Positions 1-64,000 of a DNA stretch of 64,000 bases are shown piece by piece; positions within the stretch are counted from its first letter, which is position 1; each line of letters starts with the position of its first letter. Both the position numbers and the translations under genes were made by a program. Under the pieces are notes generated by a model that was given only the letters and a program-made list of their open reading frames with translations, had not been told where the DNA came from and made no database searches. The stretch is from Planctomycetota bacterium (GTDB taxonomy: Bacteria; Planctomycetota; Planctomycetia; Pirellulales; Lacipirellulaceae): the NCBI GenBank assembly GCA_024278955.1, contig JAJRSE010000025.1, forward strand, positions 48,395-112,394. The letters are read 5' to 3'.

Positions 1-2871
1 ACCTCCCCCCTGCCCAAACACGCTCCGCCCTCAGCCGTCGAGGCCTTAATCCGTATCCGGGGAGCACGAACCCATAATCTCAAGAATGTCGATCTCGACA
101 TTCCCCAGCACCAGCTGGTCGTAATGACAGGACTCAGCGGGTCGGGCAAAAGTTCGCTTGCCTTCGACACTTTACTGGCCGAGGGCCAAAGGCAGTACAT
201 CGAGAGCCTCTCGGCCTATGCTCGCCAGTTTTTCAACCAGCTCGAACGCCCCGATGTCGATGCCATCGAAGGGCTCCAGCCGACAATCGCTATCGACCAG
301 AACGCGACCAGCCACAATCCGAGGAGCACCGTCGCGACCGTTACCGAAATCTACGACTTTCTCCGCGTCCTGATGGCTCGGGTGGCTGAGGTGGCTTGCC
401 CCGACTGCAACACGCCGATCGCGCAGCAGACCCCCGTCGAGATACAACAATCGATCGAAACGCTGCCCGAAAAAACAAAAGTCTTGATCCTTGCCCCCAT
501 GGTACGCGGCCGCAAAGGCAAGCACCAAGAAGTGATCGACCTGATACGCCGAGAGGGGTTTGTGCGCGTACGAATCGACGGACAGACCTACGAGCTAGAA
601 AGCATCCCCGAGCTCTCGTCAAGAAAAACTCACGACATCGAGGCGGTCGTCGACCGGGTGATCATTCGCCCAGGACTAGAAGACCGCCTAGCCGAGTCGG
701 TACGACATGCCCTCAAGTATGGCGAGGGGTCGCTACGGATCAGCTACCTCACTCCCGACGCCAATTCCTCCGAAGACGAAAACGTCTGGCAAGAACGAGT
801 CTACAGCACTCAATACGCATGTCCCGATTGCAAACGAAGCTTGGCAGAAGTCGAACCACGTACCTTTAGCTTCAACAGCCCTTACGGTGCATGCCGCACC
901 TGCGACGGACTTTCGGCTCGCGAGGGATTCGATGCCGAGCTTGTGCTGCCCAACCTAAGCCTTTCGCTTGCCGAGGGAGCCCTTGCCCCCTGGCGAGGAG
1001 CGGCAAGTGCAGCCCGTAAAAAACAAAAAAACTTGCTCGAACAGTTTCTTCAACAAGCCAAGCTCGACTGGAAAACGCCGCTGGAAAAATGGTCCGAAAA
1101 AAACCGGCAAACACTACTCAGCGGCGACGGAAAGAAATTTCTCGGCGTGTTGGTCCATCTAGAAATGGACTACGCCAAAGCCAAAAGCGACACCACTCAG
1201 CAACACCTGGCCCAATTCCGAGCAAAAATCTCTTGCCCCGATTGCGAGGGATCAAGACTCCAGCCAGAAGCCCGTGCTTGCCGCTTGGCGGGGCTCGCGA
1301 TTCATGAAATTACCGCCTTGCCCATCGACCAAGCCCACGAGTTTTTTCTGGCCTTGAAGTTCGATCCTTGCGAACAACCGATCGGCGAACCTTTGGTCGC
1401 TGAAATCGTCAAACGCCTCGCTTTCCTAAGGCAAGTAGGCGTCGACTATCTCTCGCTCGATCGGCCGGCAGACACACTCAGTGGAGGCGAAATGCAGCGA
1501 GTGAGGCTCGCCACAAGCATCGGCTCGGGACTGGTCGGCGTGCTCTACATTCTCGACGAACCCTCCATCGGTCTTCATCCGCGAGATAACGAACGACTCA
1601 TCCAGTCGCTCCGCGATCTCCAGCAGCAGGGCAATACCGTCCTCGTCGTCGAGCACGACGAAGCGATGATGCGCTCCGCCGATTGGCTCATCGACATCGG
1701 CCCCGGTGCCGGAGAGCGGGGAGGCCAAGTCGTTAGCCAAGGCACTCCCGAACAGGTTGCTCAAGATCCCAACTCGATTACTGGCGGATACTTGTCCGGT
1801 CGACTCGAAATCAAGCCGCCCGAAAAACGCCGGCGCGTAGCCAAGTCGCGATGCTTGCAGCTCGAAGGAGTAACAACCAACAACCTACAAAACATCGACA
1901 TCGCCTTTCCGCTTGGCACTTTCACTTGTGTAACCGGCGTCAGCGGCTCTGGCAAAAGCTCCTTGGTGGTCGACACCCTGGCACGAGCCTTGGCACGAAA
2001 ACTCAACGGCGCTGCCGCCAAGCCTGGACCCTACCGAACACTACGTGGCACCAGCCAACTCGACCGATTGATCCACGTCGACCAATCGCCGATCGGCCGC
2101 ACCCCCCGATCGAATCCGGCAACCTACACCGGCGTGTTCGACGAAATTCGCCGCGTTTTCGCGGGCACCAAACATGCCAAGCAGCTTGGCTACAAACTGG
2201 GCCGTTTTAGCTTCAACACCAAAGGGGGCCGCTGCGAGCAGTGCCAAGGCCAAGGCGTCCAGAAAATCGAAATGCGATTCTTGCCCGATTTGTTCGTCGA
2301 CTGCCCAATCTGCCACGGTCGGCAATTCAACCGGCAAACACTTGCCGTGCGGTATCGCGAAAAATCCATTGCCAACGTCCTCGCAATGAGCATCGACGAA
2401 GCGGCTGATTTTTTCGAAAACCACGCCTCAATCCACCGCATGCTCACAAGCCTAGAAGAAGTAGGACTAGGGTATCTTACCCTAGGCCAGCGTTCGACGA
2501 CTCTCTCGGGAGGCGAAGCCCAACGGATCAAGCTCGCCGCTGAACTGGGAAGGCCCTCTCCTGGCAAGACGCTTTACATTCTCGACGAACCGACCACCGG
2601 CCTCCACGTCGACGACATCGGCCGCCTGCTAATTGTCCTGCAACAACTGGTCGACCTTGGGCACACCGTCCTCGTGATCGAACACAACCTCGAGGTTATC
2701 CGATCTGCCGACTGGGTCATCGATCTCGGCCCAGGAGGCGGCATCGCCGGCGGACAAATCGTCGCCACCGGCACGCCAGAGGAAATCGCAGACTCCGAAG
2801 TAAGTTTTACGGGGCAGTGGTTGGGCGATCTCCCTAGAGCCCGTTTGAAACTTCCGTTAGCTACCGACTAG
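1..2871 (+). CDS. uvrA: Excinuclease ABC subunit A (UvrA), 5' end truncated by window
   Basis: The frame is open from base 1 (..[41 protein letters not shown]). Two ABC ATPase modules, zinc-finger CxxC pairs, LSGGE signatures and '[11 protein letters not shown]' are present. Confidence 0.97.
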
Positions 2872-2900
2872 TCGTCCATCGCTGCTTGGTTTTCGGGTGC

Positions 2901-2923
2901 CACTGCTGGCTTGTCCAGCAGTG
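2901..2923. repeat. Intergenic hairpin CACTGCTGG-cttgt-CCAGCAGTG just after the uvrA stop
   Basis: Perfect 9-bp stem with a 5-nt loop, read directly. Confidence 0.7.
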
Positions 2924-2987
2924 TGAAGCGGGTATCAGTGTTCGGAAAGGATCGTTCGGAAAGGACAAAGACAACCGCGCATAAAAA

Positions 2988-3019
2988 ATGCCGGGCTTCG
3001 ATAACTCGAACCCCGGCAT
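2988..3019 (-). terminator. Rho-independent terminator of the Cys-rich protein gene
   Basis: ATGCCGGGCTTCGA-taac-TCGAACCCCGGCAT stem (one mismatch). On the minus strand it is followed by TTTTTT. Confidence 0.75.
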
Positions 3020-3048
3020 CTTGTTTTTACTACTAGCTAAGCTGGTGC

Positions 3049-3627
3049 TCAGGTAGTGGCATCGGCTTCAGGAGCCTCAGGAGCGGCTTCAGGAGCTGCG
3101 GCGGGGGCAGCGGCCGGAGCAACTTCGCCGGCACCACAGCTGCTGCAACCAGATGGAGCAATTGCTTCGCTGGTACCACAGCTGCTGCAACCAGCTGGAG
3201 CGGCGGCTTCGACACCACAGCTGCTGCATGACGAAACAGGAACGCTGCAACCTTGGGTCTCGTAACCACAAGTCTGAACGCACGATTTCTTGCATGCCTT
3301 ACGCTTTTGACGACGGCTCTGGCAGCAAGTGTTGCAGCTGCTTTCACAAGCTGGGGCAGCTTCGCAGCATGAAACTGGAGCAGCTTCACAACATGGAGCT
3401 GGAGCAGCTTCGCAGCAAGGGGCTGGGGCAGCTTCGCAACTTGGGGCTGGGGCACAGCACTTGTCGCGACGCGAGCTACGTTGCGTGCGGCAACGCTGTG
3501 GCTTGCACTTTTGCTTGCAGCACTTCTTGCCGCCAAACAGACCTGCTTCGGCTTGGCTTGTGCCTACAACGGCAAAGCCTGCGACCAAAACCATAAAGGC
3601 TGCGGCCAAGGTAATAACTCGGTTCAT
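3049..3627 (-). CDS. Secreted cysteine-rich repeat protein (CCEAAPAP repeats)
   Basis: Signal peptide MNRVITLAAAFMVLVAGFAVVGTSQAEA, then GLFGGKKCCKQKC and tandem CCEAAPA units; terminator directly downstream. Confidence 0.8.
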   Translation of the reverse strand: MNRVITLAAAFMVLVAGFAVVGTSQAEAGLFGGKKCCKQKCKPQRCRTQRSSRRDKCCAPAPSCEAAPAPCCEAAPAPCCEAAPVSCCEAAPACESSCNTCCQSRRQKRKACKKSCVQTCGYETQGCSVPVSSCSSCGVEAAAPAGCSSCGTSEAIAPSGCSSCGAGEVAPAAAPAAAPEAAPEAPEADATT

Positions 3628-4180
3628 AGTGGTAACTCCCTCTGAATAAAAATGGGTGGTAAACGTCTTACGTTGCTACGTGAAGTGAAACCTCGGCCAC
3701 CAAAATACCTTCCCCCCTCTTGCGCCACGATGGCCGGCAGCAGCGGGGTTTACGATCTATTGTCGGGCTCGATCTGCACAAAACCACATAAATTGCAGTG
3801 TTTGCGACTCGCGAACCTCTCTCTTGGTTTCCAGGAAAGCCTGTTCGACTTTGCCGATTAGCCAAGTTAGGTCGACCACGATAACACGGCTGGTCGGGGT
3901 GTCAAGTGGTTGGAAAGGCGAAAGCCAAGAAGCTCTGCCGAATTCCGCAGTCATTAAGAATTCAGCCGTCTATCGCGGCAGAACGGCAAAGAATGAGGCA
4001 AACAAAAAAATCGCGTTAAGCTTTAGCCAGTAAACCACTTAGGGAAGAAAGCTGGCACACGGGTTCTGTTGCGAATTTTGAGTTTATTGCGGCCAGTGAA
4101 AACACCTTTGCGTGGAGAATATCCCCGGAATTTCGTATCTTTCGAATATTTCGGGGTTCCCCCTTAATTCTCTAGCGAAG

Positions 4181-4735
4181 CTATCGGATCCGATTTCCGG
4201 AAGGCTGCATCGCCTGCCGTGGAATACCGTCCTGCTGACTGGGGCCGACCGGACTGAGGGCGTCTATCAACTGCCCGGGGTTCTCGAAATTCACGAGGAC
4301 CGGGGGCTGGCCGGGACCCATGTGGGCGGCCATCCCAGAGATGCGCCAACCCAATTCGGTCAGCCGTAGTCCCCAGGTCATATTTTCCTCATAGGGACTG
4401 CCATCGGCATTCTTCTCGATCCAAACCGAGTCGACAAACGCCTTGTCTTCCTCAAACATCTCGATCTCGCCGACTCGAAACTGGGCCGTCTCGCTAGCCG
4501 GTGGTGCGAAGTCCATTCCTTCTTCTTCAATTCGCTTCAGCGCCAGAGGCGTCAACTTGGCGCTTGCTTGCTCTGATTTGCCGAGTCGAACCGCATCGAG
4601 AAACTCAACCACCACCTCGGCGGGCGAGTCTTGCTCGACGGAAACCAAAGCGACTCCACCTGAAGAATCGGTTTTGGAACAGCCAAGACCAATCAGTAAG
4701 CCGGCCGCCAGGAAAGACAAAAGGGTATTTCGCAT
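4181..4735 (-). CDS. Putative lipoprotein
   Basis: From the internal ATG: MRNTLLSFLAAGLLIGLGCSKTDSSGG, a lipobox-like LGC. The longer ORF start at 4849 is less likely. Confidence 0.65.
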   Translation of the reverse strand: MRNTLLSFLAAGLLIGLGCSKTDSSGGVALVSVEQDSPAEVVVEFLDAVRLGKSEQASAKLTPLALKRIEEEGMDFAPPASETAQFRVGEIEMFEEDKAFVDSVWIEKNADGSPYEENMTWGLRLTELGWRISGMAAHMGPGQPPVLVNFENPGQLIDALSPVGPSQQDGIPRQAMQPSGNRIR

Positions 4736-4939
4736 TGATGCAACTCCAGCAAGATCGATCGAATGTCTAGAACCGGCTCCAGGCGGTTTCGCGGGCAGAA
4801 GTCTGGCAAAATGGCGATTCCAGGTCAAGCCAAACCCGAGTGCTATCAAAGAGAAAAAGAAGCAAAATCCAAGGAGTCTGAGGCCAAAAACCGAAGTCCT
4901 CTCCCCTCACCTCCGACCTCTCACCTCCAATCCCTCCCT

Positions 4940-6439
4940 CTACCCAGCAATATGCCCGACGCCCATATCCTGCTCGTCACGACGAAACAGTGCTAGCTGC
5001 GATTCAAACGTCGCGGCATCCACTTCCCACGAAGGCTGCGTATCGACGTGTGCCTGACAATGAGCCACAAGCACGCGGTAGAGAAATTTGAACAGCTGTC
5101 GTGGCACTCGAAGCGAGGCAAACGCTTCGATCAGTCGGGTATCGTCGATGCTGTCTTCAAACAAATCGCGAAGCCTCGCGGGATGATCCGGCTCTGCACA
5201 AGCTGCGACCCGAGTATTGGCCAAGTCGTACAACGATTGGCCAGTCCACTCGAGCGACGGAATCATGTTCTGCTTATCAAGCCGTGCCCGTTGGTAAAAA
5301 TCGTGGTTTTCGTTTTGCACAAACTCCGCAAGCTCGGCCGGCAGCAGCAGCTTGAGCCCAAGCCCAGGCTGTTTAAGAAACTTGTTGTCGAGCATCGACC
5401 AAACCAGCCCTCGCATGTTTTCAAGCGAGCCATTAATCAAATGCGGCTCGTCCACCCGATCGACCAAAACCACAACCCCCGAGAATCCAAGCGCCTTGAG
5501 CAACCCTTGGAACTTGTAGAGCAGCTCGTACCGGTCGTCGGTCCGCTTTTTGTTCGGCAGTGGTTGACCGTTGATATCGCGAGCCGAGAATTGCATAAAA
5601 ACCTGCCGAAGCGGATTCACATCGCGATTCACACAGCGAAGGTTCTTCGAGACGCCATAGGCTTGCGTCCACCAACGCCAAACTTGCGCCATCCAAGGCG
5701 ACCAGCCTAGGGCCATCACGAGCCAAGGCCAAACCGTGAGAAAAATCGACCAATCTTTTTTCCACCAAAGAACGTAGTAAACCACCGCCGCCTTCACCAC
5801 GACGCCAATACCACGAGTCATCCAGTTTCGCCAAGGCATGTACCACAGCTTGCGCCGTAGTCGATACCAACGCGATTGAAATACTTCGGTCAGCGAATTG
5901 TCGTAGCACGCGGCAAGCAGTAGCAAGTCGCGTTTCTGAAAACGATCGAGTCGCTTGATCGCATCGCTCGGCAACGAGTTGGCTTCAGAGCCGCTCGGCT
6001 GAGCGCACCCCAAAAGCCGATCGACCAGGCTCGTAATGCCGAGCGAAAGAATCGCATCCATGTGATCCCAAAGTTTCCATTCCGCCAGCACCTTCGCCGG
6101 ATCTCGACGCTTGCGGCCACTTAAACGATCGGCAAATCGGTCGAGAAACGGATTGAAATCGTCGTACTCGATAACAAACGAACGCCCCTCATCGTGAGTA
6201 CGGTTATGTTCGGTAAGCTGCGCAGCCACCTGCAATCGCATGGCCGTTTTGCCTGCTCCCTTTTCGCCAAAAACGAGCGAAGTCGCAGGGCTGGTCGGGT
6301 CGCCATAAACTTTGTCCCAGTTGGGATGAAACGTACTCGTACGACACCGACCCAAAAACACGGGATCGGTCTGAGCATCCTCGTCGGCAAACGGGTTGGC
6401 CGTCATGCCGTGGTGCGTAAGCAGGTCGTGAAGCTTCAT
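4940..6439 (-). CDS. KAP-like P-loop ATPase with inserted transmembrane segments
   Basis: Walker A 'FGEKGAGKTAMRL', Walker B-like 'VVVLVDRVDEP', with a hydrophobic Trp-rich TM region between them. Confidence 0.65.
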   Translation of the reverse strand: MKLHDLLTHHGMTANPFADEDAQTDPVFLGRCRTSTFHPNWDKVYGDPTSPATSLVFGEKGAGKTAMRLQVAAQLTEHNRTHDEGRSFVIEYDDFNPFLDRFADRLSGRKRRDPAKVLAEWKLWDHMDAILSLGITSLVDRLLGCAQPSGSEANSLPSDAIKRLDRFQKRDLLLLAACYDNSLTEVFQSRWYRLRRKLWYMPWRNWMTRGIGVVVKAAVVYYVLWWKKDWSIFLTVWPWLVMALGWSPWMAQVWRWWTQAYGVSKNLRCVNRDVNPLRQVFMQFSARDINGQPLPNKKRTDDRYELLYKFQGLLKALGFSGVVVLVDRVDEPHLINGSLENMRGLVWSMLDNKFLKQPGLGLKLLLPAELAEFVQNENHDFYQRARLDKQNMIPSLEWTGQSLYDLANTRVAACAEPDHPARLRDLFEDSIDDTRLIEAFASLRVPRQLFKFLYRVLVAHCQAHVDTQPSWEVDAATFESQLALFRRDEQDMGVGHIAG

Positions 6440-6631
6440 AACGGGAGGGGCATCAGACAGGTGAACGGGGCGAGTAAGAAAACGGTCCCTAAAGTATAGG
6501 TCGCTACGGCGTAGTTCGTCGCCACAGCTTAGGACCTGGGCCTCCGTTCTCTGCTGCCTTCGACTGGCCTAAACAGCCGATTGTGAGTACCCTTACGGAT
6601 AGAGGGGCTGCTTGCTTGAAGTGCAGGCGAC

Positions 6632-7084
6632 TTGAAATTGAGGCACACCATGAAGAATGAACCCCGCTATGGCTATTATCCCTGGTGGCCCCAGGACGGC
6701 GACGACTGGCTCCATCCCGAGGATGTCGAGCTAGCACGAAATCGCTTCCCAAGCATGCGAATTTACCGCCGCGAATGTGCAGACGGCGATTACGAGATCC
6801 TCCACTACGGCGACGAACAACTTCGCATCCTGCCTTCGCTGTGGCAGGAAGTCGATAGCGAGGGCTTTGAAATCGGCGACTGGGTCGAAGTCTTATCGCG
6901 TGGCCTACGCAATACTCCGCGGACCGGAACGATTCGCGAAATGGTCTGGGACGGGAAGCACCGCGGCATTCGATACCAAATCCTGGAAAACGATCAGCCA
7001 ATCGCCGAGCAATACACGGCAGACGACCTGCGCCATATCGAACCCACCAGCCCCTACTCCCCAGCCCCCAGTCCCTTCTCCTAA
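6632..7084 (+). CDS. Conserved hypothetical protein
   Basis: 150-aa ORF, likely starting at the internal Met (MKNEPRYGYYPWWPQDGDDW). It fills the gap between flanking genes. Confidence 0.55.
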   Translation: MKLRHTMKNEPRYGYYPWWPQDGDDWLHPEDVELARNRFPSMRIYRRECADGDYEILHYGDEQLRILPSLWQEVDSEGFEIGDWVEVLSRGLRNTPRTGTIREMVWDGKHRGIRYQILENDQPIAEQYTADDLRHIEPTSPYSPAPSPFS

Positions 7085-8460
7085 TGCTGTGCGTATTTCC
7101 CGTCTTCCAGCCCAAGCTTTTTCATCTTCTTGTAAAGCGTCGTACGGTTTACGCCTAACGAGTCTGCCGTCGCGTTACGGTTCCAGTTGTTCGATTCCAG
7201 TACGTCAAGAATAATTTGACGCTCCGGCTCTTCGAGGGCTTCTTTAAGCGTCATGTTGCCAATCCGAGGAATCGAGATACTAGGCCCCCCCAGCACATCG
7301 CGAGGCAAGTCGCCCGGGACAATCACATTCCCCTTGCCCAAGAGCACGGCTCGCTCGACCACGTTTTGCAACTCGCGAATGTTACCTGGCCAAGGATAAG
7401 CTTCTAACGAAGCCAGGGCTTCTTCACTAAAACCATTGACCGGACGATTGGTGTCTTCTTTGAGTTCTTCCAAGAAACTTTGGGCAAGCAAAGGAATATC
7501 GGCAGGCCGCTGCCGCAACCCAGGAAGCTCGATGTTGATCACGTTGATCCGATAATAAAGATCTTGGCGGAAGTTGCCCTTAGCGACTTCGTCGACGAGG
7601 TTTTCGTTCGTCGCCAGGATCACACGCACATCGACCTTGAATGTTTTATCGCCACCGACTTGCTCGAATTCGAGCTCTTGAAGCACTCGGAGCAGCTTCA
7701 CTTGCATCGCGGGGCTAGCAGTTCCGATTTCGTCAAGAAAAATCGTGCCACCGTTGGCTTGCATAAACTTGCCAATCTTGTTGCTCGTCGCGCCGGTGAA
7801 TGCACCAGAAACGTGGCCAAACAGCTCGCTTTCGAGAAGATTCTCTGGCAAAGCACCGCAAGCAATTTCGATAAACGGCTTGGCCGAGCGGCTACTATGG
7901 CGATGGATCGCACGTGCAATCATCGACTTCCCCGTACCGCTTTCGCCCGTAATCAACACCGTCGCCTTCGTGTCGGCGATGCTTTCGACCATGTCAAAAA
8001 CTTTGAGCATTCGAGGGTCTTGCCCGACGATGTTGTCCATCGCGTTATGCTTTTCAAGCTGTTTTCGCAGCTCGGTGTTTTCTTCGACCACCTGACGCTG
8101 AGTAAAAGCTCGCTCAAGACACATCAATAGCTCGTCGTCGATCAGTGGCTTGGTCAAATAGTCCGTAGCCCCGGCCCGAATCGCTTCGACCGCCGCATCG
8201 GCGTCGCCGTAACCGGTCATCAACACGACGTTACTCTCGGGATAGCTGCGGCGCACCTGCTCCAGGAGATCAAAACCATCGCCATCCTGCAGCCGAACAT
8301 CGACCAGCAACATCTCGTAGCTTTTCTTGCGCAATCGCTCCAATGCATCGGCACAGCCCGACGAAGTATCGACCGCGAGGCCTTGGCTGCGAAGCCAGTC
8401 GGCCATTGATTCTAGTAAATGTCGATCGTCGTCGACTAGCAAAAGGGAACCCTGTATCAT
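7081..8460 (-). CDS. Sigma-54-dependent response regulator (NtrC family)
   Basis: Receiver domain (LLVDDDRHLL..LLVDVRLQDGDG..MTGYGD), AAA+ (GESGTGKSMIARAIH; GAFTGA), C-terminal Fis-type HTH. Start placed at MIQGSLLLVDDD. Confidence 0.93.
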   Translation of the reverse strand: MIQGSLLLVDDDRHLLESMADWLRSQGLAVDTSSGCADALERLRKKSYEMLLVDVRLQDGDGFDLLEQVRRSYPESNVVLMTGYGDADAAVEAIRAGATDYLTKPLIDDELLMCLERAFTQRQVVEENTELRKQLEKHNAMDNIVGQDPRMLKVFDMVESIADTKATVLITGESGTGKSMIARAIHRHSSRSAKPFIEIACGALPENLLESELFGHVSGAFTGATSNKIGKFMQANGGTIFLDEIGTASPAMQVKLLRVLQELEFEQVGGDKTFKVDVRVILATNENLVDEVAKGNFRQDLYYRINVINIELPGLRQRPADIPLLAQSFLEELKEDTNRPVNGFSEEALASLEAYPWPGNIRELQNVVERAVLLGKGNVIVPGDLPRDVLGGPSISIPRIGNMTLKEALEEPERQIILDVLESNNWNRNATADSLGVNRTTLYKKMKKLGLEDGKYAQH

Positions 8461-8824
8461 CGCGCCACTTCTCCCGGCGTAAGGCGCTTGGGTCTCCCAA
8501 AGTTGGGGCCCCAGCGCAGTCTGTCGCAAAGCAATCTCGGTCGAGCCCAAGAGTCTTCGGTAACCGTGCGCTGGGGAGCGGCGCGACGACTTTTCTACCG
8601 AAGGGGAGAATTGACCATGGGCTGTTGCTAAAAAAGTACGTTGCAAGAGGTGACGCGTCAACGAATTCGACCGCACGTGGCAAAAGAGCGCAGGCAGAAA
8701 GAAACAATCGTAACGGTCGCACCGACAAGAGGGTTCGTAGAACCGAGGGTAGGCCGCCAATCCCCCTATCTCGATCGCCGCGACAAAAACAGCGTCTCGC
8801 TTCCCTTAGGCCACTTGATTTGTG

Positions 8825-8935
8825 CCTAGACAGCATTTTGTGGCTAGACGTCGGGCCCCCTTGATCCCCCTGAGAACTCAAATTCCGACTACGACCGCTT
8901 TAATGCCCGAAAACACAAGCCGAGTGCTGTCTAGG
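8825..8935. repeat. 11-bp inverted repeat CCTAGACAGCA ... TGCTGTCTAGG
   Basis: Arms 8825-8835 and 8925-8935, read directly. Confidence 0.5.
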
Positions 8936-9031
8936 TAGCCAGGCGGGCTACGATCGGTTATGATTCTTGCCTGCAAGCAGATTTTCCACCCTTGTTTGGG
9001 CCCTTGAGGCCCCTCTTTCTCGATTCACGCC

Positions 9032-9397
9032 ATGGCCAAAAAGACAGCAAAAAAGAAGACGCCGACCAAAAAAGCGGCCACTACCACGACAAAGAAAACT
9101 GCCGCTAAAAAGGCTAAAAAGGCAAAAACTGCTAAAAAAGCAGCCTCTGCGAGCGAGAAAGACGAACCGGACAAGAAAAAGAAGGCCGCTCCGAAGAAGA
9201 AAAAGGCGAGCCGTGCCCGAGCGGTCAAAGAAATTCGCCTGAAGGCCTATTGGGGAGTCTTTAATCAGTCGCTCAAGCGGGTCGCCCTGTTCGAGTTTAA
9301 CGAGCGGAAGTTGGCCGACAAAAAAGCGGCGGACCTGGGCAAGGGCGGCAAATCTCCGCACTTTGTGCAGCCAGTAAAAGAAGCCATTGAAGGCTGA
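9032..9397 (+). CDS. Lysine-rich (histone H1-like tail) protein with conserved-looking C-terminal domain
   Basis: MAKKTAKKKTPTKKAATTTTKKTAAKKAKKAKTAKKA... followed by a globular segment VKEIRLKAYWGVFNQSLKRVALFEFNERKLADKKAADL. Confidence 0.75.
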   Translation: MAKKTAKKKTPTKKAATTTTKKTAAKKAKKAKTAKKAASASEKDEPDKKKKAAPKKKKASRARAVKEIRLKAYWGVFNQSLKRVALFEFNERKLADKKAADLGKGGKSPHFVQPVKEAIEG

Positions 9398-9658
9398 GCA
9401 AGGTTTCGAACAAAGTTTCTTGGATGCCGCCTAGGTAGGAGGAATTTGCACAAAGTGGCAATTTCCTCAGGCGTTTTTCTTTTTCGCGGCAGGCACATGC
9501 CAGGTTTTCGCAACTGCCGTGCGGTTCAATGATTTTGCCTCGGCCAACAGGCTGACCTGTTGTTTCCTGCAAAATGCCGACGCAACAAACATTGTTTGTC
9601 CTACTAGGCCGTGGTGTTCGTCATGTCGTTGTGGTTCCAATAATTTAGCGCTGTAGTA

Positions 9659-11140
9659 CTAGGCTTCTTTGAATGCTGCGACGATGTCGACGAGGACTTT
9701 TTTTCCATCGCCGAAGAGCATGAGGCAGTTGTCCGCGGCGAACAGCGGATTGGGGATGCCAGCGAAGCCAGGGCTAAGGCTACGTTTGATCATGATAACG
9801 GTACGCGCTTCGCTGACTTCTAAGATCGGCATGCCGGCGATTGGACTGGTGGGGTCGGTGTTGGCCACTGGGTTGACGACATCGTTGGCGCCGATCACGA
9901 TCGCAACGTCACACTGTGAAAACGTCGGGTTGATTTCGTCCATTTCCTTGAGTTGATCGTAAGGGACGTCAGCTTCGGCGAGCAAGACGTTCATATGCCC
10001 AGGCATGCGTCCGGCGACAGGATGGATTGCGTATTCGACGGTTACGCCGCTGGCTTCGAGAAGATCGGCAAGCTCGCGGACCGCGTGTTGGGCTTGCGCG
10101 ACGGCCAGTCCGTAGCCGGGCACGAAAATCACTCGCTGGCCGCCCTCCAGCAGCATGGCGACTTCGTCTGCCGAAGTGCTTTTGATTTTTCCGGCATAGA
10201 CATCGTCCGCATCAGCGACAGGACCACTTGCTTCAAACTTGGCAAAGAGCACGTTGGCCAGCGAACGGTTCATGGCCTTGCACATGATTTGAGTCAGGAT
10301 CAAACCGGAGGCGCCGACCAGTGAGCCGGCGATGATCAGTACATTGTTGCTAATCACAAAACCGGCGGCTGCGGCTGCGAGGCCGGAATAGCTGTTGAGC
10401 AGTGCAATGACGACCGGCATGTCGGCCCCGCCGATCGGCAACACGAGCATCGCCCCGAGTACGAGCGACGCGAGGACGAGAAAAACAAATTCAACACCGG
10501 TGCCGTCGGCCATCATCCAGGAGAGTAGTAGGCCGAGAAGCAACAGACCCAGGCTGACGAACTGCTGTCCACCAAAGCTCCACGGTTTTTTGAACTGAGG
10601 CAGCTCTTGCAGCTTTCCGGCGGCAATGAGCGAGCCGGTAAATGTGACCGAGCCGATGAGCCCCGTGAGCCCGGCGGCGACTCCGGCGACGCCGGGGTTG
10701 GAGACTTTAATGAGTTCGGCCCCGGCAACAAGCACCGAGGCAATGCCACCGAAACCGTTGAAGAGAGCGACCAGTTGGGGCATTTGCGTCATTTGCACGG
10801 TATTGGCAAGCCAGACACCGCCTGCGGAACCGGCAAGCATGGCAACAAAAGCAACGGGCCAGCTGACGACGTTTCCGCTGAGCAAAACGACCAACACGGC
10901 AACCAACATGCCTACGGCCCCGAGCATGTTCCCGCGGACCGCGGTTCGCGGGTGGGTCATGCCTTTGATGCCAAGGATGAAGAGTATGGCGGCGGCTAAG
11001 TAGCCGAGATTCGCCCAGGAATCGGCAGAGAACGAAGAGACAGCCTCGGTCGCCACGTCGACGACTTCGGCAACAGTTTCGGACTCAACGAGTGGCTCTT
11101 GCTTTGCCAGTAGGAGCATGTTGAACAGGTTGTCAATCAC
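9659..11140 (-). CDS. pntB: NAD(P) transhydrogenase subunit beta
   Basis: Multi-TM N-terminus plus NADP domain (VIFVPGYGLAVAQAQHAVRELADLL; HPVAGRMPGHMNVLLAEA; VIGANDVVNP). Confidence 0.96.
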   Translation of the reverse strand: MIDNLFNMLLLAKQEPLVESETVAEVVDVATEAVSSFSADSWANLGYLAAAILFILGIKGMTHPRTAVRGNMLGAVGMLVAVLVVLLSGNVVSWPVAFVAMLAGSAGGVWLANTVQMTQMPQLVALFNGFGGIASVLVAGAELIKVSNPGVAGVAAGLTGLIGSVTFTGSLIAAGKLQELPQFKKPWSFGGQQFVSLGLLLLGLLLSWMMADGTGVEFVFLVLASLVLGAMLVLPIGGADMPVVIALLNSYSGLAAAAAGFVISNNVLIIAGSLVGASGLILTQIMCKAMNRSLANVLFAKFEASGPVADADDVYAGKIKSTSADEVAMLLEGGQRVIFVPGYGLAVAQAQHAVRELADLLEASGVTVEYAIHPVAGRMPGHMNVLLAEADVPYDQLKEMDEINPTFSQCDVAIVIGANDVVNPVANTDPTSPIAGMPILEVSEARTVIMIKRSLSPGFAGIPNPLFAADNCLMLFGDGKKVLVDIVAAFKEA

Positions 11141-11256
11141 GGGGAGGGTCCTGGTAGTAAGTAGTATGTGGTTGGTCGTTAGTGACTAAATTTCAACGAC
11201 TGAGGCCTACTTGGGTTGTGAGTTGCGGGTCGCGAGTTGTGAGAAAATACTCGCGA

Positions 11257-11526
11257 CTATTTCTTTTTCTTAAACATTGCCAACATGCGGTGGGTTACTA
11301 GAAATCCGCCGACGACGTTGAGCGAGGCGAATACGATTGCCAAGAAGCCGAAGAACCCGGCCCAGAATCCTCCGCCAGCTAGCAAGGCACCGACCAGAGT
11401 AATGCCGCTGATCGCGTTGGAGCCGCTCATAAGCGGCGTGTGCAGCGTAGGCGGGACTTTGGAAATAATTTCAATGCCAACGAAGACGGCAAGAACGAAG
11501 ATAGTCAGAGCGGTTATTAAGTCCAT
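11257..11526 (-). CDS. pntAB: NAD(P) transhydrogenase alpha-2 subunit
   Basis: 89-aa membrane protein (PTLHTPLMSGSNAISGITLVGALL) between pntAA and pntB. Confidence 0.93.
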   Translation of the reverse strand: MDLITALTIFVLAVFVGIEIISKVPPTLHTPLMSGSNAISGITLVGALLAGGGFWAGFFGFLAIVFASLNVVGGFLVTHRMLAMFKKKK

Positions 11527-11566
11527 AATTTAGGGAGAGGTTCGAGGTGAGAGAGAAGGGGGAAGA

Positions 11567-12775
11567 CTAATCTTTGCTTGCTAGATGGTCGGCAGGGGGA
11601 GTCGCTTCGGGGAGCACAAGGGGGTCGAGGCCGAGGAGGTCGCGTAGGCGGGCGCTTTGGACTTGGCCATCTTTGGCGGCCAGAGTGTCGCAAACGATTT
11701 CGTCTTTCAGGTCGATGTCCAGCTTGCCGTCGGTGGTCATGTGCAGCAAAAACGTGACGAGGTTCTTGGCGTACATCTGGCTTGCGTGTTGCGGAATCTC
11801 GCTCGAAAGGTTGGTTGGGCCAAGAAGCGTGACGCCATTTTCGACGACGACCTCGTCGGCAACGGTGAGCTCACAGTTGCCGCCACGTTCGGCTGCCAGG
11901 TCGACCACGACCGAGCCGCGTCGCATTCGCCGGACCGCGTCGGCGGTGACCAGCAGGGGCGAAGGGCGGCCGGGGATGGCAGCGGTGGTGATACAGACGT
12001 CGCAATCGGCGATGATGTCGGCGAGCTGCTGTTGCTGCATTTTGACTTGTTCTTCGGTGAGTTGTTTGGCGTAGCCGCCCTGGTCTTCGGCGTCACCCGT
12101 GTCGAGCTGGAGTTCGACAAAACGCGCGCCAAGGCTTTCGATTTGTTCTTTCACCACGGGACGAACATCGTAAGCGTGGACGATGGCTCCAAGTCGACGC
12201 GAGGAAGCGATTGCCTGAAGCCCTGCGACGCCAGCGCCGATGACGAGCACTTTGGCGGCGACCAGAGTGCCGGCGGCAGTCATTAGCATGGGGAAGAGCT
12301 TGGGCAGGCGGTCGGCGGCTTGGAGCACGGCTTTGTAGCCGGCGATCGTTGCCATCGACGAAAGCACATCCATGCTTTGGGCGCGGGTAATACGGGGAAT
12401 CATTTCCATGGCAAACAGGATTGCCTTGGTGTCGGCCAGTTCTTGCACGGCTTGCGGATTGCCGAGCGGGTCGCACATGCCGATAACGACTTGTTCGGGG
12501 CGAAGTAGTTCAAGATCGCCACGACCTGCTTCGGGGTTTGCTCCCAGGCAACGTACTTGCAGGACGACATCTGCCTGACTAAATGCCTGGCCGCGATCGG
12601 CGACAATAGTGGCTCCGGCCGATTCGTAATCGGCATCGGCAAAGCCGGCTTGCTCGCCGGCGCCAGACTCGATCAGAACATCCCAACCTGCTTTGGCGAG
12701 CAAAGGCAGTACCGCAGGCACTAAGGCTACGCGGCGTTCCCCGGGGAGTGTTTCTCGAACAACGGCAACATTCAT
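11567..12775 (-). CDS. pntAA: NAD(P) transhydrogenase alpha-1 subunit
   Basis: MNVAVVRETLPGERRVALVPAV.., VIGAGVAGLQAIASSRRLGAIVHAYDVR, CITTAAIPGRPSPLL. Confidence 0.96.
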   Translation of the reverse strand: MNVAVVRETLPGERRVALVPAVLPLLAKAGWDVLIESGAGEQAGFADADYESAGATIVADRGQAFSQADVVLQVRCLGANPEAGRGDLELLRPEQVVIGMCDPLGNPQAVQELADTKAILFAMEMIPRITRAQSMDVLSSMATIAGYKAVLQAADRLPKLFPMLMTAAGTLVAAKVLVIGAGVAGLQAIASSRRLGAIVHAYDVRPVVKEQIESLGARFVELQLDTGDAEDQGGYAKQLTEEQVKMQQQQLADIIADCDVCITTAAIPGRPSPLLVTADAVRRMRRGSVVVDLAAERGGNCELTVADEVVVENGVTLLGPTNLSSEIPQHASQMYAKNLVTFLLHMTTDGKLDIDLKDEIVCDTLAAKDGQVQSARLRDLLGLDPLVLPEATPPADHLASKD

Positions 12776-12900
12776 GGCGATCCTGGCAAGCGTGTCAAAG
12801 GTGTTGGGTGGGGTAGGGGGGGTCTGTTGCGTACCTGCTGTAACCCGACGCGTGCTATTTTGCTTCTTGCGACTGAAATGTCACAGTTCAAAAACACGCT

Positions 12901-14493
12901 TTAGGGCTGAAGCGTCCGGCTGTACGGCGCGACCACCACTTGGGGTAAGTCGACCGCAAAACCTTGCAAGTTACTTTGTGGCTGTGCGACGATTTTTCCA
13001 ACAACCAGTATTCGGCTGGCTCCCTGGGCGGGCGGGCGATCGAGAAGCACGGGGATGACGGTCGCCGTGGAAGGCTCGTCGAGTGCGACATAGCAGAGGG
13101 TTTGACCTCCCAAAGGTTGGACGTTTCGGATTTGGCCTACCAAGAAGATACCTTGATTGGGCCTTGCTTCGTACCCCCACCAGCGAGAAACAATCGAGGC
13201 GAGGTCGCGAAGTGCGGAACCCTCGGTTGCTATGCCGTCGAATATTGCCTGGGCGGCGGCTATTTGGGTCTGCGAATTTGCGTCAAGGCTTGGCTCGCGG
13301 ATCCACTCGATTTCCTGGGCCAAACGGCAAACCGCCATGTAGGCTTGTCCTTTTTGGGCGACTGCGGCGTTGTTGCTCAAATCTCCCTCGATCAGCCCCG
13401 GCTGAGCCGTCTGGGCGGCGGCGAGTAGCTGGCTAAAGGACGCGGGCAGAGAGATCGTTGCCGGGGGGAGGGGTTCTTCGGCAGTTGCGAGTTGGACCGT
13501 CTCGTCGCGGCGGGGCGGTTGGGGCTGCGGCTCGGGCTCGGACGGCAATGGCTCTGAAAGAACGCTCAAATTTTCTTGGGGCGGGCTGTCTGCAAGCAAC
13601 TGCTCCATTTCGCCCGCAACGTCCATTTCGTTGGCCGGCATTTCCTCTACGGACTCGGCATAGGGCAACATCGACGTGGGCAGGTAGTGGGCCAAATTCA
13701 TCACGTCGCCGCCGGGGCCTTTGATCCATAGCAAAGCGTAGAGCCCTAAGAAGATCCCAACGACGCCAGGGCCTAGCAACGCGGCGGCGACCTTGAGGGG
13801 CGAAAAACCGCGAGTTGGACGGGCAGGAGACGTGTTGAGATGTCGCTCAGGCTTTTTGGTTACGGCGACGGTGGGAGCAATTTCGGCAGTTTCAGTGATT
13901 TCAAGTTCTTCGGCAAACGACTGGGCATCCCTGGCGGCAAGCAAATTGACTTGGGCCGCTTCTTTCGCCGACTCGATTTCTGCTGCGTGCGGCATCTCGG
14001 CAGGGGTAGAGTCGAGCTGGAATTCGAATTCTGGTTGCGGGATAAAAGCTGCGGGGGCTGGCGTAGGCGCGGCTGTTTCTTTTGCGTCTTCCTTTGCGTC
14101 GAGTTCCTTCTTGCTGGGCAACTCACCGGCGAGGTCCGAGGAATCTCGCTCGATGGCTTTTTTCAACCGAGCCTCCCAGCTAGAGAGCGACTCAACTGCC
14201 GCCGTCTCGCTTGACGATTGCTTAGGCTCTTCGGCTGGCGATTTATTCTCGCTTACTGGGGAGAAGTCGGAGAGGCTACGGGGCTGAATGGCTGCGGCAG
14301 CTTCTTCGGGCGGTTCTTCGATTTCTTCTTCGCTGGGAGCCAAGAGACGAAGCATCGGCAGCGCGACCTGAAAAGTGCTGCTAAGCAGAAACGTGGCGTC
14401 GCATTCGGGGCACTGCGCCCGATCGTCGGCAGAAGCTTCTTTCGGGACGGCAAGCTGTTTGGCACAAAGCGGGCAGGTGGCGAGAGACGCCAT
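12901..14493 (-). CDS. Hypothetical membrane-anchored protein with N-terminal zinc-ribbon-like CPLC..CPEC
   Basis: MASLATCPLCAKQLAVPKEASADDRAQCPECDATF; single TM (VAAALLGPGVVGIFLGLYALLW). Confidence 0.65.
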   Translation of the reverse strand: MASLATCPLCAKQLAVPKEASADDRAQCPECDATFLLSSTFQVALPMLRLLAPSEEEIEEPPEEAAAAIQPRSLSDFSPVSENKSPAEEPKQSSSETAAVESLSSWEARLKKAIERDSSDLAGELPSKKELDAKEDAKETAAPTPAPAAFIPQPEFEFQLDSTPAEMPHAAEIESAKEAAQVNLLAARDAQSFAEELEITETAEIAPTVAVTKKPERHLNTSPARPTRGFSPLKVAAALLGPGVVGIFLGLYALLWIKGPGGDVMNLAHYLPTSMLPYAESVEEMPANEMDVAGEMEQLLADSPPQENLSVLSEPLPSEPEPQPQPPRRDETVQLATAEEPLPPATISLPASFSQLLAAAQTAQPGLIEGDLSNNAAVAQKGQAYMAVCRLAQEIEWIREPSLDANSQTQIAAAQAIFDGIATEGSALRDLASIVSRWWGYEARPNQGIFLVGQIRNVQPLGGQTLCYVALDEPSTATVIPVLLDRPPAQGASRILVVGKIVAQPQSNLQGFAVDLPQVVVAPYSRTLQP

Positions 14494-14619
14494 GGCAAGG
14501 GATTCCTTAAAACCGGTTGGTCATTCCATTTCTATCTCTATTGTACCACGAGTAGCCGCGATTGTCGGGGCGGTTGAGGCTGCACTTCGGGGCATCTCAA
14601 GACCGCTAGCATTTCCTTC

Positions 14620-16134
14620 TCAAAGCCCGTAGATTTCGCCGTATTTTTGAGTTAGATGGTCGATCAACGGCTTGTGAGAAAGCGGCTTGCTGGTGACTCG
14701 CTCGACCAGCTCGGCAGCCGAGTAGCGGCGGCCGTGGGTGTGGATGTTTGCTCGTAACCATTCTCGGAGTGGCGCAAACTCGCCTCGGCGGAATTGCGCG
14801 TCCAAATCTCCGAGGTCCTCGGCCGCCTGGGCGAAGAACTGAGCTGAGTAAAGATTGCCGAGTGCGTAGGTTGGGAAGTAGCCAAACAAACCGGCGCTCC
14901 AGTGGACATCTTGCAGCACACCGTCAGCGTCGTTCGGAGGGTCGATACCAAGGCAGTCTCGGTACTTTTCGTTCCAAGCTGCCGGCAGGTCTGCTACTTG
15001 AAGGTCGTTTTCGATAAGCGCCTGTTCCAGCTCGAAACGGATGAGGACGTGCAGGTTGTAAGTCACCTCGTCGGCGTCGACTCGAATGAGCGAAGGGCGG
15101 ACATCGTTGATGGCGCCGTAGAAGTCGCGCATTTCGACGTCGGCAAGCGCACCGGGGAACGCCTTTTGTGCGCGGCCATAAAAATGTTCCCAAAATGCGT
15201 GGCTGCGTCCGACTTGGTTTTCCCACATTCGCGATTGCGATTCGTGAATGGCCATCGAAACGTCTTCGCCGGTTGGCAGGCCGTAGAATTCTCGCGGCAG
15301 GCCTTGGTCGTAAATGCCGTGGCCAGCTTCGTGCATGGTGCTGAAAAGCCCGTCGCAAAAATTGTGCTCGTCGAATCGAGTCGTCAGCCGGACATCACCT
15401 GGCCCGAGGCCGACCATAAAAGGATGGTCGGTTTCGTCGATTCGGCCAGCCTCCAAATCAAAACCAATCGCGGCGACAACCTGGGCGCCGAATGTTTTTT
15501 GGACTTCGATCGGAAATTCACGCGAGACTATCGAAACGTCCGGACGCTGCGAACTATCGGCAATTGCCTCGACCAACGGGACGAGCGCATCTCGCAATTC
15601 GCCAAGCACCCGGGCGACGTTGGCCGTCGATTCGCCCGGTTCGTAGTCGTCGAGCAGCGGATCATAGGGCGTGATGTCGAAACCGAGGGCGGCGGCTTCC
15701 TGGCGTTTTAGCTCGACGGTTTTTTCTAAGATCGGTTGAAACTTGGCAAAGTCGTCGGCAGCACGAGCCTCAGACCAAACTTGCTGTCCTTCGACGGCGG
15801 TCCGCGTAAGCTCCTCAACCAGCGACTTCGGTAGCTTGGTTTTTTTGTCGTAGTCGCGGCGCAGCTGCCGGATGACGGTGCCCGTGTCGCTGTGCGGATC
15901 GGCGGCAAGCGGGCTCTCGGCAAGCTCTTGGAGCCACTCGTCAACAACCGGAGCGGTCTTTTGCTGGTGAATGATTCCCGCGAGGTAGGCAGCCTGATCG
16001 GCCCGATAAGCCCCGCCGGCGGGCGGCATTTTGGTACGTTCGTCCCATTCCAATAGCTGCTGAATGGTGCCCAGCATGGTTGCTTCTTGAAATTGGTCGC
16101 AGAGTCGCTGGTAGGTTGCTTGGTGGTCGGTCAT
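14620..16134 (-). CDS. Carboxypeptidase Taq (M32 family)
   Basis: HEAGH motif in FSTMHEAGHGIYDQGLPREFYGLPTGEDVSMAIHESQSRMWEN. Confidence 0.95.
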   Translation of the reverse strand: MTDHQATYQRLCDQFQEATMLGTIQQLLEWDERTKMPPAGGAYRADQAAYLAGIIHQQKTAPVVDEWLQELAESPLAADPHSDTGTVIRQLRRDYDKKTKLPKSLVEELTRTAVEGQQVWSEARAADDFAKFQPILEKTVELKRQEAAALGFDITPYDPLLDDYEPGESTANVARVLGELRDALVPLVEAIADSSQRPDVSIVSREFPIEVQKTFGAQVVAAIGFDLEAGRIDETDHPFMVGLGPGDVRLTTRFDEHNFCDGLFSTMHEAGHGIYDQGLPREFYGLPTGEDVSMAIHESQSRMWENQVGRSHAFWEHFYGRAQKAFPGALADVEMRDFYGAINDVRPSLIRVDADEVTYNLHVLIRFELEQALIENDLQVADLPAAWNEKYRDCLGIDPPNDADGVLQDVHWSAGLFGYFPTYALGNLYSAQFFAQAAEDLGDLDAQFRRGEFAPLREWLRANIHTHGRRYSAAELVERVTSKPLSHKPLIDHLTQKYGEIYGL

Positions 16135-16271
16135 GGCGGTATTGGTTTTGGCTGAGTCGGTTGTGGCTGATGAGTTGACGTCGGGGGAATCGTGGTCGAG
16201 ATTATTAGCATATCCGGCTTGGCAGCCGGCGCTAACGTGCGTCTTTCCCGAATTCTGATTGGATCGTTACT

Positions 16272-16961
16272 ATGCTTGATGTCCTTGTTATTGCCCCGCA
16301 TCCTGACGATGCCGAACTGGGGATGGGCGGAGCGATTCTCCAGCTTAAGGCCGGAGGGCTTCGAGTGGGAGTCTTAGATTTAACCTCCGGCGAACCGACG
16401 CCGCACGGCTCGCTAAAAATACGTGCCCAAGAAACGGCTGCCGCGACCGAGATCTTGGGCCTCGATTGGCGCGACAACCTGGGCCTCCCCAACCGGAGCC
16501 TCGAGCCGACGCTAGCAGCCCGAGAAAAACTAGCAGGCGTGATTCGCCAGCAGCGCCCCCGTTGGCTATTTGCGCCGTACTGGACCGATGCACATCCCGA
16601 CCATGTGGCTGCGACCGAGCTGGTCGAGGCGGCCCGTTTTTGGGCGAAGCTCTCGAACACCGACATGCCAGGCGAGCCGCATCATCCCGAGCGAATCTAC
16701 AACTACTACTGCGTCCACCTGAAGCTGGTCGTACAACCTGCGTTTGTGCTTGACATCAGCGCCGAGTGGGAGCAAAAAGCCGCAGCAATCGCCTGCTTTG
16801 AAAGCCAGTTCGTAACAGGCCGCCCGACCACCCCCCCAACATTTCTCGACAGCCTACGCGACGAGGCGGCGTACTGGGGAAAAACCATCGGCACCCAATA
16901 CGGCGAACCATTTACATGCCGCGAACCGATTGGGCTGGGCACAATGGCCGGGCTGCTTTGA
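16272..16961 (+). CDS. bshB1: PIG-L family deacetylase, BshB1-like (bacillithiol biosynthesis)
   Basis: MLDVLVIAPHPDDAELGMGGAI..LTSGEPTPHGS; YWTDAHPDHVAA. Confidence 0.88.
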   Translation: MLDVLVIAPHPDDAELGMGGAILQLKAGGLRVGVLDLTSGEPTPHGSLKIRAQETAAATEILGLDWRDNLGLPNRSLEPTLAAREKLAGVIRQQRPRWLFAPYWTDAHPDHVAATELVEAARFWAKLSNTDMPGEPHHPERIYNYYCVHLKLVVQPAFVLDISAEWEQKAAAIACFESQFVTGRPTTPPTFLDSLRDEAAYWGKTIGTQYGEPFTCREPIGLGTMAGLL

Positions 16962-17017
16962 GGCGGGAGGAAACTCTTCAGAGAAATTGGTCGTTTCACT
17001 TCTTGGTAAGGATAGTG

Positions 17018-17242
17018 TCACCGTTCACCGGGCGACGACGATTGATTTCCTATTGGCAAATCGTCCGACTTCGTGGTTTCGGCGCATCGTTTTTTTATCC
17101 ACCCTGTGTATTGCGGTCGATCCGATGCAGCCTGTTCGGCTTGAAGCCGCGCGACTAAACCGGAAAGCGTACCGCCGGATTCGGCCAAGAGGCGTTCACG
17201 GGTAGCATGAAGTTCATCAAGTATTGGATTTTTCGTCGTCAT
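17018..17242 (-). CDS. Antitoxin-like small protein downstream of PIN toxin
   Basis: MTTKNPILDELHATRERLLAESGGTLSGLVARLQAEQAA; overlaps the 3' end of the PIN gene. Confidence 0.55.
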   Translation of the reverse strand: MTTKNPILDELHATRERLLAESGGTLSGLVARLQAEQAASDRPQYTGWIKKRCAETTKSDDLPIGNQSSSPGER

Positions 17243-17723
17243 TATCGTCATCCCCACCGAGAAACTCCGTCGGCGTACAGATCAATAGTTGGCCGTAACC
17301 TTGGTCTTCAAGTAAACGATAGACACGAGGCAGTTCGTGAGCGTTCGCTATATGCTTGCAGTTTTGCGTCAATAGATAGTCTACACCGGCGATTGCTGCA
17401 GCGGCAACATGAACTGCATCAGCAGCCGCTTTTTTCGGCATCAAGTGATTGGCGAGAATCAGATTCGCCAAATTGTCCACTTCGGAGTTGAGTGCAACCA
17501 GCGGAATCCCATCAAGGAGCTTGAGTCGGTCGGCCGCAGCAGACGGATCGCCATCGGACGCCTCGGTGATCGTCAATTGCGAGGTGACGAGGTTGAATTT
17601 TTGGCGCTCAATCGCCCACCATTCGCGAGCCAGGTGCTGTACTGCAGCTGTCTGAATGTTAGAACTCGGCCATGCCGTAGCATGACTAACGATCGATGTT
17701 TCTATGTAAACGGTATCCATCAC
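17217..17723 (-). CDS. PIN domain protein (putative VapC-like toxin)
   Basis: MMDTVYIETSIVSHATAWPSS..DAVHVAAAAIAGVDYLLTQNCKHIANA: acidic residues and layout of a PIN domain. Confidence 0.8.
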   Translation of the reverse strand: MMDTVYIETSIVSHATAWPSSNIQTAAVQHLAREWWAIERQKFNLVTSQLTITEASDGDPSAAADRLKLLDGIPLVALNSEVDNLANLILANHLMPKKAAADAVHVAAAAIAGVDYLLTQNCKHIANAHELPRVYRLLEDQGYGQLLICTPTEFLGGDDDNDDEKSNT

Positions 17724-17887
17724 ATTATTCCTCGGACGCTGATGATGTGCCAGTCTTCTAGCTCTGCGATGATCAAATCTTCGGTGATATCCATCGCCAT
17801 CATTCGGGGCTCGCCACTAACCACAATGCTCTTCCCAGGCCTCCATAATGCGTTCCAAATTGTCGAGTATCAACTTTTGAATCTGGT

Positions 17888-18514
17888 TCATTGTTTCTTG
17901 TTCGCAATGAGCATTTTTATTGTTGGTGCCCCGGGAATGCCAGGTATTTGAATTTCTATTGATCTCGGCATCAGTTTTCGACGTTCCAGTTCATCGATAA
18001 CCAGCAGTTCTGCAAACGGTGGAAGTTTTCCTTCTGTCATTGCCTTCTTGTAAGCGTTTAGTCTCGCGTATCGGAAATAGCCTAACAAGTCTTGGTCAGC
18101 CTTCTCAACCACAATCTTGTAGTTCACCTGCCCAGAAGTAAGCGTAAGTATTGTATCTGTCGCAGCTATTTCGAAAGTTGGAGCCAAGGACCAGAGAACG
18201 AATGGACGAATTTGGTCAGGCACCGAAACGGTGCTCTTTTTCGTTTTTTCTTTGGATTGTTTTGCCCAAGTCTCACAGTGTTCTAATGATACCCATTGCT
18301 TTGACTCGTCATGCTGCCAACGTAGATTTTTCAAGTCGAATCGCTCAGTCATATCACCGACTTTAGTGATTGCCGTGTTGCCACGGATTGACAAATCGAT
18401 AAAGGCTATGTCCTCGCCATTGGCTTTAAGGTTGATTTTGTATTCTTGTGCCCGTACCTGCGAAGTGACTGTGAAGATTGCAAACACAAGGGCTAGCAGT
18501 GGTGAATGTCTCAT
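17888..18514 (-). CDS. Hypothetical secreted protein
   Basis: Signal peptide MRHSPLLALVFAIFTVTSQVRAQ from an internal Met. Confidence 0.55.
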   Translation of the reverse strand: MRHSPLLALVFAIFTVTSQVRAQEYKINLKANGEDIAFIDLSIRGNTAITKVGDMTERFDLKNLRWQHDESKQWVSLEHCETWAKQSKEKTKKSTVSVPDQIRPFVLWSLAPTFEIAATDTILTLTSGQVNYKIVVEKADQDLLGYFRYARLNAYKKAMTEGKLPPFAELLVIDELERRKLMPRSIEIQIPGIPGAPTIKMLIANKKQ

Positions 18515-18836
18515 GGATTCTCCAGTCGGCGAACAAGAATTCTGCGACTTTGCCTCGTATAGTACTTCCAAAGACAGAAATAGGCGAAAGTTCCGTCGTG
18601 GCAACATTTTACCATCGAGTTAGTGCATATTTCAAGCAGCAGCAAAGACGGCGCAGCTGACTGTAAAGCCTGTACTGAGTCGTGCTAGCAGCGGCCTCTC
18701 ATATTTCACCTTTCGCTCAAGCGACTCTACCGCCTGTGCCGATAGTAACGACAACGCGATGCGGCTGCCGGTTTGAGACCGTAGTGCGCGACCAATTCGA
18801 GAGGGGGGCCCCTTTCTTATTGGATATGACGCCTCG

Positions 18837-19940
18837 ATGCGTGAAAAACTCTTCAAAACACTTTGCTGCTTCTCGCTACTTGCCTGCTCGGGCTGTAGCT
18901 TGGTGCTGCCTGAAGTTTCTCATCAGCCGGTGATTCGCAATCCGTTTCCCCAGCTTAGCCATGTTGCAGTCGCTCCGTTTTTTAATCATTCCGACGAAGC
19001 GACAGTCGATGGTCGCGAAATCGCGATGGCCTATTTTGCCGAACTACAGAAGACGCCCGGCTTCGAGGTCGTACCGGTCGGTGTGGTAGAAGAAGCGATT
19101 ATTGCCCATCGAATTAACCTAAGCGGGCCAGGCGAAGCGCGACGACTGGCCGAGATTCTTGGCGTCGACGCCGTGGTCGTCGGCGCGATAACCGACTACA
19201 CGGCTTACTATCCGCCTCGCTGTGGATTGCGAGTGGAATGGTACACGGCGAACCCAGGCTACCACGAAATTCCGATCGGCTATGGGCTGCCATGGAACAC
19301 GCCAGAGGAAGAATATATTCCAGACTCGCTAGTTTACGAATCGCAAATGGCGCTCGCCCGAGCCCAAATGACGACGCAATCGCCCGACTGCGATAACAGC
19401 ACCCAGACGTTGCCGCCTCCGCCGGGGATGCCTGCAAGTGCTGGCAGTGAGGAAGCGCAAGTCGATCCGTTTGAGGAGTCCGCGGTGCGGCTCACTCAAG
19501 CCGAAGAGTTGCCGGCAGGTACTGCGGAGCCAACGCCAGTAGAGGCAGCAGGCCCGTCAAACGAATCGAACGATGCAAACGAATCGATCGTTTCTAAAAA
19601 CTTATTCAACACAACCGGCGCAATGGGTCCGAATTGGCCGGACAAAAGTTGCTTTGACCCTGCCTTTCCTCAGGCGACCAAGCCTCAATGCGTGCCCTTC
19701 CATGGACCTGTGCTGAGCCATACGCGCATCTACCGCGGGACCGATCCAGAGCTTACAGAAGCCTTAAAAAGCTATGTTTACTTTCGAGACGACGCACGCT
19801 TCGGCGGTTGGGAAGCGTACCTTCAGCGGAGCGACGATTTCCTCCGCTTCTGCTGTCACATGCATATCTCAGAAATGCTTGCTGCGCGTGGCGGGAGTCA
19901 CAAAACGCGTCTGGTGTGGCGCTGGCCTGATAGCCGATAG
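18837..19940 (+). CDS. Putative lipoprotein, conserved hypothetical
   Basis: MREKLFKTLCCFSLLACSGCSLVLPEV.. signal/lipobox; domain HVAVAPFFNHSDEATVDGREIAMAYFAELQK. Confidence 0.65.
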   Translation: MREKLFKTLCCFSLLACSGCSLVLPEVSHQPVIRNPFPQLSHVAVAPFFNHSDEATVDGREIAMAYFAELQKTPGFEVVPVGVVEEAIIAHRINLSGPGEARRLAEILGVDAVVVGAITDYTAYYPPRCGLRVEWYTANPGYHEIPIGYGLPWNTPEEEYIPDSLVYESQMALARAQMTTQSPDCDNSTQTLPPPPGMPASAGSEEAQVDPFEESAVRLTQAEELPAGTAEPTPVEAAGPSNESNDANESIVSKNLFNTTGAMGPNWPDKSCFDPAFPQATKPQCVPFHGPVLSHTRIYRGTDPELTEALKSYVYFRDDARFGGWEAYLQRSDDFLRFCCHMHISEMLAARGGSHKTRLVWRWPDSR

Positions 19941-20142
19941 ATCGTAGTAGAATGCGATTCTTGTCAGAACGGATTCGCCCGGGCTACCCCCGCTTGATTG
20001 CTTTGGCCGTACTTCCGATTTGGAAAGCCGACCGAGCGATAGCATCAGCCCACCCCACCGCAGTCTTTTGACACCATAGAACCCGCTCTATGAATGCCAA
20101 GGCTGTCCCCTTCGCTGCGTTGTCGCATGGAGAGCTGCTACC

Positions 20143-20385
20143 GTGAATAGTGATGACATCAATGTACTGGCGTTGGTTAAGGGAAGAGAACGCTACATTT
20201 TCCTCTACGACGACACACAACGTGCCGAAGCTTTGCGGATGCTTGGTCGGTACGCCTCGCGATCCGATCTCAGCTTTACCTGGTACGACGCCGCCGTTTT
20301 GAGCCGCAAAGTCCGGCACTCGAAACCCTCGGGGAATTTGCTCGACCGAATCTCGCTGCCCCAGAAAACCGATTCGGAAGAGTAG
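20143..20385 (+). CDS. Small conserved hypothetical protein (80 aa)
   Basis: MNSDDINVLALVKGRERYIFLYDDTQRAEALRMLGRYASRSDLSFTWYDAAVLSRKVR. Confidence 0.55.
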   Translation: MNSDDINVLALVKGRERYIFLYDDTQRAEALRMLGRYASRSDLSFTWYDAAVLSRKVRHSKPSGNLLDRISLPQKTDSEE

Positions 20386-20467
20386 CGTAGAGAGGTTAGG
20401 GGCCAGAGGTTGGGGATTGGTAGTATGCCTCGGCCTTGTTGACTAATCCATTTGGAAAGAACTTTTC

Positions 20468-20723
20468 TGACGGGATAGACAGGATTTGAAACACAGAAAC
20501 ACAGAGAAAGAAAACTGATGCTGAGACAATGCTTAGAATTGAGATGCGAGACAGGCCCCGAGACACTCGAAGTTATTTGCAGCAGTAGTTTCTATGTCTT
20601 GAAACTCGATTTTCATTTATGACAAAGTACTCGTTTATTCATTTTCGATAAAAAGGATTGAAAAACTCCGTGTCCTCTGTGCCTCCGTGTTTCAAATCCT
20701 GTCCATCCTGTTTTATCCTGTCA
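20468..20723. repeat. Long imperfect inverted repeat flanking ~170 bp
   Basis: Left arm 20468-20506 (tgacgggatagacaggatttgaaacacagaaacacagag) matches the reverse complement of 20675-20723 (ctctgtgcctccgtgtttcaaatcctgtccatcctgttttatcctgtca) with indels. Confidence 0.7.
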
Positions 20724-20891
20724 AAAAAAACGATTTAAGGCAATGGTTCGACAAGGCCGTATGCCTCTTATCTTTCTATTTCCACTACTGCTTTGTCATA
20801 CGCTAAAAATTGGAGTGCTGGCTGTCAGGAGTTTTGAGACAAAGCCTAAATCTCACCTCCCACCTCGGACCCCCAATTCCCTCCCCAGCCA

Positions 20892-21791
20892 ATGCAACGC
20901 AAGATCGCTCGATTCCTGCAGCACCTCCATATCGAACGGGGTGCCTCGCCCCACACACTGAAGAGCTATCGAGAAGATCTTGAGTCGTTGGTCGAATACT
21001 TTAGTGAAGAAGACGGCAGCTGTCCCGATCCGGCCGGTTTGACCTCGGTAGAGCTGCGAGGGTATCTCTCGGCGCTGCACGAAGCCGGGTACGCAAAGAC
21101 TTCGATCGCGCGGAAGCTGGCGTCGCTACGAAGCTTTTATCGGCACGGGCAGCGCGAAGGTTGGGTCGATAGCAACCCAGCCAAAGCGTTACGGAATCCG
21201 CGCAAGGCCCACAAGCTGCCGCATTTTCTTACCACCGAAGAAATTGGCCGCCTGCTTGCTGCGCCAGCGGTCGACGGCCCAATGGGTCTTCGCGACCGCG
21301 CAATGCTTGAGACGCTTTACTCGGGCGGGCTTCGGGTAAGCGAGCTAGTCGGCCTCAATGAGGGCGACCTCGATTTCGAGCAGGGAATTGTCCGCGTCCG
21401 AGGCAAGGGCCGAAAAGAACGGATTACCCCATTAGGCTCGTATGCGGTGCGAGCCCTTCAAACGTGGCTTGCGAAGCGGCAGCTTTCGGCAAAAGAACCT
21501 CAGGGGCGAGAGGCTCCGGTATTTGTCAATCGCTTTGGCACGCGACTAACTACCCGTAGCGTGGGCCGCATGCTCGAAAAACATCTTCGCGAGTCGGGGC
21601 TCGACCGTCGCACGAGCCCGCACACGTTGCGACATAGTTTTGCAACGCATCTGCTCGATCGCGGTGCCGACATCCGTAGCGTGCAGGAGCTACTAGGGCA
21701 CAAGAGCCTGGAAACAACTCAGATCTATACGCACGTAAGCACAAGCAACCTGCGAGCAGCTTACGAGAAGGCCCACCCTCGAGCCCGGTAA
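20892..21791 (+). CDS. xerC: Tyrosine recombinase XerC
   Basis: Catalytic motif SPHTLRHSFATHLLDRGADIRSVQELLGHKSLETTQIYTHVS. Confidence 0.94.
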   Translation: MQRKIARFLQHLHIERGASPHTLKSYREDLESLVEYFSEEDGSCPDPAGLTSVELRGYLSALHEAGYAKTSIARKLASLRSFYRHGQREGWVDSNPAKALRNPRKAHKLPHFLTTEEIGRLLAAPAVDGPMGLRDRAMLETLYSGGLRVSELVGLNEGDLDFEQGIVRVRGKGRKERITPLGSYAVRALQTWLAKRQLSAKEPQGREAPVFVNRFGTRLTTRSVGRMLEKHLRESGLDRRTSPHTLRHSFATHLLDRGADIRSVQELLGHKSLETTQIYTHVSTSNLRAAYEKAHPRAR

Positions 21792-21826
21792 GACACTTTT
21801 CAAGAGTGCCTGCGTGATGTGGAAAC

Positions 21827-22288
21827 CTACAGCTTCACGCCAATCCGCTTCGCCCTCAGCACCAAAGCCGGACGAAAGTAAACCATCGGCCGAAGCTCGC
21901 GGCTACGAGACTTCCGGCTCGCTCGATCGCGGGCCCACAAAAACGTGCTGTCGACCAGCCTCCGAGGCAACTGGCCTTGCTCGACCAAAGCCACCACCTT
22001 CGCAATAAACATCTTGTCCCCCTTCGTCCTCGCCCGGAGCCCCACTCGAAGCTGTTGCGATAGGCTCAGCTTTCGGCCTTCGTTCTGCGTTGGCTCGACC
22101 GTCCCTTGTGCCGCAACCGGCGCTGCCCCAAAACTCAAGATTCCTGCCACAATCGTGGCCAGCCCAAGTCGAGCCGCTCGACAGCAAAACCAATTTGCAA
22201 AAAACATGATCTGCTCAGTCATCGCAACCCTCGTTGAGAAATCGTCGAAAAGCAAAAACGCAGGCTCGCCCTGCGCAGGAGAGACCAC
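21827..22288 (-). CDS. Hypothetical secreted protein
   Basis: Signal-like LGLATIVAGILSFGAAPVAAQG. The start is uncertain (MTEQIMFF.. is an alternative). Confidence 0.5.
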   Translation of the reverse strand: MVSPAQGEPAFLLFDDFSTRVAMTEQIMFFANWFCCRAARLGLATIVAGILSFGAAPVAAQGTVEPTQNEGRKLSLSQQLRVGLRARTKGDKMFIAKVVALVEQGQLPRRLVDSTFLWARDRASRKSRSRELRPMVYFRPALVLRAKRIGVKL

Positions 22289-22666
22289 AAATTCGGGCAG
22301 CGATTTGTAGTTTCTCTAAGCCTTGAAGACAACAGCAAACCGCTAGCCCCAACTTGCTAGCTAGCTACCAAGTTGACGCCTAGCCCATCCCACGCCCAGG
22401 CAAACGATCCGCAAGTTTCCGCTAGCTATCAGCCGCACGCTATGCGAAATTTGAAGGAACGATTTCTAAAGAATCGCCCCGTAAGAAAGCATGCGAAGTA
22501 CCTTGAAATGCCCGTGCCGTGGCAAGAGCACGTCCGTGCGACACGCATTAATAATGTCCCACGAGGGTCACCAAAAGTCCTAAATTCAACCCATTTTGTC
22601 CCCTCCATGCCTCGCAAACCCCTACGATTCTCGAACCATTCAAAGCAAGCAGGGGACAAAACCCAT

Positions 22667-22726
22667 GAATTAAGTCCCAAAACATGGGACCCCTACCGAT
22701 GGGACAAAACCCCAAAAGAGGGGGGC
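22667..22726 (+). repeat. Dispersed repeat copy A (gtcccaaaacatgggacccctac..atgggacaaaacccc..gggggg)
   Basis: Near-identical to the reverse complement of 63827-63884. Confidence 0.8.
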
Positions 22727-22897
22727 ACCGAGTGCTTTGTCCGTATTGAATATTAGCGTCGAAGGCAACGCCGAAACAACCGAAAAAATCCCCAACAAAC
22801 ACTGCTATCATAAAAGAGACTCGCAAATTTCAAACACACAATCAAAGTCCGGCATCGCCATTCCCGGCTTACCCAAACCACCCCAAGAGATTCGCCC

Positions 22898-23533
22898 ATG
22901 TGGCCCGACACCGAAAACACCGAACAGCTATTAACAAGTGCCCGCCAGGGAAACGACGACGCCGTCAATCGACTGCTAGAACAACATCGCGAATCGGTAC
23001 GACAAATGATCGACCTACGAATGGACCGAATGCTCAAACGCCGCGTCGACGCTAGCGATATCGTGCAAGAGGTAATGATCGAAGCCAACCGACGATTACA
23101 AAAGTACCTCCAAGACCCCGTCCTCCCTTTCCACCTTTGGCTGCGTCAAATGGCCAAAGATCGTCTTATCGATGCCCACCGACGACATCGGGGCGCTGCC
23201 CGACGCTCGATCGATCGCGAACAACCGATCGCCGCGAATTTCACCGGCGAATCTTCGCTCGATCTCATGGCCCAGCTTCGCGACCAACAACTCACTCCCG
23301 CTGCCGAAGCCACCTGGCAAGAACTCCAGCAACGCTTTGAAGCCGCTTGCAATCAACTCGATCCCCAAGACCAAGAAATCGTACTCATGCGACACTTCGA
23401 GCACCTCTCCAATGCCGAAACGGCAATCGTACTGAACCTCTCCCATCAAGCCACGAGTATGCGATACCTCCGAGCCATGAGACGATTGCGAAAAAACATC
23501 AACGACATCGACCCCGACGGCAACCCCTCATGA
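22898..23533 (+). CDS. ECF-type RNA polymerase sigma factor
   Basis: Region 2 (RVDASDIVQEVMIEANRRLQKY..PFHLWLRQMAKDRLIDAHRRH) and region 4 (QEIVLMRHFEHLSNAETAIVLNLSHQATSMRYLRAMRRLR). Confidence 0.9.
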   Translation: MWPDTENTEQLLTSARQGNDDAVNRLLEQHRESVRQMIDLRMDRMLKRRVDASDIVQEVMIEANRRLQKYLQDPVLPFHLWLRQMAKDRLIDAHRRHRGAARRSIDREQPIAANFTGESSLDLMAQLRDQQLTPAAEATWQELQQRFEAACNQLDPQDQEIVLMRHFEHLSNAETAIVLNLSHQATSMRYLRAMRRLRKNINDIDPDGNPS

Positions 23534-25206
23534 GCGACGACTCCACCACGGCCTCGCTCCACGACCAGCAGCTTGCCGACCTATTCGCCAAGCTCACGGC
23601 CCCCCGCTCTGCTGCGCGGCCCAATCTCGAAGAACTTGTTCGCGATCACCCTCACCTTGCCGAAGAACTCCGAGAACTTTGGGGGACCGCCATGGTCGTC
23701 GACGCCGTGGCAGACTCGTCGCACCAACGAGTTTCTCTTGAAAATCTCAAGCCGGACATTGCTGAAATCCAACTTCCCAAGCAATTGGGCGACTTCCATC
23801 TCCTCGAAGAAATCGGTCGCGGCGGAATGGGCGTCATCTACCGCGCCCGACAACAAAGCCTAGGTCGCGACGTTGCCGTAAAGCTCATCCTCGCCGGAAC
23901 CCAAGCCTCGCCAAACGAACAAGCTCGCTTCCAAGCCGAAGTAACAGCCGCCGCAGCCCTCGACCATCCCCACATCGTACCCATCTACGAAGTGGGCTTC
24001 TCCGAAGGTTACCAATACTTTGCCATGAAGCTCGTCGAAGGCCAAACCCTCGCTAGAAGAATCGCCAAAGGCCCGCTGCCAGAACGCGACGCGGTCCAGA
24101 TAGTTCGCACCATTGCCCAAGCAATCCAGTACGCGCATCAACAAGGCGTCGTCCACCGCGATCTCAAACCGGCAAACATCCTCCTCGACCAAGACAACAG
24201 TCCCTACGTTTCTGATTTCGGCCTAGCCAAACAGATTTCGGCTTCAGAAACCCTGACACAAGCCGGTGCAATCCTAGGCACCCCCGCCTACATGGCACCT
24301 GAGCAAGCCGCAAGTCGCCGTGGCCTTATCGGCCCTCTGTCCGACGTCTATAGCCTTGGCGCCATTCTCTACGCCCTACTCACCGGCAAACCGCCCTTAC
24401 AAGGAATCTCGCCTGTCGATACCGTGCTCATGGTGCTCGACCAAGATCCGCTGCCTCCCAGGCTGCTCAATCCTCGCGTCAGCCGCGACTTAGAAATGAT
24501 TGTTCTTCGCTGTCTCCAAAAACCTGGAGACCTTCGCTACGAATCGGCTGGGCGGCTCGCCGACGATCTCCAAGCATTTCTCGCAGGCGAACCCATCTCG
24601 GCTCGTAGCGGTCAACTATCGCATATCGTCGCTCGCGTTTTTCGCGACACCCCCAATGCCAGCATCTTAGAAAACTGGGGCCTTCTCTGGATTTGGCACT
24701 CGGCAGTCCTACTCCTGCTCTGCCTCGTAACCAATTGGCTCCACTTACGCCAAGACACGTGGCCTGCCATGAAAACCCCATGGCCCTACCTGACCCTCTG
24801 GGGAGGCGGACTCGCGGTTTGGGCACCCATCTTTTGGTCTCTTCGACGTCGCGCAGGCCCGGTTACCACCGTCGAACGTCACGTGGCCCATGCTTGGGGT
24901 GGAAGCATCATCGCCGTGGTTTTGCTGTTCGTCGTCGAGGCACTACTCCGACTCCCCGTGCTCACGCTGTCGCCTGTCCTCGGCCTCATCAGCGGCATGG
25001 TCTTTGTCGTCAAAGCAGGAATCTTAACCGGGACTTTCTACATCTACGCTGCCGCTATGTTCGCCACTTCCATCGCGATGGCCATCTTGCAACACGCACA
25101 ATGGCCTTACGGCATCTCGCTCTACGGGCTCGCCTCAGCAGCCAGCTTTTTTATCCCCGGCTGGAAGTACCACCGCCAAAAACGCTCGAACCGCGAAAAG
25201 GAGTAA
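23530..25206 (+). CDS. Serine/threonine protein kinase with C-terminal multi-TM domain
   Basis: GRGGMGVIYRARQ..VHRDLKPANILLDQDNSPYVSDFGLAKQ..GTPAYMAPEQA. The start ATGA overlaps the sigma factor stop. Confidence 0.93.
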   Translation: MSDDSTTASLHDQQLADLFAKLTAPRSAARPNLEELVRDHPHLAEELRELWGTAMVVDAVADSSHQRVSLENLKPDIAEIQLPKQLGDFHLLEEIGRGGMGVIYRARQQSLGRDVAVKLILAGTQASPNEQARFQAEVTAAAALDHPHIVPIYEVGFSEGYQYFAMKLVEGQTLARRIAKGPLPERDAVQIVRTIAQAIQYAHQQGVVHRDLKPANILLDQDNSPYVSDFGLAKQISASETLTQAGAILGTPAYMAPEQAASRRGLIGPLSDVYSLGAILYALLTGKPPLQGISPVDTVLMVLDQDPLPPRLLNPRVSRDLEMIVLRCLQKPGDLRYESAGRLADDLQAFLAGEPISARSGQLSHIVARVFRDTPNASILENWGLLWIWHSAVLLLLCLVTNWLHLRQDTWPAMKTPWPYLTLWGGGLAVWAPIFWSLRRRAGPVTTVERHVAHAWGGSIIAVVLLFVVEALLRLPVLTLSPVLGLISGMVFVVKAGILTGTFYIYAAAMFATSIAMAILQHAQWPYGISLYGLASAASFFIPGWKYHRQKRSNREKE

Positions 25207-25215
25207 CTTGCCAAC

Positions 25216-25818
25216 CTAACGCGACTTCGGTTTTGGTCTTGGTTGCGTCGCACCAGCAAAATAACCACCCGTGTTGAGATAGTTACCCATACTTTGGAAA
25301 ACCGCCGCATGCCCTGTCGGCGCCGAATTTTCGTTGCCTTTCACGCTGTAGGGACCCTGAGCCGCCATTTGATTGAGACGACTTTGATTCGCATTACCCT
25401 GACGCTGTAACTGCTGATTCACCCGCCGTTGCTCCTGCTGGGGACGTACCGTGTTGTAATAAGAATTCGCCTGGTTAAACGCGCTACTCAACCCAAGATA
25501 AGGGCTCACCGCCGGGCTGCGACTGACGTTAGAAAATGGTTTGGAAGAAAAATTCGATCGTGGCGCACTGCTGCTGCGGTTGTTGCCATTCAAGGCACCC
25601 ATGGTTGCAAAGGCTGAGCGATCGCGCCCGACAGGATTCAATCTGCTTAGGAGGAATTTAGAACCGTACCGCGTAGCGCCAAAATTATTTGCGAACACTT
25701 TAGAGCGGCTCTCACCGTAAGTGTTTGAGTTTGACTGAGCCTCAGCAGAATCCCCAGTCAAAGCAAACCCTAAGGTTGCAAGCAAGAAAACGCCTAGCAT
25801 TTTGTTTCGGAAGTTCAT
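25216..25818 (-). CDS. Hypothetical secreted protein
   Basis: MNFRNKMLGVFLLATLGFALTGDSAEAQ signal peptide; Asn/Gln/Ser-rich mature part. Confidence 0.55.
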   Translation of the reverse strand: MNFRNKMLGVFLLATLGFALTGDSAEAQSNSNTYGESRSKVFANNFGATRYGSKFLLSRLNPVGRDRSAFATMGALNGNNRSSSAPRSNFSSKPFSNVSRSPAVSPYLGLSSAFNQANSYYNTVRPQQEQRRVNQQLQRQGNANQSRLNQMAAQGPYSVKGNENSAPTGHAAVFQSMGNYLNTGGYFAGATQPRPKPKSR

Positions 25819-26044
25819 CGCGATGGCCTCACATGTTCATAAATCGGATCACTCGAGAACCGCGTCCCAATACGCCCATTGTATCCCCCGCCCTGGTGAC
25901 AGGCAACTTAGGGGACGAATGGCCTATAAACTGGGCGGCTGTTTCGCGGGTACTCCCATACTAGTCAGCATTTTCCGTGCCCAAAGCCAAGCCGCCGGTT
26001 CCGTGCCCTTTTTTCCCTACTCCGAAGCCAAACAACCCGTACGA

Positions 26045-27094
26045 CTAATACGAAGGACCCGATTCTTCCCTTCTGCTGACTTCCGCCACCCACCCAGGAT
26101 TCTCCAAATACCAACGCACCGTTTCACGAAGCCCCCCTTCGAAGCCGATTTTTGGCAGCCAGTGTGTCTCGCTCCGCAGTCGACCGGCGTCGACCGCATA
26201 CCGCCGGTCATGCCCCAACCGGTCGACAGTACTGGCGATTAGCTTCCGGCGGTTTTTCCCATCCCCTAGTAATTCGTCCAAAAAATCGCAAATCAACTCC
26301 ACGACATGCAAATTCGTCAAGCAGTTTTCTGCTCCAATCACGTAACGAGAAGAAGGTTTCTTTGCTCGCAGTATCTCAAGAAGCGCATCCCCGCAATCCT
26401 CAACGTGCAGCCAATCTCGTTGGTGCAAACCATCGCCATAAACTGGCAGCGATTGCCCGGCCGCTGCGTGCAAAATCATCTTCGGAATCAGCTTCTCGGG
26501 ATGTTGACGCGGACCAAAATTGTTGCTCGAATTCGCAACCACCACCGGCAAACCATAGGTCTGAGAAAACGCCCTCGCAAAATGCTCACCAGCCGCTTTG
26601 GAAGCAGCGTAAGGAGAGTTTGGCGCAAAAGGACTTTGCTCATCGAAACTCTCGTCGGGGTTCGCAGAACCAAAAACCTCGTCCGTAGAAACCAACAAAC
26701 AGCGAAAGGCTTGCTGCTCGGCTTCTTTTAACTGTTGCCAATACCGGGTAACCTCGTCAAGCAGCACGCAAGTCCCCAACGCATTGGTCGTAGCAAACTG
26801 AGGCGGCCCCGCAATCGACCGATCAACATGCGACTCCGCCGCCAGATGAATCACCGCCTGAGGCCGATGCCTCTTCAACAGCTCCGCAACCAACGCGGCA
26901 TCGGCAACGTCTCCTTCGACCAACTCATGCCGCGGATTGTCCAGCACTTCAGTCAGGCTGCAACGATTCCCGGCATAAGTCAGCTTGTCGATCGTAACAA
27001 CCGACCACGACCCGACTGCCAAACACTGTCGCACCAATGTGCTACCAATAAAGCCAGCACCTCCAGTGACTATTACCGTCGAATCTTGGTTCAT
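26045..27094 (-). CDS. rfbB: dTDP-glucose 4,6-dehydratase (SDR family)
   Basis: VIVTGGAGFIGSTLVRQ..HLAAESHVDRSI..STDEVFGS..SPYAASKAAGEH..VVANSSNNFGPRQHPEKLIP. Confidence 0.92.
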   Translation of the reverse strand: MNQDSTVIVTGGAGFIGSTLVRQCLAVGSWSVVTIDKLTYAGNRCSLTEVLDNPRHELVEGDVADAALVAELLKRHRPQAVIHLAAESHVDRSIAGPPQFATTNALGTCVLLDEVTRYWQQLKEAEQQAFRCLLVSTDEVFGSANPDESFDEQSPFAPNSPYAASKAAGEHFARAFSQTYGLPVVVANSSNNFGPRQHPEKLIPKMILHAAAGQSLPVYGDGLHQRDWLHVEDCGDALLEILRAKKPSSRYVIGAENCLTNLHVVELICDFLDELLGDGKNRRKLIASTVDRLGHDRRYAVDAGRLRSETHWLPKIGFEGGLRETVRWYLENPGWVAEVSRREESGPSY

Positions 27095-27167
27095 GCTATT
27101 TACCTTCTTGCATTCTCCTCGGAAATACAACATTCCCCAAGGCAACCGACAACCTGTTGCACATCAA

Positions 27168-27644
27168 TCACTTTTTCTTCAGCAACCTTTTCTGCCGAAA
27201 AAAATCGGTAAGTAGCTGGCCGCAGCGGTCCGCCAAAACACCCCGTTCCACTTCGGCTCGATGGTTCAACCGCGAGTCGTCAAGAAGTTGATAGAGGCTA
27301 CACACTGCCCCCGCTTTTGGATCATCCGCACCATACACCACTTGGCTAATACGTGCTTGTAGAATTGCTCCCGCACACATAGGGCAAGGCTCGAGCGTGA
27401 CATACAAGGTACATCGCTCCAACCTCCAAGAATCAATCGAAGCGGCCGCCTGAGTAATTGCCACCATCTCGGCATGAGCGGTCGGGTCTCGCAGTTGCTC
27501 TCGTCCGTTGTGGGCTGCTGCCAGCACTACCCCATCTCGAACGATCACCGCACCCACCGGCACCTCGTCGATCGCCCTGGCCGCTTCAGCCTGGAGAAGG
27601 GCCATTTCCATGTAAAGCTCGTGATCCACACCCTGGTCCTTCAC
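27168..27644 (-). CDS. tadA: tRNA adenosine(34) deaminase TadA
   Basis: [42 protein letters not shown]. Confidence 0.94.
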
Positions 27645-27971
27645 TCAAAAAACGCAAAAATCACCTACTTTGCTTTCCAAACAGCCTGAGACGGCGGCCT
27701 ATTTGCTGGCAAACGCAACAAAACTATCGTAAACTAGCTAGCGGCGAACAATCGACCTTGGTCTTCCGTATTTCAGGTGACGCCGTGTCCCAGATGACAC
27801 AGCCAGTAAGCTGGTAGGCTGTCTCAACTCGACCGATGCCTTCTCCGATACCAAGAGAAGAAGTTCAGCAGTATACTGAATCGCCGCCAACAACCTATCA
27901 GAACGGTTAAATACTCTCTCGATTATCTCCGTCTATTCCATTCCTAGCTCAACTCCGTTCCTAGCTTAACA

Positions 27972-28376
27972 ATGCAAGAAACTGCCATCCACTACCCCCA
28001 ACGGCTTCAGCGTGCTGCCCGAATTGCCCGCTATGGCACCGTCTTCTTGCTAATGGCGATGTTTGTCGGTACACATATCCCAAGCCACGGACTCTCCAGC
28101 TTCTCTGTCTCTGACAAGGTGCTACATTTTGCCGCTTACATGACCCTTACGGTCTCGGTTTTGATAAGCTGGGAATTCTCGATAGGCATCCTGCGTCCGA
28201 CTCACTACTTCACCGTCTGGCTATTCGGAACCATCTATGGCGCATTCGACGAGATCACTCAAATCCCCGTAGGCCGCTCCTGCGACGAATTGGACTGGCT
28301 GGCAGACATCCTCGGGATAGTAGTTGGCCTCACTCTATTCCGCGTATTTCGCCCGCTGTTGTACCGCTGGTTCTAA
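27972..28376 (+). CDS. VanZ family protein
   Basis: SVSDKVLHFAAYMTLTVSVLI..GAFDEITQ..VGRSCDELDWLADILGIVVGL. Confidence 0.8.
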   Translation: MQETAIHYPQRLQRAARIARYGTVFLLMAMFVGTHIPSHGLSSFSVSDKVLHFAAYMTLTVSVLISWEFSIGILRPTHYFTVWLFGTIYGAFDEITQIPVGRSCDELDWLADILGIVVGLTLFRVFRPLLYRWF

Positions 28377-28432
28377 CGGCTCTTTTCAAAACCAGAAATC
28401 GCCCTCGCCAAAAATTACACCGTCGCCAAAAA

Positions 28433-29407
28433 TCAATAGTGCGGCGTAGGTGCCCGGTAGTCTTCCATCCGTATCGAGCGAAACCAGTTGATTGTCTCGG
28501 TCAGGCCTTCGCGCAGGGCCACTTTGGGTTCCCAACTCAGCTTCTCTTTCGCAAGCGAAATATCAGGACGTCGTCGTGTTGGGTCGTCCTCGGGCAACGG
28601 CTTTTCAACCAGCTTCGATTTTGCCCCGGTTATTTCGATCACCATCTCGGCTAGCTCGCGAATGGTAAACTCGCCCGGGTTCCCAAGGTTTACTGGTCCG
28701 ATAAAATCGGACGAGCCATTCATCATCCGCATGATGCCTTCGACCAAATCGTCGCGATAACAAAAAGAACGCGTCTGCGCTCCATCACCAAAAATCGTAA
28801 TATCTTCATCCTGTATCGCCTGGCGAATAAAATTCGAGACCACACGCCCATCGTAAGGGTGCATCCGCGGACCATAGGTATTAAATATCCGCACAAGTCG
28901 CACCTTGACCCCGTTTTGCCGATGATAATCGACAAATAGCGTCTCTGCCGCCCGTTTGCCTTCGTCGTAGCAAGCACGAGGGCCAATCGGATTCACCGAC
29001 CCACGGTAGCTTTCAGGCTGAGGGTGCACTTCAGGGTCGCCATAAACTTCGCTCGTCGAGGCCTGCAAGACCTTTGCCTTGCATCGCTTGGCTAACCCCA
29101 ACACATGAATCGCACCCATGACCGAGGTCTTCATCGTTTTGATCGGATTGTACTGGTAATGCCCTGGCGCTGCGGGACAGGCAAAGTTGTAGATTTCATC
29201 GACTTCAAGAAAAATCGGCTGCGTGATATCGTGCCGAATCAACTCGAAATTTGGCTTCGAGAGCAGATGCTGCACATTGGTTTTCTGGCTGGTAAAAAAA
29301 TTATCCAGACAAATCACATCGTGCTGTTGCTCGACAAGACGTTCACACAAATGCGAGCCAAGAAATCCGGCTCCACCCGTGACAAGAATACGCTTAATTT
29401 GTGACAT
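28433..29407 (-). CDS. UDP-glucuronate decarboxylase (SDR family)
   Basis: [70 protein letters not shown]. Confidence 0.93.
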
Positions 29408-29443
29408 AAGTTCCTAGTAATCTTTCTAGTTTATTTCCTATCG

Positions 29444-29716
29444 CTAGCCCACGCTTTTGCGGCCAAGCACAATTCCCTCGACAGACAAATCTTCGTCGAG
29501 ATCAGGCCAGTGAATCCCACTTCCTAGGCCGATCAATTGAAAATTTCCTCGCTGCGCTTTGTCGGCATTTTTTAGCGTTGGATAAAATTCAAGGGGTGTC
29601 TTCACTTCTCGGCCATCCGAGAGCCTCAAGCAAATCGAGTCTTCGGTGAAACTGACTTCGAGTGCCGAAAAATCAAGGTCGGGGCATTCAAGGCTTCTTC
29701 TTTGAGTGAAACTCAT
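29444..29716 (-). CDS. DUF2442 domain-containing protein
   Basis: DISFSALEV-like layout (FSALEVSFTEDSICLRLSDGREVKTPLEFYPTLKNADKAQRGNFQLIGLGSGIHWPDLDEDLSVEGIVLGR). Confidence 0.82.
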   Translation of the reverse strand: MSFTQRRSLECPDLDFSALEVSFTEDSICLRLSDGREVKTPLEFYPTLKNADKAQRGNFQLIGLGSGIHWPDLDEDLSVEGIVLGRKSVG

Positions 29717-29933
29717 CCCATTTTTCCTCGATTAGTTTTTCATGCTTCGTAATAATTCTTGCCGCACGTTTCAGCTCCGAAGCATTCATTCCTTTGCTCT
29801 TGGCCAAAGCCACAGGGCCAATCCGAAATTTTGCTGTCACTCCCCCGTATTGCACATGCACGTGTTTTGGTTCCATCCCTTCGTTAGCAAAGAAATACAG
29901 TCGAAAGCCATCCTCGATAAGTATCGTGGGCAT
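29688..29933 (-). CDS. DUF4160 domain-containing protein
   Basis: MPTILIEDGFRLYFFANEGMEPKHVHVQYGGVTAKFRI; overlaps the DUF2442 gene. Confidence 0.85.
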   Translation of the reverse strand: MPTILIEDGFRLYFFANEGMEPKHVHVQYGGVTAKFRIGPVALAKSKGMNASELKRAARIITKHEKLIEEKWDEFHSKKKP

Positions 29934-29992
29934 CTTTTTCTACCTCACTCAATTATACCCTGATTTGTCTCGCCGTCCCAATCGGTACTTAT

Positions 29993-32900
29993 CTAAGACG
30001 TCCTGGCTCGACCATATCCGCCCCGAGACGGCTCCGACGGGCGCGGAGCGGCTCGCTCGATCAGCCGGTTCCCTTCCCCCAAAAGTTGATCGATCCGCTC
30101 ATTCAGCTCGTTGTTCGGCTCCACCCCCTGCTTGGCGCTTTCGATCCAAACCTGGGCACCTGAGTTCAAGTCGAGCCGCAAACGCAAACGCTTCTTTCCC
30201 GGGTACCCTCGCACAATTTCCCTTAATTGCTGCAAAGCTCTTTCGCCGTGCTTGTTTTCTTGTACGCGTACCACCATGCCGCTGCTAAACTGCTTCGCCA
30301 ACTCTTCCATGGGTAACAGCTTATCGACAATCAAATTCACTTCCTCGGCACCAGGCCGGCGGTCGACCTTACCAACCACTCCCAATATCGCTTCCGACTG
30401 CACCAGGTGGCCTACCTCGGCAAATTGCTCAGGCCATAGAATACATCGCATGATCCCGTCGAGATCTTCGAGATCCCACATCGCATACTTCGTGTTGACG
30501 GTGCCAGCACGCGGGTTCTTGGTATGCGACATTTTAATCGCCGACAACATCCCCCCAAGTACGACCTCCTCCCGATGCTTTAGCTTTGCCATCGATTGGC
30601 TCGTATGCGTACAATAAGTGCGCAACGTGGTTTCGAATTCGGCAAGCGGGTGGCTGGTGAGGTAATAGCCGAGTACTTCTTTCTCTAGCTTTAGTATCTC
30701 CTTCTCTTCAAAAGGAGGGACGTTCGGCAAATCGAAGGCCGCGGTATCCTCTTCGTCTTCTTCCTCGAAAGCTTCAAAAAGCCCCTTTTGCCCGCTCCGC
30801 CGATCCTTCGCCGCCGCCGCTCCCGACTGCAAGGCGCGATCTAGCGCAGCCATGTACTGGGCTCGATGCCCTCCGAGTGTGTCGAAGGCTCCGGCTTTGA
30901 TAAGCGATTCGATCGACGACCTATTGCAAACTTGCGAGTCGATCCGCTCGCAAAAATCGAACAAGCTACTGTAGGGCCCCCCACGATTCCGTTCCGCCGA
31001 AATCCCTTCGGCGGCCGAGGTACCGCAAGACTTGATCGCACTCAGGCCGAAATGGATTTTCCGGTCGACGACGGTGAAGTCGAAATCCGAAGTGTTCACG
31101 TTCGGCGGCACCACGTCGATTTCCATTCGCACACAGTCTTCTAGATGCTCAACCAGCGAATCCTTGTTCTTGAAATTTCGCCCCGAGATATCGCATGAAA
31201 GCAACGCTGCCATGAACTCGACCGAATAGTGCGACTTGAGATAGGCCGTCATGTATGCAATCAACGCATAAGCGGTCGAATGGCTCTTGTTGAATCCATA
31301 ACCTGCAAATTTCTCGATCATCGAAAACATCTCAAGGGCTTTCTTCTCGCCCAACCCTTGCTCTTTGGCTCCCTCGATAAACTGTTCTTTGTACTGGGCA
31401 ATCATCGGCAATTTTTTCTTACTGATTGCCTTAATGCAGGTGTACGCATCCGAAAGGGGAATGCCGCCCAACCGATTGAGAATCCGCATTACCTGTTCTT
31501 GGTAAACCATCACCCCGTGGGTTTCCTTCAGCACGTCTTCGAGTACTGGGTGCGGGTACTCGGCTTCTTTCCGTCCATGTTTCACTTCGATGTAATCGTC
31601 GACCATGCCGCCTTCGAGCGGCCCTGGCCGGTAGAGGGCTGCGGTCGCGATGATGTCCTGAAAACCGTCGGGCTTCATCCGCTGCAACAAATCGCGAATC
31701 CCCCCGCTTTCAAGCTGAAAAATACCCTTCGTCTCGCCTCGGCAAAGCAGCGCATAAGTCTCTTGGTCGTCTAACGGGAACTTGTACGGATCAAGCTTCT
31801 CGCCACACGACTCTTCGATCAGCTCGATACTACGCGCTAGAATGGTGAGGTTACGCAGCCCGAGGAAATCCATCTTCAGCAGGCCAGCACGTTCGACGTC
31901 GCCCATGGCCCATTGGGTGATAACTTCCGACTTGCCTTTGACATGCTGCAAGGGCACGTACTCCTCAAGCGGCCTCTCGGCGATCACCACCGCTGCTGCA
32001 TGAGTCCCCACGTTGCGTGCCAGACCTTCGATCTTTTGCGCGAGGTCCAGCAGCTCGCGAATCTCGGGATCGCCCTCGTAGGTCTTTTTCAGTTCATCGC
32101 TTTGTTCCAGCGCCGATTTCAGAGAAATGCCCAGCTGATCGGGCACCATGCCGACGATTTGGTCCACGCGAAAAATCGGCAACCCTAGCGTCCGCCCCAC
32201 ATCGCGAATCGCCGCCCTTGCTGCAAGCGTGCCAAACGTGCCGATCTGAGCCACATTGGCTTCGCCATATTTGTCTTTGACGTACTGAATGACTTCGCCC
32301 CGGCGATCGCGGCAGAAGTCGATATCGATATCCGGTGCTTCCAAACGGCTCTCATCAAGGAATCGCTCAAACAGCAAGTCGTACCTTAATGGACAAACGT
32401 GGCTCATCTTCAGCGCATAACAAACAATCGACCCGACGCCTGAACCACGAGCCGTACATGGGATATTCTGCTCGACCGCAAAAAGCACAAAGTCCCATAC
32501 AATGAGAAAATAGTCGCAGAAGCCTAGCTTGTTGATCACTCCTAGTTCGCGGGCCAAACGATCGTAAACCTCGGTGGAAAGGTCGTCGCCTTCCCAGCGG
32601 TCGGCTTCGTCGGCATAACGCTCCTTGAGCCCCGCCACGCATAGCTCGCGTAGAAAGTCTTCTGAATTTTTGCCTTCTGGGGGGTGAAACGTGGGGAAAT
32701 ATCGCTTGCCCAAATCCAAATCGATATCAACCCGGTCGGCAATCTCTTGCGACCGCCGCACCGCATCGGCTTGGCCGGCCATCGCTTCGTACATTTGCTC
32801 AGGGCTACGAAGAAAGAACTGGTCGCCTTCCATCTTCATCCGGTTGGTGTCGGTCCGGTACTTGCCCGTGTTGATGCAGAGCAGCACATCCTGAGCCTCG

Positions 32901-33571
32901 GCATCCGATTGATTCACATAATGGGCATCAGAGGTTGCGACCAACGGCAAGCCCACCCGATTGGCCACCTCAACGGCAGCCTCGAGCGCCTGCTTCTGAA
33001 TCTCCAAGCCGTTGTCTTGAATTTCGAGGTAGTAGCGGTCGCCAAAGAGGTTATGAAACCAGCCCGTGATTTCGATCGCCTGGGCAATCTGATCTTCGGT
33101 TGCCGCTCCGCTGCCACTCAGCAGTGTCCGACTGAATTCGCCCGACACGCAACCACTCAGGCAAATAATTCCCTCAGAGTGTGCCGCCAACAACTCGCGA
33201 TCGATTCGCGGCTTATGATAAAAACCTTCAAGATAGGCGCTGCTGGCCATCTTCATCAGATTCTGAAAACCGGTACGATTCTGCGCCAGTAACGTCAGAT
33301 GGTAGGCCGACTCTCGGGTACCCACGGCGCCGCCCCGATTGAACCGACTGCCCGGCGCAACATAGGCTTCGTAACCCAACACCGGATTGATCTCGGCCTC
33401 CTTGCAAGCCTCGTAGAATTGCAACGAGCCATACAAGTTGCCGTGATCGGTCAGCGCCAGCGCATTCATGCCCAGCTCTTTTGCCCGGCTGACAAGCTTC
33501 TTAATTGGGCTCGCCCCATCAAGCAAACTAAAATGGCTATGGCAATGCAGATGAACAAACGGCGAAGACAA
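29993..33571 (-). CDS. dnaE: DNA polymerase III subunit alpha
   Basis: PHP domain FVHLHCHSHFSLLDGASPIKKLV; PDIDIDFCRDRRGEVIQYVKDKYG; Pol III motifs. The start is inferred as TTG at 33571 just before SSPFVHLHCH; the ORF extends to 33706. Confidence 0.96.
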   Translation of the reverse strand: MSSPFVHLHCHSHFSLLDGASPIKKLVSRAKELGMNALALTDHGNLYGSLQFYEACKEAEINPVLGYEAYVAPGSRFNRGGAVGTRESAYHLTLLAQNRTGFQNLMKMASSAYLEGFYHKPRIDRELLAAHSEGIICLSGCVSGEFSRTLLSGSGAATEDQIAQAIEITGWFHNLFGDRYYLEIQDNGLEIQKQALEAAVEVANRVGLPLVATSDAHYVNQSDAEAQDVLLCINTGKYRTDTNRMKMEGDQFFLRSPEQMYEAMAGQADAVRRSQEIADRVDIDLDLGKRYFPTFHPPEGKNSEDFLRELCVAGLKERYADEADRWEGDDLSTEVYDRLARELGVINKLGFCDYFLIVWDFVLFAVEQNIPCTARGSGVGSIVCYALKMSHVCPLRYDLLFERFLDESRLEAPDIDIDFCRDRRGEVIQYVKDKYGEANVAQIGTFGTLAARAAIRDVGRTLGLPIFRVDQIVGMVPDQLGISLKSALEQSDELKKTYEGDPEIRELLDLAQKIEGLARNVGTHAAAVVIAERPLEEYVPLQHVKGKSEVITQWAMGDVERAGLLKMDFLGLRNLTILARSIELIEESCGEKLDPYKFPLDDQETYALLCRGETKGIFQLESGGIRDLLQRMKPDGFQDIIATAALYRPGPLEGGMVDDYIEVKHGRKEAEYPHPVLEDVLKETHGVMVYQEQVMRILNRLGGIPLSDAYTCIKAISKKKLPMIAQYKEQFIEGAKEQGLGEKKALEMFSMIEKFAGYGFNKSHSTAYALIAYMTAYLKSHYSVEFMAALLSCDISGRNFKNKDSLVEHLEDCVRMEIDVVPPNVNTSDFDFTVVDRKIHFGLSAIKSCGTSAAEGISAERNRGGPYSSLFDFCERIDSQVCNRSSIESLIKAGAFDTLGGHRAQYMAALDRALQSGAAAAKDRRSGQKGLFEAFEEEDEEDTAAFDLPNVPPFEEKEILKLEKEVLGYYLTSHPLAEFETTLRTYCTHTSQSMAKLKHREEVVLGGMLSAIKMSHTKNPRAGTVNTKYAMWDLEDLDGIMRCILWPEQFAEVGHLVQSEAILGVVGKVDRRPGAEEVNLIVDKLLPMEELAKQFSSGMVVRVQENKHGERALQQLREIVRGYPGKKRLRLRLDLNSGAQVWIESAKQGVEPNNELNERIDQLLGEGNRLIERAAPRPSEPSRGGYGRARTS

Positions 33572-33671
33572 GGCGGCTTCCTCCAGGCAACAAGATGATC
33601 GTACTAACCGACCGATATTGTAACGTGGCAAGGGAGCCCCGCGACAGGGGCAGAAATCTTGTCGCCCCAGG

Positions 33672-35372
33672 CTATTCGCTCTTGGGCGGATCGGAGGCTT
33701 CAACAACCAGCACTTTGAACTCTACGAGTGCTGGTTGGCCGGTCTGCGGGTTGCGTGTGACGATTCTCCCAAGATAAATGGCCCCTTTTTCAGCGGGCAC
33801 AACGGCTGCCGGTTGCGAGTGTGGCACACGGCCTAAATTCGGACTCGGCAACGTGGCTTTGCTCTTGAGTTCATCCAGGCTCTCCAGGTTAATCGCCTCG
33901 AATTCCTCGGCAGCCGACGTCGCAGTGTCCTCTTTGGCGTCCTTGTTAGTGCCCTCGCTTGCTTTCACGACGTTCTCCAAGCGGCCAAACCAAACAGAAT
34001 CGAGACCGGCAACAAACGGATGGCCCGTGTGCTGCTCATAGAACGATAGTTGCATGCGATCTTTTATCTGGGTCAATCGCAACCAGTGAACTACTCCGTA
34101 GCGATTGTTGTGAGGAATACTTGGTCCGCCAGAGCCTGTGTGTAGTTCGGTTTCTCCATGGACGATTGCTTCTGCTGGGTGATCTCCTCCCCTAGGTAAT
34201 TGTATCGACCGCAATCGCCACGCGACTTTGACCGTTGCCTCAAGAGCGTGATAGATTTTTATTTCAATCGAGAGAGGATCCTTCTTCTCATGCAAGACTT
34301 CGAGTTGCTTGGTTCCACGGGTATAGCCCTTGCTGGTTACCGTGCAATTGTAGTGGCCCGGATAGAGGCTTGCGGAGGCGTGCCCCGTGTCGTCGGTTTT
34401 GACTGGTGGCGTCTTGGCAGTACGCCGACTTGATCTGTTCGGAGAGAACGTCACGACTGCATCGGCCAACGGTTTCCCTTGGGGGTCGACCACAAGTACG
34501 CTGACCTTGCGATGGTCTTCTTCAGTAAACCGACGAACCGTGAATACGCCGGCATTCTCGACGCCATTCCGAGCACCCGGGAATTCAAACGATTCCTTCG
34601 CTAACTCTGCTTGCGAAATTTCCACTCGACACGGCTGGCTGTTGTAGGAGCGTCGACGGTTAAACGTATAGAGATGGTAGCCGTCGGCAAACGACTCCAG
34701 GCTCTCGTTTTGGCCGCCATTACCTTGGACACGAAACGCACTTTTGGCGATTGGCTTGCTGTTTTGGTCAATCAACTGAAAGTAGGTCGCATAAAAATCG
34801 CTTTCCGCATTGGGCGATGCGCCGCGGGAGGCTGAGGCTTCGATCTGATCAATGCGTTTGATCAATGCGGCAGGTAGCTTCTCAAGGACCAAGCGTTTTT
34901 CGATCTGCGTGGCCAACTTATCGACCATGACAGGATAGGCGAGGGCAATTGCTTCGCGTCGCGATTGCAGTACCTCGTTAGCAGCTTTGCCAAAACCGGC
35001 CATGACCAAACTGCGGGCATACCAAAATGCCACGCCACCGTCCTCCGGCGCAACACGGTACGCTTCGGCAAGCAGGCCCAATGCCCGTTTGTCGCCATCG
35101 AAAAGTAGTTGTGCCTCAAGTCCCTTCAACAGCAATCCTTGGGCCTGATTGCCCGAGTTGGCTTTCACCAAAGCGACGGTTACCACGCTACTAAGCGGCA
35201 CCTGGAGTTTTGCTCCGTCGACCTCGAGCACCAAGTTCTCGCCATCCATGGTCAATTGGCCTACCAGCACTGCGCCCGACTGTAGCACGACTTGTTGCTC
35301 TGCAGCGGCATTCAGCGGAACCCCAAGAATAGCAAGGAGCACCAGGAGCAAAGATAAAATCGTCCGGAGCAT
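33672..35372 (-). CDS. Hypothetical secreted protein with carboxypeptidase-regulatory-like domain
   Basis: Signal MLRTILSLLLVLLAILGVPLNAAAEQ; VSVLVVDPQGKPLADAVVTFSP..TDDTGHASASLYPGHYNCTVTSKGY. Confidence 0.65.
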   Translation of the reverse strand: MLRTILSLLLVLLAILGVPLNAAAEQQVVLQSGAVLVGQLTMDGENLVLEVDGAKLQVPLSSVVTVALVKANSGNQAQGLLLKGLEAQLLFDGDKRALGLLAEAYRVAPEDGGVAFWYARSLVMAGFGKAANEVLQSRREAIALAYPVMVDKLATQIEKRLVLEKLPAALIKRIDQIEASASRGASPNAESDFYATYFQLIDQNSKPIAKSAFRVQGNGGQNESLESFADGYHLYTFNRRRSYNSQPCRVEISQAELAKESFEFPGARNGVENAGVFTVRRFTEEDHRKVSVLVVDPQGKPLADAVVTFSPNRSSRRTAKTPPVKTDDTGHASASLYPGHYNCTVTSKGYTRGTKQLEVLHEKKDPLSIEIKIYHALEATVKVAWRLRSIQLPRGGDHPAEAIVHGETELHTGSGGPSIPHNNRYGVVHWLRLTQIKDRMQLSFYEQHTGHPFVAGLDSVWFGRLENVVKASEGTNKDAKEDTATSAAEEFEAINLESLDELKSKATLPSPNLGRVPHSQPAAVVPAEKGAIYLGRIVTRNPQTGQPALVEFKVLVVEASDPPKSE

Positions 35373-35411
35373 AGAACAGTCCTTATTTATATGTTGCGAA
35401 GCACGGTAAAC

Positions 35412-36098
35412 TTACTCGTCTTTCAAACCTGGATCGCCGATCATGCGAAGATACTCGGCCAACTGCGATTGGATATCTAGCAGATCCTGCCACTGAGTCA
35501 GCGTGATTTTGACTTGCTCGTCTTTCTCGTCGACTTTGGCCGACTGGACAAGCTGCCTAGCACGCAGATGCAAGTACTCGAGTAGCTCCGAAATTTGAGC
35601 TGCCTGGCCAGCCGTTAGCTCACGAGGCAAGTCGGGAGGTAACGGAATATGGAGCGTGCTTTGCAAGTCTTCCGAAGCCCCGAGCCGTAACTCGAAGCTC
35701 AGCGACCCCGAATCGGCCCGATCGACCAACTCGCCAGCCCTCAGCTCGCCCGTCTCGCTCAAACCATCGCTGCGAAGCCCTTCAAGTCGACCTGCAATCT
35801 GATTGCGTGTTCCGTACAGCAACACCGAACGCCCAACAGAAATAACGTCGCCAAAGCGAAGAATCCGAAGATGCGTATCTTCGCCGTTAACTCGGGTACC
35901 GTTCGTACTTTCCAGGTCAGTAAGAACCAGCTTCTCCTGGTCTTCCTGGATCTTGATATGAAAGCGGCTAATCCGCTCGTCGTTGAGCTGAACCGAATTG
36001 CCTTCCTCGCGCCCGATCGTAATCGGCGGCGCCAAATTGCCGAAGACTTGGCCGCGATCGGCGCCATCCAATACTCTCAACGTAATTTGGCTCATCAC
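35412..36098 (-). CDS. FHA domain-containing protein
   Basis: ITIGREEGNSVQLNDERISRFHIKIQEDQEKLVLTDLESTNGTRVNGEDT. Confidence 0.9.
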   Translation of the reverse strand: MMSQITLRVLDGADRGQVFGNLAPPITIGREEGNSVQLNDERISRFHIKIQEDQEKLVLTDLESTNGTRVNGEDTHLRILRFGDVISVGRSVLLYGTRNQIAGRLEGLRSDGLSETGELRAGELVDRADSGSLSFELRLGASEDLQSTLHIPLPPDLPRELTAGQAAQISELLEYLHLRARQLVQSAKVDEKDEQVKITLTQWQDLLDIQSQLAEYLRMIGDPGLKDE

Positions 36099-36264
36099 TC
36101 GACCGACGCCCGTTCCAGCATTGACGACAAAAATTCCCCTCTATCGCTTATAACATGCGGTAGAGCCAACAGCAAGAGAATGCTCTTTCCTTGCGGCAAT
36201 TCACGCAAAAAAACGCAGTTCTAACGAACTCAAGCGACAAACCAACACGTCTGAGCGATGCACG

Positions 36265-36549
36265 CTAGTCCGGAATATTTCCTGGCGGCGTTCTGTCACC
36301 CGTGCGAACGTAGTCCGATCGATTTTCGGCATACTCCTCAGCCGACGGCAGCTTGGCCTCGCCCGGGTTGCCCTCCTGCGCCGCTTCAAACATCTTTTGC
36401 AAATAAGGCCGACACCACCCGCAACCGGTCCCCGCACCAAAACATGCGGCCAGCTGTCCTACCCTTTTCGGCTTCTCTAGCCGCAAAAAGTTCGACACCT
36501 TCCGCTTGGTCACATGAAAACAAAGGCACAATTCTTCGTCAGGTTGCAT
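36265..36549 (-). CDS. BFD-like [2Fe-2S]-binding protein
   Basis: CLCFHVTKRKVSNFLRLEKPKRVGQLAACFGAGTGCGWCRPYL: four-cysteine BFD pattern. Confidence 0.75.
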   Translation of the reverse strand: MQPDEELCLCFHVTKRKVSNFLRLEKPKRVGQLAACFGAGTGCGWCRPYLQKMFEAAQEGNPGEAKLPSAEEYAENRSDYVRTGDRTPPGNIPD

Positions 36550-36624
36550 CCGATTCTTTTCGCATTCGAGCAAGGGCTGTAGAGTCTCGTATTATATCCC
36601 AGCACGCATGCTTCGTCTTGGCCG

Positions 36625-37788
36625 CTAAACGCAAGTCGCCAAATGTAAAGCCACCCGACGCGCTCGATGGAATTCCTTCAAATCCAGCCATTCGCCCGCG
36701 GTATGAATCTCGTTTTGCCCACAACCTAGCGACACGGTCGGAATACCGTGTTCTGAAAGCCAATTGGCGTCCAAGCCGCCGTTGGCAATCGCATACTCGA
36801 CTTCGCACCCGGCTGCCTCCAAGGCTGCCTTCGCCGCGAGTACCGAGGGATCTTTTTTCGACAAACAGAAAGACTCGTAGTCGAGATGTCCCTCGACCGT
36901 GACTTCGCCCCGACGCCCCTCACTGCTTCGTATCTTTTTGACGGCCTTTTGAAATGCCTTTTCGATTTCTTGCACGATACGTTTCCGAAAAACCGGATCA
37001 TGGCTGCGAGCTTCAGCGCGAATCGTCACCAAATCGGGCACCACGTTCGTTGCCACACCGCCTTCGATCACTCCGATATTGCTCGTCCCCCGGTTACGAC
37101 CTTTTTCGATCAAGCCATGCCAACCCCGCTCAACCAAGTCGGCCGTGGCAAGCGAAGCGATTGCGATCGCACTAACTCCTTGCTCGGGATGGCCTCCCGC
37201 ATGGCTGGCGAGGCCTCGAATCTTTATCTTCATCCGGTAGCCGCCGGTCGCACCAATGGTGAGCCGATTGCTCACGCTACCATCCCAATTGAACGCCAGC
37301 TTGGGCTTGCCGAGCATACTGAGCCGGACATTTTTGGCGCCATGCAATCCGACTTCTTCCTGGACGGTCCAAAGAAAAGTCAAAGGAGGATGCGGCAACT
37401 TACGGCGAACAAGACTCAACACCGTCGACAACAACACCGCTACTCCCGCCCGGTCGTCGCCCCCGAGCCCAGAGTCAGGGTCTGCCGCTACTATCCGGTC
37501 GCCCTCTCTTATCGGTTTCGTCCCCACACAAATCGGCACGGTATCCATATGCGCCGAAAACATCCGCCGCGGCCCACGCACCGTGCCTGGCATCCGCAAC
37601 ACCAAGTTCCCGACCTCGCCCCCCAACGCAGAACGCCGATGGGCTTTGTCGTTCTTCAAAGCACTGGCCGGAACTCCGGCTTTGGTCAGCTGCTTGCATA
37701 AAAAATCAACCACCGGCCCTTCGCCACCACTCGGCCCACGGATTGCTAGCAACTGCATCAGCAGCTTATTGGCATGCTCCTCTGGCAT
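36625..37788 (-). CDS. M20-type metallopeptidase
   Basis: FSAHMDTVPICVG..DSGLGGDDRAGVAVLLSTV..WTVQEEVGLHGAKNV. Start placed at MPEEHANKLL; the ORF extends to 37848. Confidence 0.87.
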   Translation of the reverse strand: MPEEHANKLLMQLLAIRGPSGGEGPVVDFLCKQLTKAGVPASALKNDKAHRRSALGGEVGNLVLRMPGTVRGPRRMFSAHMDTVPICVGTKPIREGDRIVAADPDSGLGGDDRAGVAVLLSTVLSLVRRKLPHPPLTFLWTVQEEVGLHGAKNVRLSMLGKPKLAFNWDGSVSNRLTIGATGGYRMKIKIRGLASHAGGHPEQGVSAIAIASLATADLVERGWHGLIEKGRNRGTSNIGVIEGGVATNVVPDLVTIRAEARSHDPVFRKRIVQEIEKAFQKAVKKIRSSEGRRGEVTVEGHLDYESFCLSKKDPSVLAAKAALEAAGCEVEYAIANGGLDANWLSEHGIPTVSLGCGQNEIHTAGEWLDLKEFHRARRVALHLATCV

Positions 37789-38189
37789 GGCTTCGACATC
37801 CTCTTTCTGATTTTTCTGCTTCACGCTTTTAAGTCCCCTTGCTAGCAATCAATATGCGACTCGAAATCGGATAACTACTTCAACAACCCACCCTCCCGTA
37901 AAGTCAACCCAAACAGCCAGGGCCAGCAGGCAACCGTCGCAGCTTAACAGCATTGGGCGATTCACACCCGCGATATCTCTCACCGATTCGCCAATCCACA
38001 AAATCTCTACGCAAGCGAGAGCGGCAGAATACCGATCTTACCAGAGAAAGCGCCATTTGTTTGTGATTTTGGCGTTGGTAAATTTGGCCGGTGTCTGTTG
38101 AGAACAGGCAAACCCTCACCTACGATCCACCGCTGCTGATTATCGCTCGACCGGTACCAGTTTTTTCTTTGCGGGGGCAGGAGGTTTCG

Positions 38190-41045
38190 TTGAATCGATG
38201 GACATCCAAAAAACCCTTGTGGCCAATCTCGGTCGCCTTGGGCTGTTTATTCGTGTTGGCAGTAGCTGCCCCTAGCAGGTGGCACGACTATCGATCTCTT
38301 ACTCGCTCGACGGTTGAAGATCTCGCAGACCGCGAAATAGAGATCTCGCAACCTACGCAGAGCCCTACGCAGAGCATTGTCTCTCTCGAACCCATGCTCG
38401 ACGAACCCACGTTGTTTGTCGAACTTGTCGAAAAGCCGGAGCCCACTCTGCAAGAGTTCGATCTCGGCGTGCTCCTTCAAATGCGAGACTTGCTAAGGGG
38501 CTTCGTCGATCGCCTTCCGAATCAAGCCCAGCCCTCCGAAGCAGCTCTCCGAAAACCATTGCCGCAGGTTTCTAGCGAAAACGATCGCTTGGCCATGCTC
38601 GATACGAGCGACCGCCCAAGACTCGATCGCATTACCTCGCGAGTTCCCGACCTAGCACCCATCCCAAATCAAATAACTCCAAAAGCTGCCAAAAAAGACC
38701 GCTTTGCCGAGCTTCTCCTCGAAGCCGCTCGAAGATTTCAGGCAGGCGAAAAGAGCGAGCCACGACTCGCAACGCGACCGCCCGCGACCGCTACGCAACA
38801 AACCCCAACCCTTGCGCCTACGCTGGCACCAGTCCCTACGCTAGCACCCACTCCCACGTTAGCGCCAGTTCCCACGCTTGCAGCTGTCCCGACACTAGCC
38901 CCGGTCCCAACCTTGGCACCCGTTCCCACACTAGCCGCAGTTCCCACGCGAGCCGCTATTCCAACGCGAGCCTCTGCCCCGGTCGAAGGAAAGGCCACTC
39001 CGCCTATCATTCGCCATCGCCCGAATGTGCTTTTCGACGAACTCCATGCTCTGAGCGGCGTTCCCCAAGCCTCGCTCTGGGCCGAACAAGTTGCTAGCAG
39101 CTTACGACAACTCACCGACCAATCGCCGACTGCCGAGACCCGGACGGCAGACATACTCAATCAGCTACACCAGTCGGTCGCCGAAGGAAATTCCCAAGCT
39201 CCCAACCTATCCAACTATGCCGATCAACAAAATTGGCAACAAGCCATTCAATCGCTCGACCGGCGATTAGGAATTTGGCAAGTGCTGCTTGCGCCAGCAT
39301 CTTTGGAAACTTCGACAGCCGTCGAGCCAAGCATGATGCCACTATTGGCCGAAGTTGCCGCGCTGCTGGCAACCGAATCCAACGGCAACGACTGGCGCGA
39401 GTATCTCATGATCGACCGCATCGCTGCTGCTTCGAGCGAAGGGGCCAGCATCGATGCGAAAGGTCGCAACCGGCTTGCCCTCGAAATTCTCCGACGAATC
39501 GACGACCAGCGACTCACCACCGACCAGGTTAAGTTCCTCTCGACCCCGCCGATGCTCGACCTACAAAAACTCTTGCAGCCTTGGGCGGCTCAGTCGATCG
39601 ACCTCAACCGGCTCGCCGCGTTGGTCGAACGCTATGAGTCGGGACGAGAACACGGCTATGCGGTTGCCATCGCCCGCATTCAGCAACGGCTAAGCTGGTC
39701 TGGCAACTCCGACTGGCTGGCCCTGGCCGACCATCTCGACCGACACTACCGCAGCTCCAACATGCGTATTGCTCTCAGTAGCAAACTCCTCAACCGCATG
39801 ATTCCAAAACAAACCGCAACCGTCACGTCGGTTCAAGAAAGCATCGGTGGCGCAAAAGTCCGCGGCATGTCGCGAACCACGACCAACCTAAGTATCCGCC
39901 TGCAACCCGACCCCAACAGCTGGCACTTCGATCTCGAAGCCCGCGGCAAGGTCTACTCCAACACTCAGTCGCAAACTTGGCCCGCCCGAGTGCGTAATGC
40001 CGCAAGAATGTATTTCGATGCAAAAAAGACCATCGTCATCAACCACGAAGGCCTCAAAATTTCTCCTACTCAAGCAACTGCCAAAGGCCGCCACGACCTG
40101 ATCGGTGTCGATTCGCAACTCGATGGCGTTCCGCTGCTTGGTTCCTTGGTTCGAGAAATCGCTCGCAACAAAAACCGCAAAGCGCGTCCCAAGGCCATGT
40201 CGCAAGTCAAATCCAAAGTCGCCCAACAAGTGCGTACGCAAATGGATCGAGAGGCCGACCCCAAGTTTAGCAATTTGGAAAAAAAATTCCGCGACAATGT
40301 TTTGGCGCCCATGGGACAGCTTGCCTTGATCGCCGACCCCATGGCCATGTACACCACCCAGAACCGAGCCGTCATGCAGCTCCGCCTTGCCAACGAGGGA
40401 CAACTCGGCGCCCATACCCCGCGCCCGCTAGCCCCTGCCGATAGCTTCGCAAGCATCCAGTTGCACGAAACCGCTCTCAACAACGCCCTTGCCGGCCTCG
40501 AGCTGGAAGGTCGCCGAATGAAAATCGACGAACTCTTCCGCTTCCTTGCCAAGAAACTCGGTTACATCAATCCCGCGATTCCCGAGAATATGCCAACTCG
40601 CGCACTCATCGAATTCGCCACTCGCGACGCCCTCCTCGTCCACTGCGACGACGACCACCTGAATCTTATCCTCAATATCCGCGAACTGGCACATGGACGC
40701 GATAAAATCAAGAATTTCAAAGTCCACGTCCAATTCCAACCAACCCTCGAAGGACTCGACGTTCGCTTGATTCGCAATGGTTCGTTGCAGTTCTCTGGCC
40801 GTCGCCTCAAGACCGGCCCCCGCATCGTCTTGCACAGCATTATTGGAAAGCTCTTTCCCAAAGACCAAGAAGTCCGCGTCCTCGCAGGCGACTTGCGAAA
40901 CGATCCTCGCCTCGCCGGTCTGATGGTCACCCAGTTGGTCATCGACGACGGTTGGATCGGCCTCGCCCTCGGTCCGGCACATCCCGAGCGCACCGCTTGG
41001 CGATCTCCTACGACCAAGAAGTCGAAAAACTCCATCCTGCGGTAA
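38190..41045 (+). CDS. Large hypothetical envelope protein with PTLAPV tandem repeats
   Basis: Long ORF; TTG start at 38190 preceded by AGGAGG (38179-38184) and followed by the signal-anchor WPISVALGCLFVLAVAAPS. The ATG/GTG-only ORF starts at 38091. Confidence 0.7.
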   Translation: MNRWTSKKPLWPISVALGCLFVLAVAAPSRWHDYRSLTRSTVEDLADREIEISQPTQSPTQSIVSLEPMLDEPTLFVELVEKPEPTLQEFDLGVLLQMRDLLRGFVDRLPNQAQPSEAALRKPLPQVSSENDRLAMLDTSDRPRLDRITSRVPDLAPIPNQITPKAAKKDRFAELLLEAARRFQAGEKSEPRLATRPPATATQQTPTLAPTLAPVPTLAPTPTLAPVPTLAAVPTLAPVPTLAPVPTLAAVPTRAAIPTRASAPVEGKATPPIIRHRPNVLFDELHALSGVPQASLWAEQVASSLRQLTDQSPTAETRTADILNQLHQSVAEGNSQAPNLSNYADQQNWQQAIQSLDRRLGIWQVLLAPASLETSTAVEPSMMPLLAEVAALLATESNGNDWREYLMIDRIAAASSEGASIDAKGRNRLALEILRRIDDQRLTTDQVKFLSTPPMLDLQKLLQPWAAQSIDLNRLAALVERYESGREHGYAVAIARIQQRLSWSGNSDWLALADHLDRHYRSSNMRIALSSKLLNRMIPKQTATVTSVQESIGGAKVRGMSRTTTNLSIRLQPDPNSWHFDLEARGKVYSNTQSQTWPARVRNAARMYFDAKKTIVINHEGLKISPTQATAKGRHDLIGVDSQLDGVPLLGSLVREIARNKNRKARPKAMSQVKSKVAQQVRTQMDREADPKFSNLEKKFRDNVLAPMGQLALIADPMAMYTTQNRAVMQLRLANEGQLGAHTPRPLAPADSFASIQLHETALNNALAGLELEGRRMKIDELFRFLAKKLGYINPAIPENMPTRALIEFATRDALLVHCDDDHLNLILNIRELAHGRDKIKNFKVHVQFQPTLEGLDVRLIRNGSLQFSGRRLKTGPRIVLHSIIGKLFPKDQEVRVLAGDLRNDPRLAGLMVTQLVIDDGWIGLALGPAHPERTAWRSPTTKKSKNSILR
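38803..38972 (+). repeat. In-frame 18-nt tandem repeats encoding (P-T-L-A-P-V)n
   Basis: TLAPTLAPVPTLAPTPTLAPVPTLAAVPTLAPVPTLAPVPTLAAVPTRAAIPTRA. Confidence 0.85.
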
Positions 41046-41061
41046 AGCCAAGAGATCTCGC

Positions 41062-41089
41062 AAGCCCAGGGATTGCAATCCCTGGGCTT
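41062..41089. repeat. Palindromic repeat AAGCCCAGGGATTGCAATCCCTGGGCTT (copy 1)
   Basis: Perfect 28-bp palindrome 16 bp after a CDS stop; copies 2 and 3 are elsewhere in the window. Confidence 0.9.
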
Positions 41090-41099
41090 CTCGCCGCGT

Positions 41100-41510
41100 T
41101 CACGCCGAGAAAAAACTTGATCGGCGTAAGACCATTCTGACAAGCAAGGCCAACAACGTGGCTGCTGCGAAATGGTCGGCTAAGACAAAAACCCCAACGC
41201 GTCCCGTCGAGCCATTCACGGCCGCATGGGTTTGTGCTGCAACCGCCAAGCAGCCGAGCGACGCATAAACGGCCAGGCTAAGCACGCCCAACAGTTCTTG
41301 CCGAACAGGCCGCGCAAGCACGGCAACCATTGCGCCGTAGCCGATCAGCATGATCGCCGCGGCGATCGGAATTCCGGGCCAAGCCATCGCAGCAAACACA
41401 ACCGCCAATCCAGCAACAATCATCGCCGGGCCGTTGTTTACAAATTCATGCATCAGATCGCGTTGGGTCATCCCCCTATTCTGATTGCACCCTTCGGCTG
41501 CGCCTAGCAC
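41100..41510 (-). CDS. Hypothetical membrane protein
   Basis: 136-aa ORF with several hydrophobic segments (MIVAGLAVVFAAMAWPGIPIAAAIMLIGYGAMVAVL). Confidence 0.55.
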   Translation of the reverse strand: MLGAAEGCNQNRGMTQRDLMHEFVNNGPAMIVAGLAVVFAAMAWPGIPIAAAIMLIGYGAMVAVLARPVRQELLGVLSLAVYASLGCLAVAAQTHAAVNGSTGRVGVFVLADHFAAATLLALLVRMVLRRSSFFSA

Positions 41511-41632
41511 CGCAAATTTGCTACAATCAGCACCACGAGGCTATTTAGTCAACAAGAGCAACCCATGTCGCCGTCTCCGGTGACGTCCATACCCGTGAGG
41601 AAAGCTGGTCTACGTTTCCGCTGTGTCCGTAA

Positions 41633-42169
41633 TCAACCGTAAACGGGGAATTGCTCCACCGCAGCCTCTATGACTCGAACAAGTTGACGACCGCGCCCAG
41701 TATCAACGACTTGCCGCCACACACCGAAGTCGAATTTCGCTGGCACGTTTTTCGGTGTGTTTTGAGGCCAAGGATACTCCGGATTTGGGCCATCGTGTGC
41801 GAGAGCTGGTGCTAATCGCTCCAACTCGTAGACCAACGGCAACGCCGTACGAGTCCAGTTTTGGAAATCTTCAAATCGTCTAAATTTGAATGTATCAGCG
41901 ATTTGCTGACGTTGGGCTCGTGGCACTTGCAGCAGCAGTCGCATAAACAAGCCAAAACCAGCGTGGCTCTTTTTGGGTGGGGCACCTGATTGCCAGAAAT
42001 AAGCCTTGCTGATTTTCTCAGTGACCATTTGCAGGTAATGAAGTTGGTGGCATGGAGCGACGCCTTGACGACGAAGTAGAACCAACACCGCATGATCTGA
42101 TCGTGCCTGTTCCCACCAGCATTGTTGAAATTCGTTCATTTCATTTTTTTGGGAAAGAAACGGCGTCAT
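41633..42169 (-). CDS. HEPN-like domain protein
   Basis: WWEQARSDHAVLVLLRRQGVAPCHQLHYLQMVTEKISKAYFW resembles HEPN helices; overlaps the next upstream gene. The start may be the internal MNEFQQC. Confidence 0.55.
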   Translation of the reverse strand: MTPFLSQKNEMNEFQQCWWEQARSDHAVLVLLRRQGVAPCHQLHYLQMVTEKISKAYFWQSGAPPKKSHAGFGLFMRLLLQVPRAQRQQIADTFKFRRFEDFQNWTRTALPLVYELERLAPALAHDGPNPEYPWPQNTPKNVPAKFDFGVWRQVVDTGRGRQLVRVIEAAVEQFPVYG

Positions 42170-42473
42170 CGAACGACCAACCCGACGGTAACTCTAAGGA
42201 AGAGTCGCTGATCCGATCCCATTGGCTGGGCGTGACATCCAGCACAAACAGTTTGTGTTCAGATTCCATTCCGGTATCGACGCCAAAATCAATCGGTTCA
42301 AGCGCGTCGTCCCTTCGGTCAGCGACCAATTCGTTGATTTCGACAAACCGAATCTCTCGATCAGGGGCATTGGTCGGTAGGTAGTAAACCGAGCGAATTC
42401 CTGGATCGGTCTTTAGATGCTGTTTGGCGTACCAATGCGCCATTGAGTCCCTGTCAAATTGTACTGCAGACAT
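42141..42473 (-). CDS. Hypothetical protein, partner of HEPN-like protein
   Basis: MSAVQFDRDSMAHWYAKQHLKTDPGIRSVYYLPTNAPDREIRFVEINELVADRRDD; 3' end overlaps the downstream gene. Confidence 0.6.
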   Translation of the reverse strand: MSAVQFDRDSMAHWYAKQHLKTDPGIRSVYYLPTNAPDREIRFVEINELVADRRDDALEPIDFGVDTGMESEHKLFVLDVTPSQWDRISDSSLELPSGWSFDDAVSFPKK

Positions 42474-42548
42474 GGTTGGCCTCGGCGGAGTGGGCAAGAG
42501 ATCAGAATGCTTGTATCGCAATGTGGTGGTGAAAAAGAGAGGAACATC

Positions 42549-44639
42549 TTACGCCTTATCCTTAGCTGAACCTGCCCCCGAATCGCTCTTCCCCTCGGCG
42601 ACATCCGCTCGCTTTGGCTCGGCATCGGTCCCCGGGACAATCAACGGGCTGGGCGAATTCTCTGCGATGATACGTTTCAGCTCTTCCGAATCGATCACCT
42701 CTTGCTCGATCAGCGCCAGCGAAGTTGCCTCAAGCGCTGCCCGACGCTTCGCCAGAATTCGGCGCACCCGGTCAAGCGCTTCGTCGACTATTCGTTTTAC
42801 TTCTTCGTCAATTTCGCGTGCCGTATGCTCGCTATGCGTCGCCATTTGTCCCATGTCGCCACCGGCAAGAAACGGGCTGCGATTGCTCGCTCGGAAATTC
42901 ACGCGGCCCAAACGGCTCATGCCAAAGTCCATGATCATGCTGCGAGCAATTTCGGTCGCACGCTCCAAGTCGTTCTGAGCACCCGACGAAATATCCTCGA
43001 ACACCATCTCCTCGGCCACGGTTCCGGCGAGCAACACTTGAATGCGACTTTCCAGCTCGCCTTGGGTCATCAGAAATCGATCCTGCTCAGGACGCTGCAT
43101 CGTGTAGCCAAGCGCCGCCAAACCTCGGGGAATAATCGACACTTTGTGTACCGGGTCGGTATTGGGTAGCGAACAGGCAACCAGCGCGTGGCCACTTTCG
43201 TGGTAAGCGACCCGCAGTTTCTCGTCGTCCTGCATGATCCGCTGCTTTTTCACCAGGCCGGCGCTGCTTCGCTCGACCGCTTCGTCGAATTCCTCGGTTC
43301 CGACCGTCTTCTTACCATTGCGAGCGGCTAGCAAGGCAGCTTCGTTGACGATATTCGCAAGGTCGGCGCCCACAAAACCGCTCGTGATTTGTGCGACATT
43401 TTTCACGTCGACATCCTCGCCAACGCGAATGTTCTTCATATGCACGTTCAGAATATCTTCTCGGCCCGCAACATCAGGACGATCGACCAACACGTGGCGA
43501 TCAAAACGCCCCGGGCGAAGCAGCGCCGGGTCGAGCGTCTCAGGCCGGTTGGTCGCCGCCATGACGATTACCCCGCTGTTCGAGCCAAAACCGTCCATCT
43601 CGACCAACAACGCATTGAGCGTCTGCTCTCGCTCGTCGTGGCCACCAATCTGGCCGCTGCCGCGAGTTTTGCCTAAGGCATCCAACTCGTCGATAAAGAT
43701 AATGCAAGGCGAACGCTGCTCGGCTTGCTGGAACATATCACGCACCCGCGCTGCACCCACGCCGACAAACATCTCGACAAAGTCGGAGCCACTCAAACTG
43801 TAAAACGGAACCTCTGCCTCGCAAGCTACGGCCTTGGCCAATAACGTTTTTCCCGTCCCGGGAGGGCCAACCAAGAGCACGCCCTTGGGAATCCGCCCCC
43901 CAAGTCGCTGGTAGCGATCGGGCGTCTTCAAAAAGTCGACCACCTCGCGAAGCTCGTCGACTGCTTCGTCGACGCCGGCGACCACGTCGAATGTGACGTC
44001 GATATCTTCCTGAGCGGCAAGTTTACCCCGACTACGACCAAACGCCATCGGCGAGCCTGCCCCGCCCATCCGGCGCAACATCACGATCATCAGAAGCAGC
44101 AACATGCCAAACAACATCAACGGCATCAGGTAGCCCAGCAGCGGGCTCGGCTGCCCCGCAATTTCAAATGGAATGCCAGCCGCTTTGAGCAAATCGTCAA
44201 GCGACTCTTCGTTATGATCGCGGTTCACAAGAAACGCGACCTTCTCAGATTGCCCAGACAACTCAACGCCCACAGCCTTCGACCCCTCATCGCCCAACAC
44301 GCCTGGGCGAACTTCGACTCGGGTAAGTTGGCCAACGACCTCATGGGTACCGATTTTGATATCGGTCGGTCCATTGATTTGGTACCACTTGGAAGGTTTG
44401 GTCGTCGTGTCCTCGACGATAATATAATTTTTGTCTGGGGTTTCCGATTCCGGATTGCTTACGGCGATCAACTTTTCCAGCTCGCTCCACTTGAGCTTCT
44501 GATGCGTCTTGCCACTCCAAACCGTTCCCACCAGCAACAGCAGCACCATCAGGCCCAGTACGTACCACACCAGATTGCTCGCCTGGGGAGCCGGCTTTTT
44601 CTCGGGTGAGTCCTTAGGCTTCTCTTTTGAATCTTCCAT
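42549..44639 (-). CDS. ftsH: ATP-dependent zinc metalloprotease FtsH
   Basis: [53 protein letters not shown]. Confidence 0.97.
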
Positions 44640-45058
44640 AGTCTCTTATCTGCTAGAGAGGGGGTGCTTGATCGGCGTAGCGAGGAGGTCGCAACAGCAA
44701 ACCAGTTTTACTGTTTCGTCTTCAAGCCAAAAAAATGGCGTTGGCTCCAGGGATCCTTACCTTGAAGCCGTCTTACCCTTATCCTTACTACTCCATCCTA
44801 AGTCAGCCCCAGCAAAATGACAACGAATGCTCTCGATTTATCAGGGCTGCCGTATCGGTCGAGGCGGGTTGTCGCACCTTGCCAAGACCCCTAAAATAAG
44901 ACCTTCGGCGGCAAGTCGGGTCGCCAGTTGCCGCTTCTGGCATAGTCCACACTATCGTTACGCAACTCACGACCCGAAAGTGCGGATCAGTTTCGTAGCG
45001 TCAGCGACTGTTCGTCCCGAGCCCCCATCGCATGTGCTTTATGAATCTATCCTCCAAA

Positions 45059-46204
45059 ATGATCGCCGTCCTGGGCTCGACAGGCAGCATCGGCACCAAT
45101 GCTCTGGAAGTGATTGAGGCCTCAGGCGGTCGCCTGCAGGCCATCGCTCTCTCGGCCCACTCCAAACTCGACCAACTTCTCGCCCAAGCCAAACGACACA
45201 AGCCTCGCTGGATAATCGCCACCGACCCCAAAGCCGCAAAAGCTTTCGATTGGTCGGCCCTCCCCTCCGAAACCGAGCTTCTGACGGGCCCCGCTGCCCT
45301 CGCCGAAGTCGTCGCCCGCGACGAGGTCGACCTTGTTCTTGCCGCAATCGTCGGCATCGCGGGTCTCGAAAGCACCTGGGCCGCTTTAGATCACAAGAAA
45401 ACCGTCGCCCTGGCGAATAAAGAGGCGTTGGTCGTCGCCGGCCCCCTGGTTACCCAACTAGCGGAACAGCGGCAGGCCTTGCTGCTGCCCGTCGACAGCG
45501 AGCATAGTGCGATCTTCCAGGCCCTCCAGGCAGGCAAGTCCTCGGAAGTCGATCGCCTGGTGCTCACTGCTAGCGGCGGGCCTTTCAAAGATTTTTCGCC
45601 GTTCCAACTCAAGCAAGTCACGGTGGCCGAGGCCCTGGAACACCCCGTTTGGGATATGGGCCCCAAAATTACCGTCGACTCGGCAACCATGATGAATAAA
45701 GCCCTTGAAATTATCGAAGCCCGCTGGCTCTTTGGCATCCCAGCCGACCAGATTTCGGTCGTGATCCACCCCCAGTCGATCGTCCACTCGATGGTCGAAT
45801 TTGTCGACGGGTCGGTGATCGCCCAACTCAGTCCTCCCGACATGCGGCTACCCATTCAATACGCCTTTTATTATCCCGATCGAGTTGCTGGCGTCGCCGA
45901 GCGGCTCGACTGGGATCGTGCTTTTTCGCTCGAATTTGAACCAGCCGACACCGACCAATTCCCGGCCCTCAAGCTGGGATTCGACTGTGCCGAGGCTGGA
46001 GGAACCGCTGGGGCCGTCCTCAATGCCGCCAACGAAGCTGCCGTTGGGGCTTTCCTAGCTGGTGAGTTACACTTTACCGAGATCGTTCCGGCTTGCCGGA
46101 GCGTCCTTGATTCCCATTCATTTGAAGCCCAACCCTCGCTCGATCAACTGATTGAGCTCGACCGTTGGGCTCGCCAGGAGATTTTAAGTTGGGTATGTCC
46201 TTGA
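45059..46204 (+). CDS. dxr: 1-deoxy-D-xylulose 5-phosphate reductoisomerase
   Basis: MIAVLGSTGSIGTNALEVIE..LANKEALVVAG..PVDSEHSAIFQ..LTASGGPF. The ORF extends to 45032. Confidence 0.96.
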   Translation: MIAVLGSTGSIGTNALEVIEASGGRLQAIALSAHSKLDQLLAQAKRHKPRWIIATDPKAAKAFDWSALPSETELLTGPAALAEVVARDEVDLVLAAIVGIAGLESTWAALDHKKTVALANKEALVVAGPLVTQLAEQRQALLLPVDSEHSAIFQALQAGKSSEVDRLVLTASGGPFKDFSPFQLKQVTVAEALEHPVWDMGPKITVDSATMMNKALEIIEARWLFGIPADQISVVIHPQSIVHSMVEFVDGSVIAQLSPPDMRLPIQYAFYYPDRVAGVAERLDWDRAFSLEFEPADTDQFPALKLGFDCAEAGGTAGAVLNAANEAAVGAFLAGELHFTEIVPACRSVLDSHSFEAQPSLDQLIELDRWARQEILSWVCP

Positions 46205-48300
46205 TTCTCGCCACTTCGCCCCTCGAATGGCTCATCGTCGTCTTACAAGTCAGCCTCGGTTTGGGGACCGTCATCTTTGTCCATGAACTGGGGCACTTCG
46301 CCGTCGCAAAAATGTGCGGCGTCAAATGCGATAAGTTCTTCATCGGCTTCGACATCGGCGGCTACAAAATTAGCCGAAAATGGGGCGAAACCGAATACGG
46401 CATTGGCATCCTCCCCATGGGCGGCTACGTCAAAATGCTCGGCCAAGACGACAACCCGGCTAACATTGCCGAACAAGTCCGAGAATCGGAAGCAAGCGGC
46501 ACCGAAGCTCCCGACACCAAAGAAATCACCGGCCCTGACGGCGAAAAATTCGTCGTCGACAGCCGCAGCTACCTCGCCAAAAGCGTACCGCAGCGCATCG
46601 CCATCATTTCGGCTGGCGTCATCATGAATGTCATTTTTGCGTTCATCTTCGCAACGATCGCCTTCCGAATTGGCGTTCCCTACATTCCGTGCATTGTTTC
46701 CCAAACCACCCCCGGCTCGCCCGCCTGGCAAGCCGGCATTCGCACCGGCGACGAAATCATTCAACTTGGCGATACCGAAAATCCTTCCTTCACCGAACTC
46801 CGTAGCGGAGTCACACTCGGCGATTTGGACGAAGGAATCGAATTCACCGTCCGCCGCGCAGGCAGCGAACAAGTCGAGACCCTCCTCATCAAACCCGAAC
46901 AAGGCCCAGGGCTCGCACGCGTCGGAATCATTTCGCCCATGTCCTTGCAACTCGTCGAAGAGGCCCCCGCAATCAAAGGCACACCCGCAGGCGAGTCGGA
47001 CTCGCCCTTCCTTGGCGGAGACGAAATCATCGCCGTCGACGGCGAGCCTGTCTCGGCCTACCACCAGTTGGTCGCCAAGCTGGTAAAATACCCCTCCCAG
47101 ACCCTCGACATCACCGTCCGACGAGGCGGCAAACCGCCCGAAGGCGATCGCTTTGGCCCACTCTCGGGAGGCGAAGAAGTAACGATTGCGGTCGGCCCCA
47201 GGTCGATGCAGCGTCTCGGCCTCGTCATGGAAATGGGCAAGATCGCCGCCATCCAACAAGGCAGTTCTGCCGCCGACAAAAAAATTCAACCCGGCGACTT
47301 CATCGACAAAATCACACTAGCTGACGGCTCCGACACCCCCATCACAATGGACGATCCGATCGCTATCCCCGAACAACTCCGCCGGCTTGCCGCCGAAAAT
47401 CGCACCATCCGGCTCACTCTCCGCCGCTCGGCCGCAGGTGGCAATGGTCGCCAAGCCACCGAAGACATCGACCTCCCGCTGCAAGACGTCACCAGCCCTT
47501 CTGATCTGCTCGCAAAAAACGACCCACTCGCTGTCCCTGCCCTGGGCCTTGCTTATCGTGTGCTCAACCGAGTCGCCAACGTCCAGCCCGACAGCCCCGC
47601 GGCCAAAGCCGGACTCCAAAGCGGCGACACCATTACCAAGGCTGAGTTTATCTTGCCCAAAGATTCCAAAGCGAAAAAGAAAGCGACTCCCACATTCGAG
47701 TTCGACGAAAAGCTCCAACAAAACTGGCCCGTCTTCGTCTCGGCTCTCCAAAACTTGCCCGAAGGCACGCAAATCAAACTCTTTTTCATGCGTGATGAAA
47801 AACTCCAAGACGCGACCCTCGAACCGGTCGACGCCGAAGGATATTTTCTCGCCCGACGAGGTTTCAACTTCCGTCAGGTTCAGCGTATCCGCCAAGCCCA
47901 ATCGCTCAGCGAACAGATGAGCCTCGGCTATCGCGAAACCGCCAATTCGCTCGGCATGGTCTTCCGCTTCCTCAGCAAAATCGGCACTCAAATACCGTTC
48001 TCAGCCCTCGGCGGACCCGTTACGATCGCCAAAGCGGCTGGCTATTCGGCCTTTGAAGGCGTTGGCAAACTGCTCGTCTTCCTGACGATGCTCAGTGCCA
48101 ACCTGGCTGTTATCAACTTCCTGCCCATTCCGTTGCTCGACGGCGGCCACATCGTCTTTCTTACCTACGAAGGCATCCGAGGCCGGCCCGCCAGCGAAAA
48201 GTTTGTCGTCGCTCTCCACACCATCGGCTTCGTCTGCATCATCTCGCTGATGCTCTTCGTCCTCGGCCTCGATTTCGGAATCATCCCTCGCAACATCTAA
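46195..48300 (+). CDS. rseP: RIP metalloprotease (RseP/site-2 protease family), enlarged
   Basis: VHELGHFAVAKMCGVKCDKF; multiple PDZ-like segments; NFLPIPLLDGGHIVFLTYEGIRGRP. Overlaps the dxr 3' end. Confidence 0.92.
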   Translation: MSLILATSPLEWLIVVLQVSLGLGTVIFVHELGHFAVAKMCGVKCDKFFIGFDIGGYKISRKWGETEYGIGILPMGGYVKMLGQDDNPANIAEQVRESEASGTEAPDTKEITGPDGEKFVVDSRSYLAKSVPQRIAIISAGVIMNVIFAFIFATIAFRIGVPYIPCIVSQTTPGSPAWQAGIRTGDEIIQLGDTENPSFTELRSGVTLGDLDEGIEFTVRRAGSEQVETLLIKPEQGPGLARVGIISPMSLQLVEEAPAIKGTPAGESDSPFLGGDEIIAVDGEPVSAYHQLVAKLVKYPSQTLDITVRRGGKPPEGDRFGPLSGGEEVTIAVGPRSMQRLGLVMEMGKIAAIQQGSSAADKKIQPGDFIDKITLADGSDTPITMDDPIAIPEQLRRLAAENRTIRLTLRRSAAGGNGRQATEDIDLPLQDVTSPSDLLAKNDPLAVPALGLAYRVLNRVANVQPDSPAAKAGLQSGDTITKAEFILPKDSKAKKKATPTFEFDEKLQQNWPVFVSALQNLPEGTQIKLFFMRDEKLQDATLEPVDAEGYFLARRGFNFRQVQRIRQAQSLSEQMSLGYRETANSLGMVFRFLSKIGTQIPFSALGGPVTIAKAAGYSAFEGVGKLLVFLTMLSANLAVINFLPIPLLDGGHIVFLTYEGIRGRPASEKFVVALHTIGFVCIISLMLFVLGLDFGIIPRNI

Positions 48301-48322
48301 AGCGTGCGGCCACAACCAAATT

Positions 48323-48351
48323 ATCCCCTTCCCTCTTTTAGGGAAGGGGAT
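48323..48351 (+). repeat. Hairpin ATCCCCTTCCCT-cttt(t)-AGGGAAGGGGAT after rseP
   Basis: Perfect 12-bp stem 22 bp after the rseP stop; no strong U-tract follows. Confidence 0.6.
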
Positions 48352-48500
48352 TCGTGAGGAAAACTTGCGCACGCTGCGCAAATTTTTACCGTCAGCAACA
48401 CGGAGAGACGCAAAAATGAAACGGCTGGAAAATTTGCCAGACGGTCCTCCGTGCGTTAAGATTGAACTGAGCATCGACTACACTCTACGAGACAACCGCC

Positions 48501-49178
48501 GTGGCTACCACTCTTCATTTCGACGGTCAATTTGAAATGCCGCTCGCGGTGCAGACTTTAGCATCGTTCCGCGAATGGGCTTTGTCTGATGGTTTCCCCG
48601 AGACGGGGCGAATCGATTTCGTCGCCGGAAAGATCGAAGTTGATATGTCGCCCGAAAAGTTCATCTCTCATGGGCGTCTTAAAACGGCGATGATCCGGTC
48701 GCTCGAAGAACTGATCGACGAACAATCGCTCGGCTACCTGGTTGCCGACAGCACGCGAGTGACTAGCAGTAGAGGCCAGGTGTCCTCAGAGCCCGACTTG
48801 GTATTTGTCGCTTATGATTCACTCGATTCGGGAAAAGCAAAACTAATTCCCTCGAAGCAGGATCCCGAAGATTTCGTTGAAATCGAAGGCGGCCCCGACT
48901 TAATTGTCGAAATCGTCAGCGACAGCTCGGTCGCCAAAGATACCAAAGACCTACCCAAGGCATATTTCGCAGCCGGCGTTAGCGAGTATTGGCTAGCCGA
49001 TGCGCGTGGCGAAGAACTCATCTTCCAAATGCACTGCCGAGACAAAAATCGCTTCGAGCCAATGGTAAAAGATGAGGAGGGCTATCAGCATTCGGCGGTT
49101 CTTAACTGCGGTTACCGGCTAAGCCGCACACGCGACCAACGTGGGCATTGGCGGTTTCGGCTCGAACGAAAAAGTTAG
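48501..49178 (+). CDS. Uma2 family endonuclease (DUF820)
   Basis: RIDFVAGKIEVDMSPEKFISHGRLKTAMIRSLEEL..EPDLVFV..GGPDLIVEIVSDSSVAKDTKDLPKAYFAAGVSEYWLADAR. Confidence 0.88.
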   Translation: MATTLHFDGQFEMPLAVQTLASFREWALSDGFPETGRIDFVAGKIEVDMSPEKFISHGRLKTAMIRSLEELIDEQSLGYLVADSTRVTSSRGQVSSEPDLVFVAYDSLDSGKAKLIPSKQDPEDFVEIEGGPDLIVEIVSDSSVAKDTKDLPKAYFAAGVSEYWLADARGEELIFQMHCRDKNRFEPMVKDEEGYQHSAVLNCGYRLSRTRDQRGHWRFRLERKS

Positions 49179-49187
49179 AGCAAACAC

Positions 49188-50396
49188 TTACAACAGCACC
49201 ATATCCACCTCTGCGCCTACCTCAAGCTCATAATCCCCTTCGGGCAACACGACCAGCGCATTCGCATGCGTTAGCGCCGCCAAGTCGGCCGACCCGCTCC
49301 AACGCAACGGCTCCACCATCAGCAGCCCCTGCTGCCGGTTGCCAAAATCAATCTGACACGGGTGATACGTAGGTCGCTTCCCTCGATGGGCAACCGGCTC
49401 GGTCAACGCGCCTCGCAGAGTCGAAGCCGGACAAAACTTTTCGCCCGCAAGCGCCCGAAGCGCAGGCTTCACAAACACCTCGAACGAAACCAGGGTACTC
49501 ACCGGATTGCCCGGCAGCCCGAACACCAAAGTCCTCTGTCCGTCTTGCTCGTGCTGACCAAACCATAGCGGCTTGCCCGGCTTCATCCGGATCTTGTGAA
49601 ACACCTGCTCGACCCCCATCTCTTGAAACAAGCCCGGCACCAAATCGAGCACCCCCGCCGAAACCCCGCCCGTCACGATCAGCACATCCGCATTCAGCCC
49701 CTCGCCCATCAACCGGCGCAGCTCCGCAGGGTCGTCGCGCCCTATGCCCAAGTCAATCGACGTTGCCCGTACCGACTCCAATAGCGCCAAAAGCATCGGG
49801 CCATTGCTATTACAAATTTGCCCCGGCCCCACGGTCTGGCCCGCTTCCACCAGCTCGTTACCGGTCGCGAGTACTGCCACTCGCGGTCGCGGAACCACTT
49901 GCACTTCGGCCTGGCCAATTTCTGCCATCAACGCAATATCAACCGCCGACAAATGTCGCCCCGCAGCCAGAACTTCCTGCCCCCGGCAAAAAGCCGCGCC
50001 TCGCGGCAACACGCCCCGCCCCGACGCAACTCCCGACTCCGGCATCTGAATCGTCGCACCGTCAAGCTGACGAACGTCTTCTACCTTGACAATCGCATCC
50101 GCCCCCACGGGAATCGGCGCCCCTGTCATCACGTTGATCGTCGCCCCTAGCTCGACCGCGAGCTCGGGCACTCCGCCGGCCATGACTTGTTCGAGCACGC
50201 GGCGCGTTGACGAACGATCGCTCGCCACGACCGCGTACCCATCAAGCATCGACTTATCAAACGGCGGCGAATCCACTCCGCTCACCACCGGCTCGGCCAA
50301 GAGAAGACCCAACGACTGGCCAATCGGAACCCGGCGTTCGGGTATCGACCGAGAACAACGCCCCACATGCCCTAGTGCTTCTTCTACCGTAATCAT
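49188..50396 (-). CDS. moeA: Molybdopterin molybdotransferase MoeA
   Basis: MITVEEALGHV..LLAEPVVSGVDSPPFDKSMLDGYAV..MTGAPIPVGADAIVKVED..TGGVSAG..GLPGNPVSTLVSFEVFV. Confidence 0.95.
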   Translation of the reverse strand: MITVEEALGHVGRCSRSIPERRVPIGQSLGLLLAEPVVSGVDSPPFDKSMLDGYAVVASDRSSTRRVLEQVMAGGVPELAVELGATINVMTGAPIPVGADAIVKVEDVRQLDGATIQMPESGVASGRGVLPRGAAFCRGQEVLAAGRHLSAVDIALMAEIGQAEVQVVPRPRVAVLATGNELVEAGQTVGPGQICNSNGPMLLALLESVRATSIDLGIGRDDPAELRRLMGEGLNADVLIVTGGVSAGVLDLVPGLFQEMGVEQVFHKIRMKPGKPLWFGQHEQDGQRTLVFGLPGNPVSTLVSFEVFVKPALRALAGEKFCPASTLRGALTEPVAHRGKRPTYHPCQIDFGNRQQGLLMVEPLRWSGSADLAALTHANALVVLPEGDYELEVGAEVDMVLL

Positions 50397-50438
50397 CTCT
50401 AGTCTTCTTCTTTCGCCGTATCGTAGTTTCACCGTGGT

Positions 50439-51023
50439 TCAACTAACTTGCAAAAATCGCTTCAAAATATCCGCGCCCACATGCGTCAAAAAACTCTCCG
50501 GGTGAAACTGCAATCCAAACAGCGGAAACTCGCGATGCTCGATCGCCATAATCTCCCGACTCCCATCCGGCTCTTCGCTCCAAGCGGTCATCACAAGTTC
50601 GTCGGGAAGTGTGTCAGACTGAATCACGAGGCTATGATACCGCGTCGCCTGAAACGGATTGTCCAGGTCCCCTAGCAATCGGCTTTCAGCATGATGAATC
50701 ATGTCGGTCTTACCATGCATCAGTCGATCGGCACGAACGATCTTCGCCCCCATCGCCTGGGCAATCGATTGATGTCCCAAGCAAACTCCCAAAATCGGCA
50801 ACTTGCCGGCCAACTTCTCAACCACCTCAACCGAAATCCCCGCCTCGGTCGGCGTGCAAGGACCCGGCGATATAATCAGCCGATCGGGCTTCCGCCGAAG
50901 AATTTCCTCCACGCTGATCTCATCATTACGGTCGACCCGAATATCAAGCCCCGCATCGATCTCGCCCAACCGTTGTACCAAGTTGTAGGTAAACGAATCG
51001 TAATTGTCGACAATCTGAATCAT
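50439..51023 (-). CDS. pabA: Aminodeoxychorismate/anthranilate synthase component II
   Basis: MIQIVDNYDSFTYNLVQRLGE..SPGPCTPTEAGIS..PILGVCLGHQSIAQAMGAKI..FHPESFLT. Confidence 0.94.
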   Translation of the reverse strand: MIQIVDNYDSFTYNLVQRLGEIDAGLDIRVDRNDEISVEEILRRKPDRLIISPGPCTPTEAGISVEVVEKLAGKLPILGVCLGHQSIAQAMGAKIVRADRLMHGKTDMIHHAESRLLGDLDNPFQATRYHSLVIQSDTLPDELVMTAWSEEPDGSREIMAIEHREFPLFGLQFHPESFLTHVGADILKRFLQVS

Positions 51024-51153
51024 GGGGGGAGGGGGGAGTCGAGGGGTGGGAGTCCAGAGCCAGAAAAAGTGTTTGCGTCGTCCTACAGCCTAACGCCTAC
51101 AGCCTAACACCTAAAGCCTTGTTCTCCCCCCCTGATTACAGTTCAATAGACCT

Positions 51154-51555
51154 ATGACCGAACCCAACCCTTTCCATCACGTTGTCGCGATCGCCGTGGG
51201 AGGCGCTGCCGGGGCAGTTTGCCGACACCTAGTGAACCTTATTAGTTCACGCCTTTTCGGCACCGATTTCGCTTTCGGCACCCTCGCGGTCAACCTCCTG
51301 GGCTGCTTCCTGATCGGCATGCTCATACCAATCGGCACTGCCGAATTCCCTCGCTGGGGAGCGGTTACCCACTCGGCCCTTACCATAGGCTTCCTCGGGG
51401 CACTCACCACGTTCTCGACCTTCGGCTTTCAAACCGCCCAACATTTTGAAAACGCACAACACGGCCTCGGCCTCCTCAACATCGCATGCAACATGCTCCT
51501 CGGCCTGGCGGCCGTCTACGGAGGATTGCAACTAGGCCGACTCTTGACCGCTTAA
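51154..51555 (+). CDS. crcB: Fluoride ion channel CrcB/FluC
   Basis: GGAAGAVCRHLVNL..GTLAVNLLGCFLIGML..GFLGALTTFSTFGFQ. Confidence 0.93.
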   Translation: MTEPNPFHHVVAIAVGGAAGAVCRHLVNLISSRLFGTDFAFGTLAVNLLGCFLIGMLIPIGTAEFPRWGAVTHSALTIGFLGALTTFSTFGFQTAQHFENAQHGLGLLNIACNMLLGLAAVYGGLQLGRLLTA

Positions 51556-51568
51556 CCAACCCCCCGGG

Positions 51569-52021
51569 TCAACTATGCACGACATAGGAGCCCGTAAACG
51601 AAACATACGGCCCTTGTTCGTCAGAAATGTCGACCGCGACGTTGAGCTTCGATTTCCCTTTACCTTGCAGTAGCTCGAAGAAAAAAGCCAGCTCCTCGGC
51701 ATCAAGGGCTGCGCTGGTCGCGATAATCTCAGGGGTCCGGACTGGCCGCAGATACCGTATCGTCCCACGACGAATTACGATGTTGCCTTCCAAGCGGCGG
51801 CCTCCCAGCAGCAGAAATACCGTTCCCCACCCAACCACGGTACAAAGCGCATTCAGGCTGCCAGCAAATGCGGAGTACTGATGATTGCGATTCGGCTCAA
51901 GCGGCATCTGCATCGCGAGCCGCTCGCACTCCCAAGAAACGGTTTTCACCTCCATGGCGCGAGTGAGAGGCATTTCCCGATCGAGCGTCTCGCCCAATTT
52001 CGACAGCAGTAATTCATCCAT
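51569..52021 (-). CDS. YiiD C-terminal-like putative thioesterase
   Basis: NRNHQYSAFAGSLNALCTVVGWGTVFLLLGGRRLEGNIVIRRGTIRYLRPV. Confidence 0.65.
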   Translation of the reverse strand: MDELLLSKLGETLDREMPLTRAMEVKTVSWECERLAMQMPLEPNRNHQYSAFAGSLNALCTVVGWGTVFLLLGGRRLEGNIVIRRGTIRYLRPVRTPEIIATSAALDAEELAFFFELLQGKGKSKLNVAVDISDEQGPYVSFTGSYVVHS

Positions 52022-52100
52022 GGGCGGAAGCGACAGCAGGGGGCTCGAATAGGTTCCTTCCCATGCTACCTAAAGCAACTAGGCCCCACCAGCCGCAATC

Positions 52101-53006
52101 CTAGAGGCCCCAGATCAGAAGAACGGAGTAGTTCAGCTGGCTCGGATCCGAGCCATTGGGTGTGCTGTCGTATCGGTTGAGTACCGAAAGCTTCAAACTC
52201 ACATTCTTCGGCTTATCTAAATCGATCTCCCACCCGACATCGGTCACGACACGATACTTATTAAAATCTTCCCACTCCGGATAATAATCGACCTTGCTCG
52301 TAAGCCGTTGAGCTGGGGTCAGCTGATGCTCATAATCGACCCCAAACAATGCTTCCTGAGCCCAACGATCGTCTGGTCCTCCGAATTCTCGGGAGGCACC
52401 TGCACCAAAGCGGGTTAACAAATCAATCGTTTCGGTATCGATAACCCGATAACCTAGACCCGAATTCAACGAAACCCGCAGATCAAAGGCTTGAAACTCG
52501 TCGTACAGTTCCTGGTTAATAAAGAAGAGCGTCCAGGGCGATTCCCCGAGCAAGCGATCAACTCGCACGTCGAGCAGCGCATTGTTTTGGGTCTCGACAT
52601 CGTTCGCCGAGTTCTTGTTGTAAACCAAGCTGGTGTCAAATTTCCAATGCTCTGTTTCTCGCTTCAAATGTCCGCCGGTACGAAGACTCAGCGATCGGTT
52701 ATTCCCGTCCGAGCCGTTGAGGCCCAGTTCAAAACCGATATCCCAAGGAGCTGGGCCAAACCAATAGCTCGCCTGATACCATGTCGCCACCGGCTGAGGA
52801 GCCACCTCGACCGCCTCCAAAACCGAAGTCACGGGTTCCGCCGGCGTTGTCAACGCGGGAAGCGGCGAAAGCACCTGAGACGGCTCCCCCAGACTTGGAG
52901 GAGGCAACACGCCCGACTGCCCCAAGGCTTCAGAGAAATCGAACCCTACGAGCAGGCATGCCCACAACATCAAAAGAAAAACCTTGTTCACAAATTTCTT
53001 AGCCAT
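52101..53006 (-). CDS. DUF481 domain-containing outer membrane protein
   Basis: MAKKFVNKVFLLMLWACLLVGFDFSEALG signal; FELGLNGSDGNNRSLSLRTGGHLKRETEHWKFDTSLVYNKN; C-terminal LIWGL. Confidence 0.75.
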   Translation of the reverse strand: MAKKFVNKVFLLMLWACLLVGFDFSEALGQSGVLPPPSLGEPSQVLSPLPALTTPAEPVTSVLEAVEVAPQPVATWYQASYWFGPAPWDIGFELGLNGSDGNNRSLSLRTGGHLKRETEHWKFDTSLVYNKNSANDVETQNNALLDVRVDRLLGESPWTLFFINQELYDEFQAFDLRVSLNSGLGYRVIDTETIDLLTRFGAGASREFGGPDDRWAQEALFGVDYEHQLTPAQRLTSKVDYYPEWEDFNKYRVVTDVGWEIDLDKPKNVSLKLSVLNRYDSTPNGSDPSQLNYSVLLIWGL

Positions 53007-53068
53007 CAAGCTTTGGCTCCATTCTTCTTCCTGACAAGCAAGCACTGGTGCTTTGTCGTAACTAAAAG

Positions 53069-53129
53069 TTGGGATGCTGTCTGACAGAACTACTTACTGG
53101 CAAATAACTTCTGTCAGACAGCATCCCAA
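53069..53129. repeat. 21-bp perfect inverted repeat TTGGGATGCTGTCTGACAGAA / TTCTGTCAGACAGCATCCCAA
   Basis: Arms 53069-53089 and 53109-53129; imperfect pairing continues outward through tgctttgtc / caaagca. Confidence 0.9.
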
Positions 53130-53290
53130 TTCTAAGAGTTGTCAAAGCACTAGCCGGAAAACCTTCCGACATCACCTACCCCAACCGGGTGGAGGGTATA
53201 GCTACCCCAAAGAATGCTTGCAATAGGGAAGGCCGTAGCACCCCCCCCCAAAAAAAATCCTACGAGCTGGCAAAGCACTAGCGCATAAAT

Positions 53291-53325
53291 CAGGGGTTGG
53301 GCCTCAAAGCAAGACCCAACCCCTG
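53291..53325 (-). terminator. Terminator-like hairpin downstream of YTV protein gene
   Basis: CAGGGGTTGGG ... CCCAACCCCTG, 11-bp perfect stem. No long U-run. Confidence 0.55.
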
Positions 53326-53358
53326 GTGTTAATTCTCGTCAATTGTGCTTAGCAACAC

Positions 53359-54912
53359 TTAGTTGCAGCCACAGCTGCTAGCAGGAGCAGCGGCACATCC
53401 GCCACCACAAGCACTGCTGCCGCCACAGGAACCGCATCCGCTACCACCACAACCGGTGGAAACTTCGGACTGCACTTCCTGAGCAACCATCTTGCAGACC
53501 TTCACTTCGACCTGCTTCTCAACCTGGACTGGCACACAAACGGTGTAAGTCTGGGTCTTCTCTTCTGGCACACACTCATAACGGGTAACCGTATAAGTGC
53601 GAGTACGTGTCTCAGGCTTGCAGACAGTGTACTGCACTTCCTTCGACTTCTGCTCGCAAACCATCTTGCAAACCTTGTATTCACGCGTGCGATTCTCAGT
53701 ACGGCACTTTCTCACGCAGATTGTGCGAGTGCGCTCTTCGGGAACCATCGTGCATACTTTGTAGGTGGAAGTACGAGTCTCGGGACGGCACTTACGTACA
53801 CAAACGGTACGAGTACGATCTTCCGAAACCATCTTGCAAACCTTAACGGTCTTCTCGCGAGTCTCGGTTCGGCACTTGCGAACGCAGACGGTGCGAGTGC
53901 GATCTTCTTGACGCGTAAGACAAACATTGTAGGTGTAAGGAACTTCTTCGCTTACGCACTGGTAAGTCGTGCAAGGCACTTGCTTTTGCTCGCAAGTTGG
54001 AACCCAAACTCGCTTGCATACGGTGCGAGTTGCTGGAGCACAACCACAGGCGTCTCCACAACTGCCACAGCTACCACAGGAGTTGCCACAGCCGCCGCCA
54101 CATGCATTGCTTCCGCAACCACTGCTAGCGCCACAAGCAACTTCTGACGTCTGGGTTTGCCAGCTACCACCACGAACCGTAATGGTCTTCATCGTCGTGA
54201 CTGGAACCCGCTTGGTCACAGTGCGCGAACCTTGACGTGCTTCGGTGTAAGGCACGTTAACCGTGTAAGACTGCTCAACGTTCTCGGTGTAAGGAACTTG
54301 AACGGTGTAGCTAACGGTCTTTTCCGAATAGCTCGGTACCTGAACCGTGTAAGTCTGCTCGACTTGCTCGGTGTAAGGAACATTCACGGTGTACTCGCGT
54401 GTCTTCTCTTCGTACTTAGGAACATTCACCGTGTAAGTCTGAGTAACGTTCTCGGTGTAAGGAACTTGAACGGTGTACTCCGAAGTCTTGGTTTCCCAAA
54501 CTGGCTTCGATACGGTGTAGTTCACGGTCTTGGTCAAGGTCTCAGGAACCATGACGGTATATTCCTGAGTCTTCTCTTCTTGAATTGCAACTCGCTTGTT
54601 CACGGTGTAGGTGCGAGTTCGCTCTTCTTTCTTGTACTCGGTCGAAGTTACGGTACGCATCTCGGTAACATAAGTCGGCACCATCACGGTGCGAGTTACG
54701 GTCTGTGTGCCACAACACGAGGCAGCAGCTTCGCCACAGCCTCCACTACAAGAATCGCAAGCAGCAGCTTCGCAGCCACCACAAGCAGGAGCAGTTTCAC
54801 AACAACTACTCTGACAACATTTCTTCCTAAACAAACCTGCGGACGCATCGTCCGAGGCCGTTGCTACCAGCAAACCAAGTGCTGGCAACAAGCACATTAC
54901 GTGACGTAACAT
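53359..54912 (-). CDS. YTV-repeat cysteine-rich secreted protein
   Basis: MLRHVMCLLPALGLLVATASDDASAGLFRKKCC..; tandem (E)YTVQVPYTENV repeats then RTRTVCVRKCRTETR..KVCKMV repeats. Confidence 0.88.
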   Translation of the reverse strand: MLRHVMCLLPALGLLVATASDDASAGLFRKKCCQSSCCETAPACGGCEAAACDSCSGGCGEAAASCCGTQTVTRTVMVPTYVTEMRTVTSTEYKKEERTRTYTVNKRVAIQEEKTQEYTVMVPETLTKTVNYTVSKPVWETKTSEYTVQVPYTENVTQTYTVNVPKYEEKTREYTVNVPYTEQVEQTYTVQVPSYSEKTVSYTVQVPYTENVEQSYTVNVPYTEARQGSRTVTKRVPVTTMKTITVRGGSWQTQTSEVACGASSGCGSNACGGGCGNSCGSCGSCGDACGCAPATRTVCKRVWVPTCEQKQVPCTTYQCVSEEVPYTYNVCLTRQEDRTRTVCVRKCRTETREKTVKVCKMVSEDRTRTVCVRKCRPETRTSTYKVCTMVPEERTRTICVRKCRTENRTREYKVCKMVCEQKSKEVQYTVCKPETRTRTYTVTRYECVPEEKTQTYTVCVPVQVEKQVEVKVCKMVAQEVQSEVSTGCGGSGCGSCGGSSACGGGCAAAPASSCGCN

Positions 54913-55308
54913 ACGGGGGTACCCTCCAACTAAAAGACAAAAAACAATGGGAACTGAGAAATACCTTGCAAGCCGCAAAACAATTGCGGCTGATAAGTCC
55001 ATCTGCATGAAATGAGAGGAATAGGTATTCCAGCGATTCTAGCGTGACCTTTTGGGTTTGCAAAGGTTTTCAGGATTATTCTTCCAAAAATCGAGAGGCT
55101 TTTCAGAGGCTGCATCCTCTCCTCCCTCTGCTTAAAGGTCCATAAGATCTCAAGAGTAGTTCGTATTAACGGGCCAGGAAGTCCTTTTCTTCGAAAAAGG
55201 TGGAAACCCACCGCATTCCCACAAACGGCGAGGTCCCGCGAGCAAGTCAACTCGAACCCTACAATCAAGCTAACCCAACCCCTTTTTCTTAGAGCGATTT
55301 TCTACAAA

Positions 55309-55340
55309 ACAAGCCCAGGGATTACAATCCCTGGGCTTGT
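55309..55340. repeat. Palindromic repeat (copy 2) ACAAGCCCAGGGATT-ac-AATCCCTGGGCTTGT
   Basis: 15-bp arms; one-base difference from copy 1 in the centre. Confidence 0.9.
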
Positions 55341-55443
55341 GGAGTGGTTTTGAATGAGTGCGCAACTCTAGAAATTGACGATCCGACGACTGCGGGCATC
55401 CGCACTCGCTCGTGGCCAAAACAGGCAGTCGTCTCGTCTAGGG

Positions 55444-56178
55444 TTATTTCCCGACGATGCCCAGCAGCTCGATATCAAACACCAAGACGCTTCCCGCCTC
55501 GATCGGAGGCCCTGGCGGACGGTCGCCGTAGGCAAGATCTGCCGGAATATAAAGCTGCCATTTGTCGCCGACCTTCATCATCTGCAGCGCCTCGGTCCAG
55601 CCAGGAATCACCCGATTCACGGGGAACTCTGCCGGAGCATTGCGAGCATACGAGCTGTCAAACTCGGTGCCATCGATCAAGGTGCCCCGATAATGGCAAC
55701 TCACCACATCCGTCAGGCCCGGCGCCTCGCCATCGCCCGACTCGATTACCTTGTACTGTAACCCGCTCTTGGTCGCCTTCACGCCCTTTTGCTTGCGGTT
55801 CGACGCCAAAAACTCTTCCCCTTCGACTCGGTTATTCATACCTACCGCCCGTCCACGGGCCCCTTCTTTCTCTGCCATGTGTTGTTGTAAATGCTGAATT
55901 GCTTCGCCTAGAACTTTCTTGTCGTATTTTGGTTTCGATCCTTCGAGCGCCGCTTTCAAACCCGCTAGCAGGCTCTCTAGGTGAAGAGGCGTCTCGTTCG
56001 CATGAAAGTTGCTTCCAATGTCCATCCCTATCGCGTAGCTATACTGCTGAACCTCCGGCGAATCCGACGTAAGTCCTCCCGGGGCCTTCCCAGCGGGCAA
56101 GTCTTCCTCGGCTCCGGCCCAGGTCGCTGCTGCACACAAGAACGAACCCACAACAATCGCGATGCTTAGCTTCATCAT
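55444..56178 (-). CDS. FKBP-type peptidyl-prolyl cis-trans isomerase
   Basis: Signal peptide; VVSCHYRGTLIDGTEFDSSYARNAPAEFPVNRVIPGWTEALQMMKVGDKWQLYIPADLAYGDR. Confidence 0.95.
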   Translation of the reverse strand: MMKLSIAIVVGSFLCAAATWAGAEEDLPAGKAPGGLTSDSPEVQQYSYAIGMDIGSNFHANETPLHLESLLAGLKAALEGSKPKYDKKVLGEAIQHLQQHMAEKEGARGRAVGMNNRVEGEEFLASNRKQKGVKATKSGLQYKVIESGDGEAPGLTDVVSCHYRGTLIDGTEFDSSYARNAPAEFPVNRVIPGWTEALQMMKVGDKWQLYIPADLAYGDRPPGPPIEAGSVLVFDIELLGIVGK

Positions 56179-56400
56179 CTTTCATCTCCAAATTCTGTCA
56201 AATTTCTTCAGGCGGGACCTCGGCCAACATCCTAACAAATCTCGATGCCCGCGCGTATCCGGCCAAAAACAAGCTTTTCGACCTGCTGGCAACACCAACC
56301 CGGTTTATTTTACCGCCACGGCAAGCTATCCTTACATTAAGCAAGAACAGCCAACAAACCCAGGGACCTCACTCCCTGCGAAACCAAGGAGACCCAAGCC

Positions 56401-56895
56401 ACGGCCAATAAAAGCAGCAAAAAAAAGGCTTCCAAAGACGACGCGAAAAACGAACGCGCCATCGCGAACAATCGCAAAGCCCGGCACCATTACCTCATCC
56501 TCGATACTCTCGAATGCGGCATCGTGCTCACCGGCAGCGAAGTAAAAAGCCTGCGCAATGGCCAAATCTCCTTGGAAGAAGCCTACGGACGAGTCCTCAA
56601 AGATGAAGTCTGGCTTGTCGGATGCGATATCCAAGAATACAACTTCGCCCACCAGCTCAACCACGCCCCCAAGCGGCCCCGCAAGCTGCTGATGCATCGC
56701 CGCGAAATTCTCAAATTCGCCGCCCAAGCCTACGAAAAAAACCTTACGCTCGTCCCGCTCAAAATGTATTTCGTCCGCGGACGAGCCAAAGTCCTCATGG
56801 GCATCGGCCGTGGCAAGAAACTCTACGACAAACGCGAGTCGCTAAAAAAGAAAGACATGCAACGCGACATGGACCGAGCCGCAAGACGTGGCTAA
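56401..56895 (+). CDS. smpB: SsrA-binding protein SmpB, apparent ACG start
   Basis: In frame from 56401: (M/T)ANKSSKKKASKDDAKNERAIANNRKARHHYLILDTLECGIVLTGSEVKSLRNGQISLEEAYGRV.. No ATG/GTG/TTG/CTG lies between the in-frame stop TAA (56338) and GTG 56524; AAGGAG at 56386-56391. Confidence 0.9.
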   Translation, partial: TANKSSKKKASKDDAKNERAIANNRKARHHYLILDTLECGIVLTGSEVKSLRNGQISLEEAYGRVLKDEVWLVGCDIQEYNFAHQLNHAPKRPRKLLMHRREILKFAAQAYEKNLTLVPLKMYFVRGRAKVLMGIGRGKKLYDKRESLKKKDMQRDMDRAARRG

Positions 56896-56943
56896 AACGG
56901 CCGAGTCGCAAACACCGATCGCCTAAGCGAATTCACTCCCGCC

Positions 56944-58200
56944 TCAACCTCGCTCGGCTCGCACCAAAAGCGAAACCGCCTGCCCCGTCCGCTTGTGGTT
57001 CAAAGCCAACACCAAAGGCGACCTCGCAATCTGCGATCCGCTCACCACATTCACCGGGCAAGCCTTGTCGGGTTGTTCGTAGTTCAACGTCGGCGGCACC
57101 ACCCCTTGCCGTGCCCCCATCAGGCTAATCGCCAATTCAGCAGCCCCGCTGCCCGCCCCAAGATTTCCAAAAAAGCTTTTCGGGGCCGTCACCGGCACCT
57201 CGCCCAAAACTTGATCGATCACACGGGCTTCCATTGCGTCGTCGGCAATCGTCCCCACGCCATGAGCATTCACATGTCCAATCTCCTCCACTGACACGTC
57301 GCCCATCGCCAGCGCCGCTTCAATCGCCTGACGAATTGCCTGCCCCGACGGCTGCTGAGTGGTTGCACACGGCTCGCATCGCCGCCCATGCCCCAACACT
57401 TGCGCCTGCACGGCTACGCCCCGTCGACTCGCATGCGCTCGACTTTCAAGAACAAACATCGCCGCTCCCTCGCTTGCCACGCCCCCATCGCGCCCCGCGT
57501 CGAAAGGTCGACACGCCTCGCCCGGGTTCGCAATGTTCTTCGAAAGATCGATCCCACCTTGCCATGCAACATCAATCATCGAAAGCATCGAACTCGCACC
57601 CCCAGCAAGCATCACATCAGCATGACCGCGAGCAATCACGTCGGCTGCTTCGATAATCGCCATCAGCCCCGAAACGTCGCCCTGAACAATCGTATTGATC
57701 GGTCCCCGAGCATCGTGAGCAATCCCCACATGGCAGCACGCCATATTCGGAAGATACTTGAGCATCCACAACGGATACATCTCCCGCATGCCTTCGCCCC
57801 AACGAGCCATATCAAGCTGCCCATTTTCGCTCGCCGCCCGATAGAGATCGGCAAGCTCCTCAATGCGCGAACGAAAATTGCTCGCTCCAATCACCACGCC
57901 CAATCGCTCGGGATCAAGCGGCGCCTCGTCGAGCGTTGCATCAGCCCAAGCCAGCTCCGAAGCCGTAAACCCAAGCTGCGTCTCTCGCGACATCACCTTC
58001 AAGCTTTTACGTGGCTTCACATATTGCTTGGGCTCAAAATCTCGCACCTCCCCGCCGATCGGCACAGGAAAACTCGTCCCTGCCAACCGATCGATCTGAC
58101 GCACCCCGCTACGACGATCCTCCACCGCCGACCAAACCGCTTCGCGGCCGATACCCAGCGGGCAAGCGATTCCAATACCTGTGATGACGACTTCTTGCAC
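56944..58200 (-). CDS. Beta-ketoacyl-ACP synthase family protein, degenerate active site
   Basis: MQEVVITGIGIACPLGIG..; INTIVQGDVSGLMAI where TACATG is expected; HVNAHGVGTIADD; KSFFGNLGAGSGAAE. Confidence 0.9.
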   Translation of the reverse strand: MQEVVITGIGIACPLGIGREAVWSAVEDRRSGVRQIDRLAGTSFPVPIGGEVRDFEPKQYVKPRKSLKVMSRETQLGFTASELAWADATLDEAPLDPERLGVVIGASNFRSRIEELADLYRAASENGQLDMARWGEGMREMYPLWMLKYLPNMACCHVGIAHDARGPINTIVQGDVSGLMAIIEAADVIARGHADVMLAGGASSMLSMIDVAWQGGIDLSKNIANPGEACRPFDAGRDGGVASEGAAMFVLESRAHASRRGVAVQAQVLGHGRRCEPCATTQQPSGQAIRQAIEAALAMGDVSVEEIGHVNAHGVGTIADDAMEARVIDQVLGEVPVTAPKSFFGNLGAGSGAAELAISLMGARQGVVPPTLNYEQPDKACPVNVVSGSQIARSPLVLALNHKRTGQAVSLLVRAERG

Positions 58201-58417
58201 GAGCTGGGGTTTAACCTAGTAAAAACAATAAAAAAACAAGGAACGCGCGGGACTGCTAAACAGTTTATCCCGACCGCTTCTCCCCAACAACCAGCCATCA
58301 AACCCCAAGATCGCCTAGCCAGCTTTGCGGAACCGAGATAAACTCGCATTCACGGCTTATGACAACAGCCGTCTCAACTCCCTGCTGGCCCACCTTTAGC
58401 AAACGAGTGCCAACCAA

Positions 58418-59497
58418 GTGTCCGAAACGACAACCCCCACCGCTGAATTCTCGCTTTCTCAGGCTCGTACGATCGTTGGCGAGTTCTTCACTCCGAATCC
58501 GTGGATCTACTGGACCGATTTCCTCATCAGCTGGACCCTTGGCATCGCCGCGTTCATGCTTGTCGATACCCCCACGCTGCTCACCTCCGACACCGCCTGG
58601 CATTGGCCGATACGAATTGTCGGGTTTATTGTCTCCTCGCTCCTCTACTACCGCTGCGCGCTTTTCATTCACGAACTCATGCACATTCGCGAAGGACGCT
58701 TCAACGCTTTCCGGCTGGTCTGGAACCTGCTCTGCGGCATCCCCTTTCTTATCCCCACGTTTGTCTACTACACCCATGTCGACCACCATCGCCGCAAACA
58801 CTACGGCACCAAGCAGGACGGCGAATACATCGCCCTCGCACACATGCCGGCCTGGAAAATCTTATTCTACATGTCGCAGGTGTTCGTCATCCCGCTGGTC
58901 GCCGTCGTTCGCTTTGGCCTGCTAACCCCCCTTACCTGGATCAGCCCCACCCTACGCAACTGGGTCCACCGTCACGTCTCGTCGATGGTCATGAACCCTG
59001 CCTATCTCCGCCCCCAACCCACGCCACGTACGCTGCGCATCATCCGCCTGCAAGAACTTGGCTGCTTCCTCTGGATTCTCTTTATTGCCGTGCGCATGTT
59101 CGCCCCCATGGGCCTCATCCCCGGCACGCTCTCCCCTTGGTTCCTATTGCACGTCTACCTAACCGGCGTCTTCATCGTCACGGTCAACAACCTCCGCACC
59201 CTCGGCGCCCACCGCTGGGTCAGCACGGGCGAAGAAATGACCTTCGTCGACCAATTGCTCGACTCGGTCGATTACCCAAAACACCCCATCACCGGCGCCA
59301 TGTGGGCCCCCATCGGCCTCCGCTTCCACGCCCTCCACCACATTTTTCCGACGATGCCCTACCACGCCCTCGCCACCGCCCACCACCGCCTCATGCAAGA
59401 CCTGCCCGAAGATTCCCCCTACCGAAAATGCAGCGCCGACTCCCTGCCCCAAGTCCTAACAGCCCTCTGGCGTCGAGCAAAGAAAAACAGAAGCTAA
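58418..59497 (+). CDS. Fatty acid desaturase family protein
   Basis: Histidine boxes HELMH, HVDHHRRKHYG, HALHH; GTG start (VSETTTPTAEF). Divergent from the KAS-like gene. Confidence 0.88.
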   Translation: MSETTTPTAEFSLSQARTIVGEFFTPNPWIYWTDFLISWTLGIAAFMLVDTPTLLTSDTAWHWPIRIVGFIVSSLLYYRCALFIHELMHIREGRFNAFRLVWNLLCGIPFLIPTFVYYTHVDHHRRKHYGTKQDGEYIALAHMPAWKILFYMSQVFVIPLVAVVRFGLLTPLTWISPTLRNWVHRHVSSMVMNPAYLRPQPTPRTLRIIRLQELGCFLWILFIAVRMFAPMGLIPGTLSPWFLLHVYLTGVFIVTVNNLRTLGAHRWVSTGEEMTFVDQLLDSVDYPKHPITGAMWAPIGLRFHALHHIFPTMPYHALATAHHRLMQDLPEDSPYRKCSADSLPQVLTALWRRAKKNRS

Positions 59498-59509
59498 CAA
59501 AAAACGCGT

Positions 59510-59537
59510 AAGCCCAGGGATTGCAATCCCTGGGGTT
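59510..59537. repeat. Palindromic repeat (copy 3) AAGCCCAGGGATTGCAATCCCTGGGGTT
   Basis: One mismatch to copy 1; 13 bp after the desaturase stop. Confidence 0.88.
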
Positions 59538-59780
59538 TCCAATCGGTTAACACCGACAATCTCTCGAAAAAAGTCGGCTCAGTGGCAACTTCGATTCGTT
59601 ACGCGCGGCCAAAAAATTCTTCGTCGCTAACGCCATCATCCTTAGTCAGATTGAATTTTCGTCGCACACCTTTTACGTAACAATTTTCTACTCCGTCGTC
59701 CCTGGAAAAGTCACATCGGGTTACGATATTGGGATAGAGCTTGCTCTGGTAGCTGGTAAGATTTGCAAGGTACTGGTTCC

Positions 59781-59966
59781 TTATCCCTCGAAACCTTGCA
59801 ATATGAGACACGTATGAAGCCTCGATCTCAAGCTGAGCAAAGCGGCGTGGCATCGTACTGCGACAATCGTACGTTCGTGTGGCGTTGCGTGCTGGTTGGG
59901 AAACAGATCGGCAAAATGTTCGATCGCGTCAGCAACGATGTGCGGAAATTCAACAATTGCAGGCAT
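59781..59966 (-). pseudogene. Possible transposase N-terminal remnant
   Basis: MPAIVEFPHIVADAIEHFADLFPNQ.. resembles the N-terminus of IS4/IS701-type transposases; possible continuation (PRRFAQLEI) lies in another frame. Confidence 0.35.
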
Positions 59967-60142
59967 GGCAAAAACTCGCTGGGTGCTGGTGAGCCATGCT
60001 CCAGCAGAACAGCAATTCGTCGATTTTTCAGACAAACCCAACATCATCTAACAAATCCTATGCAAGCAATACCACATCTAGTACTTGCTAGCTGATGCGG
60101 TAATGAAAATGATCTTGATATCCCAAAATGCAAAAGCACTAG

Positions 60143-60391
60143 TTACTCACTTTCCTCAGGCAAATCGAAGACGTAGCGGTCGATACATGCGAGGAAGCCG
60201 AGGGCGAGGGCGGAGCCGACAAATTTGATGGCGGCTTGGCTACTCTGGGCAAAGTAGTTGGCGGCACTGCCTTCGGCGCCAGAAATGCCCCACTGGAGGA
60301 GCATCCAGACTGCATCGCAGAAGAAGAGAAGGCAGAGGATGAATGCGACCCATGCCGCAAGTTCAATGGTTCGCTCAAAAAGCCAGTCCAT
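60143..60391 (-). CDS. Small two-TM membrane protein
   Basis: MDWLFERTIELAAWVAFILCLLFFCDAVWMLLQWG..AAIKFVGSALALGFLACIDRYVFDLPEESE; 12 bp downstream of the PEP-CTERM gene. Confidence 0.6.
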   Translation of the reverse strand: MDWLFERTIELAAWVAFILCLLFFCDAVWMLLQWGISGAEGSAANYFAQSSQAAIKFVGSALALGFLACIDRYVFDLPEESE

Positions 60392-60402
60392 GAAATTATC
60401 TT

Positions 60403-61065
60403 CTATCGTTTTCGCAGAGGTAGGGTTGCTTTCGCCAATTGAGGACGGCGGCGAGTGAAAAGCAGTAAGCTTAGGGTAGCGATTCCGCAGCCCAAAAGCC
60501 AGATGGCTGTGGGTTCGGGGATGCTTGTGCCGTTGATGGTAAAGAAGAGCTGAACATTGAGGGGGTCGCCGACCGAAAGGGGGGCGGTGGGTCCGCTGGG
60601 GGCTAAAGTGAATTGGTCGACTCGGAGGCTGATCGATTCGATGGTCGAGTTGACTAAATCGGGCGCGTTTGCTGGCGTGCCATGGAGGAAGAAGTCGGAC
60701 TCGGACCATCCGCGTTTTTCGCTGACTCCGCCGGGCTCATCTTCGGTGAGGAAAATGCGGATGAATTCTTGAGAGGCGTCGGTCAGGCGGGCGACGACTT
60801 CGTCGAAGCCGGGGTCGCTCGGGGTTTTTATGAATTCTTGGTTGAGGCTTGCCGGGCTGATGACCAGGTCGTCAAAGAGGCGAATGAGGTTGGTGGGGTT
60901 GAGCTGGTCGTCGGCAAAAACGAGGTCCACGTCGAGCTGGTCGTTGTCGAAGTTGTTGACACTGCTGCTGACGGTTAGCGTGCGTGTGAATAACACGGCA
61001 GCATGGGCTGAGGTGGTAAGGGCAGCGACGGCGACGGCCGCGATCAAAAGCGAAGTGCGTGTCAT
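60403..61065 (-). CDS. PEP-CTERM sorting domain protein
   Basis: N-terminal signal peptide; C-terminal IPEPTAIWLLGCGIATLSLLLFTRRRPQ. Confidence 0.88.
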   Translation of the reverse strand: MTRTSLLIAAVAVAALTTSAHAAVLFTRTLTVSSSVNNFDNDQLDVDLVFADDQLNPTNLIRLFDDLVISPASLNQEFIKTPSDPGFDEVVARLTDASQEFIRIFLTEDEPGGVSEKRGWSESDFFLHGTPANAPDLVNSTIESISLRVDQFTLAPSGPTAPLSVGDPLNVQLFFTINGTSIPEPTAIWLLGCGIATLSLLLFTRRRPQLAKATLPLRKR

Positions 61066-61439
61066 GTGAGGTTCTCCCCAAAGTGCGAGCCAGGGCTCTA
61101 CTTGTTTGGTGTCAATGGGCTGGATTGGTGTCTACGAAGAAAGAGCCCTGTATACGAACCTCCCGTGCCAACCGTTAAGTTGATTCAAGAGAATTCAGAA
61201 TGCGGGGCTCTTCAGTAGGTCGTGCTCGGTTGTTTGATTTTGTCATTTCCCCCGCAGGATGGGGAGTCATGGCAAGAGGTCGACTTTTCAGTTTAGCAGC
61301 AAGGCGTGGCGAGTGGCAAACAAATTGTGCTTAAATCTCAGGGCATTTGCCCCTGTTTCTTTTTCAGGGAGGGCGGGTTGCGGTAAATTGTTGGCTTCGA
61401 GGTTATCAGCGAAGGGCCTTCGGGGCTGTTGGCGAAGGG

Positions 61440-63146
61440 CTAGGCGTCGCAGGCGGCGAGTAGGTTTTCTAGGCCCAATCGGTGGCAGAAGTCGCCGAAG
61501 CTCTCGTTTTCCTGCCGTTGTTGCTTGAAATACTGGAAAACCGAGACCAGCGAGGGGATAACTTCGGCCTCGGGGACTTTGTCTTTGTAGATGAAATTGA
61601 GGCGATCGCCTTGGATGCGGCCTCCGAGGAGAATGGTGTATTTGTCTTTCGATTTTCCGACCAAGCCGATGTCGGAATTGTAGGGCCGGGCACAGCCGTT
61701 GGGGCAGCCGGTCATTCGGGTGGTGAAAACCTCGTCGGCGAGTCCAAGGGCGTCGAGCTCTTTTTCGAGCTGATCGATCAGGGCGGGCAACAGGCGTTCG
61801 CTTTCGGTGACCGCTAGTCCGCAGGTTGGTAACGCGGGGCAGGCCATCGACCAACGCCGGGCATTGGAAAAATCTTCGGAGAGGGGAACGCCGTGGTCGC
61901 GAAGGATGGCTTCGAGCTTGTCGCGGTCAGACTCTTGGAGATCGCAGAACAGGATACTCTGGTGGGCCGTGAGCCGGAGCGGTGGTTGGAGGGTACCGCA
62001 GATTTCTCGCAGGGCCGATTTGAGTCGGTAAGAGCCGTCGTCTTTGATGCGGCCATTTTCGACGTTGAGTCCGTAGAACCAGAGGCCGTCGCCTTGGGGG
62101 TGCCAGCCCATGCCGTCGATGTAGTTTTCGACTTGCATTGGCTTGGGCGATTGAAGCTGGTTGCCGTAGTACTCTTCGACTTTTTGTTTGAATCGATCGA
62201 GTCCCCAATTGTGGATGAGGTATTTGAGTCGGGCGACTTTTCGATCGGATCGATTGCCGAAGTCGCGTTGTACTTTGACGATCGCAGTGGTGACGTCGAT
62301 GACTTGGTCGGTGTCGACGTAACACATGGCAGCGCCAACGGCGGGGAAAGTTTTTTTTGCGCTGGGCGTGGTGCCGAACCCGCCGCCGACGATCATGTTG
62401 TAGCCGACGACCTTGAAGTTTTCGCAGACGGCTAACAGGCCGAGGTCTTGGGAGTAGATGTCGGCGCTGTTGTCGCCGGGGAGGGCGATGCCGGTTTTGA
62501 ATTTACGAGGGAGGTAGGTTGGGCCGTAGATGGGTTCGGCTTCTTGGTCGCTGGGGCCGCCGGCGAGTTGTTTTTCGCCCGTCTCGAGGTCGGTGAGCCA
62601 AAGCTGGTGGTAGGCGGTGGTTTTGGGTTGGAGATGCAAGGCGATTTCGTCGGCCAAGGTTTGCATCTGATCGTAAACGGGGTCGTTTTTGAAAGGTTGA
62701 GGCGAACACATAACGTTGCGTTCGACGTCGCCGCAGGCGGCGAGGGTGGTAAGCTGGGTTTCGTTAATGCGGCGAATGGTTTCTTTGAGGTTCGACTTGA
62801 GGATGCCGTGGAGCTGGAGCCCTTGGCGGGTGGTAATGCGCAGAGTGGTGTTTCCGACTTGGTCGCAAAGGTCGAGTTCAGCGAGCAATTGGGCGCTGTT
62901 GAGTTTGCCGCCGGGAATGGCCGTGCGGACCATGAAGCTGAAGGTCTTGCCTTTGACCTTGCGGTCGTCGCGGTTGTCTTGCTGGTAGGTGCCGTGGTGT
63001 TTGAGCAGCTGCATGCTCGCTTTGCCGAAGAAGGGGTTGTCGTCGGCGAGTTCCTGAGGAATGGGTTCGAGCAGGTAGTTGCTGTCCTGCTTGAAGACTT
63101 CGACGGCACTAGGTTTTTCGGTTTTTTTTTTGGTATCTTCGGTCAT
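61440..63146 (-). CDS. cysI: Assimilatory sulfite reductase hemoprotein subunit
   Basis: LRITTRQGLQLHGI, GGGFGTTPSAKKTFPAVG, CPALPTCGLAVTESER, TGCPNGCARPYNSDIGLVGKSKDKYTILLGG. Confidence 0.92.
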   Translation of the reverse strand: MTEDTKKKTEKPSAVEVFKQDSNYLLEPIPQELADDNPFFGKASMQLLKHHGTYQQDNRDDRKVKGKTFSFMVRTAIPGGKLNSAQLLAELDLCDQVGNTTLRITTRQGLQLHGILKSNLKETIRRINETQLTTLAACGDVERNVMCSPQPFKNDPVYDQMQTLADEIALHLQPKTTAYHQLWLTDLETGEKQLAGGPSDQEAEPIYGPTYLPRKFKTGIALPGDNSADIYSQDLGLLAVCENFKVVGYNMIVGGGFGTTPSAKKTFPAVGAAMCYVDTDQVIDVTTAIVKVQRDFGNRSDRKVARLKYLIHNWGLDRFKQKVEEYYGNQLQSPKPMQVENYIDGMGWHPQGDGLWFYGLNVENGRIKDDGSYRLKSALREICGTLQPPLRLTAHQSILFCDLQESDRDKLEAILRDHGVPLSEDFSNARRWSMACPALPTCGLAVTESERLLPALIDQLEKELDALGLADEVFTTRMTGCPNGCARPYNSDIGLVGKSKDKYTILLGGRIQGDRLNFIYKDKVPEAEVIPSLVSVFQYFKQQRQENESFGDFCHRLGLENLLAACDA

Positions 63147-63338
63147 GTCGTCTTTCGAGTGTATCCAGCTTGCCTAAAACGGTTAAATGGCCAAGAGGCT
63201 ATGATAGCCAGATTGGATGGTTGGGGCCATAGAATGATGGGGGACGTGGAGATGTTTGGTGTGAGATGTTTGATTTTTGATGTGTGAGGCGGCTTCGTTA
63301 CGGTCGCGGTTCGGGGATGGGGGTGGTAGGCTCTTTAT

Positions 63339-63797
63339 ATGAGTGATTTTTGGGATCGAGCGTCGGTTTGGGTGGCTACTGGGCTGGGGGTGGGGCTGGT
63401 GAGCCCTGCTCCGGGGACGGTGGGTGGATTGTGGGGTTTGCCGTTGGCTTGGGCGGTGGGGCTTTTGCCGTCGACGGGCATGCAAGTGGCGGTGATTCTT
63501 CTATTGGGACTCGTGAGCGTGGCGATTTGTTCGCGCGCGGCTCGGGCGATGGGGGGCAGCAAAGACCCGGGTGCGATTGTGTTGGACGAAATTGTGGCGC
63601 TGCCGATTGTGTATTTGGGCGTGGGCGAGATGACTTGTGTGACGTGGCTGGCCGGTTGGGTGTTTTTTCGATTGTTCGATATTACGAAGCCGCCACCGGT
63701 GAAGCAGTTCGAGCGACTGCCGGGCGGGCTGGGGATAATGGCAGATGACTTTGTTGCGGCAGGGTTTGGTTGGGCGGTGTTGTGGGTGGTTTTTTGA
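63339..63797 (+). CDS. pgpA: Phosphatidylglycerophosphatase A
   Basis: TGLGVGLVSPAPGTVGGLWGLPLAW..DPGAIVLDEIVALPI..FDITKPPPVKQFERLPGGLGIMADDFVAA. Confidence 0.93.
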   Translation: MSDFWDRASVWVATGLGVGLVSPAPGTVGGLWGLPLAWAVGLLPSTGMQVAVILLLGLVSVAICSRAARAMGGSKDPGAIVLDEIVALPIVYLGVGEMTCVTWLAGWVFFRLFDITKPPPVKQFERLPGGLGIMADDFVAAGFGWAVLWVVF

Positions 63798-63826
63798 AAG
63801 CGGAAGTGATGGTGGCCGGTTCTCTT

Positions 63827-63884
63827 GCCCCCCGAATGGGGTTTTGTCCCATGAGTAGGGGTCCCATGTTTTGGGACAAAATTC
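63827..63884 (-). repeat. Dispersed repeat copy B (reverse complement of 22667-22726)
   Basis: gccccccgaatggggttttgtcccatgagtaggggtcccatgttttgggacaaaattc. Confidence 0.8.
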
Positions 63885-63922
63885 GGGTTCATCCGACTAA
63901 AGCGTACATGGCTTACAAAAAG

Positions 63923-63988
63923 GTGGACATGCTGTTCCAGTAAGAAGTGATTGAACGACTTCTTCCAGGAAGGTATCAGCATGTCCAC
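63923..63988 (+). promoter_or_regulatory. Long hairpin that pairs the RBS and ATG of the ORF starting at 63981
   Basis: GTGGACATGCTG(63923-63934)..CAGCATGTCCAC(63977-63988); TTCC pairs with GGAA; inner AAGAAGT..ACTTCTT. Confidence 0.75.
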
Positions 63989-64000
63989 ACGTTTGTTGTA
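63981..64000 (+). CDS. Start of an ORF (MSTRLLY?) cut by window end; possibly a transposase (ISL3-like?)
   Basis: ATG TCC ACA CGT TTG TTG TA; AGGAAGG at 63967-63973. Only about 6 residues are visible. Confidence 0.3.

Follow-up and report, generated by a model that had tools for sequence, protein, structure and literature searches.

The smpB gene in the window, the stretch of 64,000 nucleotides of Planctomycetota DNA analyzed here, raises the question of where its translation begins. All of the 61 codons between the in-frame TAA upstream (56338-56340) and the first in-frame GTG (56524) were checked, and neither ATG, GTG, TTG nor CTG was found among them, exactly as the earlier note on this DNA had claimed from the bases; its placement of ACG 56401 at 9 nt after AAGGAG (56386-56391) was also confirmed. 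On the other hand, the same stretch contains three in-frame ATC codons (at 56461, 56497, and 56521) that had been missed. ATC is formally allowed as a start by table 11.

The identification of the frame as SmpB, likewise made earlier from the letters alone, is borne out by the matches to the NCBIfam equivalogs PRK05422 (198.6 bits) and TIGR00086 (181.4 bits) and to Pfam PF01668. These curated models were matched by the window protein above cut-off and across the full domain. The window belongs to a draft genome of 146 contigs with 93% completeness, in which smpB appeared as a single-copy, full-length gene and no second smpB was found elsewhere. A tmRNA gene was detected in the same genome (G000:C38:331-691; full-length RF00023, 159 bits). 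This tmRNA locus (L303) was matched by Rfam at full length, yet unreported by ARAGORN. No Rfam element was found around smpB. A beta-ketoacyl-synthase-like gene (56944-58200, minus strand) is convergent to smpB in the window, the same arrangement is seen in the relative G064 (L254), and the gene appears to begin at GTG in G064 and G028. The features discussed below are listed in Table 1.

Table 1. Features of the smpB locus, in positions of the window.
Feature	Position	Strand	Remark
smpB coding sequence	56401-56895	+	164 aa and stop; PF01668, TIGR00086, PRK05422
ACG, proposed smpB start (would be read as fMet)	56401-56403	+	ACG/NTG conserved at this column across Pirellulales
In-frame TAA closing the smpB frame upstream	56338-56340	+	Bases read directly
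smpB stop TAA	56893-56895	+	Bases read directly
First in-frame GTG of smpB	56524-56526	+	A gene finder restricted to NTG would begin here
In-frame ATC, rival start; conserved Ile of IANNRKA	56461-56463	+	
Shine-Dalgarno AAGGAG	56386-56391	+	9 nt before ACG; -8.0 kcal/mol with anti-Shine-Dalgarno
Candidate -10 promoter box TATCCT	56327-56332	+	Would set the transcript start near 56339-56345

If translation started at GTG 56524, the ORF would be of 123 aa and would lack 41 N-terminal residues. The alignment to solved SmpB chains begins at query residues 12-21, namely 20-30 residues upstream of this GTG, and such a start would thus cut into the SmpB fold. We propose instead that smpB is genuinely initiated at ACG 56401 and that this initiation is driven by the Shine-Dalgarno (SD) sequence, a reading to which we assign a probability of about 0.83 on the basis of the sequence comparisons described below.

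We read the 5' ends of smpB in frame in relatives from the same family, order, class, and phylum, and regarded the position aligned with the start ATG of the sister orders as the start column. Among the 123 readable smpB loci of Pirellulales, the order to which the window belongs according to the organism names of some of these loci, the start column was occupied by ACG in 44 (43 found by script and that of G088 read by hand), ATG in approximately 58, GTG in 14, TTG in 4, ATC in 2, and CTG in 1. The ATC codons are those at or near the column in G039 and G081, and the CTG is that of G074 (L047, L071, and L081 for the three genomes). None of the other Thr codons (ACA, ACC, or ACT) was found at the column in any of the 123 loci. 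As ACG accounts for only about half of the Thr codons in these smpB genes, its occurrence at the start column is beyond chance. The ACG loci were spread over approximately 10 families, comprising the family of the window (23 of 41) together with f2, f3, f5, f6, f10, f13, f16, f17, and f18; none of the 28 scored members of family f15 had ACG. Outside Pirellulales, ACG was absent from all of the 76 loci of other orders and classes, every one of which had NTG. In most of the ACG loci, Ala-Lys codons come next, in the same register as ATG GCC AAG in the sister orders.

The earlier note had left two choices, a true ACG start or an assembly error. An error in assembly or sequencing, with T (i.e., ATG) as the real base, would need only a single base in a genome assembled as a 146-contig draft. 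Nevertheless, 44 loci of independent genomes across about 10 families share ACG at this column, and the codon is conserved in genomes composed of a single contig (G006, G028, G030, G036, and G041), so that we consider this explanation to have next to no chance of being correct. The other choice is strongly supported by the conservation and register of the codon, the strength and spacing of the SD, the stops immediately upstream, and the lack of other starts. Canonical starts at another in-frame position in the relatives had been named as what would speak against ACG; they did not turn up, and the ATG, GTG, and TTG starts of the relatives were mostly found at the equivalent position. The comparison confirms that the ACG case of smpB is broader than first reported and extends over many families of Pirellulales. 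At least 15 switches between ACG and NTG were counted on a poorly resolved SmpB tree. Since ACG is spread over about 10 families, with NTG in others, we infer that ACG is probably old in Pirellulales and that it has been switched repeatedly, with reversions to ATG, GTG, or TTG.

The ACG loci are also distinguished by the SD sequence, which mostly lies 7-9 nt before the codon in the 43 loci found by script. The mean SD energy was -7.1 kcal/mol in the 43 ACG loci versus -2.4 kcal/mol in the 56 loci with ATG (p of approximately 1e-11 in a rank test), the former value including some bias from 17 loci in which we chose, from two or more ACG codons in range, that with the best SD, whereas the other 26 had a single candidate. 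The mean before the GTG starts was -2.1 kcal/mol. Within the family of the window alone, the difference was retained (-7.1 in ACG versus -1.6 in ATG loci; p = 3e-5). An SD at or below -7 kcal/mol was found in 56% of the ACG loci versus 4% of the other Pirellulales loci, and two complete ACG genomes gave a background of about -3 kcal/mol, with 9% at or below -7. There is an exception, G028, in which ACG is present without an SD. When phylogeny was controlled for, only three well-supported independent ACG/NTG pairs were available, and the SD association was not significant with so few pairs. The mRNA accessibility around the start did not differ between ACG and ATG loci (0.53 and 0.53). It is a general trend that a stronger SD accompanies weak start codons (PMC5622118), and the strong SD at ACG thus shows compensation, not regulation.

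The region upstream of ACG bears on whether smpB begins further upstream, at an in-frame NTG or through readthrough or frameshifting. In-frame NTG codons do precede ACG in 19 of the 43 loci, but the other 24, including the window, have no NTG from ACG back to the in-frame stop, which makes an upstream NTG start impossible there. Furthermore, stops are located 2-9 codons upstream of ACG in several loci, and in G085 a stop sits between the SD and ACG (AGGAGCG TAA GCC ACG). Between close relatives, little of the leader is conserved besides the SD and a -10-like box. The latter, in the form TATNCT, occurred at the aligned place in 7 of the 10 close relatives that have ACG; over the 43 ACG loci it was seen in 10, whereas shuffled sequences would give 1.5. 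If this candidate promoter near the TAA is functional, the upstream in-frame NTGs of several relatives would fall outside the transcript. Altogether, we regard an upstream start as very unlikely. In G006 (L013), a short out-of-frame reading frame with ATG, ATGGGGAGGGACTAG, overlaps the SD and ends 2 nt before ACG.

A start downstream of ACG has to be weighed as well. The gene could begin, like infC, at ATC 56461, and the Lys-rich tail would then be an untranslated leader. Besides the place of ATC among the starts of table 11, the start position of infC in these genomes is mostly ATC, and SmpB begins just before the NRKA motif in several of the phylum's more remote members. On the other hand, this ATC is not preceded by an SD in the ACG genomes (mean of -2.1 kcal/mol; 5% at or below -5), and stops occur within one tail length upstream of ACG in 21 of the 43 loci but never inside the tail. 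The Ala-Lys codons behind ACG are in register with those of the relatives bearing ATG, and the genomes that begin at the upstream ATG still have this Ile in the protein. Initiation at this ATC is thus improbable in our view, albeit slightly less so than an upstream start. As for infC itself, the start in most of the readable relatives (L218-L239; about eight loci were unreadable) is mostly ATC, sometimes ATA or possibly GTC, and there is no NTG near the conserved N-terminus.

Editing of the smpB transcript from C to U, generating AUG as in plant organelles, would explain why the column holds mostly ACG and NTG, and the ACG starts of plant chloroplasts are indeed edited (PMC9845219). Nevertheless, the same work states that editing of this kind has not been observed in bacteria. 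Editing would also need no strong SD, and it does not explain the CTG (G074) and ATC (G039 and G081) at or near the column. We thus see very little room for editing, and initiation at ACG itself remains the preferred reading.

How ACG could be read leads to the initiator tRNA. With the E. coli initiator as query, we recovered the stem of the Planctomycetia initiator, CGAGG-CTCATAA-CCTCG, in which A29:U41 is found in place of G29:C41 while G30:C40 and G31:C39 are kept. Among the tRNA loci L313-L322 and L337-L366, A29:U41 was present in all readable Planctomycetia initiators, in contrast to the usual three G-C pairs in five members from the phylum's other classes. Departures from the three pairs are known in mycoplasmas and rhizobia. 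Reviews describe the three G-C pairs as conserved in all initiator tRNAs (PMC4611024, PMC7949028). The genomes with ATG in smpB also carry the A29:U41 initiator, and the change may thus be a background, not the cause; it may predispose this class to an ACG start or make such a start tolerable.

The CAU initiator was found in all of the ten genomes first searched and, in the second set, in almost every genome. An initiator-like tRNA with CGU was absent from the matches, which are not an exhaustive list of tRNAs and, for the window, come from a draft genome of 93% completeness. A special initiator reading ACG was also sought with the pattern GGGYTNNTRACCC, the search that led to the observation of A29:U41. 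It gave five matches, one of which had CGT in the loop, but ARAGORN recognized none of them as a tRNA and still more matches were obtained with the reversed pattern as control, and this candidate was rejected. In G030, G036, and G026, the 3' half of the initiator tRNA gene (approximately 43 bases, beginning at the anticodon loop) is present in additional copies, and similar partial matches were seen in G123 and G050 (L323, L324, L325, L329, and L333 for all five genomes). These partial copies are probably attachment-site remnants of integrating elements.

We then consider whether ACG is confined to smpB. Two complete ACG genomes (G064 and G028) were surveyed over 400 kb each, which yielded 222 ortholog-like pairs. 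Of these, 17 were flagged because in both genomes the alignment extended over more than 8 residues ahead of the first NTG. Only in smpB was a usable NTG start lacking; on inspection by eye, we took the other 16 either to have NTG at the start of the gene or to be spurious frames. In this survey, which covers part of two genomes and is blind to cases shorter than 8 residues, the other 221 pairs provided no case of an ACG start, and general use of ACG in these genomes was rejected.

These results bear on a serious rival, namely that ACG is translated but has no regulatory meaning, being tolerated through the altered initiator tRNA and the strong SD. The class-wide A29:U41 and the repeated switching between ACG and NTG, the latter counted on a poorly resolved tree, are consistent with such neutrality. 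However, a merely tolerated ACG should occur in other genes, contrary to the survey above, and no ACG is seen in the remaining orders of the class, which share the same initiator tRNA. We regard the neutral explanation as plausible, although somewhat short of an even chance.

In the reading that we prefer, initiation would proceed as follows. AAGGAG at 9 nt upstream would select ACG 56401, with the strong SD positioning the 30S subunit, and the fMet-tRNA with the anticodon CAU would pair with ACG although the middle base forms a C-A mismatch. The poor codon would then throttle the commitment step and lower the rate of SmpB synthesis, which would probably be sensitive to the level or activity of IF3, as in infC and Streptomyces sigR. 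We infer from the sequences the use of ACG in vivo with fMet as the first residue of SmpB, and the low SmpB dosage and the sensitivity to IF3 are suggested by analogy. The link to IF3 and the possible autoregulation that the earlier note brought up likewise stay at the level of suggestion. We hold an IF3-sensitive role in dosage to be conceivable, not far below even odds. The fuller proposal, that the supply of the partner in trans-translation is set by initiation fidelity through an IF3-gated ACG in a class whose initiator lacks one G-C pair, is more tentative still. In an in-vitro survey of E. coli, the codon bases 1 and 2 tolerated only Watson-Crick pairs (PMC10158994). ACG is therefore expected to be very poor with E. 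coli factors, and its conservation is surprising, as a mismatch at base 2 is not tolerated in E. coli extracts.

A review regards the central U as the only universally conserved base of the start codon (PMC4611024), and a conserved ACG start in a gene for ribosome rescue would break this rule in free-living bacteria. An IF3-gated ACG, if true, would wire ribosome rescue to the stringency of start-codon selection. Pirellulales smpB may thus serve as a natural system joining start-codon fidelity, IF3, and the structure of the initiator tRNA, and hints at other genes hidden behind non-NTG starts. To our knowledge, ACG is absent from the start list of NCBI's table 11, and smpB is therefore expected to appear truncated or extended in the annotations of much of Pirellulales. 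No prior description of an ACG start in bacterial smpB or in planctomycetes was found in the literature searched, which left out most subscription journals.

The SmpB of Pirellulales resembles that of other bacteria in its full SmpB domain and tail, its single copy, and the tmRNA in the genome, and only the start codon differs. Plant organelles likewise have ACG at the start position, but there it is edited to AUG (PMC9845219). The closest parallels are found elsewhere. Like smpB, infC is a gene of translation control with a conserved non-NTG start (AUU/AUC) open to discrimination by IF3, albeit the mismatch is at base 3 of the codon in infC and at base 2 in smpB. In Streptomyces, sigR has a conserved rare GTC start and a strong conserved ribosome-binding site (RBS), is repressed by IF3, and was missed by annotation (PMC5472188). 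Both sigR and smpB thus combine a rare conserved start with a strong RBS, although the gene and the codon are different and the repression by IF3, demonstrated for sigR, is proposed by analogy for smpB. Altogether, smpB fits the type of infC and sigR in two features, a start other than ATG, GTG, or TTG conserved in orthologs and a strong, well-spaced SD.
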